Shown here: piece after piece, positions 1 to 59,284 of the stretch
Numbering within the stretch: position 1 is the first letter of the stretch
How the letters are laid out: each line of letters starts with the position of its first letter
Source: a virus
DNA: 59,284 nt
IMG/VR virus record: IMGVR_UViG_3300037119_007415
Location: 1 to 59,284 of that record
Direction: 5' to 3' (one strand)
The notes under the pieces: model-generated
Told to the model about the DNA's origin: nothing
Seen by the model: only the letters and a program-made list of their open reading frames with translations
Database searches by the model: none
Program-made: the position numbers and the translations under genes

Positions 1-872
1 GGATTCACGTACCGCAGTGTGCTGCGCACGGCTGAGCCCCGGGTGGAGCCCTCGCCGTTGCGGCGTGTCTTGGTCGTGGTGGTCATGATGATCCGTCCTC
101 CTTCAATCCAACGGCGCAACCGTTGTTCGCTCGGGCCCTCCGGCGGTTCCGGCTGGCCTCCTTCACGTGCGGACCGGACAGCCTCGCGGCGTCCCGTCCA
201 CTCGTCTTTCGCCGCACGCATGAGTGCGGAGTGTTCTTCGACCGTCAACATGACGACGGCCCCGTGTGTGTCCTCGGCGACGACGTCGGTCGGGTAGGCC
301 GTGGCCTCGACCGTGCCGTCGGGCAGGACCAGCGTCTCGCCCACGATCGGATCGTGGTCGTCGTTGACGTACGGCCCCGCCTCGTCGACCGGCTCGTCGG
401 CCGCGGCCATCATTCGCTCGGCGACCTTGTTCGACGTGACGTGGTCGGCGCGGGCGTCGGTGCGAGCCTTCGCCGTGGCGATGATGTCGAGCATCGACGC
501 TCGTGCTTCGAGGCGGGCCGTCGCCTCGTCGTTCCCTCGCCTGGTCGCGGCGGCTTCGTTCTCGCCCTCGATGAACCCGAGGTCGTCGAAGCCGACCGAC
601 ACGTGCCAACGCCCCGGCACCTCGGGGTCCTCGTCGACGTTGACGACGGCGAAATGCGGTGTGACGTTCGGGTCGCCGAGGTCGTCGTCCTGCTTGCATG
701 TTGCGTGGACGACGCCGTCGACGGTCTGGACTCCGTCGTTCACCATCGGGTCGCCGCACACGGTGCAGGCGTCGCTGTGCTTCGTCTTGATGTGTCGGGT
801 CAGGGACTTCTTCGCCGAGGCGCCGTTGAACGTTTGCCCGCACTCGGCACACGTGATCTTCGTGTCGGTCAT
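1..872 (-). CDS. zinc-finger protein, N-terminal part (continues across the circle junction)
   Basis: The frame opens at the ATG at 872, whose ATGA overlaps the stop of the preceding 50-residue gene, and stays open to the left edge. Through the 125-base repeat it joins the frame that stops at 58629, giving about 465 residues in circular form. Residues 8-32 (start CAECGQTF) have C-x2-C-x15-H-x4-H spacing, like a C2H2 zinc finger. They are followed by C-x2-C and H-x2-C (CTVC...HATC), like a second zinc site. The middle is acidic and alanine-rich. An internal ATG at 86 preceded by AAGGAGG could start a separate C-terminal product. Function unknown; nucleic-acid binding is an inference from the fingers. 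Confidence 0.7.
   Translation of the reverse strand, partial: MTDTKITCAECGQTFNGASAKKSLTRHIKTKHSDACTVCGDPMVNDGVQTVDGVVHATCKQDDDLGDPNVTPHFAVVNVDEDPEVPGRWHVSVGFDDLGFIEGENEAAATRRGNDEATARLEARASMLDIIATAKARTDARADHVTSNKVAERMMAAADEPVDEAGPYVNDDHDPIVGETLVLPDGTVEATAYPTDVVAEDTHGAVVMLTVEEHSALMRAAKDEWTGRREAVRSAREGGQPEPPEGPSEQRLRRWIEGGRIIMTTTTKTRRNGEGSTRGSAVRSTLRYVN
4..128. repeat. direct repeat, left copy (circle-closing overlap)
   Basis: Bases 4-128 are identical to 59158-59282 (125 bases). Three bases before the left copy and two after the right copy do not match. A reading frame stays open through the repeat and joins coding sequence on both sides. This fits a circular (circularly permuted) genome whose assembly overlaps itself. 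A short true terminal repeat is the alternative. Confidence 0.85.
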
Positions 873-1021
873 TGCTTGACTCCTGTCGCTGTGTTGATGA
901 CGTGGGTGGTTCGTGTTCCGTCGTCGAGCACGTCGAACTCGTAGACGGTGGGGCTCGTGATGCGGGCCGACACGACGATGCCGTCGCCGACCCGCATCCC
1001 GATCAGACGCTGGACGTTCAC
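869..1021 (-). CDS. hypothetical protein, 50 aa
   Basis: This small gene starts with GTG at 1021 in a GTGA overlap with the stop of the upstream gene and ends in an ATGA overlap with the zinc-finger gene. The product (start VNVQRLIGMRVGDGIVV) alternates hydrophobic and charged residues, as a small beta-rich protein would. I recognise no family. The tight overlaps on both sides support it as a translated member of a co-transcribed string of small genes. Confidence 0.6.
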   Translation of the reverse strand: MNVQRLIGMRVGDGIVVSARITSPTVYEFDVLDDGTRTTHVINTATGVKQ

Positions 1022-1251
1022 CGCGTCGACCCGAACTCTCGGCGCAACACGGGATGCGGCCCGTCGTAGTCGGGACGCATGTACGGGTAGGGCTTGTCGA
1101 CGACGGGCTCGGGCTCGACGACGTCGGTCATGCAGCCCTTGTGGATCAGGGCCGCGCCGTGGATCGAATACAACGGCCCCCGCTTCATGGATGCGGTGCC
1201 GCCGCACGATGCGCAACGGTCGAGCCCGAGGGCTTCGGCGAGCGTCGTCAT
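1018..1251 (-). CDS. small zinc-ribbon-like protein, 77 aa
   Basis: ATG at 1251 overlaps the stop of the upstream gene. The product has a C-x2-C pair (CASC) and a later HKGC segment, plausible zinc ligands, then an acidic and proline-rich tail. No specific family is recognised. It belongs to the run of overlapping small genes that leads into the zinc-finger ORF. Confidence 0.6.
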   Translation of the reverse strand: MTTLAEALGLDRCASCGGTASMKRGPLYSIHGAALIHKGCMTDVVEPEPVVDKPYPYMRPDYDGPHPVLRREFGSTR

Positions 1252-1544
1252 CACTTCACCTCGCCGTCGTTGTCGACCCACAGGCGCATGTCCCGAACGA
1301 CGCTCTGCACCTCGGCGTCGGCGTCGAACTCGTTGTGCTCTTCGGACGCTGCGGCGAAGGCCGTGAGGAACTCGGTGATCACCGCACGCCGGGAGGCGTC
1401 GTCGTTGATCCGTTCGATGCGCCAGGCCGACTCGCTGAGGAGGCCGTCACGCTCGTCCTTCGTGAACGACCGTGGTGCGGCGATGACGAGCCGGAGCCGT
1501 TCGGCGAGGGCCGGGTTGGTGAGTACGTCTGTGTAGCTGCTCAT
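1251..1544 (-). CDS. hypothetical protein, 97 aa
   Basis: ATG at 1544, preceded by a GGAG-type ribosome site in the short gap. The product is acidic and probably alpha-helical (SSYTDVLTNPALAERL...FLTAFAAASEEHNEF), with no cysteines, membrane segment or known motif. It starts the overlapping cluster 1251-869. Confidence 0.6.
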   Translation of the reverse strand: MSSYTDVLTNPALAERLRLVIAAPRSFTKDERDGLLSESAWRIERINDDASRRAVITEFLTAFAAASEEHNEFDADAEVQSVVRDMRLWVDNDGEVK

Positions 1545-1635
1545 GTCGATGTTCTCCTTCGTTGACGTTCACGACACGCGCCCGACGTTGTCGCCGGGAA
1601 CGTGTTGTGAACGTGCGGCCCGAGGGCCGCACGAC

Positions 1636-1830
1636 TCACGACGTTTCGTGCATGTCTCGATGCTCGATGCCGTACGCCCGGACCGTGCCGGGCGTTGCGT
1701 TGCTGAGCATCTGATGGACCTGGGATCGTCCGACGATGGCGAACTGACGCCACAGGCCACGGTCGAGGACGACCATGTCGTACGTGTTGGACAGGAACGA
1801 ACCGCGTGGGTTCATCGGGTCGATGGTCAT
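1636..1830 (-). CDS. hypothetical protein, 64 aa
   Basis: ATG at 1830 follows AAGGAG with good spacing; this start is preferred over the in-frame ATG at 1845. The product (MTIDPMNPRGSFLSNTYDMV...) has no recognised domain. It lies 11 bp after the 110-residue gene and is probably co-transcribed with it. Confidence 0.55.
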   Translation of the reverse strand: MTIDPMNPRGSFLSNTYDMVVLDRGLWRQFAIVGRSQVHQMLSNATPGTVRAYGIEHRDMHETS

Positions 1831-1841
1831 GTTGTTCTCCT

Positions 1842-2174
1842 TCATCGGGACATGCTCCCGAAGATTGACTTCTCGATGGATGCGTTGAGTGCGTCCCGAA
1901 GGTTCTCGGCCTGCTCGACCGTGATGAACGTCGTCACTGCGTCGACGCCGTGCCCGACCTTCAAGACGATGGCGTTGCCCACCGGCCCGTTCTCGTCGTC
2001 GAGCGTGCGGGCCGTGACCGTCGCCGTGGGTTGCGGGTGGACGTTCACGACGTTGAACACGTCGCCGTCGGTGCACGTGTACTCCGTGACGTTGACGGCG
2101 ACGCCGCCCGTGCGGACCTCGACCGTCTCGGTCTTCGTCCCGCTCTTCTTCGTCGTGTTCTTCGTGATCTTCAT
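1842..2174 (-). CDS. hypothetical protein, 110 aa
   Basis: ATG at 2174 is preceded by GAGGAG seven bases upstream. Residues 1-15 are rich in Lys and Thr; the rest is predicted beta-rich with an acidic stretch and a helical C-terminus (ITVEQAENLRDALNASIEKS). No family recognised. It is the first gene after the 690 bp non-coding region and may be transcribed from there. Confidence 0.6.
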   Translation of the reverse strand: MKITKNTTKKSGTKTETVEVRTGGVAVNVTEYTCTDGDVFNVVNVHPQPTATVTARTLDDENGPVGNAIVLKVGHGVDAVTTFITVEQAENLRDALNASIEKSIFGSMSR

Positions 2175-2865
2175 GTGTTGCTCCTCGTCGCTGTTCGGCT
2201 TCGGTGAAGACACGAACGGGGTGGCTCGTGTCCTCGCCGAAGCCGTCAACGTCGTGTGACGTTGACGACCTCGATCACTTCGCCTGATGCGTCGGGCGTT
2301 GTCGACGTTGCAGCTACTTGATACGGATCCCCGCTGCTCGGGGACATCGTCTGTTGTTTGCTGTGGCCCACGATCACTGGCCCGCTCGACGTTCGGGAAT
2401 CGAACCCACGTGTCGGCGACGCCCCGTTGCATTGCTGCGGACGACGGGTTGCGTCCGGCTCGACGAGAGCACCCGTGGGTGCCCTTGGCGTCGAGGCTCT
2501 GTGTTCCTATGTCCGACGTCGTGCGTCGGTGCGGGTCGCATGGATCGGCGGGCCAGCGTGTCGGGCCCGTGGGCGCTGCACTCGTGGCTCGGGGAGCAAC
2601 CGCCCCGCCGTGCGTCTCTGCTGTTGTCAACGTGCTGGTGTCGGGACCGGGATCCCCGTGCGGGGTCCTCCTGACAACCACCACGTTACACAGGTCACGT
2701 GACCGACGCACCGCTACAGAAAAGAGGGGTGGAAAAGACGGTCTGATCAGGGGTTATGTGCCCTGCGGGTGCCGTCGAAACGGGGGCAAAACCCGTCTCG
2801 ATTCGCCAGCTCAGACCGGCCGGTCCTGCCGTCCCCAGCTGGGACCGGGAGGACATCGGCCCAGG
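2175..2865 (-). other. 690 bp non-coding region with hairpins and a T-arm-like sequence
   Basis: No frame here has coding character. On the minus strand it holds a TAACGT hexamer at 2683-2688 with the palindrome GGTCACGTGACC (2693-2704) just upstream. It also has two related hairpins, CCCCG-TG-CGGGG (2654-2665) and CCCCG-CTGCT-CGGGG (2329-2343), and GGGTTCGATTCCCG (near 2390-2405), which matches a tRNA T-arm. A stem around 2776-2802 (ACGGG...CCCGT) after folE could terminate the modification operon. I could not fold a complete tRNA. A non-coding RNA is possible. Confidence 0.5.
2683..2704 (-). promoter_or_regulatory. candidate promoter with CACGTG palindrome
   Basis: TAACGT (2683-2688, minus strand) with a 12-base perfect palindrome GGTCACGTGACC 4 bases upstream. 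The same hexamer plus CACGTG arrangement occurs before three other early genes. It would drive an RNA across 2175-2680. Confidence 0.4.
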
Positions 2866-3435
2866 TCAGGCGTGTGCGAGCGACAAGAACTCGGCCCGAG
2901 CCTGGGGCACGTCACGCAACGCACCGAGGACAGACGACGTGACCATCTGCGCCGAGGGCTGGCGGACGCCTCTGCATCCCATACACGAATGCGACGCCTG
3001 CACGACGACGCCGACGCCGAGCGGCGCGAGGTTGTCGACCATCGCCTCGGCTATCTGTCGGGTCATTCGTTCCTGTACCTGCAACCGCTTGGCGAAACAC
3101 TCGACGAGCCGCGGGATCTTCGAGAGCCCGACGATGCGGCCGGTCGGTATGTAACCGACCGTTGCCGTGCCGACGAACGGCAACACGTGATGCTCACACA
3201 ACGACGTGAACTCGATGCCGCGCACGACGATCAGTTCGTCGGTGTTGTCCTCGAAGCACGTCGACAGGATCTCTTTCGGGTTCATCTCGTACCCGGCAGT
3301 CATCTCCATCCACGCTTTCGCCACGCGTGTCGGCGTGTCGGCGAGGTCGGGTCTGTCGGTGTCCTCACCGATGAACTCCAACAGGATCTCAACCGCGGCC
3401 TTCGCCGCGTCGGTGTTGCCGTACAGCATCCCCAC
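2866..3435 (-). CDS. folE: GTP cyclohydrolase I
   Basis: FolE converts GTP to 7,8-dihydroneopterin triphosphate, the first step towards preQ0. The 189-residue product has the family's zinc and catalytic signature: C80-E-H-H83 (SLCEHHVLP) and C151 in HSCMGCRGVRQ. Length is normal for bacterial FolE-I without an N-terminal extension. The GTG start at 3435 lies one base after the queE stop; ATG at 3429 is an alternative. It is the last gene of the modification operon. Having it with queD, queE, queC and dpdA indicates that it feeds deazaguanine rather than folate synthesis. Confidence 0.95.
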   Translation of the reverse strand: MGMLYGNTDAAKAAVEILLEFIGEDTDRPDLADTPTRVAKAWMEMTAGYEMNPKEILSTCFEDNTDELIVVRGIEFTSLCEHHVLPFVGTATVGYIPTGRIVGLSKIPRLVECFAKRLQVQERMTRQIAEAMVDNLAPLGVGVVVQASHSCMGCRGVRQPSAQMVTSSVLGALRDVPQARAEFLSLAHA

Positions 3436-3436
3436 G

Positions 3437-4141
3437 TCATCGACCTCGCTCGTTGCCCCACGCCAGCACGTGCAGACGGGTGGACATGTTGTAGCCGTGA
3501 CGCACCGCGATGTCGGCGACCATCGGTGACAGGCGCACGATCTGGTCGGCGGTGATCCCTTCGGGCATGACGTACACGTTGCGGCTCTTGATCCCGTACC
3601 GCTCGACCAGGCGGACGACCTCGTGCTCGTCCCATGGTCCGGTGATCACGAACTTGAATGCCGCCTCGGCGTCGGCGAGGACCTGCAACGCCTCGGGGAT
3701 CTCGGCCGGTTTGGACACGCGTGCAGTCGAGAGCTTCGGCGACACGACCCATTGCTCGACACGGTCGAGGAGATCACCGCCAGGCACCAGTGTCCCGTTC
3801 GTCTCGATGTGGACGTGTCGTTGCTCGGCGATGTAGCCGACGAGGGTCCGCAACGCACGCTGCTGCACGAGGGGTTCGCCGCCGCTGATGACGACGATGT
3901 CTCGTCGGCGTGACTCGCGCAGCACACGATTCGCCAACGCCTCGGGGTCGACCCGTTCGAGCTTGTCTCGTTCGTAGACGACGCCGAGCTTCCCGGTGAA
4001 GTCCCACGTATACGGGGTGTCGCACCATGCGCAGTCGAGATTGCACAAGCCGAGACGCACGAAGTACGCGGGTCGTCCGGCTGCTGGCCCTTCGCCTTGC
4101 ACGGTTGGGCCGAAGCACTCGGACACGATCAGGTTGGGCAC
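3437..4141 (-). CDS. queE: 7-carboxy-7-deazaguanine synthase (radical SAM)
   Basis: QueE rearranges 6-carboxy-5,6,7,8-tetrahydropterin to 7-carboxy-7-deazaguanine using S-adenosylmethionine and a 4Fe-4S cluster. The 234-residue product carries the cluster motif C33-x3-C37-x2-C40 (CNLDCAWC), the SAM-binding SGGEP, and an N-terminal GPTVQGEG, which is typical of the family. It sits between queD (1 bp gap) and folE (1 bp gap) in the same operon, so the pathway order is preserved. Confidence 0.95.
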   Translation of the reverse strand: MPNLIVSECFGPTVQGEGPAAGRPAYFVRLGLCNLDCAWCDTPYTWDFTGKLGVVYERDKLERVDPEALANRVLRESRRRDIVVISGGEPLVQQRALRTLVGYIAEQRHVHIETNGTLVPGGDLLDRVEQWVVSPKLSTARVSKPAEIPEALQVLADAEAAFKFVITGPWDEHEVVRLVERYGIKSRNVYVMPEGITADQIVRLSPMVADIAVRHGYNMSTRLHVLAWGNERGR

Positions 4142-4142
4142 G

Positions 4143-4628
4143 TCAGTCCTTCACCGTGTAGGGGCCGGTCGCTGCGGTGTAATAGGCGATGCTCGTCGGG
4201 GTCTCGCGTAGCTCGATCGACACGAGGCGGACCCCGGCGTCGACGAAGGCTGCAATCGTCTCGTCCCATACCCACCGTGCCAGTTCCTCGGCGGTGGGTA
4301 TGCACGGCAACACGACGACGCGCGGGTCGACGTCCTCGATGTCACCGAGGAGTGCCAGCGACGACTTCATCGGCTTGTCGTCGTCCCACACCATGAAGCT
4401 GTGATCGAGCACGTCATGGACGTACTCGGTCAGGATCTCTTTGATGCAACCGAAGTCGACGACCATGCCGGCATCTGACGGTGACGAGGTGTAGGGGCGG
4501 ATCGGTCCTTCGACTGTGGCGACGACCGTGTATCGGTGGCCGTGCGGGTTGCGGCACTTCGACTCGTGCCACGGGACCCGATGTCCGGCGTCGAACTCGA
4601 TGCTCTTGGATGCGCGGGCGTACGTCAT
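4143..4628 (-). CDS. queD: 6-carboxy-5,6,7,8-tetrahydropterin synthase
   Basis: QueD makes 6-carboxytetrahydropterin from dihydroneopterin triphosphate. In the 161-residue product, zinc ligands H16, H29 and H31 and catalytic C25 are visible in FDAGHRV and C-x3-HGH (CRNPHGH), as in the PTPS/QueD family. A later DH (LDHSFMVWDD) supplies the usual Asp-His pair. ATG at 4628 overlaps the queC stop (ATGA), indicating translational coupling. Confidence 0.93.
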   Translation of the reverse strand: MTYARASKSIEFDAGHRVPWHESKCRNPHGHRYTVVATVEGPIRPYTSSPSDAGMVVDFGCIKEILTEYVHDVLDHSFMVWDDDKPMKSSLALLGDIEDVDPRVVVLPCIPTAEELARWVWDETIAAFVDAGVRLVSIELRETPTSIAYYTAATGPYTVKD

Positions 4629-5356
4629 GGCTGCGGCGCCGCGTAGTCCGGTGTCGCCGCGTACGTCGTGGGGTCCGGCAGCCCGGCCGTGATGAAGGCC
4701 TCTCGTCGCTCGAAGCACGTGCCGCACGCACCGCAGTGAACGTCGCCGCCCTTGTAACACGACCACGTCCCGGTGAAGTCGACGCCGATCCCGTTGCCCG
4801 CCGAGACGATGTCGGCCTTCGTCCACCGGGCGAACGGTGCGACAAGCTCGACGCCGCGTGGCGTCTCCTTCGACTCGTCGAGCGTGCCGAGCCTGATGGC
4901 CTTCGCCAGCGCCATGATGAACTCGGGTCGGCAGTCCGGGTAGATGAAGTGGTCGCCGCCGTGCGCGGCGTACGCGACGGATCCGTAACCGTGGGCTGAC
5001 GCAATCCCCGCGGCCATGGCGAGCATCACCATGTTCCGGTTCGGGACGATCGTGGCGCGCATCGTCTCGGCCGCGTAGTGGCCGTCGGGCACCGCGCTGT
5101 TCTCGTCGATGAGCGACGACCCCGAGCCGTTGATGGCCAGGCCGTACGACGTGAGGTCGACGACGTAATGCTGCACGCCGAGATCAGCCGCGGCCCGTGC
5201 GGCGTAGATCAGTTCCTTGGCGTGTCGCTGCCCGTAGTTGAACGATGCGAGTGCGCCGAGGGCTCGTGCCTCGTGAGCGATGTACGCGAGGGTCACGGAG
5301 TCGAGGCCGCCCGAACAGATCACGAGATGCGTGCTCGGTTGCTTGAAGGTCACCAT
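4625..5356 (-). CDS. queC: 7-cyano-7-deazaguanine (preQ0) synthase
   Basis: QueC converts 7-carboxy-7-deazaguanine to preQ0 with ATP and ammonia. The 243-residue product has the PP-loop SGGLDS (residues 15-20) and a C-terminal zinc site C-x7-C-x2-C-x2-C (CYKGGDVHCGACGTC). The length matches free-standing QueC; there is no fused glutamine amidotransferase domain, unlike Gat-QueC proteins of phages that make G+. ATG at 5356 follows GAAAGGATC about 20 bp after dpdA. Confidence 0.95.
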   Translation of the reverse strand: MVTFKQPSTHLVICSGGLDSVTLAYIAHEARALGALASFNYGQRHAKELIYAARAAADLGVQHYVVDLTSYGLAINGSGSSLIDENSAVPDGHYAAETMRATIVPNRNMVMLAMAAGIASAHGYGSVAYAAHGGDHFIYPDCRPEFIMALAKAIRLGTLDESKETPRGVELVAPFARWTKADIVSAGNGIGVDFTGTWSCYKGGDVHCGACGTCFERREAFITAGLPDPTTYAATPDYAAPQP

Positions 5357-5376
5357 GTCGTTGTGTTGATCCTTTC

Positions 5377-6300
5377 CTAGTGAAGACGAAGCTCGAAGCG
5401 ATGATCTCGTTCGATCACCTCGGGCTGCCCGACGAAGTATCGCTGCCAGTCGCCAGGCCCGATGCCGAGATAGACCTTCGGGCCGTCACCGCCGACGGCC
5501 CGTCGTTGTTGAAGCCATGACTCCATGCGAAGCCACGCCTGCACCGACATGCGCCGCTGCCGGTTATACAACTCCGAGGCTCGAGCACGGTCGACGGTGC
5601 CGGCACTCTGAGGTGACGACGCCCGGGAGTCGAGCCACTCGGCGGGGTCCTCGTGATGCAGTCGGATCGTCGTCGCGTAGCGGGCGGCGGTGTGTCGCTT
5701 CGCTGCTTGGAGTCGGACGAACCAGCCGCGTGCATCGTCGAACAGTGTGAGCTCGCCGTACTTGCAGCCGTTGAGCCATGTCGTGGAGTCGAGCGTGTAC
5801 CACGGGAAGTCGTGGACCATCGCTTTCGTCGTGCGGCCGAACGAGTGGAACAGGGCGTCGGTTCCCTCGGCCATACGAAACGCTTGTGCGCACCACGTGT
5901 GCAAGGAGGAGGGCGGACGGCCGACCATGCCGCCGATCCCGATGTGGGTGAACCCGGCCTCGATGTATCGGGCGAGGGCGTCGAACGGTTCGCCCATGTG
6001 CCACACGGGGATCACGTCGTCGATGCCGTGCTCGATCATTCGTTGTGTGTTGTCCCACGTGGCGACGGGGTCGCCGATGACGTCGAGCGTCACGATGACG
6101 TCGAGCCAGCGACGGTTCGCCAGGACCCAGGCGGCGTAGTCGTCGACGTCGATCGACGCTCCTTGTGTCCACGCTGAGAAAGCACCCGAGTCGGACATGA
6201 CCGATGTCGGGCACCCGTCGGTGCCGTTCGATCCGAAGATTGCGTCGAGGTCGGCGTCACGGAAATACCAGTACGACGCCAGCACGTTCATGTCGGTCAT
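5377..6300 (-). CDS. dpdA: DpdA-like DNA deazaguanine transglycosylase
   Basis: DpdA-type enzymes exchange guanine in DNA for preQ0. They are distant relatives of tRNA-guanine transglycosylase (TGT). The 307-residue product keeps TGT-like elements: SDSGAF (residues 36-41, compare SDSGGF of TGT, with D37 as the putative base), TLDVIGD (71-77), PVWHMGE (98-104) and GIGGMVG (121-127). It lacks the C-terminal zinc-binding region of tRNA enzymes. ATG at 6300 overlaps the upstream stop; a start at 6321 is possible. Its place directly before queC-queD-queE-folE strongly supports the assignment. Confidence 0.85.
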   Translation of the reverse strand: MTDMNVLASYWYFRDADLDAIFGSNGTDGCPTSVMSDSGAFSAWTQGASIDVDDYAAWVLANRRWLDVIVTLDVIGDPVATWDNTQRMIEHGIDDVIPVWHMGEPFDALARYIEAGFTHIGIGGMVGRPPSSLHTWCAQAFRMAEGTDALFHSFGRTTKAMVHDFPWYTLDSTTWLNGCKYGELTLFDDARGWFVRLQAAKRHTAARYATTIRLHHEDPAEWLDSRASSPQSAGTVDRARASELYNRQRRMSVQAWLRMESWLQQRRAVGGDGPKVYLGIGPGDWQRYFVGQPEVIERDHRFELRLH

Positions 6301-6515
6301 GCGGACCCCACACGACGCCACAAAGGCATCGGTTCGCCAGCGTCATCGACCGCGCCGTCCCACGTCGCCGCTTCGAGCTGGTCGCCGTGTTGTAGTCCCG
6401 TAGCAGCAACAACCACGAACCCGTGCTTGGTCAGGTAGTCGAGCAAGCCGAAGGCTTGAAGCGCGTTGAGCACGTTGCGCACGTTGCGCGGCGGGTCTTC
6501 GGTTGGGCTGTTCAT
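6297..6515 (-). CDS. hypothetical protein, 72 aa, in the preQ0 operon
   Basis: ATG at 6515 overlaps the ParB-like stop, and the stop overlaps the dpdA start. The product (MNSPTEDPPRNVRNVLNALQ...) has a helical N-terminal half and a C-terminal half resembling a small beta domain (WDGAVDDAGEPMPLWRRV). No family recognised. Strict coupling between ParB-like and dpdA suggests a role in DNA modification or its delivery, which is an inference from position only. Confidence 0.6.
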   Translation of the reverse strand: MNSPTEDPPRNVRNVLNALQAFGLLDYLTKHGFVVVAATGLQHGDQLEAATWDGAVDDAGEPMPLWRRVGSA

Positions 6516-7144
6516 GGCACGAGCTTGATCATCGCCGCGGTGAAGGCTGTGGCGTCGTCGTCGTACATCGCGCGCCAGGCCTTCCACCGACGCTCGTCGT
6601 CGGGATGCAGACGGATCCGCAACACCGGGAGGAAGTCGCCGGGGTTCGGCTCGGCGATGCCATCGAGCGTCTCGCCCATCGGCCGGGCGTTGAAGGCGGT
6701 GAACAGGTCGTCGTACTCGCCAGGCGTGAAGCCGGTGACTTCGAGGAGCGACGGCGGGAGGTCGGTGAGCATCGACGTGAGCGACGAGAGATCCCAGCCG
6801 CCGACTTCGGTCAGATGGTTCAACGCGACGATGGCGGCTTTCACCTCGTCGTCGTTCTCGCTGCGCCAGCCGACGTAGCACGGCACCGTCCATTGCCCGT
6901 CGTCGTCGCGGACGCCGACGGGTGGATCCTCGCCGTCGGCGTGCATGGCGCGCAACGCCTCGACGCGGCCGTGTCCGCCGACCATCTTGTCGGTGCGGAC
7001 GTCGACGGTGGCGATGATGTCGACGACGCCGAGGGTCGACAACGATCGACGGATCGTGGCGATGTCGTGACGCTTCGGGTTCTCGTCGGCGGGGACGAGC
7101 GAGTCCAACGGTCGCCAGTCGATTGCCGGGTCGACGAACGTCAC
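6512..7144 (-). CDS. ParB/sulfiredoxin-fold domain protein
   Basis: The 210-residue product has an N-terminal ParB-like domain: WRPLDSLVPADENPKRHD matches the start of ParB-type domains, and GGHGRVEALRAM (residues 56-67) is the second ParB box. No C-terminal helix-turn-helix or dimer domain typical of chromosomal ParB is seen, and no ParA gene is present. GTG at 7144 overlaps the upstream stop. Such domains bind nucleotides or act on DNA. Being first of a coupled set leading to dpdA, it may help base insertion, as DpdB does for bacterial DpdA (inference). Confidence 0.75.
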   Translation of the reverse strand: MTFVDPAIDWRPLDSLVPADENPKRHDIATIRRSLSTLGVVDIIATVDVRTDKMVGGHGRVEALRAMHADGEDPPVGVRDDDGQWTVPCYVGWRSENDDEVKAAIVALNHLTEVGGWDLSSLTSMLTDLPPSLLEVTGFTPGEYDDLFTAFNARPMGETLDGIAEPNPGDFLPVLRIRLHPDDERRWKAWRAMYDDDATAFTAAMIKLVP

Positions 7145-7296
7145 TCGTCACCGCCGAGCACCTGGTTGATCCGTTCGGTTGCGTAGCCGCCTTTGTCCCG
7201 ATCTCTCACGAGGTCGAGGGCTTCGCCGGAGTCGACGCCGCGTGCGCACAGCCGGGCGTGTACCTCTGCGTCAGACATGTCGGTCCACTCGTTCAC
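7141..7296 (-). CDS. hypothetical protein, 51 aa
   Basis: GTG at 7296 is in a GTGA overlap with the upstream stop and has GGAGG ten bases before it; the stop overlaps the ParB-like start. The product (VNEWTDMSDAEVHARLCARG...) looks like a compact helical protein. No family recognised. Confidence 0.6.
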   Translation of the reverse strand: MNEWTDMSDAEVHARLCARGVDSGEALDLVRDRDKGGYATERINQVLGGDE

Positions 7297-7526
7297 TTCG
7301 TTGCCTCCTCGGGTTCGGTCATGCGTTGTAGCTCACGGATCACGACGGCTCGTGTGCAGCCGGACGCGTCGGCTAGCTCGTCGCGTGTCAACGGGTCGGG
7401 CACGTCGTATGTCCCTTCCCACCACAGGTCTGCACGTTGCGCGCGCAACGCGTCGACGGCGGCTTCGTGTTCTTTGATCTCCGCTGCAATCCGTCGCAGC
7501 GCGACAGGGATCGACTCAACTGCCAC
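7293..7526 (-). CDS. small helix-turn-helix protein, 77 aa
   Basis: Residues 1-35 form a likely coiled coil (RRIAAEIKEHEAAVDALRAQ). The rest resembles a helix-turn-helix (LTRDELADASGCTRAVVIRELQRM). This is common in small actinobacterial phage regulators; DNA binding is an inference. It overlaps the stop of the upstream gene by 11 bases and the next gene by GTGA. Confidence 0.55.
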   Translation of the reverse strand: MAVESIPVALRRIAAEIKEHEAAVDALRAQRADLWWEGTYDVPDPLTRDELADASGCTRAVVIRELQRMTEPEEATK

Positions 7527-7926
7527 TTGCGTCTCCTTCGTCGGGGGGTAGCTCGTCGTTGATCGACGTCTGCCCCGGCATCTCGTTCGCTTTGCTGATC
7601 ACCGCGCGTTGCCGGTCGAGCAGCTTCCGGTTCGATGCGTTGTCGCCGAGAGCGACCGTCTCGCCGCGGAAGTTGTAGACGTACACGAGGTCGCCAGCGA
7701 GATCCTTCTTGTTCGCCGGTTGCGTGTCGATGTCGACGACGACGGCTTCGACGACGACGGTCACTCGGTCGCCGTGGACGAGCAGCGGCACGTCCTCGCC
7801 GGTCAACTCCCACGCTTGCGACAGGCCGTCGCCGACGTTCGACACCTTCGCCGACACGCCCACGACGGCCCGGCCGCGGAACTTGTCGATGGTCTGGCGG
7901 GCACCCGGGCGTCGTTTCTTGGTCAT
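7516..7926 (-). CDS. hypothetical protein, 136 aa, first gene of the modification operon
   Basis: ATG at 7926 follows AAGGAG. The product starts with a basic segment (MTKKRRPGARQTIDKFRGRA), then a beta-rich middle (VHGDRVTVVVEAVVVDIDTQP) and an acidic tail (NDELPPDEGDASGS). I do not recognise a family. It follows a candidate promoter with a CACGTG palindrome and is probably the first gene of the transcript that ends with folE. Confidence 0.6.
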   Translation of the reverse strand: MTKKRRPGARQTIDKFRGRAVVGVSAKVSNVGDGLSQAWELTGEDVPLLVHGDRVTVVVEAVVVDIDTQPANKKDLAGDLVYVYNFRGETVALGDNASNRKLLDRQRAVISKANEMPGQTSINDELPPDEGDASGS

Positions 7927-7955
7927 GGGCTGGCTCCTTCGTTGGGTCCCGTGAC

Positions 7956-7968
7956 ACCGTACACGTGT
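7956..7968 (-). promoter_or_regulatory. candidate early promoter with CACGTG palindrome
   Basis: On the minus strand TACGGT (7956-7961) adjoins ACACGTGT (7961-7968), inside the imperfect inverted repeat GTGACAC...GTGTCAC. It lies 30 bases before the ATG at 7926. The layout is nearly the same as upstream of the ERF gene. Confidence 0.45.
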
Positions 7969-7974
7969 GTCACC

Positions 7975-8307
7975 TCACGCTGCCGTGAACGGAACGAACT
8001 CGGGGATCTCGTCGTTGTTCACCCACGCCGGGAGGATCACTCCCCGGTGAATCGCCCGGCCGTATAGCTGCCCGTGCGCCTGCACGTGACAGATGAAGCA
8101 CACGTGAAGACCGTTGACCGGCGTCGACGGCCCGCCCTGTGATGCGAGCTTCCGGTGGTGCTTGTGTTCCCCGATCCCACGACAGGCCTCAGAAAGCCGA
8201 GCCTCGCAGCGACCACGGCTCCGGGCCTCGATGGCGCGGGCGACGGCTGGCGGCCACTCAGACGCCGTTGTGTGGGGTCTGACGGGAAGGCGTCGACGTC
8301 GAGCCAT
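7975..8307 (-). CDS. HNH endonuclease-like protein
   Basis: The 110-residue product has a zinc-HNH layout: CEARLSEACRGIGEHKHHRK, then NGLHVCFICHVQAHG. That gives four Cys arranged as two pairs, the HKHH histidines, N and the final H. The N-terminus is basic (MARRRRLPVRPH). HNH proteins nick or cut DNA; beside replication genes it may process recombination or replication intermediates, or be a free-standing homing type. ATG at 8307 overlaps the upstream stop (TGATG). Confidence 0.8.
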   Translation of the reverse strand: MARRRRLPVRPHTTASEWPPAVARAIEARSRGRCEARLSEACRGIGEHKHHRKLASQGGPSTPVNGLHVCFICHVQAHGQLYGRAIHRGVILPAWVNNDEIPEFVPFTAA

Positions 8308-9029
8308 CAGAACGTCTCCTTGTCGGCGGGGCGGGCCATCCCGTCGATGTCGACGACCGTGGGCGGGGCCTCGCCGAGGAGACGCGCCGCGGCGAGGTCC
8401 GAGTGTGACGGGGTCCCGTCGTCTCGAAACGCACGCCACCACGCGACGCCCGCGGGGCTCCATCGGTCGCACGCCAGGGCGGCACGTTCGGGCCAGCCGC
8501 AGAAGTCGACGGGACACGTGAACCACCACGCCGGGACCGGCTCGTCATGCACGAGCACGATCGGCTCGCCCTCCTTGTTCCGGCCGTGCTTCTCCTGCCG
8601 CGTGAAGCCGTACGCCGTCACCTCGGAGTGATCGTGCTCGGCGCACAACGGACACGCGTCGACGTTCATCCCGACGTGCCGGTGCGCGGACTTCTCGCGC
8701 GCCCGCTTCTGGATCAGCCGCCGTAGTCGGATCTCTCGACGTCCGACGTCGGTGATCTCGGGCATGTCCTTCGCCGCGCGCAACGCCCGCTTCTCCTCGG
8801 CCTCTCGCCGGAGCCGGTCGCGCACGACATGCACCGCGGCCTCGAACTCGTGCGGCGTCGGGACGAAGTCGATGGACGTGGCGAGCATCGCCACCGCCTC
8901 GATCGACTCCTCGCCCGTGAACGACACGAGATAACGAAGCCACCAGTCCTCGTGCTCCTCGGTCCACTTCCCGCGCCACGGCACCAGCTGCATCGCGCCG
9001 AGGATCTTCGCTGCCTCTCGCCTGTTCAC
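8307..9029 (-). CDS. replication-associated zinc protein (function uncertain), 240 aa
   Basis: GTG at 9029 is chosen because it overlaps the upstream stop (GTGA). The N-terminal half is helical (NRREAAKILGAMQLVPWRGKW... through a Lys/Arg/Glu-rich helix near residue 100). The middle has CPLCAEH and later CPVDFCGW, possible zinc ligands. The N-terminus resembles the start of phage helicase-loader-type proteins, but there is no Walker motif. Coupling to the winged-helix protein suggests a replication role. This remains an inference. Confidence 0.5.
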   Translation of the reverse strand: MNRREAAKILGAMQLVPWRGKWTEEHEDWWLRYLVSFTGEESIEAVAMLATSIDFVPTPHEFEAAVHVVRDRLRREAEEKRALRAAKDMPEITDVGRREIRLRRLIQKRAREKSAHRHVGMNVDACPLCAEHDHSEVTAYGFTRQEKHGRNKEGEPIVLVHDEPVPAWWFTCPVDFCGWPERAALACDRWSPAGVAWWRAFRDDGTPSHSDLAAARLLGEAPPTVVDIDGMARPADKETF

Positions 9030-9817
9030 TTCAAGCCCTCCGCTCGTTTCATCAGTCGTTCGGTGTTTGATACGAAGCCCGCGCCGACGGGCCTCGTCGA
9101 CTTCCCGTCCCGTGTCGGCATCGGCTCGTCGTTCCAACCGTCGCGGTTCAGCCACGTCGTCGGGTGTGGGATGAACTGTGTCTCGGGCAGGTTCGGATCG
9201 GCGGCGAGCATGACGGCCCCGGCGACGATGTCACTGACCGGTGCCCGATTCCGCGCGTGCTCGAATGCGACCTGCGCCTTCCGCTTCCCGACACGCCGCG
9301 GGTACACGAGCCAGAACTGATCGAAGGCCTCGCCCATCGACGGGACCGTGACGTTGAGGCTCAACGACGGCGACGAGAGCACGGGCACGCTCACGGAGTG
9401 AGCATGTGTGTTGTCTCCTTCGTTCATCTCTTGTTCTCTCTCAACAGATAGAACATCGCGCGATTCCGCGCGATGTGTTCGCGCGACGTCGCGCGGTGCA
9501 TCGCGCGATTCCGCGCGTTGCATTTCGCGTATCGCGGCCTCGCCGACCCTGTAGGCCAGGGTCCGGTCGCGCCGGTCCTGCCCGACGTGTTCGGCGTCGA
9601 GCATCCCGGTTTCCCGAAGCCGCTTCAACGCCCGATGCACCTGTGATTGTGAGAGCCCGGTGGTGCGAGCCCACCGCTCGTACGAGCCGACGGCCCAGCC
9701 GTCGACACGAGCCCAGTAGTGCACCTGTTGGATCACGATGGCGTCGAGCGGGCCGAACAGAGCGACCATCTCGGCCGACACGACGATCGGTTTCGCACCG
9801 AACAACATGCCGCTCAT
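9026..9817 (-). CDS. winged-helix phage replication initiator-like protein
   Basis: The 263-residue product opens with a winged helix (residues about 15-90: LDAIVIQQVHYWA...TTGLSQSQVHRALKRLRETGML). After a linker comes a C-terminal domain with FDQFWLVYPRRVGKRKAQVAFEHA and FIPHPTTWLNRDGWNDE. That is the usual arrangement of phage O-like or replisome-organiser proteins, which bind the origin and recruit the host helicase. ATG at 9817 overlaps the stop of a 14-codon leader (ATGA). No polymerase, primase or helicase gene is present, consistent with host recruitment. Confidence 0.75.
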   Translation of the reverse strand: MSGMLFGAKPIVVSAEMVALFGPLDAIVIQQVHYWARVDGWAVGSYERWARTTGLSQSQVHRALKRLRETGMLDAEHVGQDRRDRTLAYRVGEAAIREMQRAESRDAPRDVARTHRAESRDVLSVEREQEMNEGDNTHAHSVSVPVLSSPSLSLNVTVPSMGEAFDQFWLVYPRRVGKRKAQVAFEHARNRAPVSDIVAGAVMLAADPNLPETQFIPHPTTWLNRDGWNDEPMPTRDGKSTRPVGAGFVSNTERLMKRAEGLK

Positions 9818-9858
9818 GGCGTGGTGCCGTTCGTTGACGTGGGTAGGGTGTTGTTCAT
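9814..9858 (-). CDS. putative 14-residue leader peptide before the replication gene
   Basis: ATG at 9858 follows GGAAGG with good spacing and encodes MNNTLPTSTNGTTP, then a TGA that overlaps the ATG of the replication protein. Five of the 14 residues are Thr. The ATGA coupling suggests that its translation controls entry of ribosomes on the downstream gene. It could instead be a fortuitous start. Confidence 0.45.
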   Translation of the reverse strand: MNNTLPTSTNGTTP

Positions 9859-9884
9859 CGGTGGATCCTTCCTGTCGATGTAAT

Positions 9885-9918
9885 GACGGCTCGGCCCTTG
9901 CGTGAGGGCCGAGCCGTC
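9885..9918 (-). terminator. strong hairpin between the ERF and replication genes
   Basis: A perfect 14-bp stem, GACGGCTCGGCCCT / AGGGCCGAGCCGTC, with loop TGCGTG. It follows the ERF stop by 14 bases. There is no U-run, so it may act as a terminator for ERF transcripts or as an attenuator in the leader of the replication gene. Confidence 0.7.
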
Positions 9919-9932
9919 GCATGTTACGTCAG

Positions 9933-11063
9933 TCACGCATCGGTCGACGGAGGAGGGAATGCCTCCTCGATCAACAGCTGCGCGAGCCTCCGCTGCTTCG
10001 TCGCCAGGTTCCCGGTGCGTGTCGCCCCTCGTGCCGTCAGCGCCGCGACCACTTCCTCCTGCGTCATCGCCTTGACCGACTCGATGGTCGCCGCGATGTA
10101 GCTCCGCTTCTGCGCCTCGACGTCACTCACAGGTGCCGGCGTCTCGAACCGTGCCTCTTGCGCATCGTGCGCCGCGGCCGTCTGTTCCGCTTCGGTCGCC
10201 TCGACGGCACCGTCCCAATCTGCCGGGGGCGCGTCGGGATCGAAGTCGCCGTTCGGGAAGTCGTGCGCGTGGTCGTGGTCGGGATCGAGCCCGAACGATT
10301 CGGTGTTCTCCTCGGTCGGCACGACAGCGTCGGGACCGTCGAGGTAACGCAGCGCGTCGACGAGTTGTTGCATCGTCATGCGCGGGTTGATCGACAGGCT
10401 GTTCTCACGCATCCACGCGTTGAAGTCCCGCCGCACGTCTTCGTTGACGTCTTGGATCTTCCTGATGAGCGACGCCCGTTGCTCGGCCGTCGTCTCGGCG
10501 TCGGGGTCACGAGGCGCACCCGACGATGCGCGACGCGCCGGGCGTTGGCCCCCGTTGGTCGGACGCTCGGCGGCTTGCGCACGGGCTCCGTCGTCGTCGA
10601 CCTCCGCGGCGACACCCGCGAGTGACGACGCTTGGTAGCGGCGCTGGTACGTCAGTTCGCTGCCGACGTCCTGCGGCTGGTCGACGGCGCGCAGCCTCCA
10701 CTCAGACGACACACGGGAACCATCTTCGTGGATGAACTCCGTGATCAGGTAATGGCCGCCGTCGACACCGATGCGGTGCTCGGTGCGCTGGATCGTGGCG
10801 ATGCCTTGCGCGGCGAGCTTCGGTCGGATCTCGGCGAGGACGTCGGCGATGTCGGCATAGTCGTAGCTGTATTCGCCGCCGCTCTTCGTCGGCACCGTCG
10901 CCGTCTTGTTCTTCGGGATCGGGACGAACTCGGCCTGGGCTCGGGCGAGTGCGCCGTAGATCCCGATCGGCCCGGCGTCACCGATGAGTGCCCGCATCCA
11001 CCCCGGACGGGTCGACGCTTCGACGGGATCGTCGTCGAGATGCTGGTCGTTGTCGATGGTCAT
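9933..11063 (-). CDS. erf: ERF-family single-strand annealing recombinase
   Basis: The 376-residue product has the ERF core at residues about 30-150: IYGALARAQAEFVPIPKNKTA, YSYDYADIADVLAEIRPKLAAQGIA, then ELTYQRRYQASSLAGVAAEVDDDG. ERF proteins anneal complementary single strands during phage recombination and genome circularisation. After an Ala/Pro/Arg linker the C-terminal half is acidic. The last segment (TQEEVVAALTARGATRTGNLATKQRRLAQLLIEE) is SAP-like and may bind DNA. It is transcribed divergently from the Gam-like gene, so both may share control. Confidence 0.88.
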   Translation of the reverse strand: MTIDNDQHLDDDPVEASTRPGWMRALIGDAGPIGIYGALARAQAEFVPIPKNKTATVPTKSGGEYSYDYADIADVLAEIRPKLAAQGIATIQRTEHRIGVDGGHYLITEFIHEDGSRVSSEWRLRAVDQPQDVGSELTYQRRYQASSLAGVAAEVDDDGARAQAAERPTNGGQRPARRASSGAPRDPDAETTAEQRASLIRKIQDVNEDVRRDFNAWMRENSLSINPRMTMQQLVDALRYLDGPDAVVPTEENTESFGLDPDHDHAHDFPNGDFDPDAPPADWDGAVEATEAEQTAAAHDAQEARFETPAPVSDVEAQKRSYIAATIESVKAMTQEEVVAALTARGATRTGNLATKQRRLAQLLIEEAFPPPSTDA

Positions 11064-11092
11064 GGCTGGCTCCTTGTTTGTGTGAGTGCGTC

Positions 11093-11108
11093 ACGTTACA
11101 CGTGTAAC
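11093..11108. promoter_or_regulatory. divergent ERF/Gam promoter region with palindromic operator
   Basis: GTTACACGTGTAAC (11095-11108) is a perfect 14-base palindrome in the 80 bp between the divergent ERF and Gam-like genes. On the minus strand TAACGT (11093-11098) overlaps it and would serve the ERF gene. On the plus strand the same palindrome gives TAACAAT towards the Gam-like gene. A repressor or activator bound here could control both directions. Confidence 0.5.
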
Positions 11109-11143
11109 AATACGGGACACGTATGACAGTCAAGGAGGAACCG

Positions 11144-11743
11144 ATGGCAGACGACATGCTCCCGATCGAGGCACCGCAAGGTGTCAACCTCGACCGGGAA
11201 CTCGAGCGATGGGCCGACGACGACATCGAATTGCAGACGGGCGGTGGCTGGGTCCCGACGTCGACGGCCGATGCGGAGTGGGCGGCGTTGAAGATGAAGG
11301 AGGCTCGTGACGCCTTCGCCGCCGAGGCCGAGCACGTCATCGAGTACGAGCGTCGGGTCGAGCAATGGAAGCAGCACGTCCTCGCCCCGTTGGCGCGGCG
11401 CGTCGAATACTTCGAGGACCGGCTTCGTCGCTTCGGCCTCGGGCAGCGCGCGGCAGGACTGACGAAGGGTCACGTCTACCTGCCGTCGGCGACGATCAAG
11501 ACCGTGCGCCGAGGAGGGAAGGCGAAGGACCCGAAGCTCGTGGTCGAGCGGGCCGACGCGTTGGACGCGTACGCGCGCAAGCATCAGCCCGACGCGTTGG
11601 TCGTCGACGTGAAGCTCGTGCAATGGGTCGCCGTCGACGGCAAACCGTTTGACGAGCACGGGAACCTGATCGACGGTTGCCGCATCGACACCGTCGCCGT
11701 CGAGCCCGAGGTGTTCACCGCAACAGTGGAGGTGCTGTCGTGA
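11144..11743 (+). CDS. Gam-like host nuclease inhibitor
   Basis: The start chosen is ATG at 11144, eight bases after AAGGAGG; an ATG at 11123 is less well placed. The roughly 199-residue product has a long helical N-terminal half (YERRVEQWKQHVLAPLARRVEYFEDRL) and a beta-rich C-terminal part (LPSATIKTVRRGGKAKDPKLVVER...VDGKPFDEHGNLIDGC). These features resemble Mu Gam-type DNA-end-binding proteins. Gam shields linear DNA from host RecBCD or AddAB-type nucleases and commonly accompanies annealing recombinases. It is the first of three overlapping plus-strand genes. Confidence 0.7.
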   Translation: MADDMLPIEAPQGVNLDRELERWADDDIELQTGGGWVPTSTADAEWAALKMKEARDAFAAEAEHVIEYERRVEQWKQHVLAPLARRVEYFEDRLRRFGLGQRAAGLTKGHVYLPSATIKTVRRGGKAKDPKLVVERADALDAYARKHQPDALVVDVKLVQWVAVDGKPFDEHGNLIDGCRIDTVAVEPEVFTATVEVLS

Positions 11744-12105
11744 AGATCCCGAACGAGTCGGTCGCCAGGCTCATCGTTCAGCGGACGTTGTCGCAGTGGC
11801 CGCAAGCGATGCGCGAGAAGTGGAACGACGAGCAGCGGGCACTCGACATCGTCGAACGAATGGGAGCGTCGGGCTGGGTCGTCGTCGACGCCCGCATGTT
11901 GGCCGTGCTCACCGAGGCGTTGCGTGCCACGTGCCGATGCAACGCACCACGAGATCCCGACGGCAAGCGCGTGCCGCACGACCGGGACTGTCCGATGTTC
12001 CCGTTCGACCGGCCGAGCTTCGAGCAGTCACAGATCGGGTTCCTCGCGTCGACGGCATCGTTCGACTCGCTCCTGGCCTCCGCCATCGAACGGGGGCGGC
12101 CATGA
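11740..12105 (+). CDS. hypothetical protein, 121 aa
   Basis: GTG at 11740 overlaps the Gam-like stop (GTGA). The helical N-terminal half (SVARLIVQRTLSQWPQAMREKWNDEQRALD) is followed by a Cys-rich segment (CRCNAPRDPDGKRVPHDRDCPMF) that could bind zinc. No family recognised. Its coupling to the Gam-like gene places it in the same early plus-strand transcript. Confidence 0.6.
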   Translation: MKIPNESVARLIVQRTLSQWPQAMREKWNDEQRALDIVERMGASGWVVVDARMLAVLTEALRATCRCNAPRDPDGKRVPHDRDCPMFPFDRPSFEQSQIGFLASTASFDSLLASAIERGRP

Positions 12106-12314
12106 ACGACGACGAAGACGTCGACGTGGTGTGGTGGATCCTGACCCGCGAGTTCAATCGGCCCGACGTCGGCCGGGGCTCACCGTCGGATATGCGGGTG
12201 TTGCCGTTGACGCCCGGCCGGTGCGCCACGTGGGCGGGACCGGCGACGGCGGCACTCGTCGTTGCCGTGCTCGCCTGGCGGATCACCAGAGGTGCACGAG
12301 CCGCGCGACGCTGA
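12102..12314 (+). CDS. small putative membrane protein, 70 aa
   Basis: ATG at 12102 overlaps the upstream stop (ATGA). The acidic N-terminus (MNDDEDVDVVWWILTREF) is followed by one hydrophobic segment (TAALVVAVLAWRI) and a basic end (TRGARAARR), suggesting a single membrane helix with the C-terminus inside. Its 3' end overlaps the opposing 33-residue gene by 32 bp, where the two transcripts meet tail to tail. Confidence 0.5.
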   Translation: MNDDEDVDVVWWILTREFNRPDVGRGSPSDMRVLPLTPGRCATWAGPATAALVVAVLAWRITRGARAARR

Positions 12315-12384
12315 TGATCACAAGGACCGTGAGGCAGGCGGCGATGTACCAGAGGAGGTGCCGGTAGTCGTGCATCGTCGCCAT
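12283..12384 (-). CDS. 33-residue membrane protein
   Basis: ATG at 12384 overlaps the upstream stop (TGATG). The product is essentially one membrane helix (LLWYIAACLTVLVIISVARLVHL) after a short polar N-terminus. It is the last gene of the long late transcript and could be a holin accessory or pinholin-like peptide; position and size are the only evidence. Confidence 0.5.
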   Translation of the reverse strand: MATMHDYRHLLWYIAACLTVLVIISVARLVHLW

Positions 12385-12593
12385 CAGCCCTCGCTTTCGT
12401 GCTTGTCGGCTTCCTTGTCGCCCCGACGTATCACCGGCACCGCGCCGACCAGTGCCGTCGCCACGAAGATGAGCTCTGGTCGGACCGAGTCGCGGATGAT
12501 CAACTCCCACAAGATGATCGTCACCCCGAGCACGAACAGGATGCCGTCGCGCGTCAGCCGAAGGTGCCATCGCCGCCTCCTCGTTTCGACCAT
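12384..12593 (-). CDS. 69-residue two-helix membrane protein (holin candidate)
   Basis: A basic N-terminus (VETRRRRWHLRL) is followed by two hydrophobic segments (GILFVLGVTIILWELII and LIFVATALVGAVPVI) and a charged tail (RRGDKEADKHESEG). That is a class II holin layout. It lies at the end of the tail-gene transcript, far from the M15 peptidase, where another two-helix protein is also a holin candidate. No sequence family is recognised. Confidence 0.55.
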   Translation of the reverse strand: MVETRRRRWHLRLTRDGILFVLGVTIILWELIIRDSVRPELIFVATALVGAVPVIRRGDKEADKHESEG

Positions 12594-12605
12594 CGGACCA
12601 GCCCA

Positions 12606-13322
12606 TCACATGTGGTCGAAGTCGGGGGCGACCTCGTACAGGAACGACCACGACACGGCCACGAAGTTACCGACGGCGAGGTTGTTCGCCGCCGACGACG
12701 CGAGCCCAGCCGAGGCAAGCTGTGCCATCGACTCGACCGTCCCGCTGACACCGGCCACCCCGATCTGCCCGACGGTCTGGCCGATCCCGGTCGCGTTGGC
12801 GACTTCGAGGTCGAAGCGTGCGGGCACCGGCAACGCAATGAACAGCCGGTCACCCGGGAGTGCCGCCCCGGTCGTGAGGACAGCCCCGGCGTAGTGGACC
12901 GTGTGCGAGTCGATGAGCCGCGCCCGGCTCGTCCACAACGGATCCATCGGGACTGTCGTCGTCGCACCGGAGCTAAGCGTGGGGAGCACGTCCCGATATG
13001 GGGCGGCCTCAGCGACGGGCCATGCGAGAGCCCCGGACGGGGGCACGTACATCACGCCGACGTGCTGGCCGATCAACGGCGTGGCGACCATGCACTGCGC
13101 CCACGTCGTGCCCTGTTCGCCGGACACGCGTACCTCGACCTCCGGTGGGACACGGTCGAGCTTCAACGCCTCGACGAGCCCGGTGCGCCAGTACGTCCGC
13201 GGAGCCCCGGCGATGGCCTCGTCGTACGCGGCGGCGGCGATGGCTGCGAAGTGCGGACGCAACCGATCCATCAGGTCGACAGCGAACCGATCCAAGTCGG
13301 CCGACGTGAACTGCGTTGCCAT
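12606..13322 (-). CDS. putative minor tail or virion-associated protein, 238 aa
   Basis: ATG at 13322 overlaps the stop of the large tail protein (TGATG). The first 60 residues are helical (DLDRFAVDLMDRLRPHFAAIAAAAYDEA); the rest is beta-rich (LIGQHVGVMYVPPSGALAW...ALPGDRLFIALPVPARF). No catalytic motif is seen. Position directly after the tail hydrolase suggests a tail-tip component. Confidence 0.5.
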   Translation of the reverse strand: MATQFTSADLDRFAVDLMDRLRPHFAAIAAAAYDEAIAGAPRTYWRTGLVEALKLDRVPPEVEVRVSGEQGTTWAQCMVATPLIGQHVGVMYVPPSGALAWPVAEAAPYRDVLPTLSSGATTTVPMDPLWTSRARLIDSHTVHYAGAVLTTGAALPGDRLFIALPVPARFDLEVANATGIGQTVGQIGVAGVSGTVESMAQLASAGLASSAANNLAVGNFVAVSWSFLYEVAPDFDHM

Positions 13323-16300
13323 CAGCTTTGCGTGGTCGACATCGAGCGGCTGTTCTCGATCAGCGACGCCGTGTTGACGACCTCGAAGTCGGTGCCGTGC
13401 AACGTGCGCAGCGTGTTGATGTCCGACCAGTTCCACGACGACTCCGGTCCTTGCCCGCAGAGCTTCCAGTTCGGGCCGATGTCGATCACGATTGCCCCGT
13501 ATTTCTTCAACGCGGTGGCGATGATCTTCGCCGCCGGGGCCAGGCCGTTGATGTTGACCGAGGACTTCAACCGCAGCCACGTGCCCATCTTCATCAGGTC
13601 CGAGCGGACGCCCATCGTCATGTCGGCAACGTGGTTTGCCGGCCACTCGTACTCGGCCGAGCAGTAGTCGACGGTGATCCGCGCCGCGTGCGTGATGACC
13701 CCGGCTTGGATCTCGGCGACGCGAATGATGCCGGGAGCGATGGGCATCCCGGCAGCGTCGGCTGACGTGATGCCAGGCGGGCGCATGGCGTTGGTGCGCA
13801 GATCCCACCGTGATGCTTGGCCGACGGCCCAGCCCTGCCCCGAGGGATCCGCATCCCAGAACTCATACAGCCAGTTGGGCGGCTGCACGACGATGCGGTG
13901 CTTGTCGCTGTTGGCCTCCGCCATCGCCGTGAGCGGCACCGGGTACGGCCCGGCGTCCGACTCCTGCTGCGAGTACGAGTACTTCCACACGACGATCGGA
14001 TACGCCTGTTGATTCGACGGTGCGACTTCGAGCGGCATGATCGGGTCGAGCGTCACGTCGTTCGTGTACCCGTAGCCCGAGAACTTCCCGTTGTTCGCCA
14101 TCGTCCCGTTGATCCGCGCCGTGCTGTCACCACGGACTGCCAGGCCACTGACGTCGGTGTAGAAGACGTTGTCGGCGGGGAACAACTGCACGCCGCCGAT
14201 GACCGTCGCTCCTCCCGTTGTCGGCGGCGGTGTCGTCGTCCCACCTCCGCCGCCCGACACGGTCGCGGTGACCTCGATCTCGTCGACGAGCAGGTTTCCG
14301 TACTCGCCGGTCGTCGTCAGCACCACGTGGTTCGTGCCGACGACGAGCGGGATCTTCGCCGTCGGCGTGAAGTTCTGCCACGCCCCCGAGTACGCGCCCG
14401 ACGTCGGCGGGAACGGGCCGACGGTTCCACGTGAAACATTATTGACGGCCAGATCTTTCGAGAAGCCGAACGTCTCGGGGTTCACGTACCGGACCCGAAG
14501 GTTGTAGTCGCCCGCTCCGCCCGCGGGGATCGTCACCGTGAAGTCGAGCTTGTCGCCGGGATGCCAGTCGTTGTGGATGAACCCGGACCCGACGTAGCCC
14601 GGCAGGTACGTGGCCGTCGCCGGGACCGATGTGGGGTCGGCAGCCGTGAGTGACGCCGCCTCGGCCTGCACGGTCACGGCCACGTTCGTCGGTGTCGTCC
14701 CGCCTCCGGTGTTCCCGCCGCCCGAGCCCGTCTCCAGCGTGAAGCCGACGAAGTCCAAGTCGACGCCCATCGACGCGCCCGCGGGGCACGTGAGGACCAG
14801 CGTGTTCGCTCCCGCGAGCAACGACACCGAGTACGCGAACGTGTCGCCCCAGGCGTCGTCGGTCCACACGCCCGCCGTCTTCGGGAACGACAACGCCGGG
14901 GTCTTCGCCGTGCCGTTGACCGACCATGTGCGGGAGCTCGCCGTCGACGCGTTGCCGTTGCGGTAGTGGAAGCGCAGCGTGTAGAGCCCCGCGGCTGCGG
15001 CGGTGAGCGTCAGGTTCAGCGCCTCCGGTGATTGATACCAGCGGGCCGCGTAGCCCGTGCCCGAGAACGTGCCGAGGGCAGGCGGGTTCGACGCGGCGGT
15101 GGCGAAGTACGCGCCGTCAGTCGCGGGTGCCGTCCATGATCCCGACTCGGCTTGCACGATCGTCTCGGCGCCGGTCGTCGGCGGACCTGTGCCCGTCCCG
15201 CCCGACGGCGGCGGTGTCGTGCCTCCTCCGCCCGACGCGAGTTGGAACACCTGCATCCTGTCGATGTCGGCGACCTGTCCGGCCTGGCCCGTGTCGACCT
15301 TCACCATGATCGAGTGCGTGCCCGCGGTGAGCGTGACGTCGAACGGCACCTCGGTCCATGCGTTGTCGATGTCGGTCGACGCGTTGACCGGGATCGAGAT
15401 GTTCCCGGCCTTCACGCCGTCGACGTACACGCTGCGCGGCGCGAGGCTCGGCCCCTTGTTCGCACACCGGAACTTCAACCGATGCGCGCCGCTGATGGCG
15501 ATGGCAACGTTCGGCCACGTCAACGCTTCGTCGACTGCATCCCAGCCGCCGACGTACGCGGTGGAGGAGAACCCCGGCCGGTTCGTCTTCACGTCGAACG
15601 TCGTGGTCGGCGTGCCCCCGGTCCCGCCGCCCGCCGTGTAGTTCTCGATGTTGATCTCGTCGACGTCGGGCCCGCCCCCGGCGACGTACATCAAGTCGAT
15701 GTTCCGCGCGCCCGCGGTGAGCGTGACGTTCTGGATCACTAGCTCGGTCCACGTGTTCGCTTCCCAGCCCGACGCGTTGGGTGGGATGGCGAACGGCGAG
15801 CCGACGTTGACGCCGTCGACGCGTAGCTGCCGAGTGGTCGACGCCGCCGAGGCGTCCTGCCGGTAGCGGATCTTGATGTTGTAGGCGCGGGTCGTGGGGA
15901 TCACCGTCGCGAAGCGAATGCCCTCGCCTGCCGTGAACCACGCGCCGATGTAGCCGGTCCCTCGTGCGCCGGTCGCGGTGTTGAAGAACTTGGCGATGTT
16001 GACGGCACCGAGGAGTGACGCATTCTCGGCGTGGTACGTCGGGAAGGCATCGGCGACCGTCGGCGGCGGCGTCACGGTCCCGCCTCCTGACCACATCGAC
16101 GGGATCGACACGCCCGACGTCGTGCCCCCGGCGACCGTCTCGTCACGAGGACAGCCGAGGCCGTCGGGCCCTGCGCCGAAGACGAACGTCATCGGCCGGT
16201 GCGCGCCGTTGCCCAACGGGTTCGCCACCGCCGTCGTGCCCCAACGCTGCGCAGCCGCGGGCGTGCCAGGCAACGGCCCACCGACGCACGTGTAGAACCG

Positions 16301-16732
16301 GATCGGCATCGTGTTCCCGGCCGGTCTCGAGTTGCCCGAGTCGACGGGGTCGTCACAGATGTAGCCCTTCACGCGGCCGCCGTCGGTGTACCCCGACGCG
16401 CACAGTCGTTGTGCGCCGCCTCCTCCGTAGCTGAACCCGTGAATGATCATCGAGTCGATGACGATCCCGAACAACGATTCGAGGGCTGCACGCGCGGCGG
16501 AGATGTACGCGGGTAACGACGCGGCGCCGTCGTCCCATCGGCTGTTTCCCGGCAGGCCCGAGATCGTGCCGATGGTCCCGGTCGGCGTGCGGTATTGCAC
16601 GAGCGTCCCGTAGTCGTAGCCGCCGATCGTGTAGAAGTCCGGTCCCATTGGCTGGTCGCCGTTCGATCCGAACCCTTGCTGGATCGAGCCGTTGCCCCCG
16701 GCTCCGTGCATCCCGAACACTGCGCGTGCCAT
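13322..16732 (-). CDS. tail adsorption protein: esterase-like domain, carbohydrate-binding modules, C-terminal GH-like domain
   Basis: The 1136-residue protein is modular. Residues 1-215 resemble an alpha/beta hydrolase or depolymerase with nucleophile motif GFSYGGG. Residues about 225-830 hold four beta-sandwich modules like CBM6/35 (starts TYHAENASLLGAVN, TTTFDVKTNRPGF, ETIVQAESGSW, VTVQAEAASLT), separated by TPPP-type linkers. The last 290 residues include WKYSYSQQESDAGPYPVP and ALKKYGAIVIDIGPNWKL, matching a glycoside-hydrolase-like domain found in actinobacterial envelope proteins. It probably binds and trims host surface polysaccharide. A parS-like sequence lies inside its fourth module. 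Confidence 0.75.
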   Translation of the reverse strand: MARAVFGMHGAGGNGSIQQGFGSNGDQPMGPDFYTIGGYDYGTLVQYRTPTGTIGTISGLPGNSRWDDGAASLPAYISAARAALESLFGIVIDSMIIHGFSYGGGGAQRLCASGYTDGGRVKGYICDDPVDSGNSRPAGNTMPIRFYTCVGGPLPGTPAAAQRWGTTAVANPLGNGAHRPMTFVFGAGPDGLGCPRDETVAGGTTSGVSIPSMWSGGGTVTPPPTVADAFPTYHAENASLLGAVNIAKFFNTATGARGTGYIGAWFTAGEGIRFATVIPTTRAYNIKIRYRQDASAASTTRQLRVDGVNVGSPFAIPPNASGWEANTWTELVIQNVTLTAGARNIDLMYVAGGGPDVDEINIENYTAGGGTGGTPTTTFDVKTNRPGFSSTAYVGGWDAVDEALTWPNVAIAISGAHRLKFRCANKGPSLAPRSVYVDGVKAGNISIPVNASTDIDNAWTEVPFDVTLTAGTHSIMVKVDTGQAGQVADIDRMQVFQLASGGGGTTPPPSGGTGTGPPTTGAETIVQAESGSWTAPATDGAYFATAASNPPALGTFSGTGYAARWYQSPEALNLTLTAAAAGLYTLRFHYRNGNASTASSRTWSVNGTAKTPALSFPKTAGVWTDDAWGDTFAYSVSLLAGANTLVLTCPAGASMGVDLDFVGFTLETGSGGGNTGGGTTPTNVAVTVQAEAASLTAADPTSVPATATYLPGYVGSGFIHNDWHPGDKLDFTVTIPAGGAGDYNLRVRYVNPETFGFSKDLAVNNVSRGTVGPFPPTSGAYSGAWQNFTPTAKIPLVVGTNHVVLTTTGEYGNLLVDEIEVTATVSGGGGGTTTPPPTTGGATVIGGVQLFPADNVFYTDVSGLAVRGDSTARINGTMANNGKFSGYGYTNDVTLDPIMPLEVAPSNQQAYPIVVWKYSYSQQESDAGPYPVPLTAMAEANSDKHRIVVQPPNWLYEFWDADPSGQGWAVGQASRWDLRTNAMRPPGITSADAAGMPIAPGIIRVAEIQAGVITHAARITVDYCSAEYEWPANHVADMTMGVRSDLMKMGTWLRLKSSVNINGLAPAAKIIATALKKYGAIVIDIGPNWKLCGQGPESSWNWSDINTLRTLHGTDFEVVNTASLIENSRSMSTTQS
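14423..14438. promoter_or_regulatory. parS-like centromere sequence inside the tail gene
   Basis: GGTTCCACGTGAAACA reads TGTTTCACGTGGAACC on the coding strand. This differs at one terminal base from the actinobacterial parS form TGTTTCACGTGGAACA as I know it. It is encoded by AAT AAT GTT TCA CGT GGA ACC, codons unusual for this GC-rich phage, which suggests selection on the DNA. It could bind host ParB. Confidence 0.65.
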
Positions 16733-16735
16733 CGT

Positions 16736-16876
16736 TCAGTCCTCCCGGTTGAGGTGCGGCGCGCGTGCGGCGAGCCGCTCGTCACCGTCAGGTGCCTGGA
16801 CTTCCTCGGCGCACACGTCGCACATCGTCGACCCTGGCGCCGGCACGTACATGCCGCAACGCTGGCACATCTGCAT
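16736..16876 (-). CDS. 46-residue zinc-ribbon protein
   Basis: ATG at 16876 follows GAGGAG. The product starts MQMCQRCGMYVPAPGSTMC, giving two C-x2-C pairs (CQRC and CDVC), a complete zinc-ribbon knuckle, and ends in a polar tail. It sits between two large tail-tip genes. Such miniature ribbons are common in actinophage late operons; function unknown. Confidence 0.65.
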   Translation of the reverse strand: MQMCQRCGMYVPAPGSTMCDVCAEEVQAPDGDERLAARAPHLNRED

Positions 16877-16887
16877 GACCGATCTCC

Positions 16888-19251
16888 TCAGTAGCTCTTG
16901 GAAAGCGAGCGGACGTTCCACAGGTGTTCGCCCATCTCGGACCGTGGGACGGAGTACGCGAGGTAGCCGCCTGGCGGGTTGCGCATGGAGAACCCCGACG
17001 TCGTGTTTGTGTCCGACGTGCCGATCCACACGATGACCGACTCGCCCTTCACGGCGAACCAGTCGTCGATGTTCTGCAACGTCAGCGCCCGTTGGATGGC
17101 GTTGCCCGCGGGGCCGGTGAGGCCGCAGCACGCCGAGACGCCGTCATAGATGTAGCCCGTCTCCTCGACCATGAACGGCACGTTCCCGGCACGCAACGTC
17201 GCGCGTGACGCCTCGGCCGCGGCGGCATTCTGCGCGCCGTAGGTGTGGATCCCCAGCGAGACGCGGGTCTTGCCCGACTTGTACGAGTTCCACTCGGCGA
17301 CGGTCAACGGCTGCTGCGCGAAGTTGTACGTCGACACCGACAGCCACACGTTCGCCCCGTTGGTGTAACCGCGGATTGCCGAGTAGAGCCCGTCGTTCAA
17401 CGTCTTCCACGCAGCGAAGTTGGCGTCCTCGCGGTTCTCGCCGTTGGGGTTGAGCCACAAGTACGGCAACGCCGACGCTGGTGTCGCGGCGAGCAGCTGT
17501 TGAAAGAACGGGAGGATCACGGTCGAGAACGGGGCCGTCGACGCGTTGGGTGTGTTGCTCGCCGTGGGGGCTTGCGACTCCAAGCAGTAGACGAGCGTGA
17601 TGATCTTCTGCGCCGCGTTGGCGACGACGAGGTCGCGTGTCGCGTTGACGTTCGTTGTCATGCCGCCCGCACCGGAGGGGAGCACGACACAGCGGACGAT
17701 GTTCCATCCCCAGTTCTTGATGTCGTTGGTCTTGTTCGTGAACGTCTCCCGGCCGCCGCCGTCAGCCGCGGGTACCGGCATGTTGAAGATGAACGGCCCG
17801 CCGCCGAGGACGTCGACCGATCCGTTCGCCCCGAGCATCCTCGTGCGCACACCGTCGGGCGACACGAACCGGCCCGCGGCGTCGGACTCCCACCAGCCCG
17901 AGCCCGACGACGGAGGCGTCACCGTCGCCGTCGTCAACGTGGCGACCTCGGCCTCGTACGAAGCGACGAGCGTCTCGGTCCCCGCGGGCGGCGGCGTCAC
18001 CGGCCCGCCAGGATCAACGGGCGGTGACGTCGGCACGCCCGGCTGTGTCCCGATCACACCGCCAGGTGCGCGGACCTCGCTGTGCCGGATCCGCTTTCCC
18101 TTGTGAGCCATCGGTCCTCCCGGTCCGAGCGTCATCGTCCACTCGGTTTCTAGGTAGTCGCCATCGAGCACCCGCATCACGTCGTATGTGTCGTGGCGTG
18201 GGTCGATCGTCGACGTGAAAGAGATCTCCTCGTAAGCCCGGTCCTGCCGTGCCATGTTCAACGCGACGGCCTCGGCGTCCGCTTGTGATGCGAGCCCTTG
18301 GACCTCGACGTACTTCGTCAGATACCAGCCGCGCCGTGCCCGCGAGTTTGGCGCGTCCTCGGGCACGAGGTACTCGGCAAGCACCGTTGCCGGCTTCACC
18401 GATGTGTCCAACACGATGTAGCGGTTCGGTGCGTTGAGCAGGTCGTTCGACACGACGACCGAGTCGCGGATGATGCGGCCCGTCACCGGGTCGTCGTCGT
18501 ACACATACGACGGGATCACCGCTCCGAGGTCGCCAGGCGCGCGCAAGATCGGGACGCCGCCGCGGTTGAAGTACGGGTCGAAGAACTGCGCGTGCTTCAT
18601 GGCGAGTTCGGCGAGCACCTTGTAGTACGTGTTCTGCGACGAGCCCGGCCATGCGACCGGTGCGGCAAACGACGCTGACGTGTTCTCGATCTGCGCGTGA
18701 GGGAACCCGGCCCATACACAGACTTGGAACATGGCGTCGTACACCGATGATCCCGACTCGAACGAGATCCCTTCGGCGATGGGCTGGCCCCAGATCAAGC
18801 CCTGATCGTGGAGCGTGCCTTCGTGGTCGTTGCCGCGTGCGTGTCGCAGCGTCGACGCGTCGGCCCATAGGAACACGCCGAGGGGCTCGGGCGTCGACCC
18901 GTCGCCTGGCACGTACATCGGACGGATCCGCATCGACACGGGGTCGATGTCGGCGGCCTCGGTCTGCGTCAGATGGAAGTTCGACATGCGTCGCTTCACC
19001 GCACCGGGCGGACGGTTCGTGATCTGCACACGATCGGATCGTGTCGGGTGGACCTCGCCGATGAGCCCGAGCCCCGAGTCGAGGACGTCGAATCGGAACG
19101 TGTGCGAGAGCGAGAACGTGAGCGGGAAGTACGACGTCCGCGGTGCGCCGACAGGGATCTCCGGTGTCGACGACGGAGGCGGCGTCGTGAACTCGTCCCA
19201 GTCGACACCGACGGTGTCCCATGAAGGGTTCGTTGCATCCCAGTCCGGCAT
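16888..19251 (-). CDS. baseplate/minor tail protein fused to a cellulase-like (GH5-type) domain
   Basis: The 787-residue protein joins two parts. Residues 1-410 resemble siphophage baseplate-hub or Gp37-like minor tail proteins (RFDVLDSGLGLIGEVHPTRSDRVQI, YYKVLAELAMKHAQFFDPYF, LDGDYLETEWTMTLG). After a Pro/Gly linker at about 410-430, residues 470-787 look like a TIM-barrel glycosidase: TNDIKNWGWNIVRCVVLP, LWLNPNGENRED (probable acid region), LGIHTYGAQN and VEETGYIYDG (probable nucleophile strand). The enzyme would sit on the tail tip and cut surface polysaccharide. The exact glycosidase family is uncertain. Confidence 0.72.
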   Translation of the reverse strand: MPDWDATNPSWDTVGVDWDEFTTPPPSSTPEIPVGAPRTSYFPLTFSLSHTFRFDVLDSGLGLIGEVHPTRSDRVQITNRPPGAVKRRMSNFHLTQTEAADIDPVSMRIRPMYVPGDGSTPEPLGVFLWADASTLRHARGNDHEGTLHDQGLIWGQPIAEGISFESGSSVYDAMFQVCVWAGFPHAQIENTSASFAAPVAWPGSSQNTYYKVLAELAMKHAQFFDPYFNRGGVPILRAPGDLGAVIPSYVYDDDPVTGRIIRDSVVVSNDLLNAPNRYIVLDTSVKPATVLAEYLVPEDAPNSRARRGWYLTKYVEVQGLASQADAEAVALNMARQDRAYEEISFTSTIDPRHDTYDVMRVLDGDYLETEWTMTLGPGGPMAHKGKRIRHSEVRAPGGVIGTQPGVPTSPPVDPGGPVTPPPAGTETLVASYEAEVATLTTATVTPPSSGSGWWESDAAGRFVSPDGVRTRMLGANGSVDVLGGGPFIFNMPVPAADGGGRETFTNKTNDIKNWGWNIVRCVVLPSGAGGMTTNVNATRDLVVANAAQKIITLVYCLESQAPTASNTPNASTAPFSTVILPFFQQLLAATPASALPYLWLNPNGENREDANFAAWKTLNDGLYSAIRGYTNGANVWLSVSTYNFAQQPLTVAEWNSYKSGKTRVSLGIHTYGAQNAAAAEASRATLRAGNVPFMVEETGYIYDGVSACCGLTGPAGNAIQRALTLQNIDDWFAVKGESVIVWIGTSDTNTTSGFSMRNPPGGYLAYSVPRSEMGEHLWNVRSLSKSY

Positions 19252-19970
19252 CAGTAGGCCACCACGAAGTTGTCCCAGTCATGGTCGTGCGTCGCTGCTG
19301 CGTTGCCGCCTTGGCTGATGATGGCAATCTGTCCGGTCGTGTACGTCGACGATGTCGTGTCGAGCAGGTTCCATGTGCCGGGCTCGGCCGCGCCGTCGAG
19401 CCAGTAGCGGACCTTGAACGTGGTGCCGCGACAGTCGATCTTCACGTGCAAGATCGTGGCACCAGTGATTGACAGGCCGCCGATCCCGCCGAGCGACGTC
19501 TGCGTGAACCCGGCACGCGTGCCCGCCGAGAGGTACACGTTGCCGCCTGCGTCGATGCCGTACTCGAAGTAGTCGTCGTTGCCCGACGAGTCGGCCCGCC
19601 AGATCAGCCGGGCGAACTGTTCGCCCGTCGTCGCGTTGAGTTCGATGTCCGCGGAGATCGTGAAGTTCTGTGACGCCGGGGTGAACCCGTAGATCACTTG
19701 GTCGCCGTAGCCGCCGATCGTCCCGAGGTGATAGCGAAGCTGGTTCGACTGGATCGTCCCGGTCGATCCCGACGTGGTGAAGATGTTGGTCAACGGCGAC
19801 GGCGGAGCGGCGCCGTTGGTGCCCGTGAAGTTCAGCGAGATCCCGTTCGTCGTGACGAGCGTGCCCTTCGCCGACGTCGACAACGCAGCCTTCCCGGCGA
19901 GGGCTTGTGTCCCACCGGACGTGGCCTGCTTGCGCGCGACGGTCGCAGCGACAGCGATGGCCGTGCTCAT
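19251..19970 (-). CDS. tail protein with concanavalin A/laminin G-like fold
   Basis: ATG at 19970 overlaps the upstream stop. The N-terminus carries one copy (QALAGKAALSTSAKG) of the 20-residue repeat found about 27 times in the 1473-residue protein at 28715-33136. The rest of the 239 residues is a beta-sandwich of lectin type (NFTISADIELNATTGEQFARLIWRAD, TFKVRYWLDGAAEPGTW, HDHDWDNFVV). A glycan-binding tail part is likely. Confidence 0.65.
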   Translation of the reverse strand: MSTAIAVAATVARKQATSGGTQALAGKAALSTSAKGTLVTTNGISLNFTGTNGAAPPSPLTNIFTTSGSTGTIQSNQLRYHLGTIGGYGDQVIYGFTPASQNFTISADIELNATTGEQFARLIWRADSSGNDDYFEYGIDAGGNVYLSAGTRAGFTQTSLGGIGGLSITGATILHVKIDCRGTTFKVRYWLDGAAEPGTWNLLDTTSSTYTTGQIAIISQGGNAAATHDHDWDNFVVAY

Positions 19971-20428
19971 GCGAGGTCGCCCCACGCCCACCATTCGTCG
20001 GTGCCCCGTTTCTTCAACGTGGCGACGCTGTATTGCGCACGCAACGCGAGGAGGGAACCGGCCGAGCGGATCGTGACACCTGCGCCGGCAACGAGCGTTG
20101 CCGTCCCGGTGCCGTAGCGGCCGACGACGAGGATCGAGTTGACCGGGAACCCGACCGTCGCGTTGGGTGGGACGGTGAATGTCGTGGCCGAAGCGGAGGA
20201 CATCTCGGTCATCGTGTTGACGTCGCCGAGAGCGGCGACGTAGCTCGCTGTCTTCGTCGACGTGCCCAACACTTCGAGGGCGGCGAGGCGTCCGCCGGGG
20301 TCGTTCCCTAGCTCGGTGACGATCGACAGGAAGGCGTCACGCATCGCCACGTACCACGTCCGCAACGTCTCGGGGCTGAGGCTGTTCGGATCCGATGGGA
20401 AGGCGTTTTGCTCGGCCGGGTACGCCAT
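19967..20428 (-). CDS. putative minor tail protein, 153 aa
   Basis: ATG at 20428 lies directly after the stop of the large minor tail protein; its own stop overlaps the next start. The N-terminal third is helical (SLSPETLRTWYVAMRDAFLSIVTELGN), the rest resembles beta-rich tail-fibre collar segments (TFTVPPNATVGFPVNSILVVGRYGTG). No catalytic motif. Confidence 0.55.
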   Translation of the reverse strand: MAYPAEQNAFPSDPNSLSPETLRTWYVAMRDAFLSIVTELGNDPGGRLAALEVLGTSTKTASYVAALGDVNTMTEMSSASATTFTVPPNATVGFPVNSILVVGRYGTGTATLVAGAGVTIRSAGSLLALRAQYSVATLKKRGTDEWWAWGDLA

Positions 20429-20429
20429 G

Positions 20430-22880
20430 TCACGACTCCACGACTGCTGGGATGAACGACGTCTCGACGACGTGCAACGTCGCCAGGTACAGATGTGCTT
20501 GCCGGTTCCGCGACGCGGGCTGCGGCAACGAAACGTGCCCGTAGATCCGGTCGCCTTCGTCGTCGAGCACCGCGACATAGGGCGTCGTGTAGTCCTCGAC
20601 GATGCCGCGCAACGGAATGAACGCGCGTCGGCCGGTGCCCGATGGATGCTCGGCCGTGGGGTTGCCCCAGATCAGCACCGGCACGTCGGTGATGACGCCA
20701 CGCTTCTCTGTCTCGCGCACGATCACCGCGAGGTCCCGGTTGTAGAGCTCGCGCAGCTGCGCGCCGTTCGACGTCGGGAACGTCCACGCATTCTGTGGCG
20801 TCAACTTCTCGACGACGACGGTGCGTTGCAGCGCATTCGACGAGAGACGCAACGCGCCGACGGCCTGCACCGGGACGACGGCTGTGGCGAGTGCGTACGC
20901 GGATCGGCCGCCGTCGTTGCGCAACACCCGCACCCGATATTGGACCGACGTGTTGCCCGCCATCTCACGATCGGACCACGACACCGTCGACTCGGCGGCG
21001 ACGCGGCGCACGACACGCCACACGCCGTCGTCGTTCCGCTCGACCTCGTACGACTGGAACAGTCCGGCGAGGGTCGTCGACGACCAGGCGACGTCCACGC
21101 GGGGTGCCGTCCCGACGTTGCACGTGAGCCCGGCCGGGGCCGTGATCGTCTCGGGGTTGTTCGTCGCCGAGATCGTGCCGGGCGGGGCTGGCCTGTCGAG
21201 CACGATGGCTGCGAGATCCCCGGAGCCGCTCCCTGCTGTCGTACCCGTGCCAGGCGAGGACACGTCGCCCGTGACGCCGGTGGGAGCGTCGTGACGCAGC
21301 GAGAGGACGTACCACGGGGCCGTCGCCGCTGTCGTCGACAGGAACTCCAAGTAGTACGTGGTGCCCGCGGCGAGCGTGCCGGGCGTCGCCAGTTGAATGA
21401 TGACCTCGGCCATGCGCATGTTCGACACGACCGAGTTGGCCCATGTCGTCTGAGGCAGGTCGATGTACTCGGCGAACGTGATCTGACCGGGTGCGCCCAT
21501 CACCGTCGAGTCCGAGACGCGCAACAGCCGGGCTTGCAACGGCTGCGTCGGTTCCGCACCGGGCTGGTAGCCGACGATGGCACGCACCGTCGCGTACGTG
21601 CGGGCGTCGTCGGGCACCACCGTTTGCCGTGCGACGAACCCGGTGGTCGTCTGCACCGGGACGAAGTCGATGTCTTGGTACGGCTGCGAATCGACCGACG
21701 CGGCGTTGTCGGTGCGCACGAGCCAGATCGGCGACGCCAGCCCGGAGCCGTACACGAGCGACCGGAGCCTCCCGTCGGTCGTCATCGTCGCCGCGTAGAC
21801 CTGGCCGTCGACGTTCGGGTTCCCGCTCGCCGATCGGATCCACCGCACCGCGGGCGTGCCGATCGTGACCTGCTGGCCGGACACGTCGAAGTAGCCCATT
21901 CGTCGCAGCGTGATCACGTACGCGGTGCCGGTCGTCTTCGACCAGTTCGAGCCCGGCGTGTCGTTCGACTGCAACGACACGACGACGTCGGTGCGTTGCT
22001 CCTCGTTCGCCCACTCGACGCCCGTGGTCTTGAACCGTTCCGGCGTGCCGTAGCCCCACGCCACGCGACGCTCGGGGACCGACACGACACGCATGGTCAC
22101 GCCCGACAACATGAAGCCGGTGGGTGTGATGGCGAGACGCATTTCGTAGGTCGTGTCCCACGCCTGCACGTCGGTGATCGTCCACGGCAGCTGTGTCTCG
22201 GGGTTGAGGTAGAACGGCCCGACCGTTGTCGTCGGCCATCCCGTTGTCTCGTCGGTCGACGGGAACGTGACGTTCGCCAGCGTCCCGATACGAGTGCCGG
22301 TCTTCCACATTTCGAGGCGTGAGATCTGCGGCGGTGTCGAACCGGCACGCTTGCCCCTGATGTCGAAGTAGACGCCGAGCACGCGTCGACCCGTCGGCAT
22401 CGCACCCGCGGTGAAGCGCAAGCCGAGAGCCTTTCCCGCGGCCGACGACTCGGGGTTCGACGACGGATCGGTCACGGTCATGATCAACCAGTCGATGTCC
22501 GACGCGTCATCGACGAACGTGTGGCTGTTCGTCGTGCCTCCCGTGTACGTCGCCCCGTTGTCGGTCGTGCCGCGCCACATCGGCGCCGTCGAGATCAGCG
22601 TGGTGTTGTACGTCGTCTCGTTCGGGACGAACGTGTTGGTCACCTCGACGTCGTCGCCGCCGAAGGCGTTGGCCGGATACACGTCGGCCCACAGTCGACG
22701 CGATGCGTTGGTCGGCCCCGACCAGAAGTGCCCGACGCGCAGATGGTCGATCGTCTCGGTCGCATTCGAGTCGATCCGCAACGTGACCTGATCACCGTCG
22801 CCGTACAACGGCGACTGACCGACGCCGTTCGGGTACCACTCCAAGCCCAGCGCACGCGGGCGGTTCGGGTTGAACGTCAC
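20430..22880 (-). CDS. large minor tail protein with fibronectin-like segment
   Basis: GTG at 22880 overlaps the tape-measure stop (GTGA), so the product is 816 residues. It is beta-rich throughout. A middle region (PAGLTCNVGTAPRVDVAWSS and FQSYEVERNDDGVWRVVRRV) resembles fibronectin type III, and the last 180 residues (TPQNAWTFPTSNGAQLRELYNRD) look like a tail-tip attachment domain. Immediately after the tape measure is the normal place of distal-tail or baseplate proteins. Confidence 0.7.
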   Translation of the reverse strand: MTFNPNRPRALGLEWYPNGVGQSPLYGDGDQVTLRIDSNATETIDHLRVGHFWSGPTNASRRLWADVYPANAFGGDDVEVTNTFVPNETTYNTTLISTAPMWRGTTDNGATYTGGTTNSHTFVDDASDIDWLIMTVTDPSSNPESSAAGKALGLRFTAGAMPTGRRVLGVYFDIRGKRAGSTPPQISRLEMWKTGTRIGTLANVTFPSTDETTGWPTTTVGPFYLNPETQLPWTITDVQAWDTTYEMRLAITPTGFMLSGVTMRVVSVPERRVAWGYGTPERFKTTGVEWANEEQRTDVVVSLQSNDTPGSNWSKTTGTAYVITLRRMGYFDVSGQQVTIGTPAVRWIRSASGNPNVDGQVYAATMTTDGRLRSLVYGSGLASPIWLVRTDNAASVDSQPYQDIDFVPVQTTTGFVARQTVVPDDARTYATVRAIVGYQPGAEPTQPLQARLLRVSDSTVMGAPGQITFAEYIDLPQTTWANSVVSNMRMAEVIIQLATPGTLAAGTTYYLEFLSTTAATAPWYVLSLRHDAPTGVTGDVSSPGTGTTAGSGSGDLAAIVLDRPAPPGTISATNNPETITAPAGLTCNVGTAPRVDVAWSSTTLAGLFQSYEVERNDDGVWRVVRRVAAESTVSWSDREMAGNTSVQYRVRVLRNDGGRSAYALATAVVPVQAVGALRLSSNALQRTVVVEKLTPQNAWTFPTSNGAQLRELYNRDLAVIVRETEKRGVITDVPVLIWGNPTAEHPSGTGRRAFIPLRGIVEDYTTPYVAVLDDEGDRIYGHVSLPQPASRNRQAHLYLATLHVVETSFIPAVVES

Positions 22881-24811
22881 CGTGCGGCACCTCCGAAGCT
22901 GATGGCCGCGCGGACGTCGGGCACGTAATGCCGGAAGGCCAACGCCAGCGACTGAGCGAACTGATCGGCGGTGTCGTCGACGTTGTCCGACGTCAGGTTC
23001 TCGATGACGACCTGCCCGATCGTCACCGACGGACCTCCTCCACCGGACACAGCCGCGGCGAGCATGTTCGTGAATGCCGACCACTGCGCGTCGTTGAAGA
23101 TCCTCTCGCCGCCGTGCAGCATGGCGAGCCGTGCTTCGTTGTCCGGCCAGTCCGTGAACCCACCCGAAGCGAAGTGTGGGATCTGCTTGATGTCGGGCGG
23201 ATCGACATGCACGTCCGGCAGGAACCCAGGACCCTTCACCGTGAACTCGAGCAGGTCGTTGATCTTGTCGATGATGTGGGTGTTGACGACGTCGATCAAC
23301 GCGTTGCCGACGGCCGATGCGAAGTCGCCTGCCTCGCCGACCATCTTCCCGAGGCCGGACAGGAACCCGTCGACGATTGCGCCGCCGACGTTCGCGGCGG
23401 CGATGGCCAGGTCGAAGATGATGCCGGTCAACAGGCCTGGCAGCCCGGCGATGGCCGAGCCGATGTCGCCGATGGCCCCGGTGACCGTGTCGACGATCGA
23501 ACCCCAGATGTCAGCGGCGGCGTCTTTGATGGCACCCCACGCTGCCGCCATGATCAGACCCAGCGCACGCAGCACGAGGTCGATCGTGTTCTTGATCTCG
23601 TTGATGGCGAACGTGATCAGCGCGCCGATCTCTTTCCAGATCCCGTCGATGATCTGCTTGATGCCTTCCCACGCCAGACCCCAGTCGCCGTGGATCAACG
23701 CGGTGACCACCTTGATCACGCCCTGTATGACCTCCATGGCATTCTTGATCGTCGCCGCGATGAACTCGAACGTGAACTGCACACGCTCCAAGATCAGGTC
23801 ACCGAAGTTCTCCCATATGAAAGTGATCACGGTCACGGCCGCTTCGATGATGGCGGTGATGTCCGCCAGGACCATCTCGACGGTGCCCGAGATCTCCTCC
23901 CAGTGCGCACGTGTCCACGTCACGAGATCACCGATGAGTGCCGCGATGATGCCGACGGCCTGCTGCACGACCGGCACGACGTTCTGTTGAATCCAAGCGA
24001 TGGCTTCCTGTATCGCCGGGACGGCCACCGCCATGAACTTCTCGACGGCCGGGATCCCGACGTCGACCATCCACGTCGAGAACTTCTCGAACACCGGGAT
24101 CAGCTTCGCGCCGAGGTCTTCTTGAAGGTTGCCGAAGGCGATGGACATGCGCTTGCCCGCGGTGGCCTGCGCCTCGGCCGAACCGCCGAACTCTTTGGAG
24201 AGCTCCGCCAGGATCACTTTCTGCGCGCCGACGGTGTCGCCGGCTTCCTGCATCGTCTTGATCTGATCCTTCTGTTGGTCGGTGAACGTGACGCCGACAC
24301 GGGTCAACGCGGCGATGCCCTGCGTCGGGTCGTTCAGGGCCTTGCCGAGTTGGATGGCGCCGCCCTTCACGTCAGTTCCCATTGCCGCAGCCATGTCGAT
24401 CATCGTCTGAGACGACTGCGTGAAGATGTCGTTGCCCTCGCCGACCTCGTTCTTCACGTTGGTGAACGTGAGCAGCAAGTTCTGGCCCTGCTGGATGGCC
24501 TCGTCGTCGACGGCATTCTTCTTCGAGAGGGCTTCGGACATGTCGCCGATCTGCGCGGCCGTGAGCTTCGCCGCGCCACCCGTCGACTTCACCACGGCCT
24601 CGGTCTGCGCCGCTATCTGCGCGGACTCCTGCGCGGCTTCGAGTGCTCCCTTGCCGATCGAGATGGCACCGGCTGCGAGGCCGAGTCCGGCGAGCGACGC
24701 GCCGATCTTCCCGAAGGCTTTGCCGAGCGGTGCGGAGGCGTCTTTCGCGAACTTGTCGGGGTCGACCTTCGGGACTACCTCTAGCTCGGCCTCGCCGACC
24801 GTCGTCGCCAT
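22877..24811 (-). CDS. tape measure protein
   Basis: The 644-residue product starts MATTVGEAELEVVPKVD, a typical tape-measure N-terminus. It has an alanine-rich helical body, a membrane-spanning stretch near residues 460-490 (GLPGLLTGIIFDLAIAAANVGG), and repeated amphipathic or hydrophobic segments (VEMVLADITAIIEAAVTVITFIWENFG). It sets tail length and helps DNA passage through the envelope. The short length suggests a tail of roughly 100 nm. Position right after the frameshifted chaperone pair is diagnostic. Confidence 0.9.
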   Translation of the reverse strand: MATTVGEAELEVVPKVDPDKFAKDASAPLGKAFGKIGASLAGLGLAAGAISIGKGALEAAQESAQIAAQTEAVVKSTGGAAKLTAAQIGDMSEALSKKNAVDDEAIQQGQNLLLTFTNVKNEVGEGNDIFTQSSQTMIDMAAAMGTDVKGGAIQLGKALNDPTQGIAALTRVGVTFTDQQKDQIKTMQEAGDTVGAQKVILAELSKEFGGSAEAQATAGKRMSIAFGNLQEDLGAKLIPVFEKFSTWMVDVGIPAVEKFMAVAVPAIQEAIAWIQQNVVPVVQQAVGIIAALIGDLVTWTRAHWEEISGTVEMVLADITAIIEAAVTVITFIWENFGDLILERVQFTFEFIAATIKNAMEVIQGVIKVVTALIHGDWGLAWEGIKQIIDGIWKEIGALITFAINEIKNTIDLVLRALGLIMAAAWGAIKDAAADIWGSIVDTVTGAIGDIGSAIAGLPGLLTGIIFDLAIAAANVGGAIVDGFLSGLGKMVGEAGDFASAVGNALIDVVNTHIIDKINDLLEFTVKGPGFLPDVHVDPPDIKQIPHFASGGFTDWPDNEARLAMLHGGERIFNDAQWSAFTNMLAAAVSGGGGPSVTIGQVVIENLTSDNVDDTADQFAQSLALAFRHYVPDVRAAISFGGAAR

Positions 24812-24822
24812 GGTGCCCCACG

Positions 24823-25604
24823 CTACGTGATGACGACCATGCCCCCGGTAACTCGACGCGCGACGCCGTCGGGATCGTCGTCGAGTCCCCACGTCAGCCG
24901 GTCAGGATTGCGGCGCGTGCCCCACTTGAACAGATCCTCGATCCACGTCACCACGTCTTGCCGGGAGGCCAGACCGGTCGCGTGGTAGTCGAGGAGATAC
25001 GACCAGAGGACGTTCAGCGCACGGGGACCGGGCTCGTCGGCGATGAGCCGCTCGATGTCGAATCCCTCACGTCGGGCCGCTCCGTCGACCCAGGCTGCAT
25101 GGAGCCCGGACCAGGCACATATGGGAGCGACCCGCCAGTAGGGTGCCCCGTGATCTCGATCATCACGTGTTGCACGATGGCCCCGAGGTCTTGAATGTTG
25201 ATCAGGTAACGGTCGCCTTGGATCACATCGACGAACCGGGCTTTGTCGTCGACACGCAACCAGCCCGGCAGATCGGGCGGCTCGGGCTCGTCGGGATCCG
25301 CGGCGTGCGCGACACGCATCGCTTCGACGGCGGCGTCTCGTTCGTCGTCGTCGAGGTGTGTCGACCAGACCTCGGCCATGAGCATTTCTTCCATCACGTG
25401 GGTGAGGATCGTCGGGTCGACGACCCGATCTCCTCGCCGGTTGAGCGTCACGGTGTTCGCCATCAACGCGATGAGGTCGAGCCGGGGCTGAGGATGGAAC
25501 CGGAAGGTGCCGACGTGGGTGCCCTTTACATCTTGTAAGAGCACCGGGATCGGTTCGATGTCGCCATCGGTGGAGACCGTGACGACGAGTGGGCGGCGTG
25601 GCAT
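24823..25604 (-). CDS. tail assembly chaperone, -1 frameshift product (gpGT-like)
   Basis: From about 25150 the -1 frame becomes clearly coding (YWRVAPICAWSGLHAAW... then LIADEPGPRALNVLWSYLL and VVTWIEDLFKWGTRRNP) and stops at 24823, 11 bases before the tape measure. It has no start codon or ribosome site of its own. A slip on GGGG at 25146-25149 (codons ACG GGG CAC) would fuse the two frames into about 260 residues, as in lambda gpG-T. The exact slip site is an inference. Confidence 0.7.
25014..25604 (-). CDS. tail assembly chaperone, zero-frame product (gpG-like)
   Basis: The 196-residue zero-frame product begins MPRRPLVVTVSTDGD and is mostly helical, with an acidic DEPEPPDLPGW segment. 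It precedes the tape measure, as lambda gpG-like chaperones do. Its last 45 residues (after ITGHPTGG) are Pro/Gly/Ser-rich and lack coding character. This suggests that the functional sequence leaves this frame by a -1 shift. These chaperones coat the tape measure during tail assembly. Confidence 0.75.
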   Translation of the reverse strand: MPRRPLVVTVSTDGDIEPIPVLLQDVKGTHVGTFRFHPQPRLDLIALMANTVTLNRRGDRVVDPTILTHVMEEMLMAEVWSTHLDDDERDAAVEAMRVAHAADPDEPEPPDLPGWLRVDDKARFVDVIQGDRYLINIQDLGAIVQHVMIEITGHPTGGSLPYVPGPGSMQPGSTERPDVRDSTSSGSSPTSPVPVR

Positions 25605-25611
25605 GGCCGAG

Positions 25612-25617
25612 ACGTTA
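25612..25617 (-). promoter_or_regulatory. possible leaderless -10 before the chaperone gene
   Basis: TAACGT ends seven bases before the ATG at 25604. The TAA is also the stop of the upstream gene, so the match may be partly coincidental. Confidence 0.3.
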
Positions 25618-26142
25618 GTGCCCGTCGTCGCCGTGGACGTTCGACGCTCCTAGCTGCTGCGTCATCGTGTCGTGTATCGCCCGGACGAGGAAACGGTTTG
25701 GGAGGTTGCCGGGATGGTCGATCGGCCCGTGTGTGTAGACGATGTTCTGTGACCCAGCCGGGAGAGCGAACACGTAGAAGCCCGGCGACTTCGGCGGCAT
25801 CACGTGAGGCTCGGTGCCCTCGTGAACGTAAGCGGCATACGGGACGCCGACGGTGATGAAGCCATGCAGCCCGTCGTGTTGCGTGTCGAAGCGCGTGACG
25901 ATGTGATCACGGAGGTTGCCGGGACGGTTCCGGCCGAACGGGTCCTGCTCGGCGACGGGCGCGTCGGCGATGGCACGATCGGCGGCCTGGCGGGTGAGCT
26001 TGATGATGAACTTCGCCACCGGGCCGTCGTCGCCACGGAGGAGGTCGGACATCTTGCGCGGGTCGAACTTGATGTCGACGTCGCCGACACCGAACCCGTC
26101 GCCGGGCTTCCCGCTGTTGACCTGATGCGTGAAGCTAGGCAA
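25615..26142 (-). CDS. HK97 gp10-like head-tail or tail-completion protein
   Basis: TTG at 26142 is used because it overlaps the upstream gene; the 175-residue product contains YAAYVHEGTEPHVMPPKSPGF, the hallmark of HK97 gp10-type neck proteins. Its gene order (connector, gp10-like, tail terminator, chaperone) matches other siphophages, though here the terminator candidate is upstream. Confidence 0.75.
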   Translation of the reverse strand: MPSFTHQVNSGKPGDGFGVGDVDIKFDPRKMSDLLRGDDGPVAKFIIKLTRQAADRAIADAPVAEQDPFGRNRPGNLRDHIVTRFDTQHDGLHGFITVGVPYAAYVHEGTEPHVMPPKSPGFYVFALPAGSQNIVYTHGPIDHPGNLPNRFLVRAIHDTMTQQLGASNVHGDDGH

Positions 26143-26635
26143 GCGACACCGTCACTTCCTGCACGAAGCCGGTGACGTCCGACGACGGGATGGCGTCGAT
26201 CCGTCCGAGTGCGAGGACACAGCCCGGCCCGAAGGCCTCGTCGTTCACGTGGGCACGGATCAACGCGTTGCGCACGATGGTGACGTCATCGGTGACCCGT
26301 TCGGCGGTGGCTTCCAACGCCTTCGGCTTCGGGAGCGTGAACGTCATGGCCGACTGCTGGATCGTCGGCGCGCACCGGAGGATCCCGACTTGATACGTCG
26401 CCGCGCGCACAGCGAAGACCTGCACACGTTGCGAGCCCGTGGTCGTGGCGACGTTGCCGGTCATCCCGGCCTCGCCGGTCCACGTGACCCACATCATGTC
26501 GTCCTTGTCGTACGCGACGGAACCGGCATACACGAACCGTCGCTCGGGCAGGTGGGGCTTCTGGTCGGGATCGGCCAGGTACCCGGCGGTGACGACGTCG
26601 AGGATCTTCGTCGCTAGCTCGAAGGTTCGGTTCAC
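26135..26635 (-). CDS. putative tail terminator or neck protein, 166 aa
   Basis: GTG at 26635 starts a 166-residue product with an alpha/beta pattern (FELATKILDVVTAGYLADPDQ, VQVFAVRAATYQVGILRCAP, VTIVRNALIRAHVND) typical of tail-terminator folds. Its length and its place between gp10-like and connector genes support this. TAGCCT lies six bases before the GTG and overlaps the stop of the glycosyltransferase gene. Confidence 0.55.
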   Translation of the reverse strand: MNRTFELATKILDVVTAGYLADPDQKPHLPERRFVYAGSVAYDKDDMMWVTWTGEAGMTGNVATTTGSQRVQVFAVRAATYQVGILRCAPTIQQSAMTFTLPKPKALEATAERVTDDVTIVRNALIRAHVNDEAFGPGCVLALGRIDAIPSSDVTGFVQEVTVSLA

Positions 26636-26644
26636 GCCGCCAGG

Positions 26645-27616
26645 CTAGAGCAACAGACTGATGGCCTCGGAGCTTCGCCACGCGGCCTTCCCGTCGAGCA
26701 CCGGGTAGATCTCCGCCGCGCACGTGCGCAGCCGTCCCCACGTGTCGGCCGTGGCCGACTCGACGATCGTCGACACGAGACGATCGGCGTCGCCGACCTG
26801 CGGGCCGGGGATGCACTCCCAAAAGCGCAGCCCGTGGTGGACATGCTCGCGCCAGTACGGCGGCTGCAACATCACGACGGGACGGTCGAGGGCGGCGAAC
26901 TCGTAGGCGACCGACGTGTTGTCGGCGACGAGCACGTGCGCACGGTCGAGGACGTCATCGGTGTCCCACCATTCGTAGCCGTTGCGCGTGCACCAGCCGC
27001 CGACTTCCTTGCGTGCCCGTGGATGGCACGTGACGACGGGACGCATCCCCGAGTGGACGAGCCTGCGTGCCGTCATCTGTAGGTCGGGCATGAAGTGTTG
27101 AAACGCCGACTGCAACTCGGGGATCGGTTCGCGGTGCGCCTTCCATGCGAAAGCGACGACGCCACGCTCGACCTCGTCGTGCATCCCGACGGCGAACATG
27201 TCGAGCCGTGCGCAACCGACGACGATGGCCAGGGCCTTCGGGTGCCGGTTCTGTCGACGTGCCGCTACGAAACGGTTGGGGCACAAGAAGAGTCGGGCGT
27301 TGCGGATCCTCCCGGTGGAGAACGAGTCGTGCTCGTACGTGCGGGCGTCGCCGTCGTACGTCTGGCCCGAGCCCCGCTCGACGAACACAACGGACTTCGG
27401 ATACACGGTCGCCGCGTCGGTCGCCGATGCGACGAGCCACACGTCGACGTCAGCCGACGGTGCCGTCTTCACGTCGATGCGGTACTCGGCGAAGCTCGCC
27501 GTCTTGTGGGGCGACACGATCGGGCACTCGATCCCTCGGGAACGAAGCTGCTCGACGATCGGGTACAGCGTCTCGAATGAATCACGGAGCGTTGCGAGGC
27601 AGGCAAGTTTGCGCAT
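26645..27616 (-). CDS. glycosyltransferase / CDP-glycerol glycerophosphotransferase-like protein
   Basis: The 323-residue product has a GT-B-like layout. The C-terminal half holds VLVADNTSVAYEFAALDRPVVML, matching the LITDYSSV.FDFA.L.KP signature of TagB/TagF-type glycerophosphotransferases and related transferases. No membrane anchor is seen. Glycosyltransferases embedded among virion genes are known in some actinophages to decorate capsid or tail proteins, so that role is plausible. Envelope modification is the alternative. It begins with ATG six bases after TAACGT, as if transcribed on its own and leaderless. Confidence 0.7.
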   Translation of the reverse strand: MRKLACLATLRDSFETLYPIVEQLRSRGIECPIVSPHKTASFAEYRIDVKTAPSADVDVWLVASATDAATVYPKSVVFVERGSGQTYDGDARTYEHDSFSTGRIRNARLFLCPNRFVAARRQNRHPKALAIVVGCARLDMFAVGMHDEVERGVVAFAWKAHREPIPELQSAFQHFMPDLQMTARRLVHSGMRPVVTCHPRARKEVGGWCTRNGYEWWDTDDVLDRAHVLVADNTSVAYEFAALDRPVVMLQPPYWREHVHHGLRFWECIPGPQVGDADRLVSTIVESATADTWGRLRTCAAEIYPVLDGKAAWRSSEAISLLL

Positions 27617-27622
27617 GGCGTC

Positions 27623-27628
27623 ACGTTA
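27623..27628 (-). promoter_or_regulatory. leaderless promoter -10 for the glycosyltransferase gene
   Basis: TAACGT, then GACGCC, then ATG at 27616; no ribosome-binding sequence fits before the ATG. The 23 bp gap to the upstream gene is one of the few in this cluster. Confidence 0.5.
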
Positions 27629-27639
27629 CAACGCGCACA

Positions 27640-28395
27640 TCACGGCGTTGTGCCCGCTCCACGCAACCGCTGCGCGGCTTTCATCGGGTCGACGACGAAC
27701 GTCCGCGACACCTCGCCGTACTCGATCGACGAGATGAGCATGTCGATCTCGGGGATGCCGGTGCGGTGCTTCTCGAATATCGCATTCCAGTCGAACATCT
27801 GCATCGACACGCCGTTGCGCGTGATGGCCTGCACGGTCTTCGGCAGGCGGCACTCGCCGCAACGTGCGACCGACCACGCCAACGCGAACTCCCAGCCGAG
27901 CAACGTCGACGCGAGCTTCGCCGCTTGCGGTGCTTCCTCGCCCCACGTGTACGCGACGACACACGACGGAGGCTCGACGGTCGTGCCGAGACTGACGACG
28001 GGCCACGACGACCCGTCGAGCCGTACGACGTAGCGGCTATTCCGTAGCACGTACGTCGACGCGTCGAGCACGTCGTCGTTGATCTTCACCTCGTCGACGC
28101 TGCGCGCGTATCGCGCCGGGAGACGCAGCACGTTGCCCTGCCCCAGCGACGCGTTGACGACAGCGCCCGACGCGAGGACCGGCACCGGACGGCACCACGT
28201 CTCGTAGTCGCCGATCGTCCACATCGGCCGGTACGTGTCGTGGCATTCGCCGTGCCAACGTCGACGGAACAGGTTGAACAACACGGCGCCGCTGTAGCGC
28301 AGCGCCGAGTCGAGGACGTCGAGGTCGATCTCGGTCAGGTCGTACGACGACGGCAGATCGTCACGCGTCGACCATGGGGTGCATGGCTCGATCAA
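27640..28395 (-). CDS. head-to-tail connector/adaptor protein
   Basis: The 251-residue product (MIEPCTPWSTRDDLPSSYDL...) resembles actinophage head-tail adaptors. It has helical N-terminal residues, a beta-rich middle (VRLDGSSWPVVSLGTTVEPPSCVVAYTWG), a Cys pair (CGECRLPKTV) and a C-terminal FEKHRTGIPEIDMLIS segment. It overlaps the next upstream gene by four bases. Function is inferred from family resemblance and position. Confidence 0.65.
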   Translation of the reverse strand: MIEPCTPWSTRDDLPSSYDLTEIDLDVLDSALRYSGAVLFNLFRRRWHGECHDTYRPMWTIGDYETWCRPVPVLASGAVVNASLGQGNVLRLPARYARSVDEVKINDDVLDASTYVLRNSRYVVRLDGSSWPVVSLGTTVEPPSCVVAYTWGEEAPQAAKLASTLLGWEFALAWSVARCGECRLPKTVQAITRNGVSMQMFDWNAIFEKHRTGIPEIDMLISSIEYGEVSRTFVVDPMKAAQRLRGAGTTP

Positions 28396-28718
28396 TCGAC
28401 TGCCCTCCGCTCGACGATCACCTGTAGCTCGTCCACCGCGTTGATCCCATCAGGCAGGGCGGACACGCCGACCCATGCGTAGATCCAGCGGCCGACGACG
28501 TCGGGCAGATGGGCGTACTCGAACACGCCCGGCCCGGTGTGCGCCATGTCGCCGTCGGTCGACGGGATCGTGATGTTGCCCCCGGCGTTGGGCGGAGGGT
28601 TGATCCGCAACTCGACCGTCGTGGGATCACCCGGCACGTTGGTCGGTGCACTCTTGAAAGCCGAGGTCACCACGATCCGCGTGCCCTGCTTGATGTGCTC
28701 GACGCCGTCGCTGCTCAC
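28392..28718 (-). CDS. small neck or connector protein, 108 aa
   Basis: GTG at 28718 overlaps the stop of the 1473-residue protein. The product is beta-rich (GTRIVVTSAFKSAPTN, TTVELRINPPPNAGG, YAHLPDVVGRWIYAWVG) with an Ig-like look. It is coupled to the connector gene and probably part of the neck. No specific family named. Confidence 0.55.
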   Translation of the reverse strand: MSSDGVEHIKQGTRIVVTSAFKSAPTNVPGDPTTVELRINPPPNAGGNITIPSTDGDMAHTGPGVFEYAHLPDVVGRWIYAWVGVSALPDGINAVDELQVIVERRAVD

Positions 28719-31700
28719 GGGGCCGAGGCTAGTTCGTTCACCGGGGTGGCCTCGATGACGATCGAGTCGGCCATGATCTGCGTCCCCGCCGCGTCGGCTG
28801 CGACCGACATGCCGGCACCGTCTGTTGCCACGGTGAACGTCGTGGAGTCCGCGGCGATGGCCATGTTCGCCGAGTCGGCCGTGATCGTGATCGTGACCCA
28901 CCACGACTCGCCGGTTTCGTGTACGACCTCGAGTACGTCGCCACGGGCCCCGAACGTGATCGGCGCGCGGCCGGTGAGGAGGACCGACGTCGTCAGCGTC
29001 TGGCCGCGGGCGTGGAAGCTCAGCGCGGCGCGGCCCGCCAGGACCAGGTCCCCGGTGTTGATCAGGCCACGGGCCGACACGACGAACGGGGCACGGGCGG
29101 CGAGGCCGCGGGTGATCGACGCCGCGGCTTCGGCGTCGACGACGATCGACGCCCGCCCGCCGAGGCTCACCGATCGACCGAGCGTGGCCTTCGCCGAGGT
29201 CGCCAACGGGACCTTCGCTTGCACCGCGAACGTGCGCAGCAACACGGCCCGCGCCGAGCTCGACGTGGCGGCGCGTCCGGCGAGACGCACCGCGAGCGAC
29301 ACCGAGGCTTTCGAGTTCACGGCGAGGCGGTGTCGTCCGGCGAGATCGACCTGCCCTTGCGTCGCCAGGTTGATGGCCTTGGCTCGCACGGCGAGGGGGT
29401 GACGGCCCGACAGGGCATACGCGGCCCGTGCGGATCCCTTCGCCGACACGACGACGGCGTGTTTTCCCGTCAGACCCGCTGAGAGACGCTGTGTGCCCTT
29501 CGCCGCGTACGACGTGGGGAATCGGCCGTCGAGCAGGCGCGTGGCCTGTAGGGCCGTTTTTGCGGACACGACAAGCGGGGCCCGTCCCGCCAGGCCGATC
29601 GACAACAGGACGGTCCCACGGGAGGACGTCGCCACGGGATGCTTCCCGGCGAGGACGACACCGCGGGACAGGGCCGAGGCCTTCGCCGACACGACGACCG
29701 GGAACCGCCCGGCCATCGGGATCACGATCGACACCTGTCCGGCCCGGGCGTTGATCACCGCCGCGGCGCGGCCGTCGAGCGGGATCAGCCGACCGAGTCC
29801 AGCCTTCGCCGACGTCGAGATCGGGTGACGCCCGGCTAGCAGCAGCGCGAGAGCGAGCGATGCCTTCGTGTTCGTGACGACCGGCGCGCGACCTGCCAGG
29901 CCTCGCGTCGTTGCGAGGGCTGTCGCTTTCGCATTGGTGGCCGTGGCCGCGCGGCCATCCAGCGGACGTGCCAGGCCGACCGAGGCCTTGGCACTCGAAG
30001 CGGTAGATGCTCGCCCATCAATCCTCCGTGTCGCCGACGCCGTGGCCTTCGCTGACGTCACCACCGGGTGCCGGCCGTTGAGAGCCCATGCCATCGACGT
30101 CGAGCCTTTCGCCGACGTGGCGAGGGGATGCTTCCCGGCGAGGCCGCGCAACGCGTCGAGCTTCGTGGACTTCGCCGATACCGCGACCGGGGACTTGCCG
30201 TTGAGCGTGACGATCCCGCCGAGGAGCCCTCGCGCCGATGTCGCCACGGGATGCTTCGCGCCGAGTCCTCGTGTGATCACGAGCGTCGCCTTCGCCGAGG
30301 TCGCCAACGCGTGTTTCCCGCCGACGCCTCGGGTCGCGTAGATCGTGCCCTTCGCCGACGTCGACGACGGGGCCTTCCCGACCAACGCCCACAACAGACG
30401 GAGCGAACCTTTCGCCGACGTCGCCGTCGGGTGCTTCCCGGCGAGAGCTTGCGCGGCCCCGGCGATGGCGACCTCGACGGCGACTGCGGTGTTGCCGTTC
30501 GCCGCGAGCCCCGACCATGTCGTCGTCTGTGCCGCCGAGAGCGGGTCGTACGCGGTTTTGCCGTCACCGGCTCCGCCGCCCGCGGCGTACGCGTCGACGA
30601 GGTTGAACCCGGACGGGAGTGTTGGCACACCGAACACCGAGAACGAGTCCGAGTAGACCCATGACGTCGCCGCGGGGGCAACGCCGAGTGACACGCCGAG
30701 GGTCGTGCCGGTCCCGGTGTTCTGCGCCTGTTGCACGACGATGGCCGGGCCGGTCACTTCCTCGAACGACGCCCACAGCGAACGGTCCGCGGATCCGCCC
30801 GGTGTCTCGGTCACGGTGATCTGACCCGCGGACGCGCCCGTGCCGACACGTCGCCAGGCGATGGCGCAGCCGACCCCGTACGAGAACACGTCGAGCGTCG
30901 ACTTCTGCACGGTCCACGCGGTGCCTCCGGTGTCACCGAAGTTGTCCGACGCCGTCCACGCAATCGCGGTGCCCGCTCCCGCGCATACACCTCCCATCAT
31001 CACGAGGAGCAACGAGCCCGCCGCGGGCGTGAAGCTCGCCGACGTCTCGACGTTGTCGGTCGTCGTCGCTTGTGTCTGGTACGTCGTGCCCCGGTCGACA
31101 CGGGCAATCGTTCCGCCGCCCCCGGCCGTGACGGTCAGGGCTGCTTTCGCCGAGGTCGCCAGGCCGTGCTTCCCACCGAGGGGCCGCGCCACGCTGATCG
31201 TGTTGGCTTTCGCCGACGTCGCCGTCGGGGCCTTCCCGGCGAGGGCTTGCGGCCCGCCGCTTGCACCGAGGTACTTCGTGTTGAGGTACGCGTAGACCTG
31301 TGCCCGTTCGCCCGACGTCAACGCCCGGTTGTAGATGACGAGGGCGCCGAGCGTGATCGGGCCGTAGACGGTGTTCTGCGCGCGGGCGAGACGCAGCACA
31401 CCGGTGAGGCCGCCTGTGTTCCCTGATGTCGACGTCGCCGGGGTGCCGTTGTTGATCGTCAACGACAGGTTCCCGCCCGTGTGCAACTGGTCGGCGATGT
31501 AGGCCGTGTTCGCCGCAATCGTGCGCGTCGCCGTCGTGATGGCGGTGTCCCAGTTGTACGCAATGGCCAGCGTGCTCGACGCCCGGAAGTGCAGGCCGCT
31601 GAAGGCGAGGGAGTCGCCCCACACCGTCGCGTTGTTGTACGCGGCGCCGTCGTCGGTCGGGAACGATGCGACCTTGAACACGGCGAAGATCTCGGCGTCG

Positions 31701-33136
31701 GCCGCGGTGATCAACGCCGACATGGCGGTGGCCGACTCCATGAAGTCATTGGTCCCGTCGAACACGACACCGGCCGCGCCGGTCGGGAACTGCGCGGCGG
31801 TGATGGCCGGGCGTGCTGTTGCGTCGGGCGTCTGTGTCACGGTGACGGCACCGAACTTTGACGCCCACGCCGACACCGGGGATCCCGTGACACCCGAGTC
31901 TGCTTCGAGCCACACTTTGAGTCCCGACACCGGGACGGCTGCGTTGAAGTTGTCGACCTGTACGTTCTGGCCTGCGGTGCCGTTGAACGTCGAGACCTGC
32001 GCGTACATCGGCGACGTCGACGTGAGCCACGCCGGGGTCGCGTTGCTCCACAGGTTCGCCCACGTGATGCCGTCTTGTGATCCGTCCCAGTAGACGGTCC
32101 CGGCTGTCTCTCGGATCCGTAGCCACGGAGGAGATCCGGCCGTTGCGTACGACCCCGACGCGCTGGTCGGTGTCGTCGCCGTGATCGACTGCGCCAGGAT
32201 CGTGTCGCCCGCTTTCGCGAACTCCAAGTAGTTGTTGTTGTCGAGCACGAGGTAGATGTGGAACTCGCCCGTCGCGTCGGCAGGCCACGACGTCACTTTG
32301 AGATAGACGGCCGACTCTTTGAGCGTGTACGCCGTCGCCGACAACACGCCGACGGCGGATCCGACGACCGACGGGATGATCAGCACGTCGTTCTGTGTGA
32401 CGGCGCCGACGACACCGCCCGCCCACTTCGCGGTGTCGATCGTCGTCCCGGTGAAGTCGTCGGCTAGCGCGGCCTCGAACTTCGCTTGCGTGACCGGCAC
32501 GAACGGCGGGATCACGAACGTCAGCGCGCGCCAGTTCGCCGACGTGTTCGTGAACGTGCCGGGGTTCTCCGTCGTCGCCGCCGACAACGCTTTCGTCGCT
32601 ACACCAAGGAACACCGACGACGTCGACGACGCCGACTCGGTGAGCGTGACCGTCGTGTAACCGGCCGGTGACGCCGTGAGCGTGTTCGCCGCCGTTAGCT
32701 GGTCGATGCACACCGCGGCGATGGCAAGCCAATCCTTCGCCGACCCCACGGTGATCGACGGCGGGTCTGCGTTGCCGGACCCGGTCGCAGCGGTTTGCTT
32801 GAAGATGTCGGTCGCGACGTTGACGACGCCGTGCTGCGCCGCGGGGATCCGGCCCATGATGAGCACGATGTCCTGCGCGACGCCGCCGTAGGTGACCGTC
32901 TCGTTCGCGGCGGTGGCGATGCGGGCGAAGACGTCGAGTCGGCCGGTGCCCGTCGAGATGGTGCCGCCGTCGATGAGCGTGTAACCCGTGGGTGTCGTCG
33001 GTGCCGTTGTCGTGTCCGACGAGGCGATGATCAGCAGCAGGTCGCCGATGGCGATACCCGCGGGTTCGTTGACGTTGAGCGAGGCACCCGTCGTTGCCGC
33101 GCTGACGGTGCCCCACGTGACGGTAGGGGCCGTCAT
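28715..33136 (-). CDS. giant repeat-containing virion protein (fibre-like), 1473 aa
   Basis: Residues 1-215 form a beta-rich N-terminal domain (TPTGYTLIDGGTISTGTGRL), followed by a lectin-like sandwich. Next is a laminin G-like module (GLKVWLEADSGVTGSPVSAW...GVVFDGTNDFMES), two 20-residue repeats, and a further beta domain. About 25 tandem copies of a 20-residue repeat (pattern LaGkhPvatSAKaxLxxxr) follow. The C-terminal 50 residues have a second short repeat (ADSanMaIAADS). It is probably a long fibre or decoration on the neck or tail. No enzymatic motif is seen. It is encoded between tail-tube and neck genes, an unusual place for a fibre. Confidence 0.65.
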   Translation of the reverse strand: MTAPTVTWGTVSAATTGASLNVNEPAGIAIGDLLLIIASSDTTTAPTTPTGYTLIDGGTISTGTGRLDVFARIATAANETVTYGGVAQDIVLIMGRIPAAQHGVVNVATDIFKQTAATGSGNADPPSITVGSAKDWLAIAAVCIDQLTAANTLTASPAGYTTVTLTESASSTSSVFLGVATKALSAATTENPGTFTNTSANWRALTFVIPPFVPVTQAKFEAALADDFTGTTIDTAKWAGGVVGAVTQNDVLIIPSVVGSAVGVLSATAYTLKESAVYLKVTSWPADATGEFHIYLVLDNNNYLEFAKAGDTILAQSITATTPTSASGSYATAGSPPWLRIRETAGTVYWDGSQDGITWANLWSNATPAWLTSTSPMYAQVSTFNGTAGQNVQVDNFNAAVPVSGLKVWLEADSGVTGSPVSAWASKFGAVTVTQTPDATARPAITAAQFPTGAAGVVFDGTNDFMESATAMSALITAADAEIFAVFKVASFPTDDGAAYNNATVWGDSLAFSGLHFRASSTLAIAYNWDTAITTATRTIAANTAYIADQLHTGGNLSLTINNGTPATSTSGNTGGLTGVLRLARAQNTVYGPITLGALVIYNRALTSGERAQVYAYLNTKYLGASGGPQALAGKAPTATSAKANTISVARPLGGKHGLATSAKAALTVTAGGGGTIARVDRGTTYQTQATTTDNVETSASFTPAAGSLLLVMMGGVCAGAGTAIAWTASDNFGDTGGTAWTVQKSTLDVFSYGVGCAIAWRRVGTGASAGQITVTETPGGSADRSLWASFEEVTGPAIVVQQAQNTGTGTTLGVSLGVAPAATSWVYSDSFSVFGVPTLPSGFNLVDAYAAGGGAGDGKTAYDPLSAAQTTTWSGLAANGNTAVAVEVAIAGAAQALAGKHPTATSAKGSLRLLWALVGKAPSSTSAKGTIYATRGVGGKHALATSAKATLVITRGLGAKHPVATSARGLLGGIVTLNGKSPVAVSAKSTKLDALRGLAGKHPLATSAKGSTSMAWALNGRHPVVTSAKATASATRRIDGRASTASSAKASVGLARPLDGRAATATNAKATALATTRGLAGRAPVVTNTKASLALALLLAGRHPISTSAKAGLGRLIPLDGRAAAVINARAGQVSIVIPMAGRFPVVVSAKASALSRGVVLAGKHPVATSSRGTVLLSIGLAGRAPLVVSAKTALQATRLLDGRFPTSYAAKGTQRLSAGLTGKHAVVVSAKGSARAAYALSGRHPLAVRAKAINLATQGQVDLAGRHRLAVNSKASVSLAVRLAGRAATSSSARAVLLRTFAVQAKVPLATSAKATLGRSVSLGGRASIVVDAEAAASITRGLAARAPFVVSARGLINTGDLVLAGRAALSFHARGQTLTTSVLLTGRAPITFGARGDVLEVVHETGESWWVTITITADSANMAIAADSTTFTVATDGAGMSVAADAAGTQIMADSIVIEATPVNELASAP
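28935..30457 (-). repeat. array of ~25 tandem 60-bp repeats encoding 20-residue units
   Basis: Within the giant protein, units such as ALAGKHPTATSAKGSLRLLW recur about 25 times at a 20-residue period. The G-[KR] and SAK core is best conserved and turn positions vary. Two further copies lie near 31150-31260 and one in the gene at 19251-19970. DNA copies have diverged, so the array is old. Confidence 0.85.
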
Positions 33137-33157
33137 CGGCGGTTACCTACGCACTCA

Positions 33158-33592
33158 TCAGTACGTGTCGCCTGGGTCACCGGCTTGGAAGATCAACGCT
33201 CCCGCGGCGAACGACGCGGTGTCGTTCGCGCCGATGGCTTTCGAGGTCGTCAACGCACCGAAGCCGATGTAGTCCGCGGTTGTCACACCGGAGATCGTCG
33301 CGCACAGCAGGAAGTGAGTGACCGTGCCCCATGAGCCGGTCGCCATCGGGAACGTCTTTACCGCCGAGTTGTCCTTCACCGCGGGTGTCGTCGCCGACGC
33401 CGCATTCCAGTCGGCAGCGACCGTTGACACCCGGGCGTACGCGTTGCCCGATGGTTCGGTGACCGAGCCCGCGGCTTCGGTCGGGGTCGTCGTCGACAGG
33501 CCGAGGTACAGCGTCGTGGCCGGTGTCCACGTCGGGTCGGTGAAGATGTGGTCGAGGATCTTCTGCTCGAACAGGTCGAAGAAACCGGGCAT
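33158..33592 (-). CDS. tail-associated protein of a common phage family, 144 aa
   Basis: The product contains LYLGLSTTTPTEAAGSVTEPSGNAYARV, a pattern seen in many phage tail-fibre or receptor-binding accessory proteins. A beta-sandwich follows (WGTVTHFLLCATISGVTTADYIGFGAL). It sits directly upstream of the giant repeat protein and may be its attachment or capping partner. Function is not established. Confidence 0.6.
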   Translation of the reverse strand: MPGFFDLFEQKILDHIFTDPTWTPATTLYLGLSTTTPTEAAGSVTEPSGNAYARVSTVAADWNAASATTPAVKDNSAVKTFPMATGSWGTVTHFLLCATISGVTTADYIGFGALTTSKAIGANDTASFAAGALIFQAGDPGDTY

Positions 33593-33601
33593 GTCGTGCT
33601 C

Positions 33602-33817
33602 CTACTCCGTGGCGGGCTGCTGCGTGTTGAGCAGCGCGACCTTGTCAGCCTTCGGTGCCGTCGTGTCGTCGCTGCTGTCGACGAAGTGATCACGATGCAG
33701 CTGCGCCAGGAAACGGTCGGGGATCTGGTCGATGGACAGCCCCGCGGGGACGGTCATCATGTTGCCGACGTCGCCCTGTGGGTCGGTCACCTGCACGTCA
33801 CGATTGACTACGAGCAT
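33602..33817 (-). CDS. hypothetical protein, 71 aa
   Basis: ATG at 33817 overlaps the upstream stop. The product is polar with one likely helix (SIDQIPDRFLAQLHRDHFVDSS). No family recognised; part of the coupled set between the membrane protein and the fibre genes. Confidence 0.5.
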   Translation of the reverse strand: MLVVNRDVQVTDPQGDVGNMMTVPAGLSIDQIPDRFLAQLHRDHFVDSSDDTTAPKADKVALLNTQQPATE

Positions 33818-34182
33818 CAGCCTTGTCCTCCACCGAGCGGGTCCGGGTTCTTGTTCGACGCTATGTGCAGCGACGGTTGCTTCGCGGTGTCGCTGTGGTC
33901 AAACGCCTTCTTGAAGTCGACGATGGCCCCGGTGCCGAGGCCCCAGATGAGCCCGAGGATCACGAGCGACGCGCCGTCCATGTCGTTGAGCGACTGACCG
34001 GCGCCGACGTCCCACGTCTTGGCGATGTCAGCGGCGGACATCAGGAAGGCCGCGCCGATCCCGACGATGGCGGCGAGGACCTGTGTGAGCAACGCACGGA
34101 AGTTCGACGCCGTCACGTTCTTCACCGCGTCGACCAGCTTCCACAAGGCACCCAGCAGTGCCAGATACGTGACCGTTTGCAT
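33817..34182 (-). CDS. membrane protein, 121 aa (holin-like candidate)
   Basis: Three hydrophobic segments can be seen: TYLALLGALWKLVDAV, LLTQVLAAIVGIGAAFLMSA and ASLVILGLIWGLGTGAIV. A charged, Pro/Gly-rich C-terminus follows. The arrangement fits a holin or a membrane-associated assembly protein. Its place among tail genes is unusual for a holin, so the role stays open. Confidence 0.5.
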   Translation of the reverse strand: MQTVTYLALLGALWKLVDAVKNVTASNFRALLTQVLAAIVGIGAAFLMSAADIAKTWDVGAGQSLNDMDGASLVILGLIWGLGTGAIVDFKKAFDHSDTAKQPSLHIASNKNPDPLGGGQG

Positions 34183-34193
34183 GGCTGGCCTCC

Positions 34194-34859
34194 TTACGTT
34201 TGGACCGGGACCGTGACGTACGTCGTCCCGACTACGGGCAACGTCATCGCTGTGGGCAGATACAGGTACGCGGCGTTGCTCGGTGTCGCCACGGGCCAGT
34301 CGTTGAACGGGCCGTTCCCCCAGGCGGGGTTGTCGATGGCTGTGATCTGGAACGACGGCTGGATCTCGGACGCACCGAACGTGCCGGGCGTGTTCATGCG
34401 GAACTTCGTCACTCGTGGGAACACGTGCCAGCCGTACGGCCGCGCCGCGTGCGGCGCACCGGAGGCGTCAACGCGTCGTGTCCACATCTCGATCGACACA
34501 TGGAACGTGTAGTTCTGCGGACCGATCGGCGGGGCCGCCCACCCGATGGCTGCGGTGTCGGTGAGGATGGCGCCGGTCCCGAGGAACTCCATGACGTACG
34601 GGTCAGGCGTACACCACGTGATGTCGGCGGTGACGTTGTCGAACGAGTCCGGCGCGTCGTAGCGGACGCACGTGACGCCCGCGGCATTCGTCGCGCGTGT
34701 CTGCTCGCCGTCGGTGTAGTTGAGCGTCGGGTTCAATTCGACCAGGGCGTCGGACACGTACGCGTTGGATGCCCCCGGCAGGGCAGCCCCGGTGATCGGG
34801 TCGAGCCGCGCCAGGCGGGTACGGAGGACGTGCAGTTGACCGACGGGCTCGTTCGCCAT
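34194..34859 (-). CDS. major tail tube protein (probable)
   Basis: The 221-residue beta-rich product starts MANEPVGQLHVLRTRLARLDP, as many actinophage tube proteins do. It contains VSDALVELNPTLNYTDGEQTRATNAAGVTCV and PAWGNGPFNDWP, and ends in a beta strand. Length and position upstream of chaperones and tape measure fit. No other gene is a better tube candidate, though the giant protein and neck genes intervene. Confidence 0.65.
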   Translation of the reverse strand: MANEPVGQLHVLRTRLARLDPITGAALPGASNAYVSDALVELNPTLNYTDGEQTRATNAAGVTCVRYDAPDSFDNVTADITWCTPDPYVMEFLGTGAILTDTAAIGWAAPPIGPQNYTFHVSIEMWTRRVDASGAPHAARPYGWHVFPRVTKFRMNTPGTFGASEIQPSFQITAIDNPAWGNGPFNDWPVATPSNAAYLYLPTAMTLPVVGTTYVTVPVQT

Positions 34860-34868
34860 CGTGTGCTC

Positions 34869-35708
34869 CTACGGCGTAACGCCCACCCGGAGGTGAGCTC
34901 GGGACGGTTCGTGCATGACGAGGACGTCACGCTGGGCCCACGCCACCATCGTGTTGACGTCCCAGGCGAAGCCCTCGGTCGGCGGCGTGACACGAATGGG
35001 ACCGAGCACGATCTCGGGGATGGTCGTGCCGATGATCGACTGCGCGCCTGGCGCGTCGGCGTGGATCCCCGTGTATCCGGCGTCGCCGATGACGATGTGA
35101 CCCATCGGTGACACCCACACGTCGCCGTCTTTGCGGACGTGGCCGTTGAGCGTCGACAGCGAGAACACGAGCGGCGACATGTGCATCGCCCCCGGCGAGT
35201 TCGTCAACTCGACCGACAACCGTTGATCCATCTGCGCGATGGCGTGGGGCACGTCGTAGGGGCCACCAGCGATGGCGACGGCACCCGTGCGTGCCAACCA
35301 GACGTTGTTCGCCGCCGTGGCCTGGCTGATCACACCGGTCCAGAACTCCGCCGCAATCGACGCCGACTGCGTGTACTCGAGTAGCCGCCGTGCGCGGCCT
35401 TCCCAGTCGCGGGACTGGTCGAGCGACGAGCACCAGTCGAAGGCGTACACCTGAAACGGATAGGCGTCCTCGACGATCGGCTTGTCGTCCGCGCCGAGAG
35501 CGATGGCGGCGTTGGGCGCGCACGTCAACGCACGCGCCCCGTAGGCCTCGCTCGTCGTCGGGTGCGCCTCCGGTTCCCACTCGACGCCTCGACCCCACCG
35601 GGACTCGCCGGCACCTTCGGGTGTCGACACGGTGTTGAGCGTCTGCGCGGCGAGGAGTAGCCCTGCACGGGGTGCCCGTAGAGCGGGTGCATCTCGTACG
35701 TCAGGCAT
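34869..35708 (-). CDS. virion structural protein downstream of the capsid gene, 279 aa
   Basis: The 279-residue product (MPDVRDAPALRAPRAGLL...) contains RDWEGRARRLLEYTQSASIAAEFWTG and VTPPTEGFAWDVNTMVAWAQRDVLVMHEPSRAHLRVGV. It resembles proteins encoded just after the major capsid in actinophages of this type. A structural role (decoration or connector) is likely. ATG at 35708 follows GAGGAAACG. Confidence 0.55.
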   Translation of the reverse strand: MPDVRDAPALRAPRAGLLLAAQTLNTVSTPEGAGESRWGRGVEWEPEAHPTTSEAYGARALTCAPNAAIALGADDKPIVEDAYPFQVYAFDWCSSLDQSRDWEGRARRLLEYTQSASIAAEFWTGVISQATAANNVWLARTGAVAIAGGPYDVPHAIAQMDQRLSVELTNSPGAMHMSPLVFSLSTLNGHVRKDGDVWVSPMGHIVIGDAGYTGIHADAPGAQSIIGTTIPEIVLGPIRVTPPTEGFAWDVNTMVAWAQRDVLVMHEPSRAHLRVGVTP

Positions 35709-35734
35709 CGTTTCCTCCCGGCTAGCCGTTGGTG

Positions 35735-35769
35735 GTGAGCGGCGGGTGCCAGCCAGCCCCGCCGCTCAC
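35735..35769 (-). terminator. hairpin terminator after the major capsid gene
   Basis: GTGAGCGGCGGG / CCCGCCGCTCAC, a perfect 12-bp stem with an 11-base loop, begins 18 bases after the capsid stop. No U-run. It probably tunes capsid against downstream tail expression, or protects the 3' end. Confidence 0.65.
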
Positions 35770-35786
35770 GCTCCATGCCGCCAGGT

Positions 35787-37565
35787 CTACACCGGGGCCG
35801 TGCAAGTGACCGAGGCCGTCGCGGCGACCATCTGGCCGGTCATACACATCGGCGTGTCGTACACGTACGACTCGCCGGGGACCCCGAAGTAGTGGACGTT
35901 CTCGAACGACTCCTCGAACATCATCATGTCGTTGGTGCCGACGAGTGCCGAGTCTCGGATCACGCCGACGTCGAGCGTGCCGCCGTCTAGGAACAGCCAG
36001 TTCCCTTCGGGGAACACGTAGAAGCGACCCCAGTACGGGAAGCCGTTGACAACGCCGGGTGCCTGCGTCCCGAACGGCGGTGCGCCACCGGCTGTCGTGG
36101 TCTGGCCGAACTGGTAGTCACGGGACCAGGACACGTTCACGCCAAGGTTCGCAAACGCTGCGTCGATGAAAGCCGACGCGTCGGCCCGGAGCCGCTCTTC
36201 GAGACGGTCGCCCGTGCCGGTGCGGATCAGGTCGTTGATCATCGCCTGGCGGACCCACTCGAACCCGATGACGCGGATGCGCAGATCACCGTCGGCGATG
36301 CGGTGCCGGTAGCGCATGCCCTCGACGAGAGCGGACAGGGTCGTGAACGTGTCCTTCACGGCACCGAGGAGTGCCGGGCCGGTCACGAGCTTCGAGCCTG
36401 CGGCGATACCGGCGAGGAGCTTCGACTCGGCGTAGCGCGCGTGGTACACGTCGGCGAGACGCATGTACGCCTGTAGCTGCTCGGGGTACCAACGGTCGCG
36501 GAAGTTCCCGATCTTGAAGGCCCGGGTGATGGCGTAGACCTTCGTGGTCGTGTCGACCTCGTTGCAAGCGATGGTCATGAACGGCTTGGTCGCCGGGGCC
36601 GTCGGGTTGATGTCGTTGGCCTCGGTCCAGGTACCGAAGGCTGACGTCACGTCGCCGATCGTCGGCGGGTTGAAGGTCCGCACGCCGCCGCGCACCGCAG
36701 CGAATCGGTTGAGGGCGTCACGCACCGGACGTGCTCCGTCGCCCACGGTCGGCAGGTCGTAGCGGTACGGGACGGGTGCGCAGATGCCGCCCGCCGCGGT
36801 GATGGCCTCGACCGACTGCGAGTCGATGTAGGCGCGGCGTCGATCGAGCTTCTGCTGGTTCGCGTACACGTCGGAGTCGAGGATCAGATCCTCGGTCCCT
36901 TGCATGAGCCCGCGGGCGTCGGCGGTGAGCACCGGCATCGGCGTGTAGCCATCTTGGAACGGCTTGTCGAGCAGAGCGATGGCCGCGTCGAATGCCGCGA
37001 ACCGTTCCGACGGTGTGTCGATGCGTCGCCCGCCTTGGATCCCCGGCAGGTTCATCGCCGCGGTGAGAGCCGCTGTGCGCTGCGCAGACGGCCGCGGTGC
37101 ACGGGAGGAGGGGCGAGGAGCCGCGGCGGGCGCACGGCGCACGACAGCGGGCGTGGACGAAGCCACGACGACAGGCTCGGGCGTGTCCTCGTGTGCTTCG
37201 ACGACGGGCTCGACCTCGGCCTCGGGTGTCTCGTCCTCGTCGACGACAGGTTCGAGCTCTACGGGCTCCCCTTCGTCTTCGTCGGTGTCGTCCTCGCCGG
37301 GACGGAACTGGCGTGCAAGCTCGGCGGCTTCGGCACGACGGGAGTCGGCCGCGGCCTCGCGCCGTTCCGCCTCGACGTTGTACGCGGCTTGCATCTCGGA
37401 AAGCTCACGGAGCGTCGCGACTTCCTCGTCGGTGAGGTCGGCGGGATCTTCGTGCGAGTCGAGCAGGGCGTTGGCCTCGGCTTCGAGCAGGCCGTTGAAC
37501 TCGCCCAGTTCCTCGGCGGTGAGGTTTTCGAGCCCTTGCTGAAGAAGCTCACGCAAACGGTCCAT
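35787..37565 (-). CDS. scaffold-major capsid protein fusion (HK97-type)
   Basis: The 592-residue protein has a helical, acidic N-terminal part (residues 1-190; coiled-coil start MDRLRELLQQGLENLTAEELGE, then a Glu/Pro/Ala linker) like a delta or scaffold domain. A C-terminal HK97-type capsid domain follows (VRGGVRTFNPPTIGDVTSAF, IGNFRDRWYPEQLQAYMRLAD, FIDAAFANLGVNVSWSRDYQF, NWLFLDGGTLDVGVIRDS). The upstream protease would remove the N-terminal part during maturation. Residues RRRAYIDS also occur in the protease. Confidence 0.9.
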   Translation of the reverse strand: MDRLRELLQQGLENLTAEELGEFNGLLEAEANALLDSHEDPADLTDEEVATLRELSEMQAAYNVEAERREAAADSRRAEAAELARQFRPGEDDTDEDEGEPVELEPVVDEDETPEAEVEPVVEAHEDTPEPVVVASSTPAVVRRAPAAAPRPSSRAPRPSAQRTAALTAAMNLPGIQGGRRIDTPSERFAAFDAAIALLDKPFQDGYTPMPVLTADARGLMQGTEDLILDSDVYANQQKLDRRRAYIDSQSVEAITAAGGICAPVPYRYDLPTVGDGARPVRDALNRFAAVRGGVRTFNPPTIGDVTSAFGTWTEANDINPTAPATKPFMTIACNEVDTTTKVYAITRAFKIGNFRDRWYPEQLQAYMRLADVYHARYAESKLLAGIAAGSKLVTGPALLGAVKDTFTTLSALVEGMRYRHRIADGDLRIRVIGFEWVRQAMINDLIRTGTGDRLEERLRADASAFIDAAFANLGVNVSWSRDYQFGQTTTAGGAPPFGTQAPGVVNGFPYWGRFYVFPEGNWLFLDGGTLDVGVIRDSALVGTNDMMMFEESFENVHYFGVPGESYVYDTPMCMTGQMVAATASVTCTAPV

Positions 37566-37709
37566 CTGTGCTCCCCGTGTCCGAGTCTCGGTGTGAGGCG
37601 GTGACGCTCGGGGGCTAGGGCCGTGCCGACGTTCGCACTAGGGGCGATGACGTCGTTGGATCCGCGTGGCCCGGAGGCTATGGCGCCGTCCGGTGCCGGC
37701 GCAAGCACC

Positions 37710-37955
37710 CTACGTTGCCAGCGAGTCTGGCGACGGCCGGGCGTCGTCGATCTCCTCCCGGCCGTAGTCGCAGTCGTGGCAGCCGATGACCCAGCCCTGG
37801 CGGTGCACGATCGTCGGGTTCTCGACGTCGGTGATCATGACGCGTTGACGGAGCAGCGACGGGATCAGACACACGGGGCACCACTCGGGCGAGGGCTCGG
37901 GGTTGAACCGCCAGACCTTGTAGAGCGGCCGGAAGGCCGGGTGGTTCTCACGCAT
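37710..37955 (-). CDS. 81-residue zinc-ribbon protein
   Basis: ATG at 37955 starts a product with C-x2-C pairs CPVC and CHDC, a zinc ribbon, in MRENHPAFRPLYKVWRFNPEP... context. It lies between the protease and the capsid gene; the 144 bp gap to the capsid start has no further gene. Function unknown. Confidence 0.6.
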   Translation of the reverse strand: MRENHPAFRPLYKVWRFNPEPSPEWCPVCLIPSLLRQRVMITDVENPTIVHRQGWVIGCHDCDYGREEIDDARPSPDSLAT

Positions 37956-37958
37956 CGT

Positions 37959-39533
37959 TCAGCCGTGGCGCCGAAGATTCCGCAGCGTCTCCGCGGCCAG
38001 CTGCGCGGCCTCGGCACGCAGCGGTGCCGTGCGTTGGTCGACGAACGTGCGGAACTGCGCCATGCCTGATTCGATCCCGTCGAGGCGCGCCAGGACCGAC
38101 GCCATGACCTGTGCCTCGTCGGTCGGTCCGTGCCCGCCGCAGCCGCATGGTTCTTTCGCCGCGGCACGCGCGACGGGCGCTGTGATGATCGTGAAGCCTG
38201 ACGCCGATGCCGTCATCACGGCTTCGCCCGCGGCGACCTCGATCGGTTCGGTCGAGTCGATGTAGGCACGGCGTCGTTGGATCGGCAGGCCGGGCGCGTT
38301 GACGCCGAGCACCGAGATCAACGACTGCTTGTCGGAGCCGCGCCAGTCGCCGGAGATCCCGCCGGCGCGCAACGTGCGCACGAGTTCGTCGGTCACGCCG
38401 GGACGCAACGCACCGCAGCACCAGCCGCCCATGTGGCCGGGATGCACGATCCCGTCGCCCCAGGCGCATGACGTGTTGGCGTAGTAGTCGCGGGCGTCGT
38501 TGACGTTGAGGAGCCCGCCCGCGTGGTTGCCGCCGACGACGAACACGCCGGTCCCTTCGAGCAGTGATCCGTCGTCGACCTGCACCGCTCCGATGTGGAA
38601 GAACGAAGTGTCGGACGGCGCGGTGATGCACACGTTGGCGTACCCGATGTGGCATCGCTCCCGCGGGTTGAGGTGTCCGTAGAACTGGCCGTCGTCGGTG
38701 ATCACGAGGGGCAGGGCGTCGCCGATGTACGCGCCGGTCTGGTCGTCGTACTGCGGCACGAGACGCGGGTCGCCGTCCTCGGGTTCGGGCTCGAAGAACC
38801 ATGCCCGGGGTGGGCGCAGCGGCGCGGCGGCGGCAACGACTGGTGCCCGCTCTTCGGCGGGTGCCTCGATGTCGTCGCCAGGCGCGGTGTCGTCTAGCTC
38901 GATGTAGACGCCTTCGTTGAAGGCCCCGGCCGGGAGGGCGACGGCGCCGATGATGCGGGCCCGTGTGTAGTGCTCGATGACTTCGTCCATCGCCATGGCG
39001 AACAGGACCTCGCCGTCGTCGGGCATGGCGTCACCTGCCGCGGCGGTGAACGTCGCCGCGCGTTGCCGTGCGACGAACTCCCGAAGGAACGTGCCCATGG
39101 CGAGCGACGCGACCTGTGCCGACGCGAGGATCACGATGCCATCTTCGCCATCTTCGGACTCGGGGTCGGGCGCGGCGACCGAGTCGGGGTTCTGCACGAT
39201 CTCGACGGCCAGGTTGTCCATGTCGACCGACACGCCGAAGCGGGCACCGTGGGATGCCGAGCCCGCTTCCATGCGGCGGATCATCTCCGCGCCTTCGGGG
39301 ATCTCGTCGTCGATGGCCCCGGTGAACACGATCTCGTTGCCGACACGTTCGAGCGTCGTGATGTTCCCGACGTCGACTGCGCCCGCGCCGCCCATGCCTC
39401 CGTGAAGCTGCTGGTCTTTGAGCCAGCCGAACGGCATCGGCGGGTCGATCCACGTGAACGAGTCGAACAGTCGACCGTCGGACGTCTGCACGCCCTCGAT
39501 GGCGAGCACGCCCCGTGTCCGTCGCAGTGTCAT
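37959..39533 (-). CDS. capsid maturation protease, long actinophage type
   Basis: ATG at 39533 overlaps the stop of a 58-residue gene. The 524-residue product begins with a prohead-protease-like domain: GVQTSDGRLFDSFTWIDPPMPF, MRRMEAGSASHGARFGVSVDM and IVILASAQVASLAMGTFL. The His and Ser/Asp candidates are in the first 150 residues. The rest is a Pro/Glu linker and a second domain (CHIGYANVCITAPSDTSFFHIGAV) typical of long actinophage versions, ending in a coiled coil. It should cleave the scaffold domain of the capsid protein. Confidence 0.75.
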   Translation of the reverse strand: MTLRRTRGVLAIEGVQTSDGRLFDSFTWIDPPMPFGWLKDQQLHGGMGGAGAVDVGNITTLERVGNEIVFTGAIDDEIPEGAEMIRRMEAGSASHGARFGVSVDMDNLAVEIVQNPDSVAAPDPESEDGEDGIVILASAQVASLAMGTFLREFVARQRAATFTAAAGDAMPDDGEVLFAMAMDEVIEHYTRARIIGAVALPAGAFNEGVYIELDDTAPGDDIEAPAEERAPVVAAAAPLRPPRAWFFEPEPEDGDPRLVPQYDDQTGAYIGDALPLVITDDGQFYGHLNPRERCHIGYANVCITAPSDTSFFHIGAVQVDDGSLLEGTGVFVVGGNHAGGLLNVNDARDYYANTSCAWGDGIVHPGHMGGWCCGALRPGVTDELVRTLRAGGISGDWRGSDKQSLISVLGVNAPGLPIQRRRAYIDSTEPIEVAAGEAVMTASASGFTIITAPVARAAAKEPCGCGGHGPTDEAQVMASVLARLDGIESGMAQFRTFVDQRTAPLRAEAAQLAAETLRNLRRHG

Positions 39534-39706
39534 CCCAACCTCCCGTAGACCTTGCCGATGATGTTGTCGTCGGCGTCGAACAACTCGATGATCGACTCGG
39601 TCGCAACGGAGTCGTCCACCGCTGCGCCGTCGTCGTTGAAGAACAAGATCACCGCATGATGCGCGCCGTCGGGCAGGTCGTCGCCGTCGATCCGCTTCGT
39701 CATCAT
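39530..39706 (-). CDS. hypothetical protein, 58 aa
   Basis: ATG at 39706 or 39703 overlaps the stop of the portal-MuF gene, and its own stop overlaps the protease start. The product is acidic (DGDDLPDGAHHAVILFFNDDG...) and beta-rich; no family recognised. Full coupling on both sides supports it as real. Confidence 0.55.
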   Translation of the reverse strand: MMTKRIDGDDLPDGAHHAVILFFNDDGAAVDDSVATESIIELFDADDNIIGKVYGRLG

Positions 39707-42700
39707 TTGAGGAGCCCTTTCGTGTACTCGTCGAGCAGGCTCGCGCGTGCGGGCCAGATGTCGGCAAAGCGTAGTGACACGGTGCGGCCGTCTCGTTCGA
39801 TGCGGCCGACCGACCCGTAGCGTTGGTCGGCCATGTAGAGAGCCATCGACTCGGCGAAGTCTTCTTTGTTGTTGGCCCGGCCGTAGTCGGTGATCCCGTG
39901 CGTGTACTCGTAGCCGTTGGGCAACGCCCGTTGCCGTTCGATCCCGGTCTGCACGATGCGGTGTGACGCGTCGGTGCGAGGGATCCACCCGGCGAACTCG
40001 GACTGGCCGCGTGCCGCGTCGAGAGATCCGGCGTCGAGCCAGTCGGAGTAGCCCAGCGTGGAGGGGCCGCGTGCGCCGTCGACGAGATGGCCGTACTCGT
40101 GGCGCAACGTCCGCATCCCCGTGCCGCCGTTGTAGTACGTGATCTCGCCCGAGTTCATGTTGGCTGTCGCCGCGGACAGGAAGTCCCGGCCGCCGTACTT
40201 CTTCGACCAGTAGAGATCGTCGGGATTGCGTGCGTCGAGGTAGCTGATCTGGTTCGTGACGGCGCGGCCCTTGTTCGTCAACTGCTTCGAGAACACCTCC
40301 AAGTCCTTCAAGCCCTCGTGCCGGTCGAGGTAGTCGTTCATCGCAGCGCGCGACATGTTGCCGTCGGACACCTCGACCAGGACCTTGAACCCGTGACGCT
40401 CGACGGCAATGGCATTTGACGTGATGTCTCTGCGGTACGCCGATCCGAGCTTGTAGTTCAAGTTGCGGATCATCACGGGCTCGCCGGTCTTCGTGGCCTT
40501 CGCCTCACGAAGCGCCTTCTTCACCACGTCGTTCAGCGGGGCGGCGCGCTTCTTCGACCAGTCGACGGACTCGGCCGGGCCGGGCTTCTCGACCTCGGCG
40601 ACGTCCTCGATCTGTGTCGTGTGCGCGGCGACTTCCTCCGGTGTGATCACGATCGGCTCGAAGTCACAGACACAGCCGTTGTGATCACCCGGGTAGAAGT
40701 ACGGGGTGTCGGGCCAGCCGTCGGTGTTCGTCAACACCGGGTCGTCGAAGTTCGCGAACACGGTGCCGTTGAGTGCCAGGTGAGGCTCGAACGTCTTGCG
40801 TTGCGCCGCGCCGTAGACCCATTGGAAAGCGTCGATCCGTGCGCCGCCGTCGGTCAACGCGTCGGTGATGTCACCGCCCGTTGCCAGCATCCCGATCGGT
40901 GTGTTCTGTAGGGCCTTCACGTTCCCGGCCTCACCACGCAACGCTGCGCCCCCGGCGCGCGACAGGGCCTCGCGCACGAGCCCGGGCGGGACACGAGACG
41001 ACAGCGACAACTCTCCCGCGGCTTCGGCGATGGCAATCGTCTCGGGGTCGAACAGTTGACGCTTCGCCAGGTCCGACATGTTCGTCGACAGCCACTTCCA
41101 CGCTTCGTCTTTGTTCTCCAACAACCGAAGCTGCATCTCGGCACGCCGGGCGCGCGACATGTTCCCGGTGATCTCCTCGACGATCGTCAACGCGTCGGCA
41201 CCGGCCTGCGTGACCCACTCGTTGAACTGTGTCTCTAACGCAGCCCAGGCGTCTTCGAGTAGGACGTCGGCGGTGAACCCGGCGTCAGCGATGAGTGCCG
41301 GACCCAACTCGTTCGCCGCCCACCGCATGTCGGCCAGGCCCCGGAGCCGCGGCCGTAGCTGCTGCGACGACCGAAGCCGGTTCCCCGCTTTCTCCAGCGC
41401 ACGGTCGAGTGCCGATTCTGCGGCGCCGAGGAGACGGTCACGCAACGACACGTCGAGCGACATCAGCCTGCGGCCGGGGTTCGCACGCGCCGCGGCGAGC
41501 AGGACCATCGCCGCGGGTGCGACACCGGGGGCAGCCTCGGGTGCCGCCGACGGCATGGCGACGTCGACCCCGCCGAGGATCAGCACCTCACGTGTCAGCG
41601 CCTCGGTGAAGATCCCTTTCCGTGCCGCGAGGTTGCGTGCCCACTCGACGTCGTCGGGGGCGTCGTCCTCGGGGATCGACTTCATGCGCCGGTACGCGGC
41701 GTCGCTGATCACACCGCGGCTGTGTGCCTCGTCTGGGTTGACGTCCTGATCGGACACGAGCCCGGAGATGTCGGGCCATGCGAACACCTGGGTCACGTCG
41801 ACGTCGGCACCGAACAGTGCCGACAGGTTCGGGTGTAGGAACCCGGTGGTGTACGCCTCGGCGAGCCACTGGACACGAGGCTCGAAGTGGTCTTCGTAGA
41901 CGTCTTGGTCGATCTGCTCGGCGTTGCTGAACGTCGTGGACATGTGGCCCATGACGACCTCGACCGGCACGTTCAACCCGCGGGCGACCCGGTCGATCTT
42001 CTTCTCGATCTTCTGGTCGAGCGTCATGTCCGGTGGCCGTGAGAGGTCCATCGTTCGGAACACGTCGGGCCGGAGATAGTTGGCCTGGCCCGAGATGATC
42101 AGGCCGACGAGCGTGGCGACGTCGGTCGGATCGTCGACCGGTGTCGTCGCGAAGTTCGTTATCGCTTCGAGCAGCCCGTTCTGTTGCCCGCCCTGCTCGA
42201 CAGGGTCACCGCCCTCGTCCGGCGAGTCGTCACCGGTCGGTGCCGGCTGATCGGTCAGCCCGAGCTCTACCGGCACGAGCACCAGCGGAGCGGACAGCCT
42301 CGACTTCGACTCGGCTTTCTGTTGCGCCGTCATCAACGCCAGGCCTTCAAGGTCACTGATCAACGCACGCATGTGACAGTCGGGCAGCTTCGACCACTGC
42401 GGGTGCCGCTGCCACATACGGATCAGGCCTTCGGTGGTGTCGTCGATCGGTCGGCCCTTGTCGCCGGGCGTGTCGTGTACGAGCACCTCGGGGTGCCCAC
42501 CGGGAAGCGACTTCCCGGTCGACTCGATCTCGGACACCGAGCGGACGTCCCACGACTCGGGCTGATACGGCCGATAGTCGACGTCGCCAGGGATGCCCTG
42601 CGCCGTCTTCTCGTCCTGCCCGTGTAGGAAGCATTCCCCGGCGACCTCGATGTTCGCCTCGATCATCCTGTTCAACTCGCCCTGCCCGCCCGTCGGGGCA

Positions 42701-43086
42701 CGGAGCCGTTCGATCTCTTGCGTCGCTGCCTGCGCCAACGGTGACAACTCGAGCGACGTGACGACGCCGTCGGCGTCGAACTTTGCGGCAACCAGTGGTG
42801 ACGTGGGGTCGTCGACGGGGACGACTTCGCCTTCGGCGTTGTAGCAGGCGGCGAAGTATCGGACCTTCCCGATGCCGTTGGCCAGGAAGTTGATGGCGAA
42901 CTTCACCTCGGGCGTCTCGTCGTAATAGCCCCAGGCGTCGCGTTGCCACTCCTGTCGCTTCGAGAGGAGACGTTCGATGATCTTCGAGTCGTTGAGCGGG
43001 ACCTTCACGGCCGCCGCGGTGAACACGACACCACGTCGACGTCGGTGTCCGTTCGTCGATGGCTCGGGCAGCGCGAGGTCCGTCAC
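39703..43086 (-). CDS. portal - MuF-like - metalloprotease fusion protein
   Basis: The 1127-residue protein combines three parts. Residues 1-470 are a phage portal (VPLNDSKIIERLLSKRQEWQRDAWGYYDETPEVKF is diagnostic; later DMTLDQKIEKKIDRVARGLNV). Residues about 520-820 are a MuF-like head protein that enters the capsid interior (GADALTIVEEITGNMSRARRAEMQLRLLE...YGAAQRKTFEPHLALNGTVFANFDD). The last 250 residues carry a zincin HExxH, H996-E-Y-G-H1000 in LRHEYGHLVDG, with EDFAES (E1075 or E1079) as probable third ligand. It is probably injected and active in the host, as other MuF-linked toxins are thought to be. Confidence 0.8.
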   Translation of the reverse strand: MTDLALPEPSTNGHRRRRGVVFTAAAVKVPLNDSKIIERLLSKRQEWQRDAWGYYDETPEVKFAINFLANGIGKVRYFAACYNAEGEVVPVDDPTSPLVAAKFDADGVVTSLELSPLAQAATQEIERLRAPTGGQGELNRMIEANIEVAGECFLHGQDEKTAQGIPGDVDYRPYQPESWDVRSVSEIESTGKSLPGGHPEVLVHDTPGDKGRPIDDTTEGLIRMWQRHPQWSKLPDCHMRALISDLEGLALMTAQQKAESKSRLSAPLVLVPVELGLTDQPAPTGDDSPDEGGDPVEQGGQQNGLLEAITNFATTPVDDPTDVATLVGLIISGQANYLRPDVFRTMDLSRPPDMTLDQKIEKKIDRVARGLNVPVEVVMGHMSTTFSNAEQIDQDVYEDHFEPRVQWLAEAYTTGFLHPNLSALFGADVDVTQVFAWPDISGLVSDQDVNPDEAHSRGVISDAAYRRMKSIPEDDAPDDVEWARNLAARKGIFTEALTREVLILGGVDVAMPSAAPEAAPGVAPAAMVLLAAARANPGRRLMSLDVSLRDRLLGAAESALDRALEKAGNRLRSSQQLRPRLRGLADMRWAANELGPALIADAGFTADVLLEDAWAALETQFNEWVTQAGADALTIVEEITGNMSRARRAEMQLRLLENKDEAWKWLSTNMSDLAKRQLFDPETIAIAEAAGELSLSSRVPPGLVREALSRAGGAALRGEAGNVKALQNTPIGMLATGGDITDALTDGGARIDAFQWVYGAAQRKTFEPHLALNGTVFANFDDPVLTNTDGWPDTPYFYPGDHNGCVCDFEPIVITPEEVAAHTTQIEDVAEVEKPGPAESVDWSKKRAAPLNDVVKKALREAKATKTGEPVMIRNLNYKLGSAYRRDITSNAIAVERHGFKVLVEVSDGNMSRAAMNDYLDRHEGLKDLEVFSKQLTNKGRAVTNQISYLDARNPDDLYWSKKYGGRDFLSAATANMNSGEITYYNGGTGMRTLRHEYGHLVDGARGPSTLGYSDWLDAGSLDAARGQSEFAGWIPRTDASHRIVQTGIERQRALPNGYEYTHGITDYGRANNKEDFAESMALYMADQRYGSVGRIERDGRTVSLRFADIWPARASLLDEYTKGLLK

Positions 43087-43108
43087 GCCCGTCGAGCGTA
43101 GTGCGCGC

Positions 43109-43384
43109 CTAGTCGACGTCGAGGTTTGCTACGAGCCCGGCAACGTGGGATGCCGCCAGGACACGGGCCAGGTAACGCCAGCCCGGCACGTATCGGCGGG
43201 CCACGACAACGCCCGCGGCGACCCAAACCGACATGCACCACGGGCACGTCGTCAGGTACAACAACCGACGTCGGTGCCGGACGCGCCAGGCGACACGGTC
43301 CCTGATGTCTTCGGTGAGCTTGTCCTTCGTGGCGAGCCGCGTGAGCCGACAGACGGCCAGCGCGTCGATGACGTCCTCGGTCAC
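43109..43384 (-). CDS. DUF1360 family protein, 91 aa
   Basis: GTG at 43384 overlaps the GH16 stop. The product contains ALAVCRLTRLATKDKLTEDIRDRV and LTTCPWCMSVWVAAGVVVA, matching DUF1360. These are small actinophage and actinobacterial membrane-associated proteins with a CPWC motif and one hydrophobic segment. Function unknown. It lies just before the portal gene. Confidence 0.75.
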   Translation of the reverse strand: MTEDVIDALAVCRLTRLATKDKLTEDIRDRVAWRVRHRRRLLYLTTCPWCMSVWVAAGVVVARRYVPGWRYLARVLAASHVAGLVANLDVD

Positions 43385-44181
43385 GCGGGCTGCCAGACGA
43401 CGAGGTCGGTGAGCGTCGCGACGGCTGTGAGCTTCGCCGTGGGGTTCCCGCCCCAGCCGCCGACGGCCAGGTTCCAGATGATCCCGAGGCCACCGGGCCA
43501 TGTCGGCCACGGGGCCGGAGGGAACACGTGGATCCTCACGCCGTCGACGTACACGCCGACCCCGGCCTTCATGACGTGCATCCCGTAGCGGTGGGGCTGT
43601 GACCAGTCGAGACGCTGTTGGGCGCCGAGGTCGGCGCCGTTGTAGTGCACGTGATGTTCTGAGTGGCCGGGCATCGCGCCGACGAGTTCGACGACGTCAA
43701 GTTCCGGTGACGACGCCGGGCCGCCCGTCGGGTTCGCTTGCGGCATCAGCCACAGCGCGGGCCATACGCCCTCGCCGCCCGAGCATGACACCGTGCCCTC
43801 GATGTAGTCGCCGACGTCGACGAGGCCCCGATGGTCGAAGCCCCACGTACACGCGCCCGACGTCCACGTCTTGTCGCCGTTCGGTGTCGCGACGAGGTCG
43901 CATCGTGTGCGTGTCGCATGGATGGCCGAGGGCCGGTATCGCTGTAGCTCGTTCCCGAGATGATCGAGGTCGCCCCAGAACGGGACGAGCCCCGGCACAC
44001 CCGCGGCCAGATCGACCACGTGCTTGATCCTCAACACGGCTGCGATGTCCTCTGGCGGCCTCACCGGGCCGGGCTGCACGGGAGGAGGCTGCACGATCGG
44101 CGGGACGGGAGGAGACGGCACAGCGGGTGTGATGACATCGTCGGGTCCTGCCCTGCGTCGACGTCGACGCCACAGGCTCAC
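43381..44181 (-). CDS. GH16-family glycoside hydrolase
   Basis: The 266-residue product has the GH16 catalytic motif E160-L-D162-V-V-E165 (PELDVVELVG). Upstream is WPALWLMPQ and downstream HVHYNG...WSQPHRYGMHV and GLGIIWNLAVGGWGGN, the usual jelly-roll landmarks of laminarinase or agarase-like enzymes. E160 and E165 would be nucleophile and acid/base. The N-terminus is basic and then Pro-rich (residues 20-44) without a clear signal peptide. GTG at 44181 overlaps the upstream stop. It may be a virion-bound or released polysaccharide depolymerase. Confidence 0.8.
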   Translation of the reverse strand: MSLWRRRRRRAGPDDVITPAVPSPPVPPIVQPPPVQPGPVRPPEDIAAVLRIKHVVDLAAGVPGLVPFWGDLDHLGNELQRYRPSAIHATRTRCDLVATPNGDKTWTSGACTWGFDHRGLVDVGDYIEGTVSCSGGEGVWPALWLMPQANPTGGPASSPELDVVELVGAMPGHSEHHVHYNGADLGAQQRLDWSQPHRYGMHVMKAGVGVYVDGVRIHVFPPAPWPTWPGGLGIIWNLAVGGWGGNPTAKLTAVATLTDLVVWQPA

Positions 44182-44477
44182 GACTGCCGCTCGATGAACG
44201 TACGGGCGAGGACCCACGGGCACATCGGATCGTGTTCGACCCGTTCGAGCCGCACCGCGTCGGCCATGCACAACGCACAGCGGTAGAGCCCGTGCTGATG
44301 TGCAATCGGCGACGACGCCGCCAGGATCATCGTCACGGTGTAGAGCTCGACGATGGTGTCGATCATCGCGTCGAGCGACGCGGCGACGTTCGGGCCGAGG
44401 TCGTCGACGATCGACTGCAACCTGTCGACGTCGACGCGCATCACGTGCGCAGCCATGTTCGGATCTCCTTCGCTCAT
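44178..44477 (-). CDS. hypothetical Cys-containing protein, 99 aa
   Basis: ATG at 44477 (ATGA overlap) is taken; an ATG at 44456 with GGAG upstream is an alternative. A helical body (VDVDRLQSIVDDLGPNVAASLDAMIDTIVELYTV) ends in RCALCMAD...DPMCPW, a possible zinc site. No family recognised. Confidence 0.55.
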   Translation of the reverse strand: MSEGDPNMAAHVMRVDVDRLQSIVDDLGPNVAASLDAMIDTIVELYTVTMILAASSPIAHQHGLYRCALCMADAVRLERVEHDPMCPWVLARTFIERQS

Positions 44478-44725
44478 GCAGATCCGCTGCACCCGCAGCC
44501 GACCGGGGTCACGGTCCATGCGCCGCCGTCGGTGTCGACAACGGACCAGGCCTTCGAGGCTTCGGGGACGATCGACACCAGCTGCTTCTCGATCGTGACG
44601 TGTTGCGCGGTGTCGTCGATGTAGCCGACGAACAGCCGCATGGTCGACGGGCTGATGACCGACGTCGCCTTGTCGATCACGGCACCGTCGGGTGTCGTCA
44701 CTTTGCTGCTCGTCCAGTTGGGCAC
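44474..44725 (-). CDS. hypothetical protein, 83 aa
   Basis: GTG at 44725, seven bases after TAGCAT, starts a beta-rich product (MRLFVGYIDDTAQHVTIEKQLV) that ends CGCSGSA. No family recognised. It opens the minus-strand run that leads into GH16, DUF1360 and portal, and is divergent from the lipoprotein gene. Confidence 0.55.
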   Translation of the reverse strand: MPNWTSSKVTTPDGAVIDKATSVISPSTMRLFVGYIDDTAQHVTIEKQLVSIVPEASKAWSVVDTDGGAWTVTPVGCGCSGSA

Positions 44726-44732
44726 ACGGGTG

Positions 44733-44766
44733 ATGCTAGATCACGACGCTGCGTGTCTATTACGTT
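44733..44766. promoter_or_regulatory. divergent leaderless promoter pair
   Basis: On the minus strand TAGCAT (44733-44738) lies seven bases before the GTG at 44725. On the plus strand TACGTT (44761-44766) lies six bases before the ATG at 44773. Only 47 bp separate the two genes, so each -10 lies within the other's upstream region. Confidence 0.5.
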
Positions 44767-44772
44767 GCGCGG

Positions 44773-45168
44773 ATGCGACGGATACGTGACTTCATCTTTG
44801 CCATGTGCGCGCTTGGGTTGATCTCGGGCTGCACGCCGGACCAGATCGACTGGTGGCTCAACGCTCCACCGGATCAACGCGACGCCGCGACCGAGTACGT
44901 CGTGCGCGAGGCCGCAGCCGAGTTCGGCGTCGATCCCGACCTGATGCTGAGGATCCAACGATGCGAGGGCTCGGTGCCGTGGGCACGCAACCGATCAACG
45001 GCATCAGGGCTCTTTCAGCACATCGAGCGTTACTGGCCGGGCAGGGCGGCAGCCGTCGGTGCCGACGGCGCGCCGTGGTGGGATCCGCAAGCGAACGCGC
45101 GTGCCGCGGCGTGGATGATGGCGAACGGCGGGACGGCTCCGTGGCGTGCATCGTCTCGGTGCTGGTGA
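44773..45168 (+). CDS. exported lipoprotein with lytic transglycosylase-like (SLT) domain
   Basis: The 131-residue product has a lipoprotein signal: MRRIRDFIFAMCALGLISGC, with lipobox LISGC and acylated C20. Residues 50-131 resemble a small lysozyme or SLT fold (VDPDLMLRIQRCEGS with candidate Glu, then ASGLFQH and ARAAAWMMANGGTAPW). It would be tethered outside the cell membrane. It is the only plus-strand gene in the right 47 kb, with its own promoter and terminator, which is a moron-like arrangement. It may remodel peptidoglycan or block superinfection; both are inferences. Confidence 0.75.
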   Translation: MRRIRDFIFAMCALGLISGCTPDQIDWWLNAPPDQRDAATEYVVREAAAEFGVDPDLMLRIQRCEGSVPWARNRSTASGLFQHIERYWPGRAAAVGADGAPWWDPQANARAAAWMMANGGTAPWRASSRCW

Positions 45169-45176
45169 GACGCGAC

Positions 45177-45208
45177 GCTGCCCCCGGCCATCGACAACCG
45201 GGGGCAGC
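45177..45208. terminator. bidirectional terminator between the lipoprotein and the 173-aa gene
   Basis: GCTGCCCCCGG / CCGGGGGCAGC, a perfect 11-bp stem with a 10-base loop, between converging genes. Confidence 0.7.
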
Positions 45209-45251
45209 GAACGGTGTCACCCACAGCGACGGAAGTGACGGCCTCACGTTA

Positions 45252-45773
45252 TCAACGCAACGGAAGCCCCCGTTGGAGTTTGTAGGCCGGATACAGGTAG
45301 CACGGGAACTCGACGCGCGTGTCGGACTGCGGAGTGCAGAAGTGCCGCTCGTCTTTGGCGATGGCGCCCCATTGCCAGCCGATGATCTCGGCGACACCCG
45401 TCGGTGACGCCTCCGCCGAGAACACGACACGATGCAGCCGCACGAGGATGAACGGCCGGTCGTCGGTGTCGTGTCGTCGCATCAGCAGGTTCCCGGTGCG
45501 CCACTGCGTCGCCCGGACTTCCCAGCCCGGCCCGACGTCGCCACACAGCAGCTTCGGGTTGCGGACGACCTCGACGTAGTCGTCCTCGTATCCGCCGACA
45601 CGGGCCACGGCTAGCTCGCCGACGGCGCCGACGATGTCGTTGTGGAGCCCGACGTTCTCGACGTCCATGCCCATCGACCCCGTGTGGCCGTGCTTGCCGT
45701 TGGCACGGTGCCGTCCGGTGCCGACACGCACCGCGCGTCGTCCGAGCGTCGCGTCGACCGGGACCTCGATCAC
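45252..45773 (-). CDS. hypothetical protein, 173 aa (possible nuclease-like fold)
   Basis: GTG at 45773 overlaps the upstream stop. The product contains NDIVGAVGELAVARV and, later, DVGPGWEVRATQWRTGNLLMRRHDTDDRPFILV. The D-x6-E-x-R spacing and surroundings recall PD-(D/E)xK nucleases, but the match is weak. It is followed by the terminator at 45177-45208. Confidence 0.5.
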   Translation of the reverse strand: MIEVPVDATLGRRAVRVGTGRHRANGKHGHTGSMGMDVENVGLHNDIVGAVGELAVARVGGYEDDYVEVVRNPKLLCGDVGPGWEVRATQWRTGNLLMRRHDTDDRPFILVRLHRVVFSAEASPTGVAEIIGWQWGAIAKDERHFCTPQSDTRVEFPCYLYPAYKLQRGLPLR

Positions 45774-46054
45774 GGCACTCGTGTGCTCGTCGTGTAGGGC
45801 GTGATGTCGCCGTTCTTCACCTGGCCCCACCACGGCGGGCGCAGATACGTCGCCGAGTCACGGAACAGATCCGCCAACGCTCCCCGGTCCGTCTCGGCAA
45901 CGAGCGGCACCACGTCGCCGAGCTTCCCGTCGAGCAGCATCCCGGCCTCGATCCCGCCGATGTGACGGATCGTGCCCGAGTCGTACACGGCGAAGTGATG
46001 GTTCCCTGTCACCGCGGGTGGACCCGAGGCGTCGCGCACGATGTACGCCAGCAC
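45770..46054 (-). CDS. hypothetical protein, 94 aa
   Basis: GTG at 46054 begins a product of mixed alpha/beta character (YIVRDASGPPAVTGNHHFAVYDSGTIRHIGG). No motif recognised. It is coupled to the next gene by a GTGA overlap, two bases after the preceding gene ends. Confidence 0.5.
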   Translation of the reverse strand: MLAYIVRDASGPPAVTGNHHFAVYDSGTIRHIGGIEAGMLLDGKLGDVVPLVAETDRGALADLFRDSATYLRPPWWGQVKNGDITPYTTSTRVP

Positions 46055-46056
46055 AG

Positions 46057-46338
46057 CTACAGGTTCCCTTCGCCGGACTTGCCCTCGGTCGTGGGGCCCG
46101 GCTCGACAGCGTCGGCGGGCATGAACGTCTGTGGCGTCACGAACGTCTTGACCTCGTCCTCGGTCGGGGCTTCGAGCACGCTCGTTCCCTCACCGACGCC
46201 TTCGGTCTGCGCCTCGAAGCGTGCCTCGGCGGCCTTGTCGGCCTCGTCCTGCGCCGTGACGTCGACAGGCTTCGTCTGCGCCTGCGGGCTGTCACCTTCG
46301 GGTGTCAACGTCTTCGGTGTCGGGGTGTTGGTCGCCAT
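46057..46338 (-). CDS. acidic, disordered protein, 93 aa
   Basis: ATG at 46338 follows AAGGAG. The product is rich in Glu, Thr, Pro and Ala (NTPTPKTLTPEGDSPQAQT) and probably unstructured. Its 5' end overlaps the gene for the two-helix membrane protein by 47 bp in another frame. Function unknown. Confidence 0.5.
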   Translation of the reverse strand: MATNTPTPKTLTPEGDSPQAQTKPVDVTAQDEADKAAEARFEAQTEGVGEGTSVLEAPTEDEVKTFVTPQTFMPADAVEPGPTTEGKSGEGNL

Positions 46339-46606
46339 GTGCATCTCCTTGGTCGTCAGCAACGGTAGCAGCGGCCCCGTCGTCGTCGGGTTGTTCCGCT
46401 TCCTGCACCGCACCAAACCCGGCGACGGTCAGATCCGCGGCGACGAGGAGAGTCGCCAGCTTCGCGTCGCCGACGATGATCAGCCCCACCGCGACCGACA
46501 CGAACGTCGCTGCCCCGCCGATCAACAAGCCCCAGGCGCACGGTCGCTCGAGTACGGCGAACACGGCGAGGACACGGCGACGCGCCTGCCTCAGCCGGTG
46601 TACCAC
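46292..46606 (-). CDS. two-helix membrane protein next to the endolysin (holin candidate)
   Basis: Two hydrophobic segments (CAWGLLIGGAATFVSVAVGLII and ATLLVAADLTVAGFGAV) follow a basic N-terminus, and an acidic tail ends the product. GTG at 46606 overlaps the M15 peptidase gene by 16 bases; a later GTG is also possible. Size, topology and adjacency to the lysin make it the best holin candidate. Confidence 0.55.
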   Translation of the reverse strand: MVHRLRQARRRVLAVFAVLERPCAWGLLIGGAATFVSVAVGLIIVGDAKLATLLVAADLTVAGFGAVQEAEQPDDDGAAATVADDQGDAHGDQHPDTEDVDTRR

Positions 46607-47436
46607 GACTGGCATTGCGCGACGGCAAGCGGCGGTGCCGGGTCGCCTCCTTGCGTGACGCCCTCGACGGACCAGTAGCCCTCGATGTGGATCCGCAGCG
46701 CAATCGGTCGGCCGTCTTCGGGCAGGAAGAAGTAGCCGTTCGTGTCGGCTCCTTGTGACGGGCCGAGCGGCGCGCCGTTGGCGAACACCCGGACGTGTGT
46801 CGGCGGTGTCGCAGCGACGGGCCGTTTGACGTACAGCACCGCACGGTTCAACACAGTGAGGATCTGGCCGTCGGCGGGCAGGTTCACGAAGTCGATGATC
46901 CACGGCGCGCCCGGCCTCGGGAATCCTTGCGTCTCATACATGTCGTCAGCCTCCTGGCGATGGTGCCGTTGGGTGACGATCGGGTCGTCACGGTGATGGT
47001 CGGCAATCGGTACGTCGAGCCCGACGCCTTCGAGCATCGGGGCGTCGCGCATCCCGCCCGTGTCTCGTGCTGTCCACGTCTGGCCGTGCCACGGCTCCGG
47101 GTTCTTCGGGCGTGTCGCCATCGGGAACACGATCCCGAACCCGCGGGCCGCGGCATGGAACGTCGACCACGTGCAGCCCGAGATCGTGTAGTCGATGGCG
47201 TGGCAGAACCCGTCGGCTTGTTCCATGTGCAGCGACCCGAAGCTCCGCCAGCCCCACGGCGAGATCGGCCCGATGGCGTACGGATCCGCGGCGAGGTTGG
47301 GTTTCGTACGTCGAAGCGTGATCTGTTGCGACCTCGACCGGCACACACCCACGCTGCCGACGTGGACGCCACGGCCTGCGCAGTACGCGCGCAGCGCCGC
47401 GTCACGCATGGCGAACGTCGGGTGCAGGTCGGTCAT
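46591..47436 (-). CDS. M15-family peptidase endolysin
   Basis: The 281-residue product carries the metallopeptidase M15 (D-Ala-D-Ala carboxypeptidase/VanY type) pattern: His in SLHMEQADGFCHAIDY with the AID aspartate, then EPWHGQTW with the last zinc His. The first 30 residues (MTDLHPTFAMRDAALRAYCAGRGVHVG) form a helical leader. From about residue 170 a C-terminal domain (PPTHVRVFANGAPLGPSQGADTNGYFFL, RIHIEGYWSVEGVTQ) may bind the cell wall. It would cut stem peptides of peptidoglycan at lysis. A predicted two-helix membrane protein follows. Confidence 0.75.
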   Translation of the reverse strand: MTDLHPTFAMRDAALRAYCAGRGVHVGSVGVCRSRSQQITLRRTKPNLAADPYAIGPISPWGWRSFGSLHMEQADGFCHAIDYTISGCTWSTFHAAARGFGIVFPMATRPKNPEPWHGQTWTARDTGGMRDAPMLEGVGLDVPIADHHRDDPIVTQRHHRQEADDMYETQGFPRPGAPWIIDFVNLPADGQILTVLNRAVLYVKRPVAATPPTHVRVFANGAPLGPSQGADTNGYFFLPEDGRPIALRIHIEGYWSVEGVTQGGDPAPPLAVAQCQSWYTG

Positions 47437-47681
47437 GTCGCGTGGATCTCCTCGAACCGGAACATGCGTGCCGCCGGGTTGCTGTTGCCCCGGCCGGCAC
47501 CGACCGTTGCCTGCACCATCGCCGCGTCGAGCGTGTCAATGAAGTCATAGAACGCGCGTTGCGCGTCGTGCGGGTCGCGGAAGCCCTCGCCTGCACCGCC
47601 GACGTGTTCGCCGTTGGCTGCACGGAGCCGCCACGACCATTCGCCGTCGGCCCGTTCGTAGATCTCGACCTGTGCTTCCAT
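47433..47681 (-). CDS. DUF1508/YegP-like protein, 82 aa
   Basis: The product (EIYERADGEWSWRLRAANGEHVG...GFRDPHDAQRAFYDF) matches the small DUF1508 fold of unknown role found widely in bacteria and some phages. Its stop overlaps the start of the endolysin gene. Confidence 0.7.
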   Translation of the reverse strand: MEAQVEIYERADGEWSWRLRAANGEHVGGAGEGFRDPHDAQRAFYDFIDTLDAAMVQATVGAGRGNSNPAARMFRFEEIHAT

Positions 47682-47683
47682 GC

Positions 47684-47881
47684 TCAGTCCCCCTTCGTGA
47701 TGTCGGCGAGGATCCAGACCATGTCCATGTCTTCGCCGTCCTCTGATCGAAACCGGGTGTGTGCGAAGACCTTGGCGTGGGCGAAGATCGTCGCCGTGAC
47801 TTCATGCACGTTGCCGATGTCGACAGACGTGTCTTCGCTCACGAAGTCACAGTCGTAGGACATGCACATCCATCGAGCCAT
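47684..47881 (-). CDS. hypothetical protein, 65 aa
   Basis: ATG at 47881 starts a product with CMSYDCDF near the N-terminus and an otherwise beta-rich sequence. No family recognised. It lies 2 bp after the 161-residue gene ends. Confidence 0.5.
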   Translation of the reverse strand: MARWMCMSYDCDFVSEDTSVDIGNVHEVTATIFAHAKVFAHTRFRSEDGEDMDMVWILADITKGD

Positions 47882-47883
47882 CG

Positions 47884-48369
47884 TCAGTCTCCTTCGATGT
47901 CGATGTCGGGTCCCTCGACCTCGTGAGGTGGGGCCGGGAGGACGTCGCCAGGACCAGGCGACACGTCCGGTGTGATCGGTGCGGCGTCGCCGGGGATCCC
48001 GTCGATGTGGTCGTCGGGGCCGACGTCGGGCATCGTGTCGTCGCCGACGACGAGGCGGTACGCCGTCAACGCAGCCATCGCCGCGCGTGCCTCCTCGACT
48101 GTCGGGGCACGATGCTCGACGTGCGCGGCGACAACGGCGAGAGCCGCGGCGGCAAGGTCGGCGTCGAGATCGGCATGCTCGACGTCGCTGTCGTCTCGGA
48201 TCTGGTACGCGAGGTCGACGAGGAGTTCCGTCAACGCCGCCATGACGACGCCCCATTGCACGGTCAGGTCGTTGTGTGTGTAGGCCTGTTGCATCCCGGC
48301 GAGCTTGTGCGTTGCGTCGGCGAGAGCGACGAGGCGACCGGGGAGCGAGTCATCGTGGGGTGCTGGCAT
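47884..48369 (-). CDS. hypothetical protein, 161 aa
   Basis: ATG at 48369 is preferred over GTG at 48378 because TACCGT lies seven bases before it, the leaderless pattern seen elsewhere. A helical N-terminal two-thirds (GRLVALADATHKLAGMQQAY, MAALTELLVDLAYQIRDDSDV) is followed by an acidic Pro-rich tail. No family recognised. Confidence 0.55.
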   Translation of the reverse strand: MPAPHDDSLPGRLVALADATHKLAGMQQAYTHNDLTVQWGVVMAALTELLVDLAYQIRDDSDVEHADLDADLAAAALAVVAAHVEHRAPTVEEARAAMAALTAYRLVVGDDTMPDVGPDDHIDGIPGDAAPITPDVSPGPGDVLPAPPHEVEGPDIDIEGD

Positions 48370-48376
48370 GGGCGTC

Positions 48377-48382
48377 ACGGTA
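48377..48382 (-). promoter_or_regulatory. leaderless promoter -10 for the 161-aa gene
   Basis: TACCGT, then GACGCCC, then ATG at 48369, nearly the same as TAACGT-GACGCC-ATG before the glycosyltransferase gene. It lies just after the large terminase stop. Confidence 0.45.
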
Positions 48383-48387
48383 GTGCG

Positions 48388-50082
48388 CTAACGGGACACG
48401 ATGCGGCCTTGTCCTCCTGCGGTGCCACGGCCCGTGAGGATGCCGGGGCCGCGTGTCCCGATCGACTGCGGTGCGGGTGCGTGGATCGTGGCGACCCCGA
48501 TCTCTAGGTGCTTCAACGCTTGCGACAGGGCGTCGACGATGTCGTCGTGTCCTCCTCGCTTCGGTGGGAAGGCTGCGTGCTCGTCGATCACGAGAGACGG
48601 CCACAGAGGCGCTGTGGAGCCCTCCTCCGTTGCGCCAGGCAGGAAGACGTCGTGTGCTTCGAGCTTCGGGCCGGTGTGTGTGCGTGCCCTCACGAGCTTC
48701 GACTGTTGCGGCACTGTCTCCTCGACGATGCCGGACATACCGGCGCGCACGATCCGTTCGACCTCGGGCCTCGCCCACTCGGGGATCCCGACGGCATCAG
48801 CGGTGTCGTCGTCGAGCACGAATGCCGGGTCGGCGTTGCGTAGCTCCGTGATGACCTCGGGTCCGTAGCCCGTGTTCTCGATCACGTGCTTGCGGATCGT
48901 CGGGTGTTGCACCCGCATCCAAGCGATGGCTGTCTTCGTCTGACGTTGCGACCATTGGCCGCGCAACATGTGCATGATCCGGTACGTGCCGCCGATGCGT
49001 GCGACGGCGAGGCCGACGACGAAGTCGCCTCCTTCCCGGTCCTTCAACTTCATGTCCCACGACGTCAACGACGCGTCGACGTGTTGCGGATCCTCGGAGT
49101 AGAACCGCCAGTCGTCACGCTTGAACTCGCCGCCTGTCTCGGGGATCGGCTGTTGCTGCTCCAACGCTGCGACGAGATACGACCCCGCCAACGCCGCGCG
49201 ACGTTTCACGGCCTCGGGTCCGTACCGTTCGGGTGCCAGCAGTTCGCCGGGCTCACGTCCGAGTAGATCGTGTTCACCGGCGACCATCGGCATCACGACG
49301 AACTCGACCTCGATGCCGAGCTCCCGGGCGATGGCTTCCATGCGTGCCGTTGGGTCGTCGACGTGCCAGCGGGTGTGGGCCAGGATCAGGAAGGCGCCTT
49401 CGGCGAGGCGGAACTGTGCGACGCTCGCTATCTCGTGCCAGGCCTCGTCGCGGTACACGGGGCTGTGTGCGGCCTGCCAGTTCTTCAACGGGTCGTCCAC
49501 GATCACCCCACCTGATGCGCCGAACCCGGCGACGCCGCCGTGCAGCGTGGTCGCCAGCATCCCGCCGCCTTGCGTTGTGCGCCAAAGGTTCTGTGTCTGC
49601 GCGTCGGGCATCAGGTCGAACCCGAGGCGGGCAGCGACGGGTGCCGTCCTGATGTGCGTCAGCATGTCGGTCGAGAACTGACGGGCGAGACGGTCGCCGT
49701 AGGGCAGGTATTGGTACGTCTTCGTCGGGTCGAGGTCCAACGCCCATTCGACGCCACGACGGAGCCATGTCGTCTTTCCGGTCTGGGGTGGAAGGTTCCA
49801 CACTTGGAACGGCGACTCGCCGATCACGGCACGCCGGAATGCGTCGGCGAGGTAACGCGTGTAGGGCCAGTCGCGGACGGCGTCGCCGTCGAGCAGCCGG
49901 GCGAACGTCCACGGGTCACGCCTGGCCCCGGCGGCAACGCGTGATGCCGCTATCCGTTCGATCCGTTGCCGGGCGCGGTGTGGGAGCCGGTCGAGGACGT
50001 CACGCTCGAAGCGTGCTCGCTGCTCGGCGTCGGCGTGTTGTAACCGAAGGAGGACGTCAACGATGACGTCGTCGGATCCCAT
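48388..50082 (-). CDS. terL: terminase large subunit
   Basis: TerL packages DNA: an N-terminal ATPase drives translocation and a C-terminal nuclease cuts the concatemer. The 564-residue product has Walker A-like PPQTGKTT (residues 97-104), Walker B VIVDDPL, motif III LAHTRWH, and RNase H-type nuclease acidic motifs SWDMKLKD, VIENTGYG and HDDIVDAL. Length is normal. The small terminase gene is about 2 kb upstream, separated by nine small genes, which is unusual spacing. Confidence 0.93.
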   Translation of the reverse strand: MGSDDVIVDVLLRLQHADAEQRARFERDVLDRLPHRARQRIERIAASRVAAGARRDPWTFARLLDGDAVRDWPYTRYLADAFRRAVIGESPFQVWNLPPQTGKTTWLRRGVEWALDLDPTKTYQYLPYGDRLARQFSTDMLTHIRTAPVAARLGFDLMPDAQTQNLWRTTQGGGMLATTLHGGVAGFGASGGVIVDDPLKNWQAAHSPVYRDEAWHEIASVAQFRLAEGAFLILAHTRWHVDDPTARMEAIARELGIEVEFVVMPMVAGEHDLLGREPGELLAPERYGPEAVKRRAALAGSYLVAALEQQQPIPETGGEFKRDDWRFYSEDPQHVDASLTSWDMKLKDREGGDFVVGLAVARIGGTYRIMHMLRGQWSQRQTKTAIAWMRVQHPTIRKHVIENTGYGPEVITELRNADPAFVLDDDTADAVGIPEWARPEVERIVRAGMSGIVEETVPQQSKLVRARTHTGPKLEAHDVFLPGATEEGSTAPLWPSLVIDEHAAFPPKRGGHDDIVDALSQALKHLEIGVATIHAPAPQSIGTRGPGILTGRGTAGGQGRIVSR

Positions 50083-50112
50083 ACCACCGCATCATCCAGT
50101 AGCGCATGACCA

Positions 50113-50244
50113 TCAGCCGATGATGGCACGCCAGAGCCATGCGAGCCCGGCTGCGGCGACGACGACGATCGTGATGCACACGACGATGGTCAACGTCCAC
50201 ACGATGATCCTGGCGGCCTGACGGGCAAGCTGGTCATCGGTCAT
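50113..50244 (-). CDS. 43-residue membrane protein
   Basis: The product has a single membrane helix (IIVWTLTIVVCITIVVVAAAGLAWLW) after a short polar N-terminus. ATG at 50244 overlaps the next upstream stop. It lies between the small terminase cluster and the large terminase; function unknown. Confidence 0.55.
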   Translation of the reverse strand: MTDDQLARQAARIIVWTLTIVVCITIVVVAAAGLAWLWRAIIG

Positions 50245-50456
50245 CGCTGGTCGATGTCGGGCACAGCCCACCGTCCGACCATTGTTGAGGTGTCGCCGTT
50301 GTCGGCGTAGTCGGTGACGACAGCCCGGTAGCGCACGATCGTCCCGTAGCCCATGTCGGCCGGGGGCATCAGCACGGAGCCGTCGAGGTCGCTGACCATG
50401 CACGTCAACGTTCGGCCGTCGGCGAACTCGATCTCGCACTCGGTGACCATCACCAC
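50241..50456 (-). CDS. hypothetical protein, 71 aa
   Basis: A small beta-rich product (VTECEIEFADGRTLTCMVSDLDGSVLMPP) beginning MVMV; the second or third Met may be the true start. It overlaps the upstream stop by seven bases. No family recognised. Confidence 0.5.
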   Translation of the reverse strand: MVMVTECEIEFADGRTLTCMVSDLDGSVLMPPADMGYGTIVRYRAVVTDYADNGDTSTMVGRWAVPDIDQR

Positions 50457-50713
50457 GGGACTCCCTCGATGCGGAGGCGCATTGGCAGGTCGACGGTGTC
50501 GCCAGGCTTGATCGGCGCGCCCGAGGTGCCGAGGTCGACGAGCGTCGAGTCGACCAGCGTGTTGTCCTCGCCGTACAGGTCGAGCGGGAGCGACGCTGTC
50601 GCCGCGTAACGATGCGTCGCCTTCCCGTGAAGCTCGACGACGATCGAGCCTTCACGCAACGCCATGCCGACGACGTCGAGACGCCCGAACGGTGTCACGG
50701 CGTAGCCCTTCAC
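50450..50713 (-). CDS. hypothetical protein, 87 aa
   Basis: GTG at 50713 overlaps the upstream stop. The beta-rich product (GSIVVELHGKATHRYAATASLPLDLYGED) has no recognised motif. One of the chain of overlapping small genes between the two terminase genes. Confidence 0.5.
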   Translation of the reverse strand: MKGYAVTPFGRLDVVGMALREGSIVVELHGKATHRYAATASLPLDLYGEDNTLVDSTLVDLGTSGAPIKPGDTVDLPMRLRIEGVPW

Positions 50714-51006
50714 CGGATCTTGTCTTTCGTCTTGCGTGTCTGCGCGGCGAGCCAGTCGGGACACGTGGCGTGGTGCGGCATGAACAGTTCGGCGTCGTCG
50801 CCGTGGAGGTCTTGCACGAGGAGACGTTCGAGCGGCCCCAACACACGGGCCCGTGTCCTGCCCATGTTGTCGTCGACCAGCATCACGTTCCCGTCTGGTG
50901 TCGGCGTGTAGTCGAGGGGCATCGCTTTCCCGGTCGCTTCGGTGTGGACCCACACGATGCGGCGGCGACATGCACGACACGCGGACGGCGGCGGGAGTTC
51001 AGCCAC
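50710..51006 (-). CDS. zinc-ribbon protein, 98 aa
   Basis: GTG at 51006 starts a product with CRACRRRIVWVHTEATGKAMPLD, a zinc-ribbon knuckle with a GKxMPLD turn that I recognise from many small actinobacterial and phage proteins. A second Cys/His group (HHATCPDW) completes the site. Function unknown. Confidence 0.65.
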   Translation of the reverse strand: MAELPPPSACRACRRRIVWVHTEATGKAMPLDYTPTPDGNVMLVDDNMGRTRARVLGPLERLLVQDLHGDDAELFMPHHATCPDWLAAQTRKTKDKIR

Positions 51007-51196
51007 CGAGCACCGTGACGTTGTCTTCGGCGGCGAGCCGTGTGCGCAGCATGATCCAGTGCTGCTCACAGAGCCTCGTCGTCTCGTCGAGCCTGTTCCC
51101 GTTCGGGTCGAGCAGAGCGATGCGTCGGATCCGTGCGCCGTTGCCGCATCGCTTCACGGTGCACGTGATCCGGCCGCTGTCGCCGCGTCGGCTCAC
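50999..51196 (-). CDS. Cys-containing small protein, 65 aa
   Basis: GTG at 51196 overlaps the upstream stop. The product carries CTVKRCGNGARIRRI and later RLCEQHW, giving a C-x4-C and C-x2-H set typical of a zinc finger. No family name assigned. Confidence 0.55.
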   Translation of the reverse strand: MSRRGDSGRITCTVKRCGNGARIRRIALLDPNGNRLDETTRLCEQHWIMLRTRLAAEDNVTVLGG

Positions 51197-51576
51197 GAGA
51201 GGGGCTTCGATCCGTCGACCATCGGCATGTCCTCGCCGACCGACCCGCGTGGAACCCACGTGCCGCCGCGGACGTATCCGACGGTGCCGCATTCGCAGCG
51301 CACGCCGGGGTCGAGCGTCAGCCCTCGTTCGGAGTGGATGGCGCGCACGATCTGGTGCGGCGCCGCGGTGCGTGCCTCCGGTGTCCCGTCGTACACGAGA
51401 TGCACCTGATGGACCTGCACGGGCGCGTCGCCGACCTCTTGATACAGGTGCGACACGCGGACACCGAACGGCTTGCCGTTGTCGTGGGCCGACTCGGACA
51501 CGTACACCCATTCGCCGATCTGGTCGCCGAGGCTGTGTTCGTATCGCAACGCTTCCGCTAGGGCTGGCTGGATCAT
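51193..51576 (-). CDS. hypothetical protein, 127 aa
   Basis: ATG at 51576 overlaps the upstream stop. The first half is mixed alpha/beta (LGDQIGEWVYVSESAHDNGKP); a CECGTVGYVRGG segment near residue 95 may bind zinc. No family recognised. Confidence 0.5.
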   Translation of the reverse strand: MIQPALAEALRYEHSLGDQIGEWVYVSESAHDNGKPFGVRVSHLYQEVGDAPVQVHQVHLVYDGTPEARTAAPHQIVRAIHSERGLTLDPGVRCECGTVGYVRGGTWVPRGSVGEDMPMVDGSKPLS

Positions 51577-51719
51577 CGTGGTGGTTCCTTCATTCGTTGA
51601 GCGATGGTGTCGAGCATGTCGACGTACGCGCGGCGGAGCCCCGCGAGTTGGAAGGCGAGCGACGTCGCATCGACAAGCTCGCCGCGCAGCACCTCACGCG
51701 GTTCGAGGTCGCCGGTCAT
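51573..51719 (-). CDS. 48-residue helical protein
   Basis: ATG at 51719 overlaps the stop of the ribbon-helix-helix gene (ATGA) and the product's stop overlaps the next start. The sequence (MTGDLEPREVLRGELVDATS...) is one long helix with heptad spacing. It may pair with the regulator encoded just before it; this is an inference. Confidence 0.55.
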   Translation of the reverse strand: MTGDLEPREVLRGELVDATSLAFQLAGLRRAYVDMLDTIAQRMKEPPR

Positions 51720-51946
51720 CGGTCCCGTTCCTTGAAGTTCGTGGTCACGTCGGCCGGCACCGGGCGTTGACGGGATCGGTTCCCGCCGCCCTGTGGCCTG
51801 CCTGGGGTGTGCGTCGACGCCTGCGCACCGAGGACACGGTGGCGGAGGAACTCGGCGCGGGACATGCCCTGCTTCCGGGCGGCGGCGTCGACCATGTCGA
51901 CCTCGTCGGCGGTGAGCCGCACCGAGACGTTCTTCGTGGCTGTCAT
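51716..51946 (-). CDS. ribbon-helix-helix DNA-binding regulator
   Basis: The 76-residue product begins TATKNVSVRLTADEVDMVD and continues AAARKQGMSRAEFLRHRVL, the strand-helix-helix pattern of CopG/Arc proteins; the tail is polar and probably disordered. Such dimers repress promoters. Its own start lies six bases after TAGAGT, so autoregulation is possible. Confidence 0.8.
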   Translation of the reverse strand: MTATKNVSVRLTADEVDMVDAAARKQGMSRAEFLRHRVLGAQASTHTPGRPQGGGNRSRQRPVPADVTTNFKERDR

Positions 51947-51952
51947 GCCCCG

Positions 51953-51958
51953 ACTCTA
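51953..51958 (-). promoter_or_regulatory. leaderless promoter -10 for the RHH gene
   Basis: TAGAGT, then CGGGGC, then ATG at 51946. There is no ribosome-binding site. Confidence 0.45.
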
Positions 51959-52001
51959 AACCGGCGTCAACAACTGACGTCGGATCCCACGGAAAGTGGA
52001 G

Positions 52002-52640
52002 TCAATGACCGTTCGAGCCGTTCGTCCCGACGTCACTTTCCGGTGCCGCTTCGGGTAGGTGCTCGGTCGCCCACGTCGACAGGACGTCGGCTAGCTCGGC
52101 GTCCATCGTCGACTCGTCGAGCGTCCCGTTCTCGATCCTCACGTCGACCGAGACACGCCGCCCGTACTGCTGCTCCATGATCCAGCGCACGGCCTGGTAC
52201 GACGGCATCCGCTCCTCCTCGGTGACCTTGGCGTCGATCACCGTCGGCGTCACACCGGGGATCCCGATCGTCGCCGGGTCGAGGCGTCGTTCGGTCTTCG
52301 TGACCCGTCCGGCCGTGGCGAGCGAGTGCATGGCGTCGAGCCACTTGGCCTCACCTTCGGCGGCTGCGGCCTCGACTTCGCGCATAAAGTCGACGAGCTT
52401 CCGGTCGAGCTTGGTGAGCTTCGTTGTGGGGTTGACCATGAGTCGTTCGGACGCTCGGGCTGCTTGGATGCACCAGGCGCGGTAGGTCGTCATGAGTACG
52501 CCTGCTCGTGCGGCGGCGAGGTTTTCGGGGAGTCCTCGGCGCATGGCTTCGAGGATCCGGTCGGCGACGGTGATGTCGGCACCGTCGGGTGCTCGCTCGA
52601 GTACGGCGTCGATGCGTGAGGGTCTGCCGGTGCGTGCCAT
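52002..52640 (-). CDS. terminase small subunit-like protein
   Basis: The 212-residue product starts MARTGRPSRIDAVLERAPDG, with a helix-turn-helix-like segment (ITVADRILEAMRRGLPENLAAARAGVLMTTYRAW). A helical middle follows (DRKLVDFMREVEAAAAEGEAKWLDAMHSLATAG), and the C-terminus is acidic. This is typical for TerS proteins that recognise the packaging site. It is the nearest upstream DNA-binding protein to TerL, though nine small genes lie between. TACCCT seven bases before the ATG suggests a leaderless mRNA. Confidence 0.7.
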   Translation of the reverse strand: MARTGRPSRIDAVLERAPDGADITVADRILEAMRRGLPENLAAARAGVLMTTYRAWCIQAARASERLMVNPTTKLTKLDRKLVDFMREVEAAAAEGEAKWLDAMHSLATAGRVTKTERRLDPATIGIPGVTPTVIDAKVTEEERMPSYQAVRWIMEQQYGRRVSVDVRIENGTLDESTMDAELADVLSTWATEHLPEAAPESDVGTNGSNGH

Positions 52641-52647
52641 TGGGTTG

Positions 52648-52653
52648 AGGGTA
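52648..52653 (-). promoter_or_regulatory. leaderless promoter -10 for the small terminase gene
   Basis: TACCCT, then CAACCCA, then ATG at 52640; it lies just downstream of the hairpin at 52662-52697, so transcription restarts here. Confidence 0.45.
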
Positions 52654-52661
52654 GACGCGAA

Positions 52662-52697
52662 GCGGCCCGCCGACCGACAGACGGGTCGACGGGCCGC
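52662..52697 (-). terminator. hairpin terminator
   Basis: GCGGCCCG / CGGGCCGC outer stem with inner CGACC / GGTCG pairing, just after the coiled-coil gene stop. It separates that gene from the terminase transcript. Confidence 0.65.
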
Positions 52698-52724
52698 GGC
52701 CCCTACTGGTTGCGCCGCAGAGGT

Positions 52725-53363
52725 CTAGAGGTTTCCTTCGGTTGGGATCGTGCCGGGGGCGGGGAGTTGCGTCGGCACGGCGGGTTCGCCTGTGGACGGG
52801 TCGACCTGGGGTTGATCCGGTGGGAGGTCACCCGGGAGTGTGTTGTCGGGCCGGGGGGCGTTGGGGTCCACGGGGGGTGTCCCGTCCCCGCCTCCGCCGT
52901 CTGTGCCGTCTGGGGGCGCTGGGAGGCCGTCTACGGGGCCGCCAGGCTCCGGCTGCGTCGATGGTCCCCCAGGATCGGTCGGCGTCTCTCCGCCCGTTTC
53001 TGGGGGCGTGGGAGCCTCGGGGAATGCTGGGTCGGGATCGACTCCGGCGAGCTGCGCGGTGAGGGCTTCGATCCGTTGCGCGGTTTCGAGGGCGTCGGCT
53101 CGGAGCCGGGAGATCGTGGCGGTGTCCTCGACTGCGGTTTCGGCCATCTGTCGGAGCGAGTCCATCAGGTGGGCGACGTCGCCGTCGATGCGTGACTTGG
53201 CGTCGGCGAAGGCCTGCTCCAACCGGCCGACGGCATCCCGTTGATCTGACATCAGGTCCTCCACTCGGATCAGACGGTCGAGGACGTCGGTCAACATGGC
53301 GATGATGGCTGCCAGGTAGTCGCGTTGCTCGGAGTCGTCGACGATCAGTTTGATCTCACCCAC
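52725..53363 (-). CDS. coiled-coil protein with Pro/Gly-rich tail, 212 aa
   Basis: GTG at 53363 starts a helical region up to about residue 110 (YLAAIIAMLTDVLDRLIRVEDL, VGRLEQAFADAKSRIDGDV, with heptads). About 100 residues of Pro, Gly and Asp follow, probably disordered. TACAGT six bases before GTG suggests a leaderless mRNA. Possibly a virion or scaffold-like component; function unknown. Confidence 0.55.
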   Translation of the reverse strand: MGEIKLIVDDSEQRDYLAAIIAMLTDVLDRLIRVEDLMSDQRDAVGRLEQAFADAKSRIDGDVAHLMDSLRQMAETAVEDTATISRLRADALETAQRIEALTAQLAGVDPDPAFPEAPTPPETGGETPTDPGGPSTQPEPGGPVDGLPAPPDGTDGGGGDGTPPVDPNAPRPDNTLPGDLPPDQPQVDPSTGEPAVPTQLPAPGTIPTEGNL

Positions 53364-53369
53364 GTGCGC

Positions 53370-53375
53370 ACTGTA
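53370..53375 (-). promoter_or_regulatory. leaderless promoter -10 for the coiled-coil gene
   Basis: TACAGT, then GCGCAC, then GTG at 53363; it is downstream of the terminator at 53417-53446. Confidence 0.45.
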
Positions 53376-53416
53376 CCCGCGGGAGCGGATCCGAACCGTG
53401 GACCTGAAAACGACGT

Positions 53417-53446
53417 GAGGCCCGGCACCGAGTGGTGCCGGGCCTC
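53417..53446 (-). terminator. strong hairpin terminator
   Basis: GAGGCCCGGCACC / GGTGCCGGGCCTC, a perfect 13-bp stem with a GAGT tetraloop, four bases after the stop at 53451; in the minus direction it is followed by CGTTTTC. Confidence 0.8.
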
Positions 53447-53450
53447 TTGT

Positions 53451-53966
53451 TCACTCGGCGGCTGCCTGGCAGGCGTCGCGTTGCTGATGCCACGGGTCGG
53501 TCAGCGCACCGATGTCGTCGGTGAACCCGTTGATCTTGTCGACGTTGTCCGCCATGTCTTGCAGCGCACCGTCGGGATCGTCGCCTGAGGCGAACCGGCT
53601 GATGGCGTCGAACGTGTCGGACATGACGCCCATGCTCGCGGCGTTGATGTCGAAGATCTGCGCCGCGGTGTCGAGTGCGTCGATGCACGCCTGCGGTGCG
53701 ACCTCGACTGTCACTGTCTCGCCGGGGACCTCGACGATCGACGTCGGGCCCGGCACCGGGACTTCCTTCGTGATGATCGACGTCGACGACGTCTCGACTG
53801 TGGGCTTGTCTTCCTGCCCTGATGCGCCGATCCCTGCGCCGAGGACGAGGCACGTGACGCCGAGGACGGCGGCTGTCGTCTTCGGGTGCCCGTTCCATGC
53901 ACGCCGGAGCCGTGACGGCTTCGGCGCCTCCGGTGGGGGCGGGATGATGTTGTGGTGGTTGGTCAT
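53451..53966 (-). CDS. single-span exported/membrane-anchored protein, 171 aa
   Basis: A Pro-rich cytoplasmic N-terminus (residues 1-30) precedes one membrane helix (TTAAVLGVTCLVLGAGIGASG). An extracellular region of about 115 residues follows, with two Cys (C94 and near the end) that could form a disulfide. It resembles membrane-anchored phage proteins of unknown role; it could act at the envelope during infection (inference). Last gene before a strong terminator. Confidence 0.6.
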   Translation of the reverse strand: MTNHHNIIPPPPEAPKPSRLRRAWNGHPKTTAAVLGVTCLVLGAGIGASGQEDKPTVETSSTSIITKEVPVPGPTSIVEVPGETVTVEVAPQACIDALDTAAQIFDINAASMGVMSDTFDAISRFASGDDPDGALQDMADNVDKINGFTDDIGALTDPWHQQRDACQAAAE

Positions 53967-54151
53967 GGCTGGCTGGCCTTTCGCTGTGGGTTGTTGATGC
54001 GGATCTCGATCAGGGCTTCGGTGACCATCGACGTCAGATCGTCGTCGGTCATCGAGCCCTCACCGTTGAGCCGACGTCGCACGTGGTGCAGCGTCAACTC
54101 GATGAACGCGCGCGATGCCCTCGGCATCGTGTGCGTGTCGCGTGTCGTCAT
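53963..54151 (-). CDS. hypothetical protein, 62 aa
   Basis: ATG at 54151 overlaps the upstream stop; the stop overlaps the membrane-protein start. A helical product (ASRAFIELTLHHVRRRLNGEGSMTDDDLTSMVTEALIEI). No family recognised. Confidence 0.5.
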   Translation of the reverse strand: MTTRDTHTMPRASRAFIELTLHHVRRRLNGEGSMTDDDLTSMVTEALIEIRINNPQRKASQP

Positions 54152-54306
54152 CGGCGTCGCTCCAACATGGGCAGGACCGTTGCTGTCAGATACACGGCTT
54201 CGCCGCACGCGGGGCACTCGAACACGCCCTCGCTGTGGGTCGGTCGCAACGTCACGTCGACGTTGTGGCGCAGACACGTGCGGTGTGTCTCGTACTTCCC
54301 GAACAT
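54148..54306 (-). CDS. 52-residue zinc-ribbon protein
   Basis: ATG at 54306 after GGAGG starts a product with CLRH near residue 11 and CPAC near residue 31 (HRTCLRHNVDV...FECPACGEAVY), a compact zinc ribbon. It ends MLERRR. The stop overlaps the next start. Function unknown. Confidence 0.6.
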   Translation of the reverse strand: MFGKYETHRTCLRHNVDVTLRPTHSEGVFECPACGEAVYLTATVLPMLERRR

Positions 54307-54307
54307 G

Positions 54308-54583
54308 TCATGCCTCCTCGTCTTCCCAGTCGTACGGGCGCACGGGCCCGCCGCTCATGTGCATATGGATGCGCCAGGCCTCGGCGTCGACGACGACGAT
54401 CTGCGCCGACACGGTGTCGTCGACATAGACCCACTCGCCCGTGTACGCCGACGCCGTGTTGAGCGGGACACGCTCGATGGCGGCATAGCGCCGTTGCACG
54501 TGACGCATCCAACGGCCGACGACCGACCCGAGGAGGAGGGTCGCCGGGATCGACAACGCGATGAGCACCGTCGTCGTGCTCAT
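54308..54583 (-). CDS. membrane-anchored small protein, 91 aa
   Basis: ATG at 54583 overlaps the upstream stop. One N-terminal membrane helix (TTTVLIALSIPATLLLGSVVG) is followed by a basic stretch (RWMRHVQRRY) and a beta-rich soluble domain ending DWEDEEA. No family recognised. Confidence 0.55.
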   Translation of the reverse strand: MSTTTVLIALSIPATLLLGSVVGRWMRHVQRRYAAIERVPLNTASAYTGEWVYVDDTVSAQIVVVDAEAWRIHMHMSGGPVRPYDWEDEEA

Positions 54584-54873
54584 GCCGCGACGACCCGACG
54601 GCGAAACGCCTGGCGCATGTTGCGCACGGCGAACTGGTCGAGACGCGTCAGGCCCGTGTCGATGGCCTCGCAGTAGAACGTGCGGACCCACGCCGTTGCC
54701 TCGTGTGTCGGGACACCGCCGAGGAGGACGGCGGCGATGGCGTGGGCGTTGGCTCGCACCATCCCGTCGATGTAGTCGGTGTCTGATGCGTCGGTGGCCG
54801 TCGCCTGGCGGAACCGTTCGGCGAGTCGGATCTGCTCGGCACCGAGAACTGCCAGCATCTCGGCGCCGGTCAT
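54580..54873 (-). CDS. helical protein, 97 aa
   Basis: ATG at 54873 overlaps the upstream stop. Mainly helical (LAVLGAEQIRLAERFRQATATD, VRANAHAIAAVLLGGVPTHEA) with a basic end (RNMRQAFRRRVVAA). No family recognised. Confidence 0.5.
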   Translation of the reverse strand: MTGAEMLAVLGAEQIRLAERFRQATATDASDTDYIDGMVRANAHAIAAVLLGGVPTHEATAWVRTFYCEAIDTGLTRLDQFAVRNMRQAFRRRVVAA

Positions 54874-55148
54874 GACGACGCTCGCTTCCACCGTCGCGCG
54901 CCGGACTTCGCCGGGGTGTCGATGACGTACCCGCCGAGCTTCATCAACAGTTCGGCGATGACAACGCGGTGCGGGTTGCGTTGCACCTGATGCGGCTGGG
55001 CCACCGCACACTGCGAGAACGTCGTGATCCCACCGAAGTGCAGGCGGGCGTCGGGCACGTTGTCCCAGACGTCTTCCATCGCCTCGCGCGTCATCTCTCG
55101 GTCCTCGGCGAACCGTTCCCAGTAGCTGTGGAGGTCTGTCGGTTTCAT
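54870..55148 (-). CDS. hypothetical protein, 92 aa
   Basis: ATG at 55148 overlaps the upstream stop. A helical start (YWERFAEDREMTREAMEDVWDN) and a basic end (PAKSGARRWKRASS). No family recognised; part of the right-hand early gene string. Confidence 0.5.
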   Translation of the reverse strand: MKPTDLHSYWERFAEDREMTREAMEDVWDNVPDARLHFGGITTFSQCAVAQPHQVQRNPHRVVIAELLMKLGGYVIDTPAKSGARRWKRASS

Positions 55149-55384
55149 TCGCTGTGCTCCTTGTAGACGTTGTTCGGATAGTGATGCTCGTACCAGGCCC
55201 GTTCGGCACCGTTCGGTGCCGGCGTGGTGAGCCACAAGCAGTCGGGCTTGCAGCCGGGGAACCGGTCCATCAACACGCCGAGGTCGAGAGCGAAGTGCCC
55301 GCCGTCCTCGGTCGTCGAGTAGCCGTCGAGCGTCCCGCGCCGCGCGAGGCGGACCGGGATCTTTCGGACCTTCACCTGACCCAT
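55145..55384 (-). CDS. hypothetical protein, 79 aa
   Basis: ATG at 55384 lies within the end of the upstream gene (13-base overlap) and follows GGAGA. Beta-rich product (VKVRKIPVRLARRGTLDGY) with LGVLMDRFPGCKPDCLWLTTP. No family recognised. Confidence 0.5.
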   Translation of the reverse strand: MGQVKVRKIPVRLARRGTLDGYSTTEDGGHFALDLGVLMDRFPGCKPDCLWLTTPAPNGAERAWYEHHYPNNVYKEHSE

Positions 55385-56517
55385 GCGTTGACTCTCTCCT
55401 TCGTTCGTAGCGGCTTGTCCTCCGGTCCCTTGATGTGCGGCGACACGAACGTCAGTCGACGCTCGGCCCGTCCCACACCGCACGCCTGCCAGCGCCAATG
55501 CCCCGTGACGTACCAGCGGTGATCGTGCTCCCGGCGACCGTGGGTGCCGTCGAGCTCACCGCCGTCGGGATGGACAACTCGAGGTCGGCGCAACGTGACG
55601 ATCTGCACGGCCGAGTCTGATGTGACCCCGGCTCGTGTCGCCCGTCGTTGTGCTGCACGTTCACGGTGGACCGTGCGTGACGTGACGCCCTCCTGCCGTA
55701 CGAGGGTCCACAGCGCGGCCATGACCTTCCGGTCCTCGACGAACGACGCTCGTGCGTTGTCCGTCATCGGCCAGGGCTCCCGGTCGATCCGGTCGGCCAT
55801 CGGCCAGTCGGATCGTCCGATCGGGACCCAGATGTCGCCGAACAGGCGGCCCATGACCTGGACCCGTTCGTTGGGGTCGCCGGGGATCTCGATCGTCCCG
55901 TCGTCGATGTGAGCCTTCCACTCGGGGACCGGCATCGGCGGCGTGTACGGCGGGCCCGTCGACAACTGCAAGACCTCGAAGTTCGAGATGTCGAGCAGGC
56001 CGTTGGCAACGGCGAGTGACAGTTCGGTCGGGGATAGGCCGTTGTCGGCGTTGAGCCGACGGTACGACGAGAACGACGCGCACACGACGCCTTCGCCGAG
56101 GGGCTGGTCCCCACGTTCGGGGATGGGCGGGAGGTTGGATCCGCCCCACAACATGGCGTCGACGGTGACGACGTTGTCGGGGTCGTCGGTGTCGATGCCC
56201 TGCCACGGCTTCTCGAACACGACGAGCCCGGCAGGCGACAACGGTGGGGCGTCGTCGTGTGTGGCGTCGTCGGGGATCCCTGCGGCGACGGCGAGGAGGA
56301 GGTCGACCATGTCGGCCGACACCCACCAGAGATCCGCACGGCGCAGCGTGTCCCGTTCCCACGACACGTGGGCTCGCCAGTCCTGATGCCGCAGCGGGTG
56401 CATGGATGCTCGTGCCCGTGCGCCCGCGGCGAACGGACCGGCGTCGGTCCACTTCGACATCAGCCACGTGCGCAGATCGGGTAGCTGCGCGGGGCCGTGG
56501 ACAACTGGCGCCGTCAT
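55372..56517 (-). CDS. actinobacterial mobile-element-type protein of unknown function, 381 aa
   Basis: ATG at 56517 overlaps the next upstream gene. The last 90 residues (HDHRWYVTGHWRWQACGVGRAERRLTFVSPHIKGPEDKPLR) match a C-terminal domain I recognise from proteins of actinobacterial plasmids and integrative elements; their role is not known to me. The N-terminal 290 residues are mixed alpha/beta with no catalytic motif. It may be an early takeover or replication-support protein (inference). Confidence 0.55.
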   Translation of the reverse strand: MTAPVVHGPAQLPDLRTWLMSKWTDAGPFAAGARARASMHPLRHQDWRAHVSWERDTLRRADLWWVSADMVDLLLAVAAGIPDDATHDDAPPLSPAGLVVFEKPWQGIDTDDPDNVVTVDAMLWGGSNLPPIPERGDQPLGEGVVCASFSSYRRLNADNGLSPTELSLAVANGLLDISNFEVLQLSTGPPYTPPMPVPEWKAHIDDGTIEIPGDPNERVQVMGRLFGDIWVPIGRSDWPMADRIDREPWPMTDNARASFVEDRKVMAALWTLVRQEGVTSRTVHRERAAQRRATRAGVTSDSAVQIVTLRRPRVVHPDGGELDGTHGRREHDHRWYVTGHWRWQACGVGRAERRLTFVSPHIKGPEDKPLRTKERVNAWVR

Positions 56518-56843
56518 CACAGGCTCCCGTCGTATCGGTCGAAGTCCGCGGTGTGTTCGGCGCACATACGACGGCCCGCGTAGAGGCGGCCGTTCGCCGC
56601 CGACAACGAGTCGCATGCACGCATCGGGCAGAACAGGGCATCGCTCACACGTGCAGCGTCGTGCGCTGCCGCACGCTCGACGTCGTGCGCCACGGTGAAC
56701 GGGTGCGGGTCCACATCGTGGATCCAGACCTTCGAGTCGAGGCCTTGCACGCGTGTGATCGGCGCGCCGCACTCGGCGCACACCGGCACCGACTTAGCGC
56801 CGGGCCGGACCTGATGTGTGTGCACGGTGTCGGGCATCGTCAC
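56517..56843 (-). CDS. zinc-binding protein, about 108 aa
   Basis: GTG at 56843 (GTGA overlap) is used; ATG at 56837 is possible. The product has CAECGAPITRVQGLDSKVWIH and later CPMRACDS and MCAEH, enough ligands for one or two zinc sites. Its first knuckle resembles the VCAxCGxxI fingers of small actinobacterial proteins. Function unknown. Confidence 0.6.
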   Translation of the reverse strand: MTMPDTVHTHQVRPGAKSVPVCAECGAPITRVQGLDSKVWIHDVDPHPFTVAHDVERAAAHDAARVSDALFCPMRACDSLSAANGRLYAGRRMCAEHTADFDRYDGSL

Positions 56844-57259
56844 CACCCCACCTTCGTGTACGTCGCCGTCGAACCGTCGTGGTCGTTGATCACGATCTGC
56901 TCGACGTGTTCGGTCATCAACAGGCGGACGGGCTCGGGCATGTTCATGAAGCCGACGGTGTCGCCGAGGATCAGACGCCCGTCGATGTCACGCTGCTCGT
57001 AGCGCACGCCGAGGGTCGTGCCGTAGTCGAGGTCCATCAGGATCGAATGGCCGAGGGCCGCACGGAACACACGCTGGCGGCGGGGCTCGTCGATGTCACA
57101 GGGCCGGACAGGCTCGCTTGTGAGGGGCGCCGGGAGGCTCGCCGGGGTGTTGTCGTCGACGAGCGGTGCGTGGCTCCACGGGTCGTGTGCGTGGAGCGTG
57201 TCGGTGTCGGGGTCGTAGCTCACGAACCCGACGGCCTCGAATGGTGATCGGTCCTTCAT
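56840..57259 (-). CDS. hypothetical early protein, 139 aa
   Basis: ATG at 57259 follows AAGGAG with a leader of about 30 bases. The product (MKDRSPFEAVGFVSYDPDTD...) is acidic, with no motif recognised. It is the first gene of the right-hand early string and lies behind the TAACGT/CACGTG promoter. Confidence 0.6.
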   Translation of the reverse strand: MKDRSPFEAVGFVSYDPDTDTLHAHDPWSHAPLVDDNTPASLPAPLTSEPVRPCDIDEPRRQRVFRAALGHSILMDLDYGTTLGVRYEQRDIDGRLILGDTVGFMNMPEPVRLLMTEHVEQIVINDHDGSTATYTKVGW

Positions 57260-57293
57260 CTCTGTCTCCTTGTCGATGTCGCTGTGTGTCCTC

Positions 57294-57312
57294 ACGTTAC
57301 GACGCGCACGTG
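57294..57312 (-). promoter_or_regulatory. candidate early promoter with CACGTG element
   Basis: TAACGT (57294-57299, minus strand) with CACGTG at 57307-57312 upstream. It lies 35 bases before the ATG at 57259. The combination matches those near 11100 and 2690. Confidence 0.45.
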
Positions 57313-57345
57313 ACGCGCCGACGTGATTCTGTCTCTGCGCGCGAA

Positions 57346-57375
57346 GAGCCCCGGCCGCTTCCCCGGCCGGGGCTC
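57346..57375 (-). terminator. hairpin terminator after the DUF932 gene
   Basis: GAGCCCCGGCC / GGCCGGGGCTC, a perfect 11-bp stem with an 8-base loop, 18 bases after the DUF932 stop and before the next promoter. Confidence 0.7.
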
Positions 57376-57392
57376 CTCCGCCGCGAGGCGGG

Positions 57393-58526
57393 CTAGTTGA
57401 ACTTCACGGACTCGGGGACCTTCGCCCCGGTCACGTCAGCGATGAGTGCCAGAGCCCCCCGCTTCGACATGTTGGGCTTCAACAGTGTGCGGGTCAACAA
57501 CACGTCGTTGTTCGACGCCTTGCGCACGTAGTCGGACCACTCGACGGCTGCATCGAGCAGACCCAACGCGTTGCCCCGATGACCGTCGGTCGTCGGCGAC
57601 TCGTTGTAGAGACGCATGAACGACACCCGGTCGCGGGCGATGTTCGCACGCTGCCGGTCGGTGATCAGTTCCGCCGAGGGCTCGGGGATGAACAGGTTGG
57701 TGAACAGCTTGACCTCGTCCTCGTCGATCCCTTCAAGGGCCAGCGCCTCGGCCAACTCGACCCACGCTGCGAACGACGACCGAAGACCCGACAGCGCCTC
57801 GATGGCTGCCGACACGTTCGCTTCCATGTCGCCGACGTGACGCCACACGTACTGATGCCCCGTCTGCTCGGCGAGCATCGCGGCCATCTGGTATGTGTTC
57901 CAGCACACGACACGCACCGGGGTGTAGATCAGCTTCGCCGCACCGCCTCCGGTGAAGTCGTTGAGGATCGAGAAGTACGGGATCGTGTCGGTGTCGTCGC
58001 CCGCGATTGCCATGGGCTCGTCGAGCTTCATGACGACGGCGACCTGCTCGCCGCCCTTCACGCTGATGGCCGTGTCGTACATCGCTCCCTGTCCGGCGAG
58101 GGCTTCGGCGATGCGTCCCATCTGCTCGATGTAGAGCGGGGAGTACGACGGCGACACAGAGCCAAGCTCGGCCTCGGTGTCGTTGCGGATCAGGCTGCAC
58201 GCCTTCGTCGACGGGATGAACCCCTCGATGTCGACGTCGGCGGTGTGGACGTACGTGACGCCGTCGCCGTCAGCGTCGACCCACGTGGCCCGCCCGTCGA
58301 GAGGTGCGAGCGGGACGAAGCCCGCGGGGATCTCATCGGTCGCCGTGACCGTCGTGCGTCGGAACGTGGGGACCATCTCGACGTCCCACTCCAACCCCGC
58401 CGCCTTGCGTGCTTTCTCCCATGACGGGCGGCCGTCGTCGTCGACGGGTGCTTCCATCAGCAGGTTCTCCTTGCGGTGCCACGACGCCTCGCGCACACAG
58501 AACCCGGACTCGAAATAGTCAGCCAT
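57393..58526 (-). CDS. DUF932 (phage/plasmid-like) protein
   Basis: The 377-residue product has the family's typical start and core: WHRKENLLMEAPV near residue 16, then SYSPLYIEQMGRIAEALAGQG, FSILNDFTGGGAAKLIYTPVRVVCWNTYQMA, and a helical C-terminus. DUF932 proteins are common in actinophages and plasmids; their function is not established. ATG at 58526 follows AAGGAGA. It is a single-gene early unit bounded by its own promoter region and terminator. Confidence 0.8.
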   Translation of the reverse strand: MADYFESGFCVREASWHRKENLLMEAPVDDDGRPSWEKARKAAGLEWDVEMVPTFRRTTVTATDEIPAGFVPLAPLDGRATWVDADGDGVTYVHTADVDIEGFIPSTKACSLIRNDTEAELGSVSPSYSPLYIEQMGRIAEALAGQGAMYDTAISVKGGEQVAVVMKLDEPMAIAGDDTDTIPYFSILNDFTGGGAAKLIYTPVRVVCWNTYQMAAMLAEQTGHQYVWRHVGDMEANVSAAIEALSGLRSSFAAWVELAEALALEGIDEDEVKLFTNLFIPEPSAELITDRQRANIARDRVSFMRLYNESPTTDGHRGNALGLLDAAVEWSDYVRKASNNDVLLTRTLLKPNMSKRGALALIADVTGAKVPESVKFN

Positions 58527-58628
58527 GACGATGTCTCCTTGTTGTCGCTGCGTCACGTCACCGGACGGTGATCGTGATCGTGGGTGTCCACGGCTCGAAC
58601 GTGGAATGCCTGCCAGCCACCCGGCCGT

Positions 58629-59282
58629 TCACTTCTTCGCCGACGCCTTCGGGCGAGGCGTGACCTGCTTCGCCGCGGCCTTGCGAGCCGATGCGGGCTG
58701 ACCCTTCGCCGGGGCCTTCGGAAGAAGAGCGGCGAGAGCCTTCGTCGTGGGCGTCTTCTTTGCGGGCTGCGGTGCAGCGCCGACGGGTCGCCCCATCTTC
58801 TTCGCTGCCGTGACCCTGGCGGCCTCGACCGTCGCCTTCGATGCGGCGGCCTTCGGCTTGGCACCGTTCGTTGCCGGCGTCTTCGTGGTCGCCGTCTTCG
58901 GCTTCGAGGTCGACGACTTCGGCTTCGCCTCGTTGACCCAGAGGCCGTTCGCCTCGTCGACGAGTTGGAGCGTGACGCCGTTCGACAACGTCACCGGCCC
59001 CCACGGTTCGGACAGGTCGGTGATCCCGTGCTTCTTCGTGAGGAGGACCCGAAGCTCGTCGACGGTGAGCTTGTCGTTCTTCGGGTCGATCCCCTTCGTG
59101 AAGTGAAAGGCCATCGACGACAGCCTGTTCCCTCCGTCGGCGATGCGCCGACCGTTCTTCACGTACCGCAGTGTGCTGCGCACGGCTGAGCCCCGGGTGG
59201 AGCCCTCGCCGTTGCGGCGTGTCTTGGTCGTGGTGGTCATGATGATCCGTCCTCCTTCAATCCAACGGCGCAACCGTTGTTC
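58629..59282 (-). CDS. zinc-finger protein, C-terminal part (or separate basic protein from an internal start)
   Basis: This frame continues, through the 125-base repeat, the ORF that opens at 872. An ATG at 59240 with AAGGAGG ten bases upstream could start a separate product of about 203 residues (MTTTTKTRRNGEGSTRGSAV...). After a small domain (FTKGIDPKNDKLTVDELRVLLTKKHGITDL) come about 100 residues rich in Lys, Ala, Pro and Thr (KPKSSTSKPKTATTKTP), like histone H1 or mycobacterial HupB tails. DNA compaction or binding is a plausible inference. Confidence 0.7.
   Translation of the reverse strand, partial: EQRLRRWIEGGRIIMTTTTKTRRNGEGSTRGSAVRSTLRYVKNGRRIADGGNRLSSMAFHFTKGIDPKNDKLTVDELRVLLTKKHGITDLSEPWGPVTLSNGVTLQLVDEANGLWVNEAKPKSSTSKPKTATTKTPATNGAKPKAAASKATVEAARVTAAKKMGRPVGAAPQPAKKTPTTKALAALLPKAPAKGQPASARKAAAKQVTPRPKASAKK
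59158..59282. repeat. direct repeat, right copy
   Basis: Identical to 4-128; see the left copy. It covers the start region of the internal ATG (59240) and its ribosome-binding site. Confidence 0.85.
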
Positions 59283-59284
59283 CT

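Follow-up and report, generated by a model that had tools for sequence, protein, structure and literature searches.

In phage GP4, the protein 8JOU_g is described as a fibril by which the tail nozzle collar is joined to an adhesin (PMC13243795). Pfam describes its Gp80 family (PF23140) as fibre I of Ralstonia phage GP4 (PDB 8JOU), from which we infer that the Pfam Gp80 protein and 8JOU_g are the same. Phage LSH1 carries a three-gene module (payload-fibril-Ig), read as an anchor, an 8JOU_g-related fibril and a payload, and the authors of that study asked why the predictable domain of the payload is in every case next to an extended beta-helical stretch that models poorly, mentioning a repetitive motif as one possibility for this stretch; no complex was predicted (PMC13243795).

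The locus described here resembles this "extra structural module" (gp34-gp36) of Alishewanella phages LSH1, Slicko01 and Slickus01 (PMC13243795), in that a large protein, here P0001, is encoded beside a GP4-fibril-related gene, and in that a candidate adhesin-like part adjoins a long region, which in the Alishewanella payloads was left unexplained. The neighbouring gene product is a member of PF23140 by score, whereas P0001 itself is not. There are also differences: the folded domain of LSH1-type payloads is a lyase-like beta-helix, unlike in P0001, and the present phage encodes both a major tail protein and a tape measure, whereas GP4 is a podophage.

Gene neighbourhood and layout of P0001

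The window, the whole stretch of DNA that was analysed (59,284 nucleotides), comes from an IMG/VR virus record and shares 16,685 bases of identical sequence with a second record, from metagenome 3300037071. Genes on its minus strand run, 5' to 3', from terminase, portal, protease-type, major capsid, a phrog_779 protein and a relative of major tail proteins, through a short ORF, the Gp80-family gene, P0001, the head-tail adaptor and a glycerophosphotransferase-like gene, to connector-type genes, the tape measure and tail proteins. The features relevant here are as follows.

35787 to 37565, minus strand: major capsid protein (phrog_777, 5.8e-66)
33158 to 33592, minus strand: Gp80-family protein (PF23140, phage GP4 fibre I; E 1.2e-28, 100.5 bits, cut-off 27; phrog_240)
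28715 to 33136, minus strand: P0001, putative virion appendage or adhesin, 1473 residues (ORF call), between the Gp80-like gene and the head-tail adaptor
31244 to 33136, minus strand: N-terminal part of P0001, residues 1-631, apparently three domains (borders by eye)
31118 to 31243, minus strand: two extra repeat units, residues 632-673, between folded domains
30446 to 31108, minus strand: residues 677-897, domain separating the two-unit linker from the main array
28919 to 30445, minus strand: main array, residues 898-1406, 25 tandem units of about 20 residues, LaG[KR]xP..SA[KR][AG]
28718 to 28918, minus strand: C-terminal 67 residues past the array, a possible docking segment (from sequence only)
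27640 to 28395, minus strand: head-tail adaptor (phrog_783, 1.3e-33)
19842 to 19901, minus strand: lone repeat unit, LAGKAALSTSAKGTLVTTNG, near the N-terminus of a 247-residue protein (19251 to 19994, minus strand)

The Gp80-family gene lies directly upstream of P0001 on the same strand, with 21 bases between them. The capsid protein is closest to those of Gordonia and Mycobacterium phages (about 40% identity over half its length), and an actinobacterial host is therefore likely. Gene order would make P0001 the stalk, or payload, of an appendage linked through Gp80, and its position suggests that it is probably part of the virus particle, which is as far as the label "virion protein" in the original prediction can be taken.

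In the N-terminal part, the middle domain matches phrog_14065 (9e-21) and the third weakly matches phrog_10356, a virion structural protein (1.7e-5); PHROG matches across residues 1-897 are to unnamed or virion proteins. The description of these domains as lectin-like was not confirmed by sequence searches, in which residues 1-897 gave no Pfam profile and no PDB sequence match to Lectin/LamG (ConA-like) domains. Residues 677-897 gave no confident Pfam or PHROG family. Comparison with the N-termini of proteins from three other records (L087, L074 and L035) gave no support for a homologous N-terminal domain. The C-terminal 67 residues had no profile match above cut-off and only a faint, non-significant likeness to the L035 C-terminus; by eye, AD[ST] motifs recur in a short pattern in this segment (28718-28918).

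Several other genes in the window were noted. The Gp80-like protein (33158-33592, minus) matched PDB fungal PVL-type lectins by phmmer (5.8e-8), with no single stretch significant. The major tail protein relative (34194-34859, minus; phrog_792) follows shortly after the capsid gene and precedes the adaptor and connectors, an unusual order. A CDP-glycerol glycerophosphotransferase-like gene (26645-27616, minus; PF04464, 1.1e-6, above cut-off) lies within the structural block, and modification of virion proteins by its product is possible; in Gordonia phage Phendrix, a pair of glycosyltransferase genes lies between those for the head-to-tail adaptor and the major tail protein. A protein of 1136 residues (13322-16732, minus) has several CBM35/CBM6 carbohydrate-binding domains above the Pfam cut-off.

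A basic 20-residue repeat and looser repeats in the same register

The original prediction placed about 25 tandem units at 28935-30457 and counted 28 copies in the phage. The array was delimited here as 25 units at 28919-30445, and with the two copies between P0001 domains and the lone copy in the separate protein the total of 28 was confirmed, as was the modular nature of the unit. The period is 20 residues at far above chance: identity at lag 20 was 0.262, compared with 0.102 ± 0.013 in 1000 shuffles (maximum 0.147), and clear autocorrelation peaks were seen at lags 20/21 and 40/41 only. Most units of the main array have 20 residues, a few have 21 and one has 23. A pentapeptide repeat was not indicated, with a lag-5 identity of 0.087, under the shuffle mean. 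A PUA match inside the array was rejected (E 0.04, below cut-off).

The proposed G-[KR]-x-P and SAK core was borne out by the column consensus of the 28 units (L1 86%, G3 89%, K/R4 100%, P6 61%, S10 68%, A11 89%, K/R12 96%, A/G13 93%). The array is strongly basic (69 K/R and 11 D/E in 509 residues) because unit positions 4 and 12 are almost invariably Lys or Arg, in 28/28 and 27/28 units respectively, encoded by AAR as well as CGN codons. Tandem Repeats Finder detected no 60-nt array in the DNA, so the repeat exists at the protein level. Third-base agreement at codons shared between units was 44%, close to the 42% expected from codon usage; synonymous sites are thus saturated and the copies are old, and the retention of the amino-acid pattern under such saturation indicates that it is held by selection.

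As originally stated, the repeat has no named family, with no match in Pfam, PHROGs or NCBIfam. Against annotated phages, tblastn of whole P0001 found no match and tblastn of the array found two weak ones, neither of which was retained: that in Bordetella BMP-1 is out of frame with that phage's repeat ORF (judged from translations), and that in Microcystis Mel-JY03 falls in a Gly-rich 10/20-residue repeat without the register of the window, which weakly matches our repeat profile A3 but has no Gp80 gene nearby in that phage. Queries with a constructed LAG consensus and with the L083 and L087 proteins gave no match, low-complexity filtering possibly masking such repeats. A PDB sequence search with the repeat profile gave weak BamB matches only. 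A strict two-unit DNA signature (G-[KR]..P/A..S-A-[KR], twice) recovered the same phage only from IMG/VR and three matches from GTDB genomes, of which the two inspected both lay outside the matching gene frame. One weak match came from a search of 296 genomes from one bacterial phylum.

A looser DNA signature, Leu-x-Gly each 60 bases five times (LxG-20), recovered at least 120 stretches from IMG/VR. Many of these were pentapeptide and other known repeats, and a sizeable minority were long Ala/Ser/Thr/Gly-rich arrays, in genes lying among portal, protease, tape-measure or baseplate genes. One stretch in a viral contig (L052 6330-8377), has many 60-base units that read LCGSE...FLSC around variable middles, and here the repeat seems to lie in the DNA, with spacers and perhaps of CRISPR type, and not in a protein. 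In another (L103 1576-3360), the 20-residue array is N-terminal in a protein encoded among baseplate genes, which suggests that such repeats occur also in tail-hub-like proteins.

In several LxG-20 arrays, columns A11, G13 and L15 agree with the window units beyond the L1 and G3 anchors, with permutation p values, uncorrected for multiple tests, of 0.002 for L074 and L083 and 0.01-0.03 for L058, L014, L079, L087 and L129. We used these register tests in place of ranking by two repeat profiles (A1/A2, HMMER bias correction off), in which LAG arrays ranked high, yet some reversed sequences scored nearly as well and L074 reversed scored as high as L074 forward. Composition explains much of the profile similarity and is a serious confounder. 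The arrays in L083, L058, L087, L079, L014, L074 and L048 share the period and the L1/G3/A11/G13/L15 register of the window, and most have a Gp80 neighbour as it does; they are near neutral or acidic, with mostly Ala, Ser or Thr at positions 4 and 12 where the window has Lys or Arg. Judged by its register, the window array thus appears to be a basic version of a 20-residue phage repeat that is unnamed and loosely conserved. The original prediction is corrected here in that the repeat does not stand alone: the exact basic signature was found only in this phage, but a looser same-register form is widespread in phage structural regions.

Gp80-family genes beside period-20 genes

The association of the repeat with the Gp80 family, missed in the original prediction, emerged from gene order. 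The gene order of the window, from capsid through Gp80-like to array, recurs in L083 (capsid and Gp80 assigned by eye, Gp80 then confirmed with PF23140), and we therefore searched with PF23140 in two hand-picked sets of 20 records from one scan, the first carrying LxG-20 arrays and the second other repeats. Matches above cut-off were found in 12/20 LxG-20 records and 2/20 control records (p 0.002). In all 12 LxG-20 records the Gp80 gene was near the array, on the same strand and about 0.3-4.1 kb away, upstream in 11 and downstream in L021; no control had one near its repeat, the Gp80 gene in the two positive controls being more than 16 kb away. The window likewise has a PF23140 gene within about 5 kb and on the same strand, and a partner array of period 20 in the L1-G3-A11-G13-L15 register.

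In the reverse direction, we took 80 IMG/VR loci by Gp80 homology alone, 62 of which had at least 1.5 kb downstream. A period-20 gene on the same strand within 4.5 kb downstream was present in 30/62, a count from loci related to one another and biased upward rather than a family-wide rate, because all three Gp80 sequences in the query came from repeat-bearing loci. The period was exactly 20 in 29 of the 30 and 21 in one, with 25 distinct proteins at lag 20. Of the ORFs downstream of Gp80, 30/177 had a strong period of 20, compared with 4/387 of the remaining ORFs (p 1.7e-12); other periods were rare among ORFs of these loci. A profile of the downstream repeats, built without the window and anchored at L1 and G3 only, gave 47 bits on the window array and 14 on the reversed array; 3/300 column-permuted window arrays (L1 and G3 kept) scored at least as high as the window (p 0.01).

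Among isolated phages the signal was mixed. In five with Gp80, the neighbouring gene had a period of 20 in C72C1 (z 6.0), Lietuvens (4.6) and phiM5 (3.4) and of 22 in JC1 (6.6), with none in CRP-5, so that z 6 at lag 20 was reached only once. The record of phiM5 notes its Gp80 homologue as detected in particles. In Slicko01 (OQ508956), WGH49683.1 is encoded near a Gp80-like gene, and residues 640-1420 of the part read gave z 13.2 at lag 20 and 13.9 at lag 40, whereas the period is absent from the first 600 residues. The Slicko01 stretch has acidic and aromatic residues without the LAG/SAK core and does not match repeat profile A3, and its Gp80-like match is below the Pfam cut-off, whereas that of the window is above it; the two are alike in period and gene context, which is not proof of homology.

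These data bear on whether the loose 20-residue repeats elsewhere are convergent low-complexity arrays to which the window array is unrelated. The basic signature was found in the window phage only (strict signature, IMG/VR), and the register tests reach just p 0.002-0.03 (uncorrected) and 0.01, so that the evidence for common ancestry is modest. Against this, the L1/G3/A11/G13/L15 register is shared and so is the Gp80 neighbourhood, and we consider convergence unlikely, if a serious contender.

The position of the appendage on the particle is a further question, as Gp80-family proteins here may be head proteins rather than tail-fibre linkers, and P0001 a capsid decoration or head fibre. The order capsid, Gp80, P0001, head-tail adaptor is consistent with this, as are the label "head protein" of phrog_240, which the Gp80-like protein matches, and the arrays of L083, L048, L079 and L021, which have portal or protease genes close by. 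However, the GP4 fibril attaches at the tail nozzle collar (PMC13243795), the arrays in L087, L103 and L129 adjoin minor-tail or baseplate genes, and the major tail protein of the window shares the gene block. We regard a head fibre as rather unlikely.

Predicted fold of the array and a putative appendage

A beta-solenoid or stacked fibre was originally suggested as plausible, and the prediction made here leaves it a reasonable guess. The AlphaFold2 monomer model of eight window units with aligned relatives (13 rows) is all-beta and solenoid-like, with two strands per unit at about positions 7-11 and 14-21 or beyond; its pLDDT was 73 and pTM 0.60, with pLDDT ≤60 in three of five models. AlphaFold2 over-predicts beta-solenoids and invents them for perfect repeats (PMC11795689), and for this reason we also modelled a decoy, obtained by reading these arrays in the antisense frame, where the period is unchanged. 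The decoy (pLDDT 40, pTM 0.12) had no secondary structure, which argues against a pure period artefact, in a comparison of unequal alignments (13 and 9 rows, with differing gap content).

In structure searches with the model, VIA-align placed parallel beta-helices on top (Z 13-14, rmsd 2.5-3.4 for most), while Foldseek gave nothing below E 1e-3 in PDB and BFVD, where the top match among viruses was a phage protein without a name (TM 0.60). One BFVD match, A0A646QWD6 of Roseobacter phage CRP-5, has 274 residues, the length of CRP-5 gp55, whose gene (L227 2112-2936) comes directly after a Gp80 homologue. Natural beta-solenoids such as Curlin repeats (PF07012, CsgA) resemble the P0001 model in forming each repeat from two strands within about 20 residues. 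The CsgA fibril 8enq was among the structural matches, but a poor one (Z 9.5, rmsd 8.8), and the Curlin profile has no match in the window and differs in its core residues. The model and its structural matches agree with a beta-solenoid fold and the decoy was negative, results to be read with the bias of AlphaFold2 for repeats. Turns at unit positions 3-6 and 12-13 would leave basic positions 4 and 12 exposed, as judged from strand assignment rather than coordinates.

On balance we favour, with modest confidence, the reading that P0001 is a large part of a virion appendage with the Gp80-family protein as partner and the array as an all-beta stalk, likely a solenoid. The adjacent Gp80-family protein would be the small partner in direct contact with P0001 in one appendage, placed on head, neck or tail, in which P0001 serves as an adhesin-like stalk tied to a Gp80 linker. 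The 25 units, which probably form a rigid stalk, would make an extended beta-solenoid with one unit per turn, about 12 nm long at 0.48 nm per turn, holding the folded N-terminal domains at a distance from the attachment point. Positions 4 and 12, in the two turns of each unit in the model, could form two outward charge ladders able to bind cell-wall polyanions, which is speculative.

Alternatively, the array may be a flexible, Ala/Ser/Thr-rich basic spacer without stable fold, its period retained for elasticity, charge or sticking to the host surface. The low-complexity composition and the excess of basic residues (69 K/R, 11 D/E) fit this, a linker was considered for the analogous LSH1 region (PMC13243795), and AlphaFold2 solenoids of repeats may be false (PMC11795689). 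A spacer of this kind is quite unlikely in our judgement, given the 20-residue register retained despite saturated synonymous sites and the failure of a same-period decoy to fold. Viral fibres are often trimeric and the G-[KR]-x-P turn with alternating hydrophobics fits a triple beta-spiral in outline. The array matched no solved fibre by sequence, however, and an intertwined trimeric beta fibre (e.g. the triple beta-spiral of adenovirus fibre shafts) in place of a monomeric solenoid is improbable.

Beyond the favoured stalk reading, we tentatively raise the possibility that Gp80 linkers and 20-residue-repeat proteins constitute a widespread, undescribed class of two-gene appendages, of which the window is an extreme basic version. 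One repeat fold would then carry differing residues (neutral LAG, basic LAGK/SAK, acidic-aromatic in Slicko01), giving stalks tunable in length and charge, with the two Lys/Arg ladders gripping polyanions of the host surface.

Long repeat proteins of phage particles are usually left "hypothetical". Linking a class of them with a structurally solved linker family would give them a probable place and role and make their annotation possible. The Gp80-repeat link also offers a testable answer to the question raised for LSH1, why a predictable domain is always found beside a badly modelled stretch, and the role of the exposed stalk positions can be read from the basic variant as from a natural experiment.
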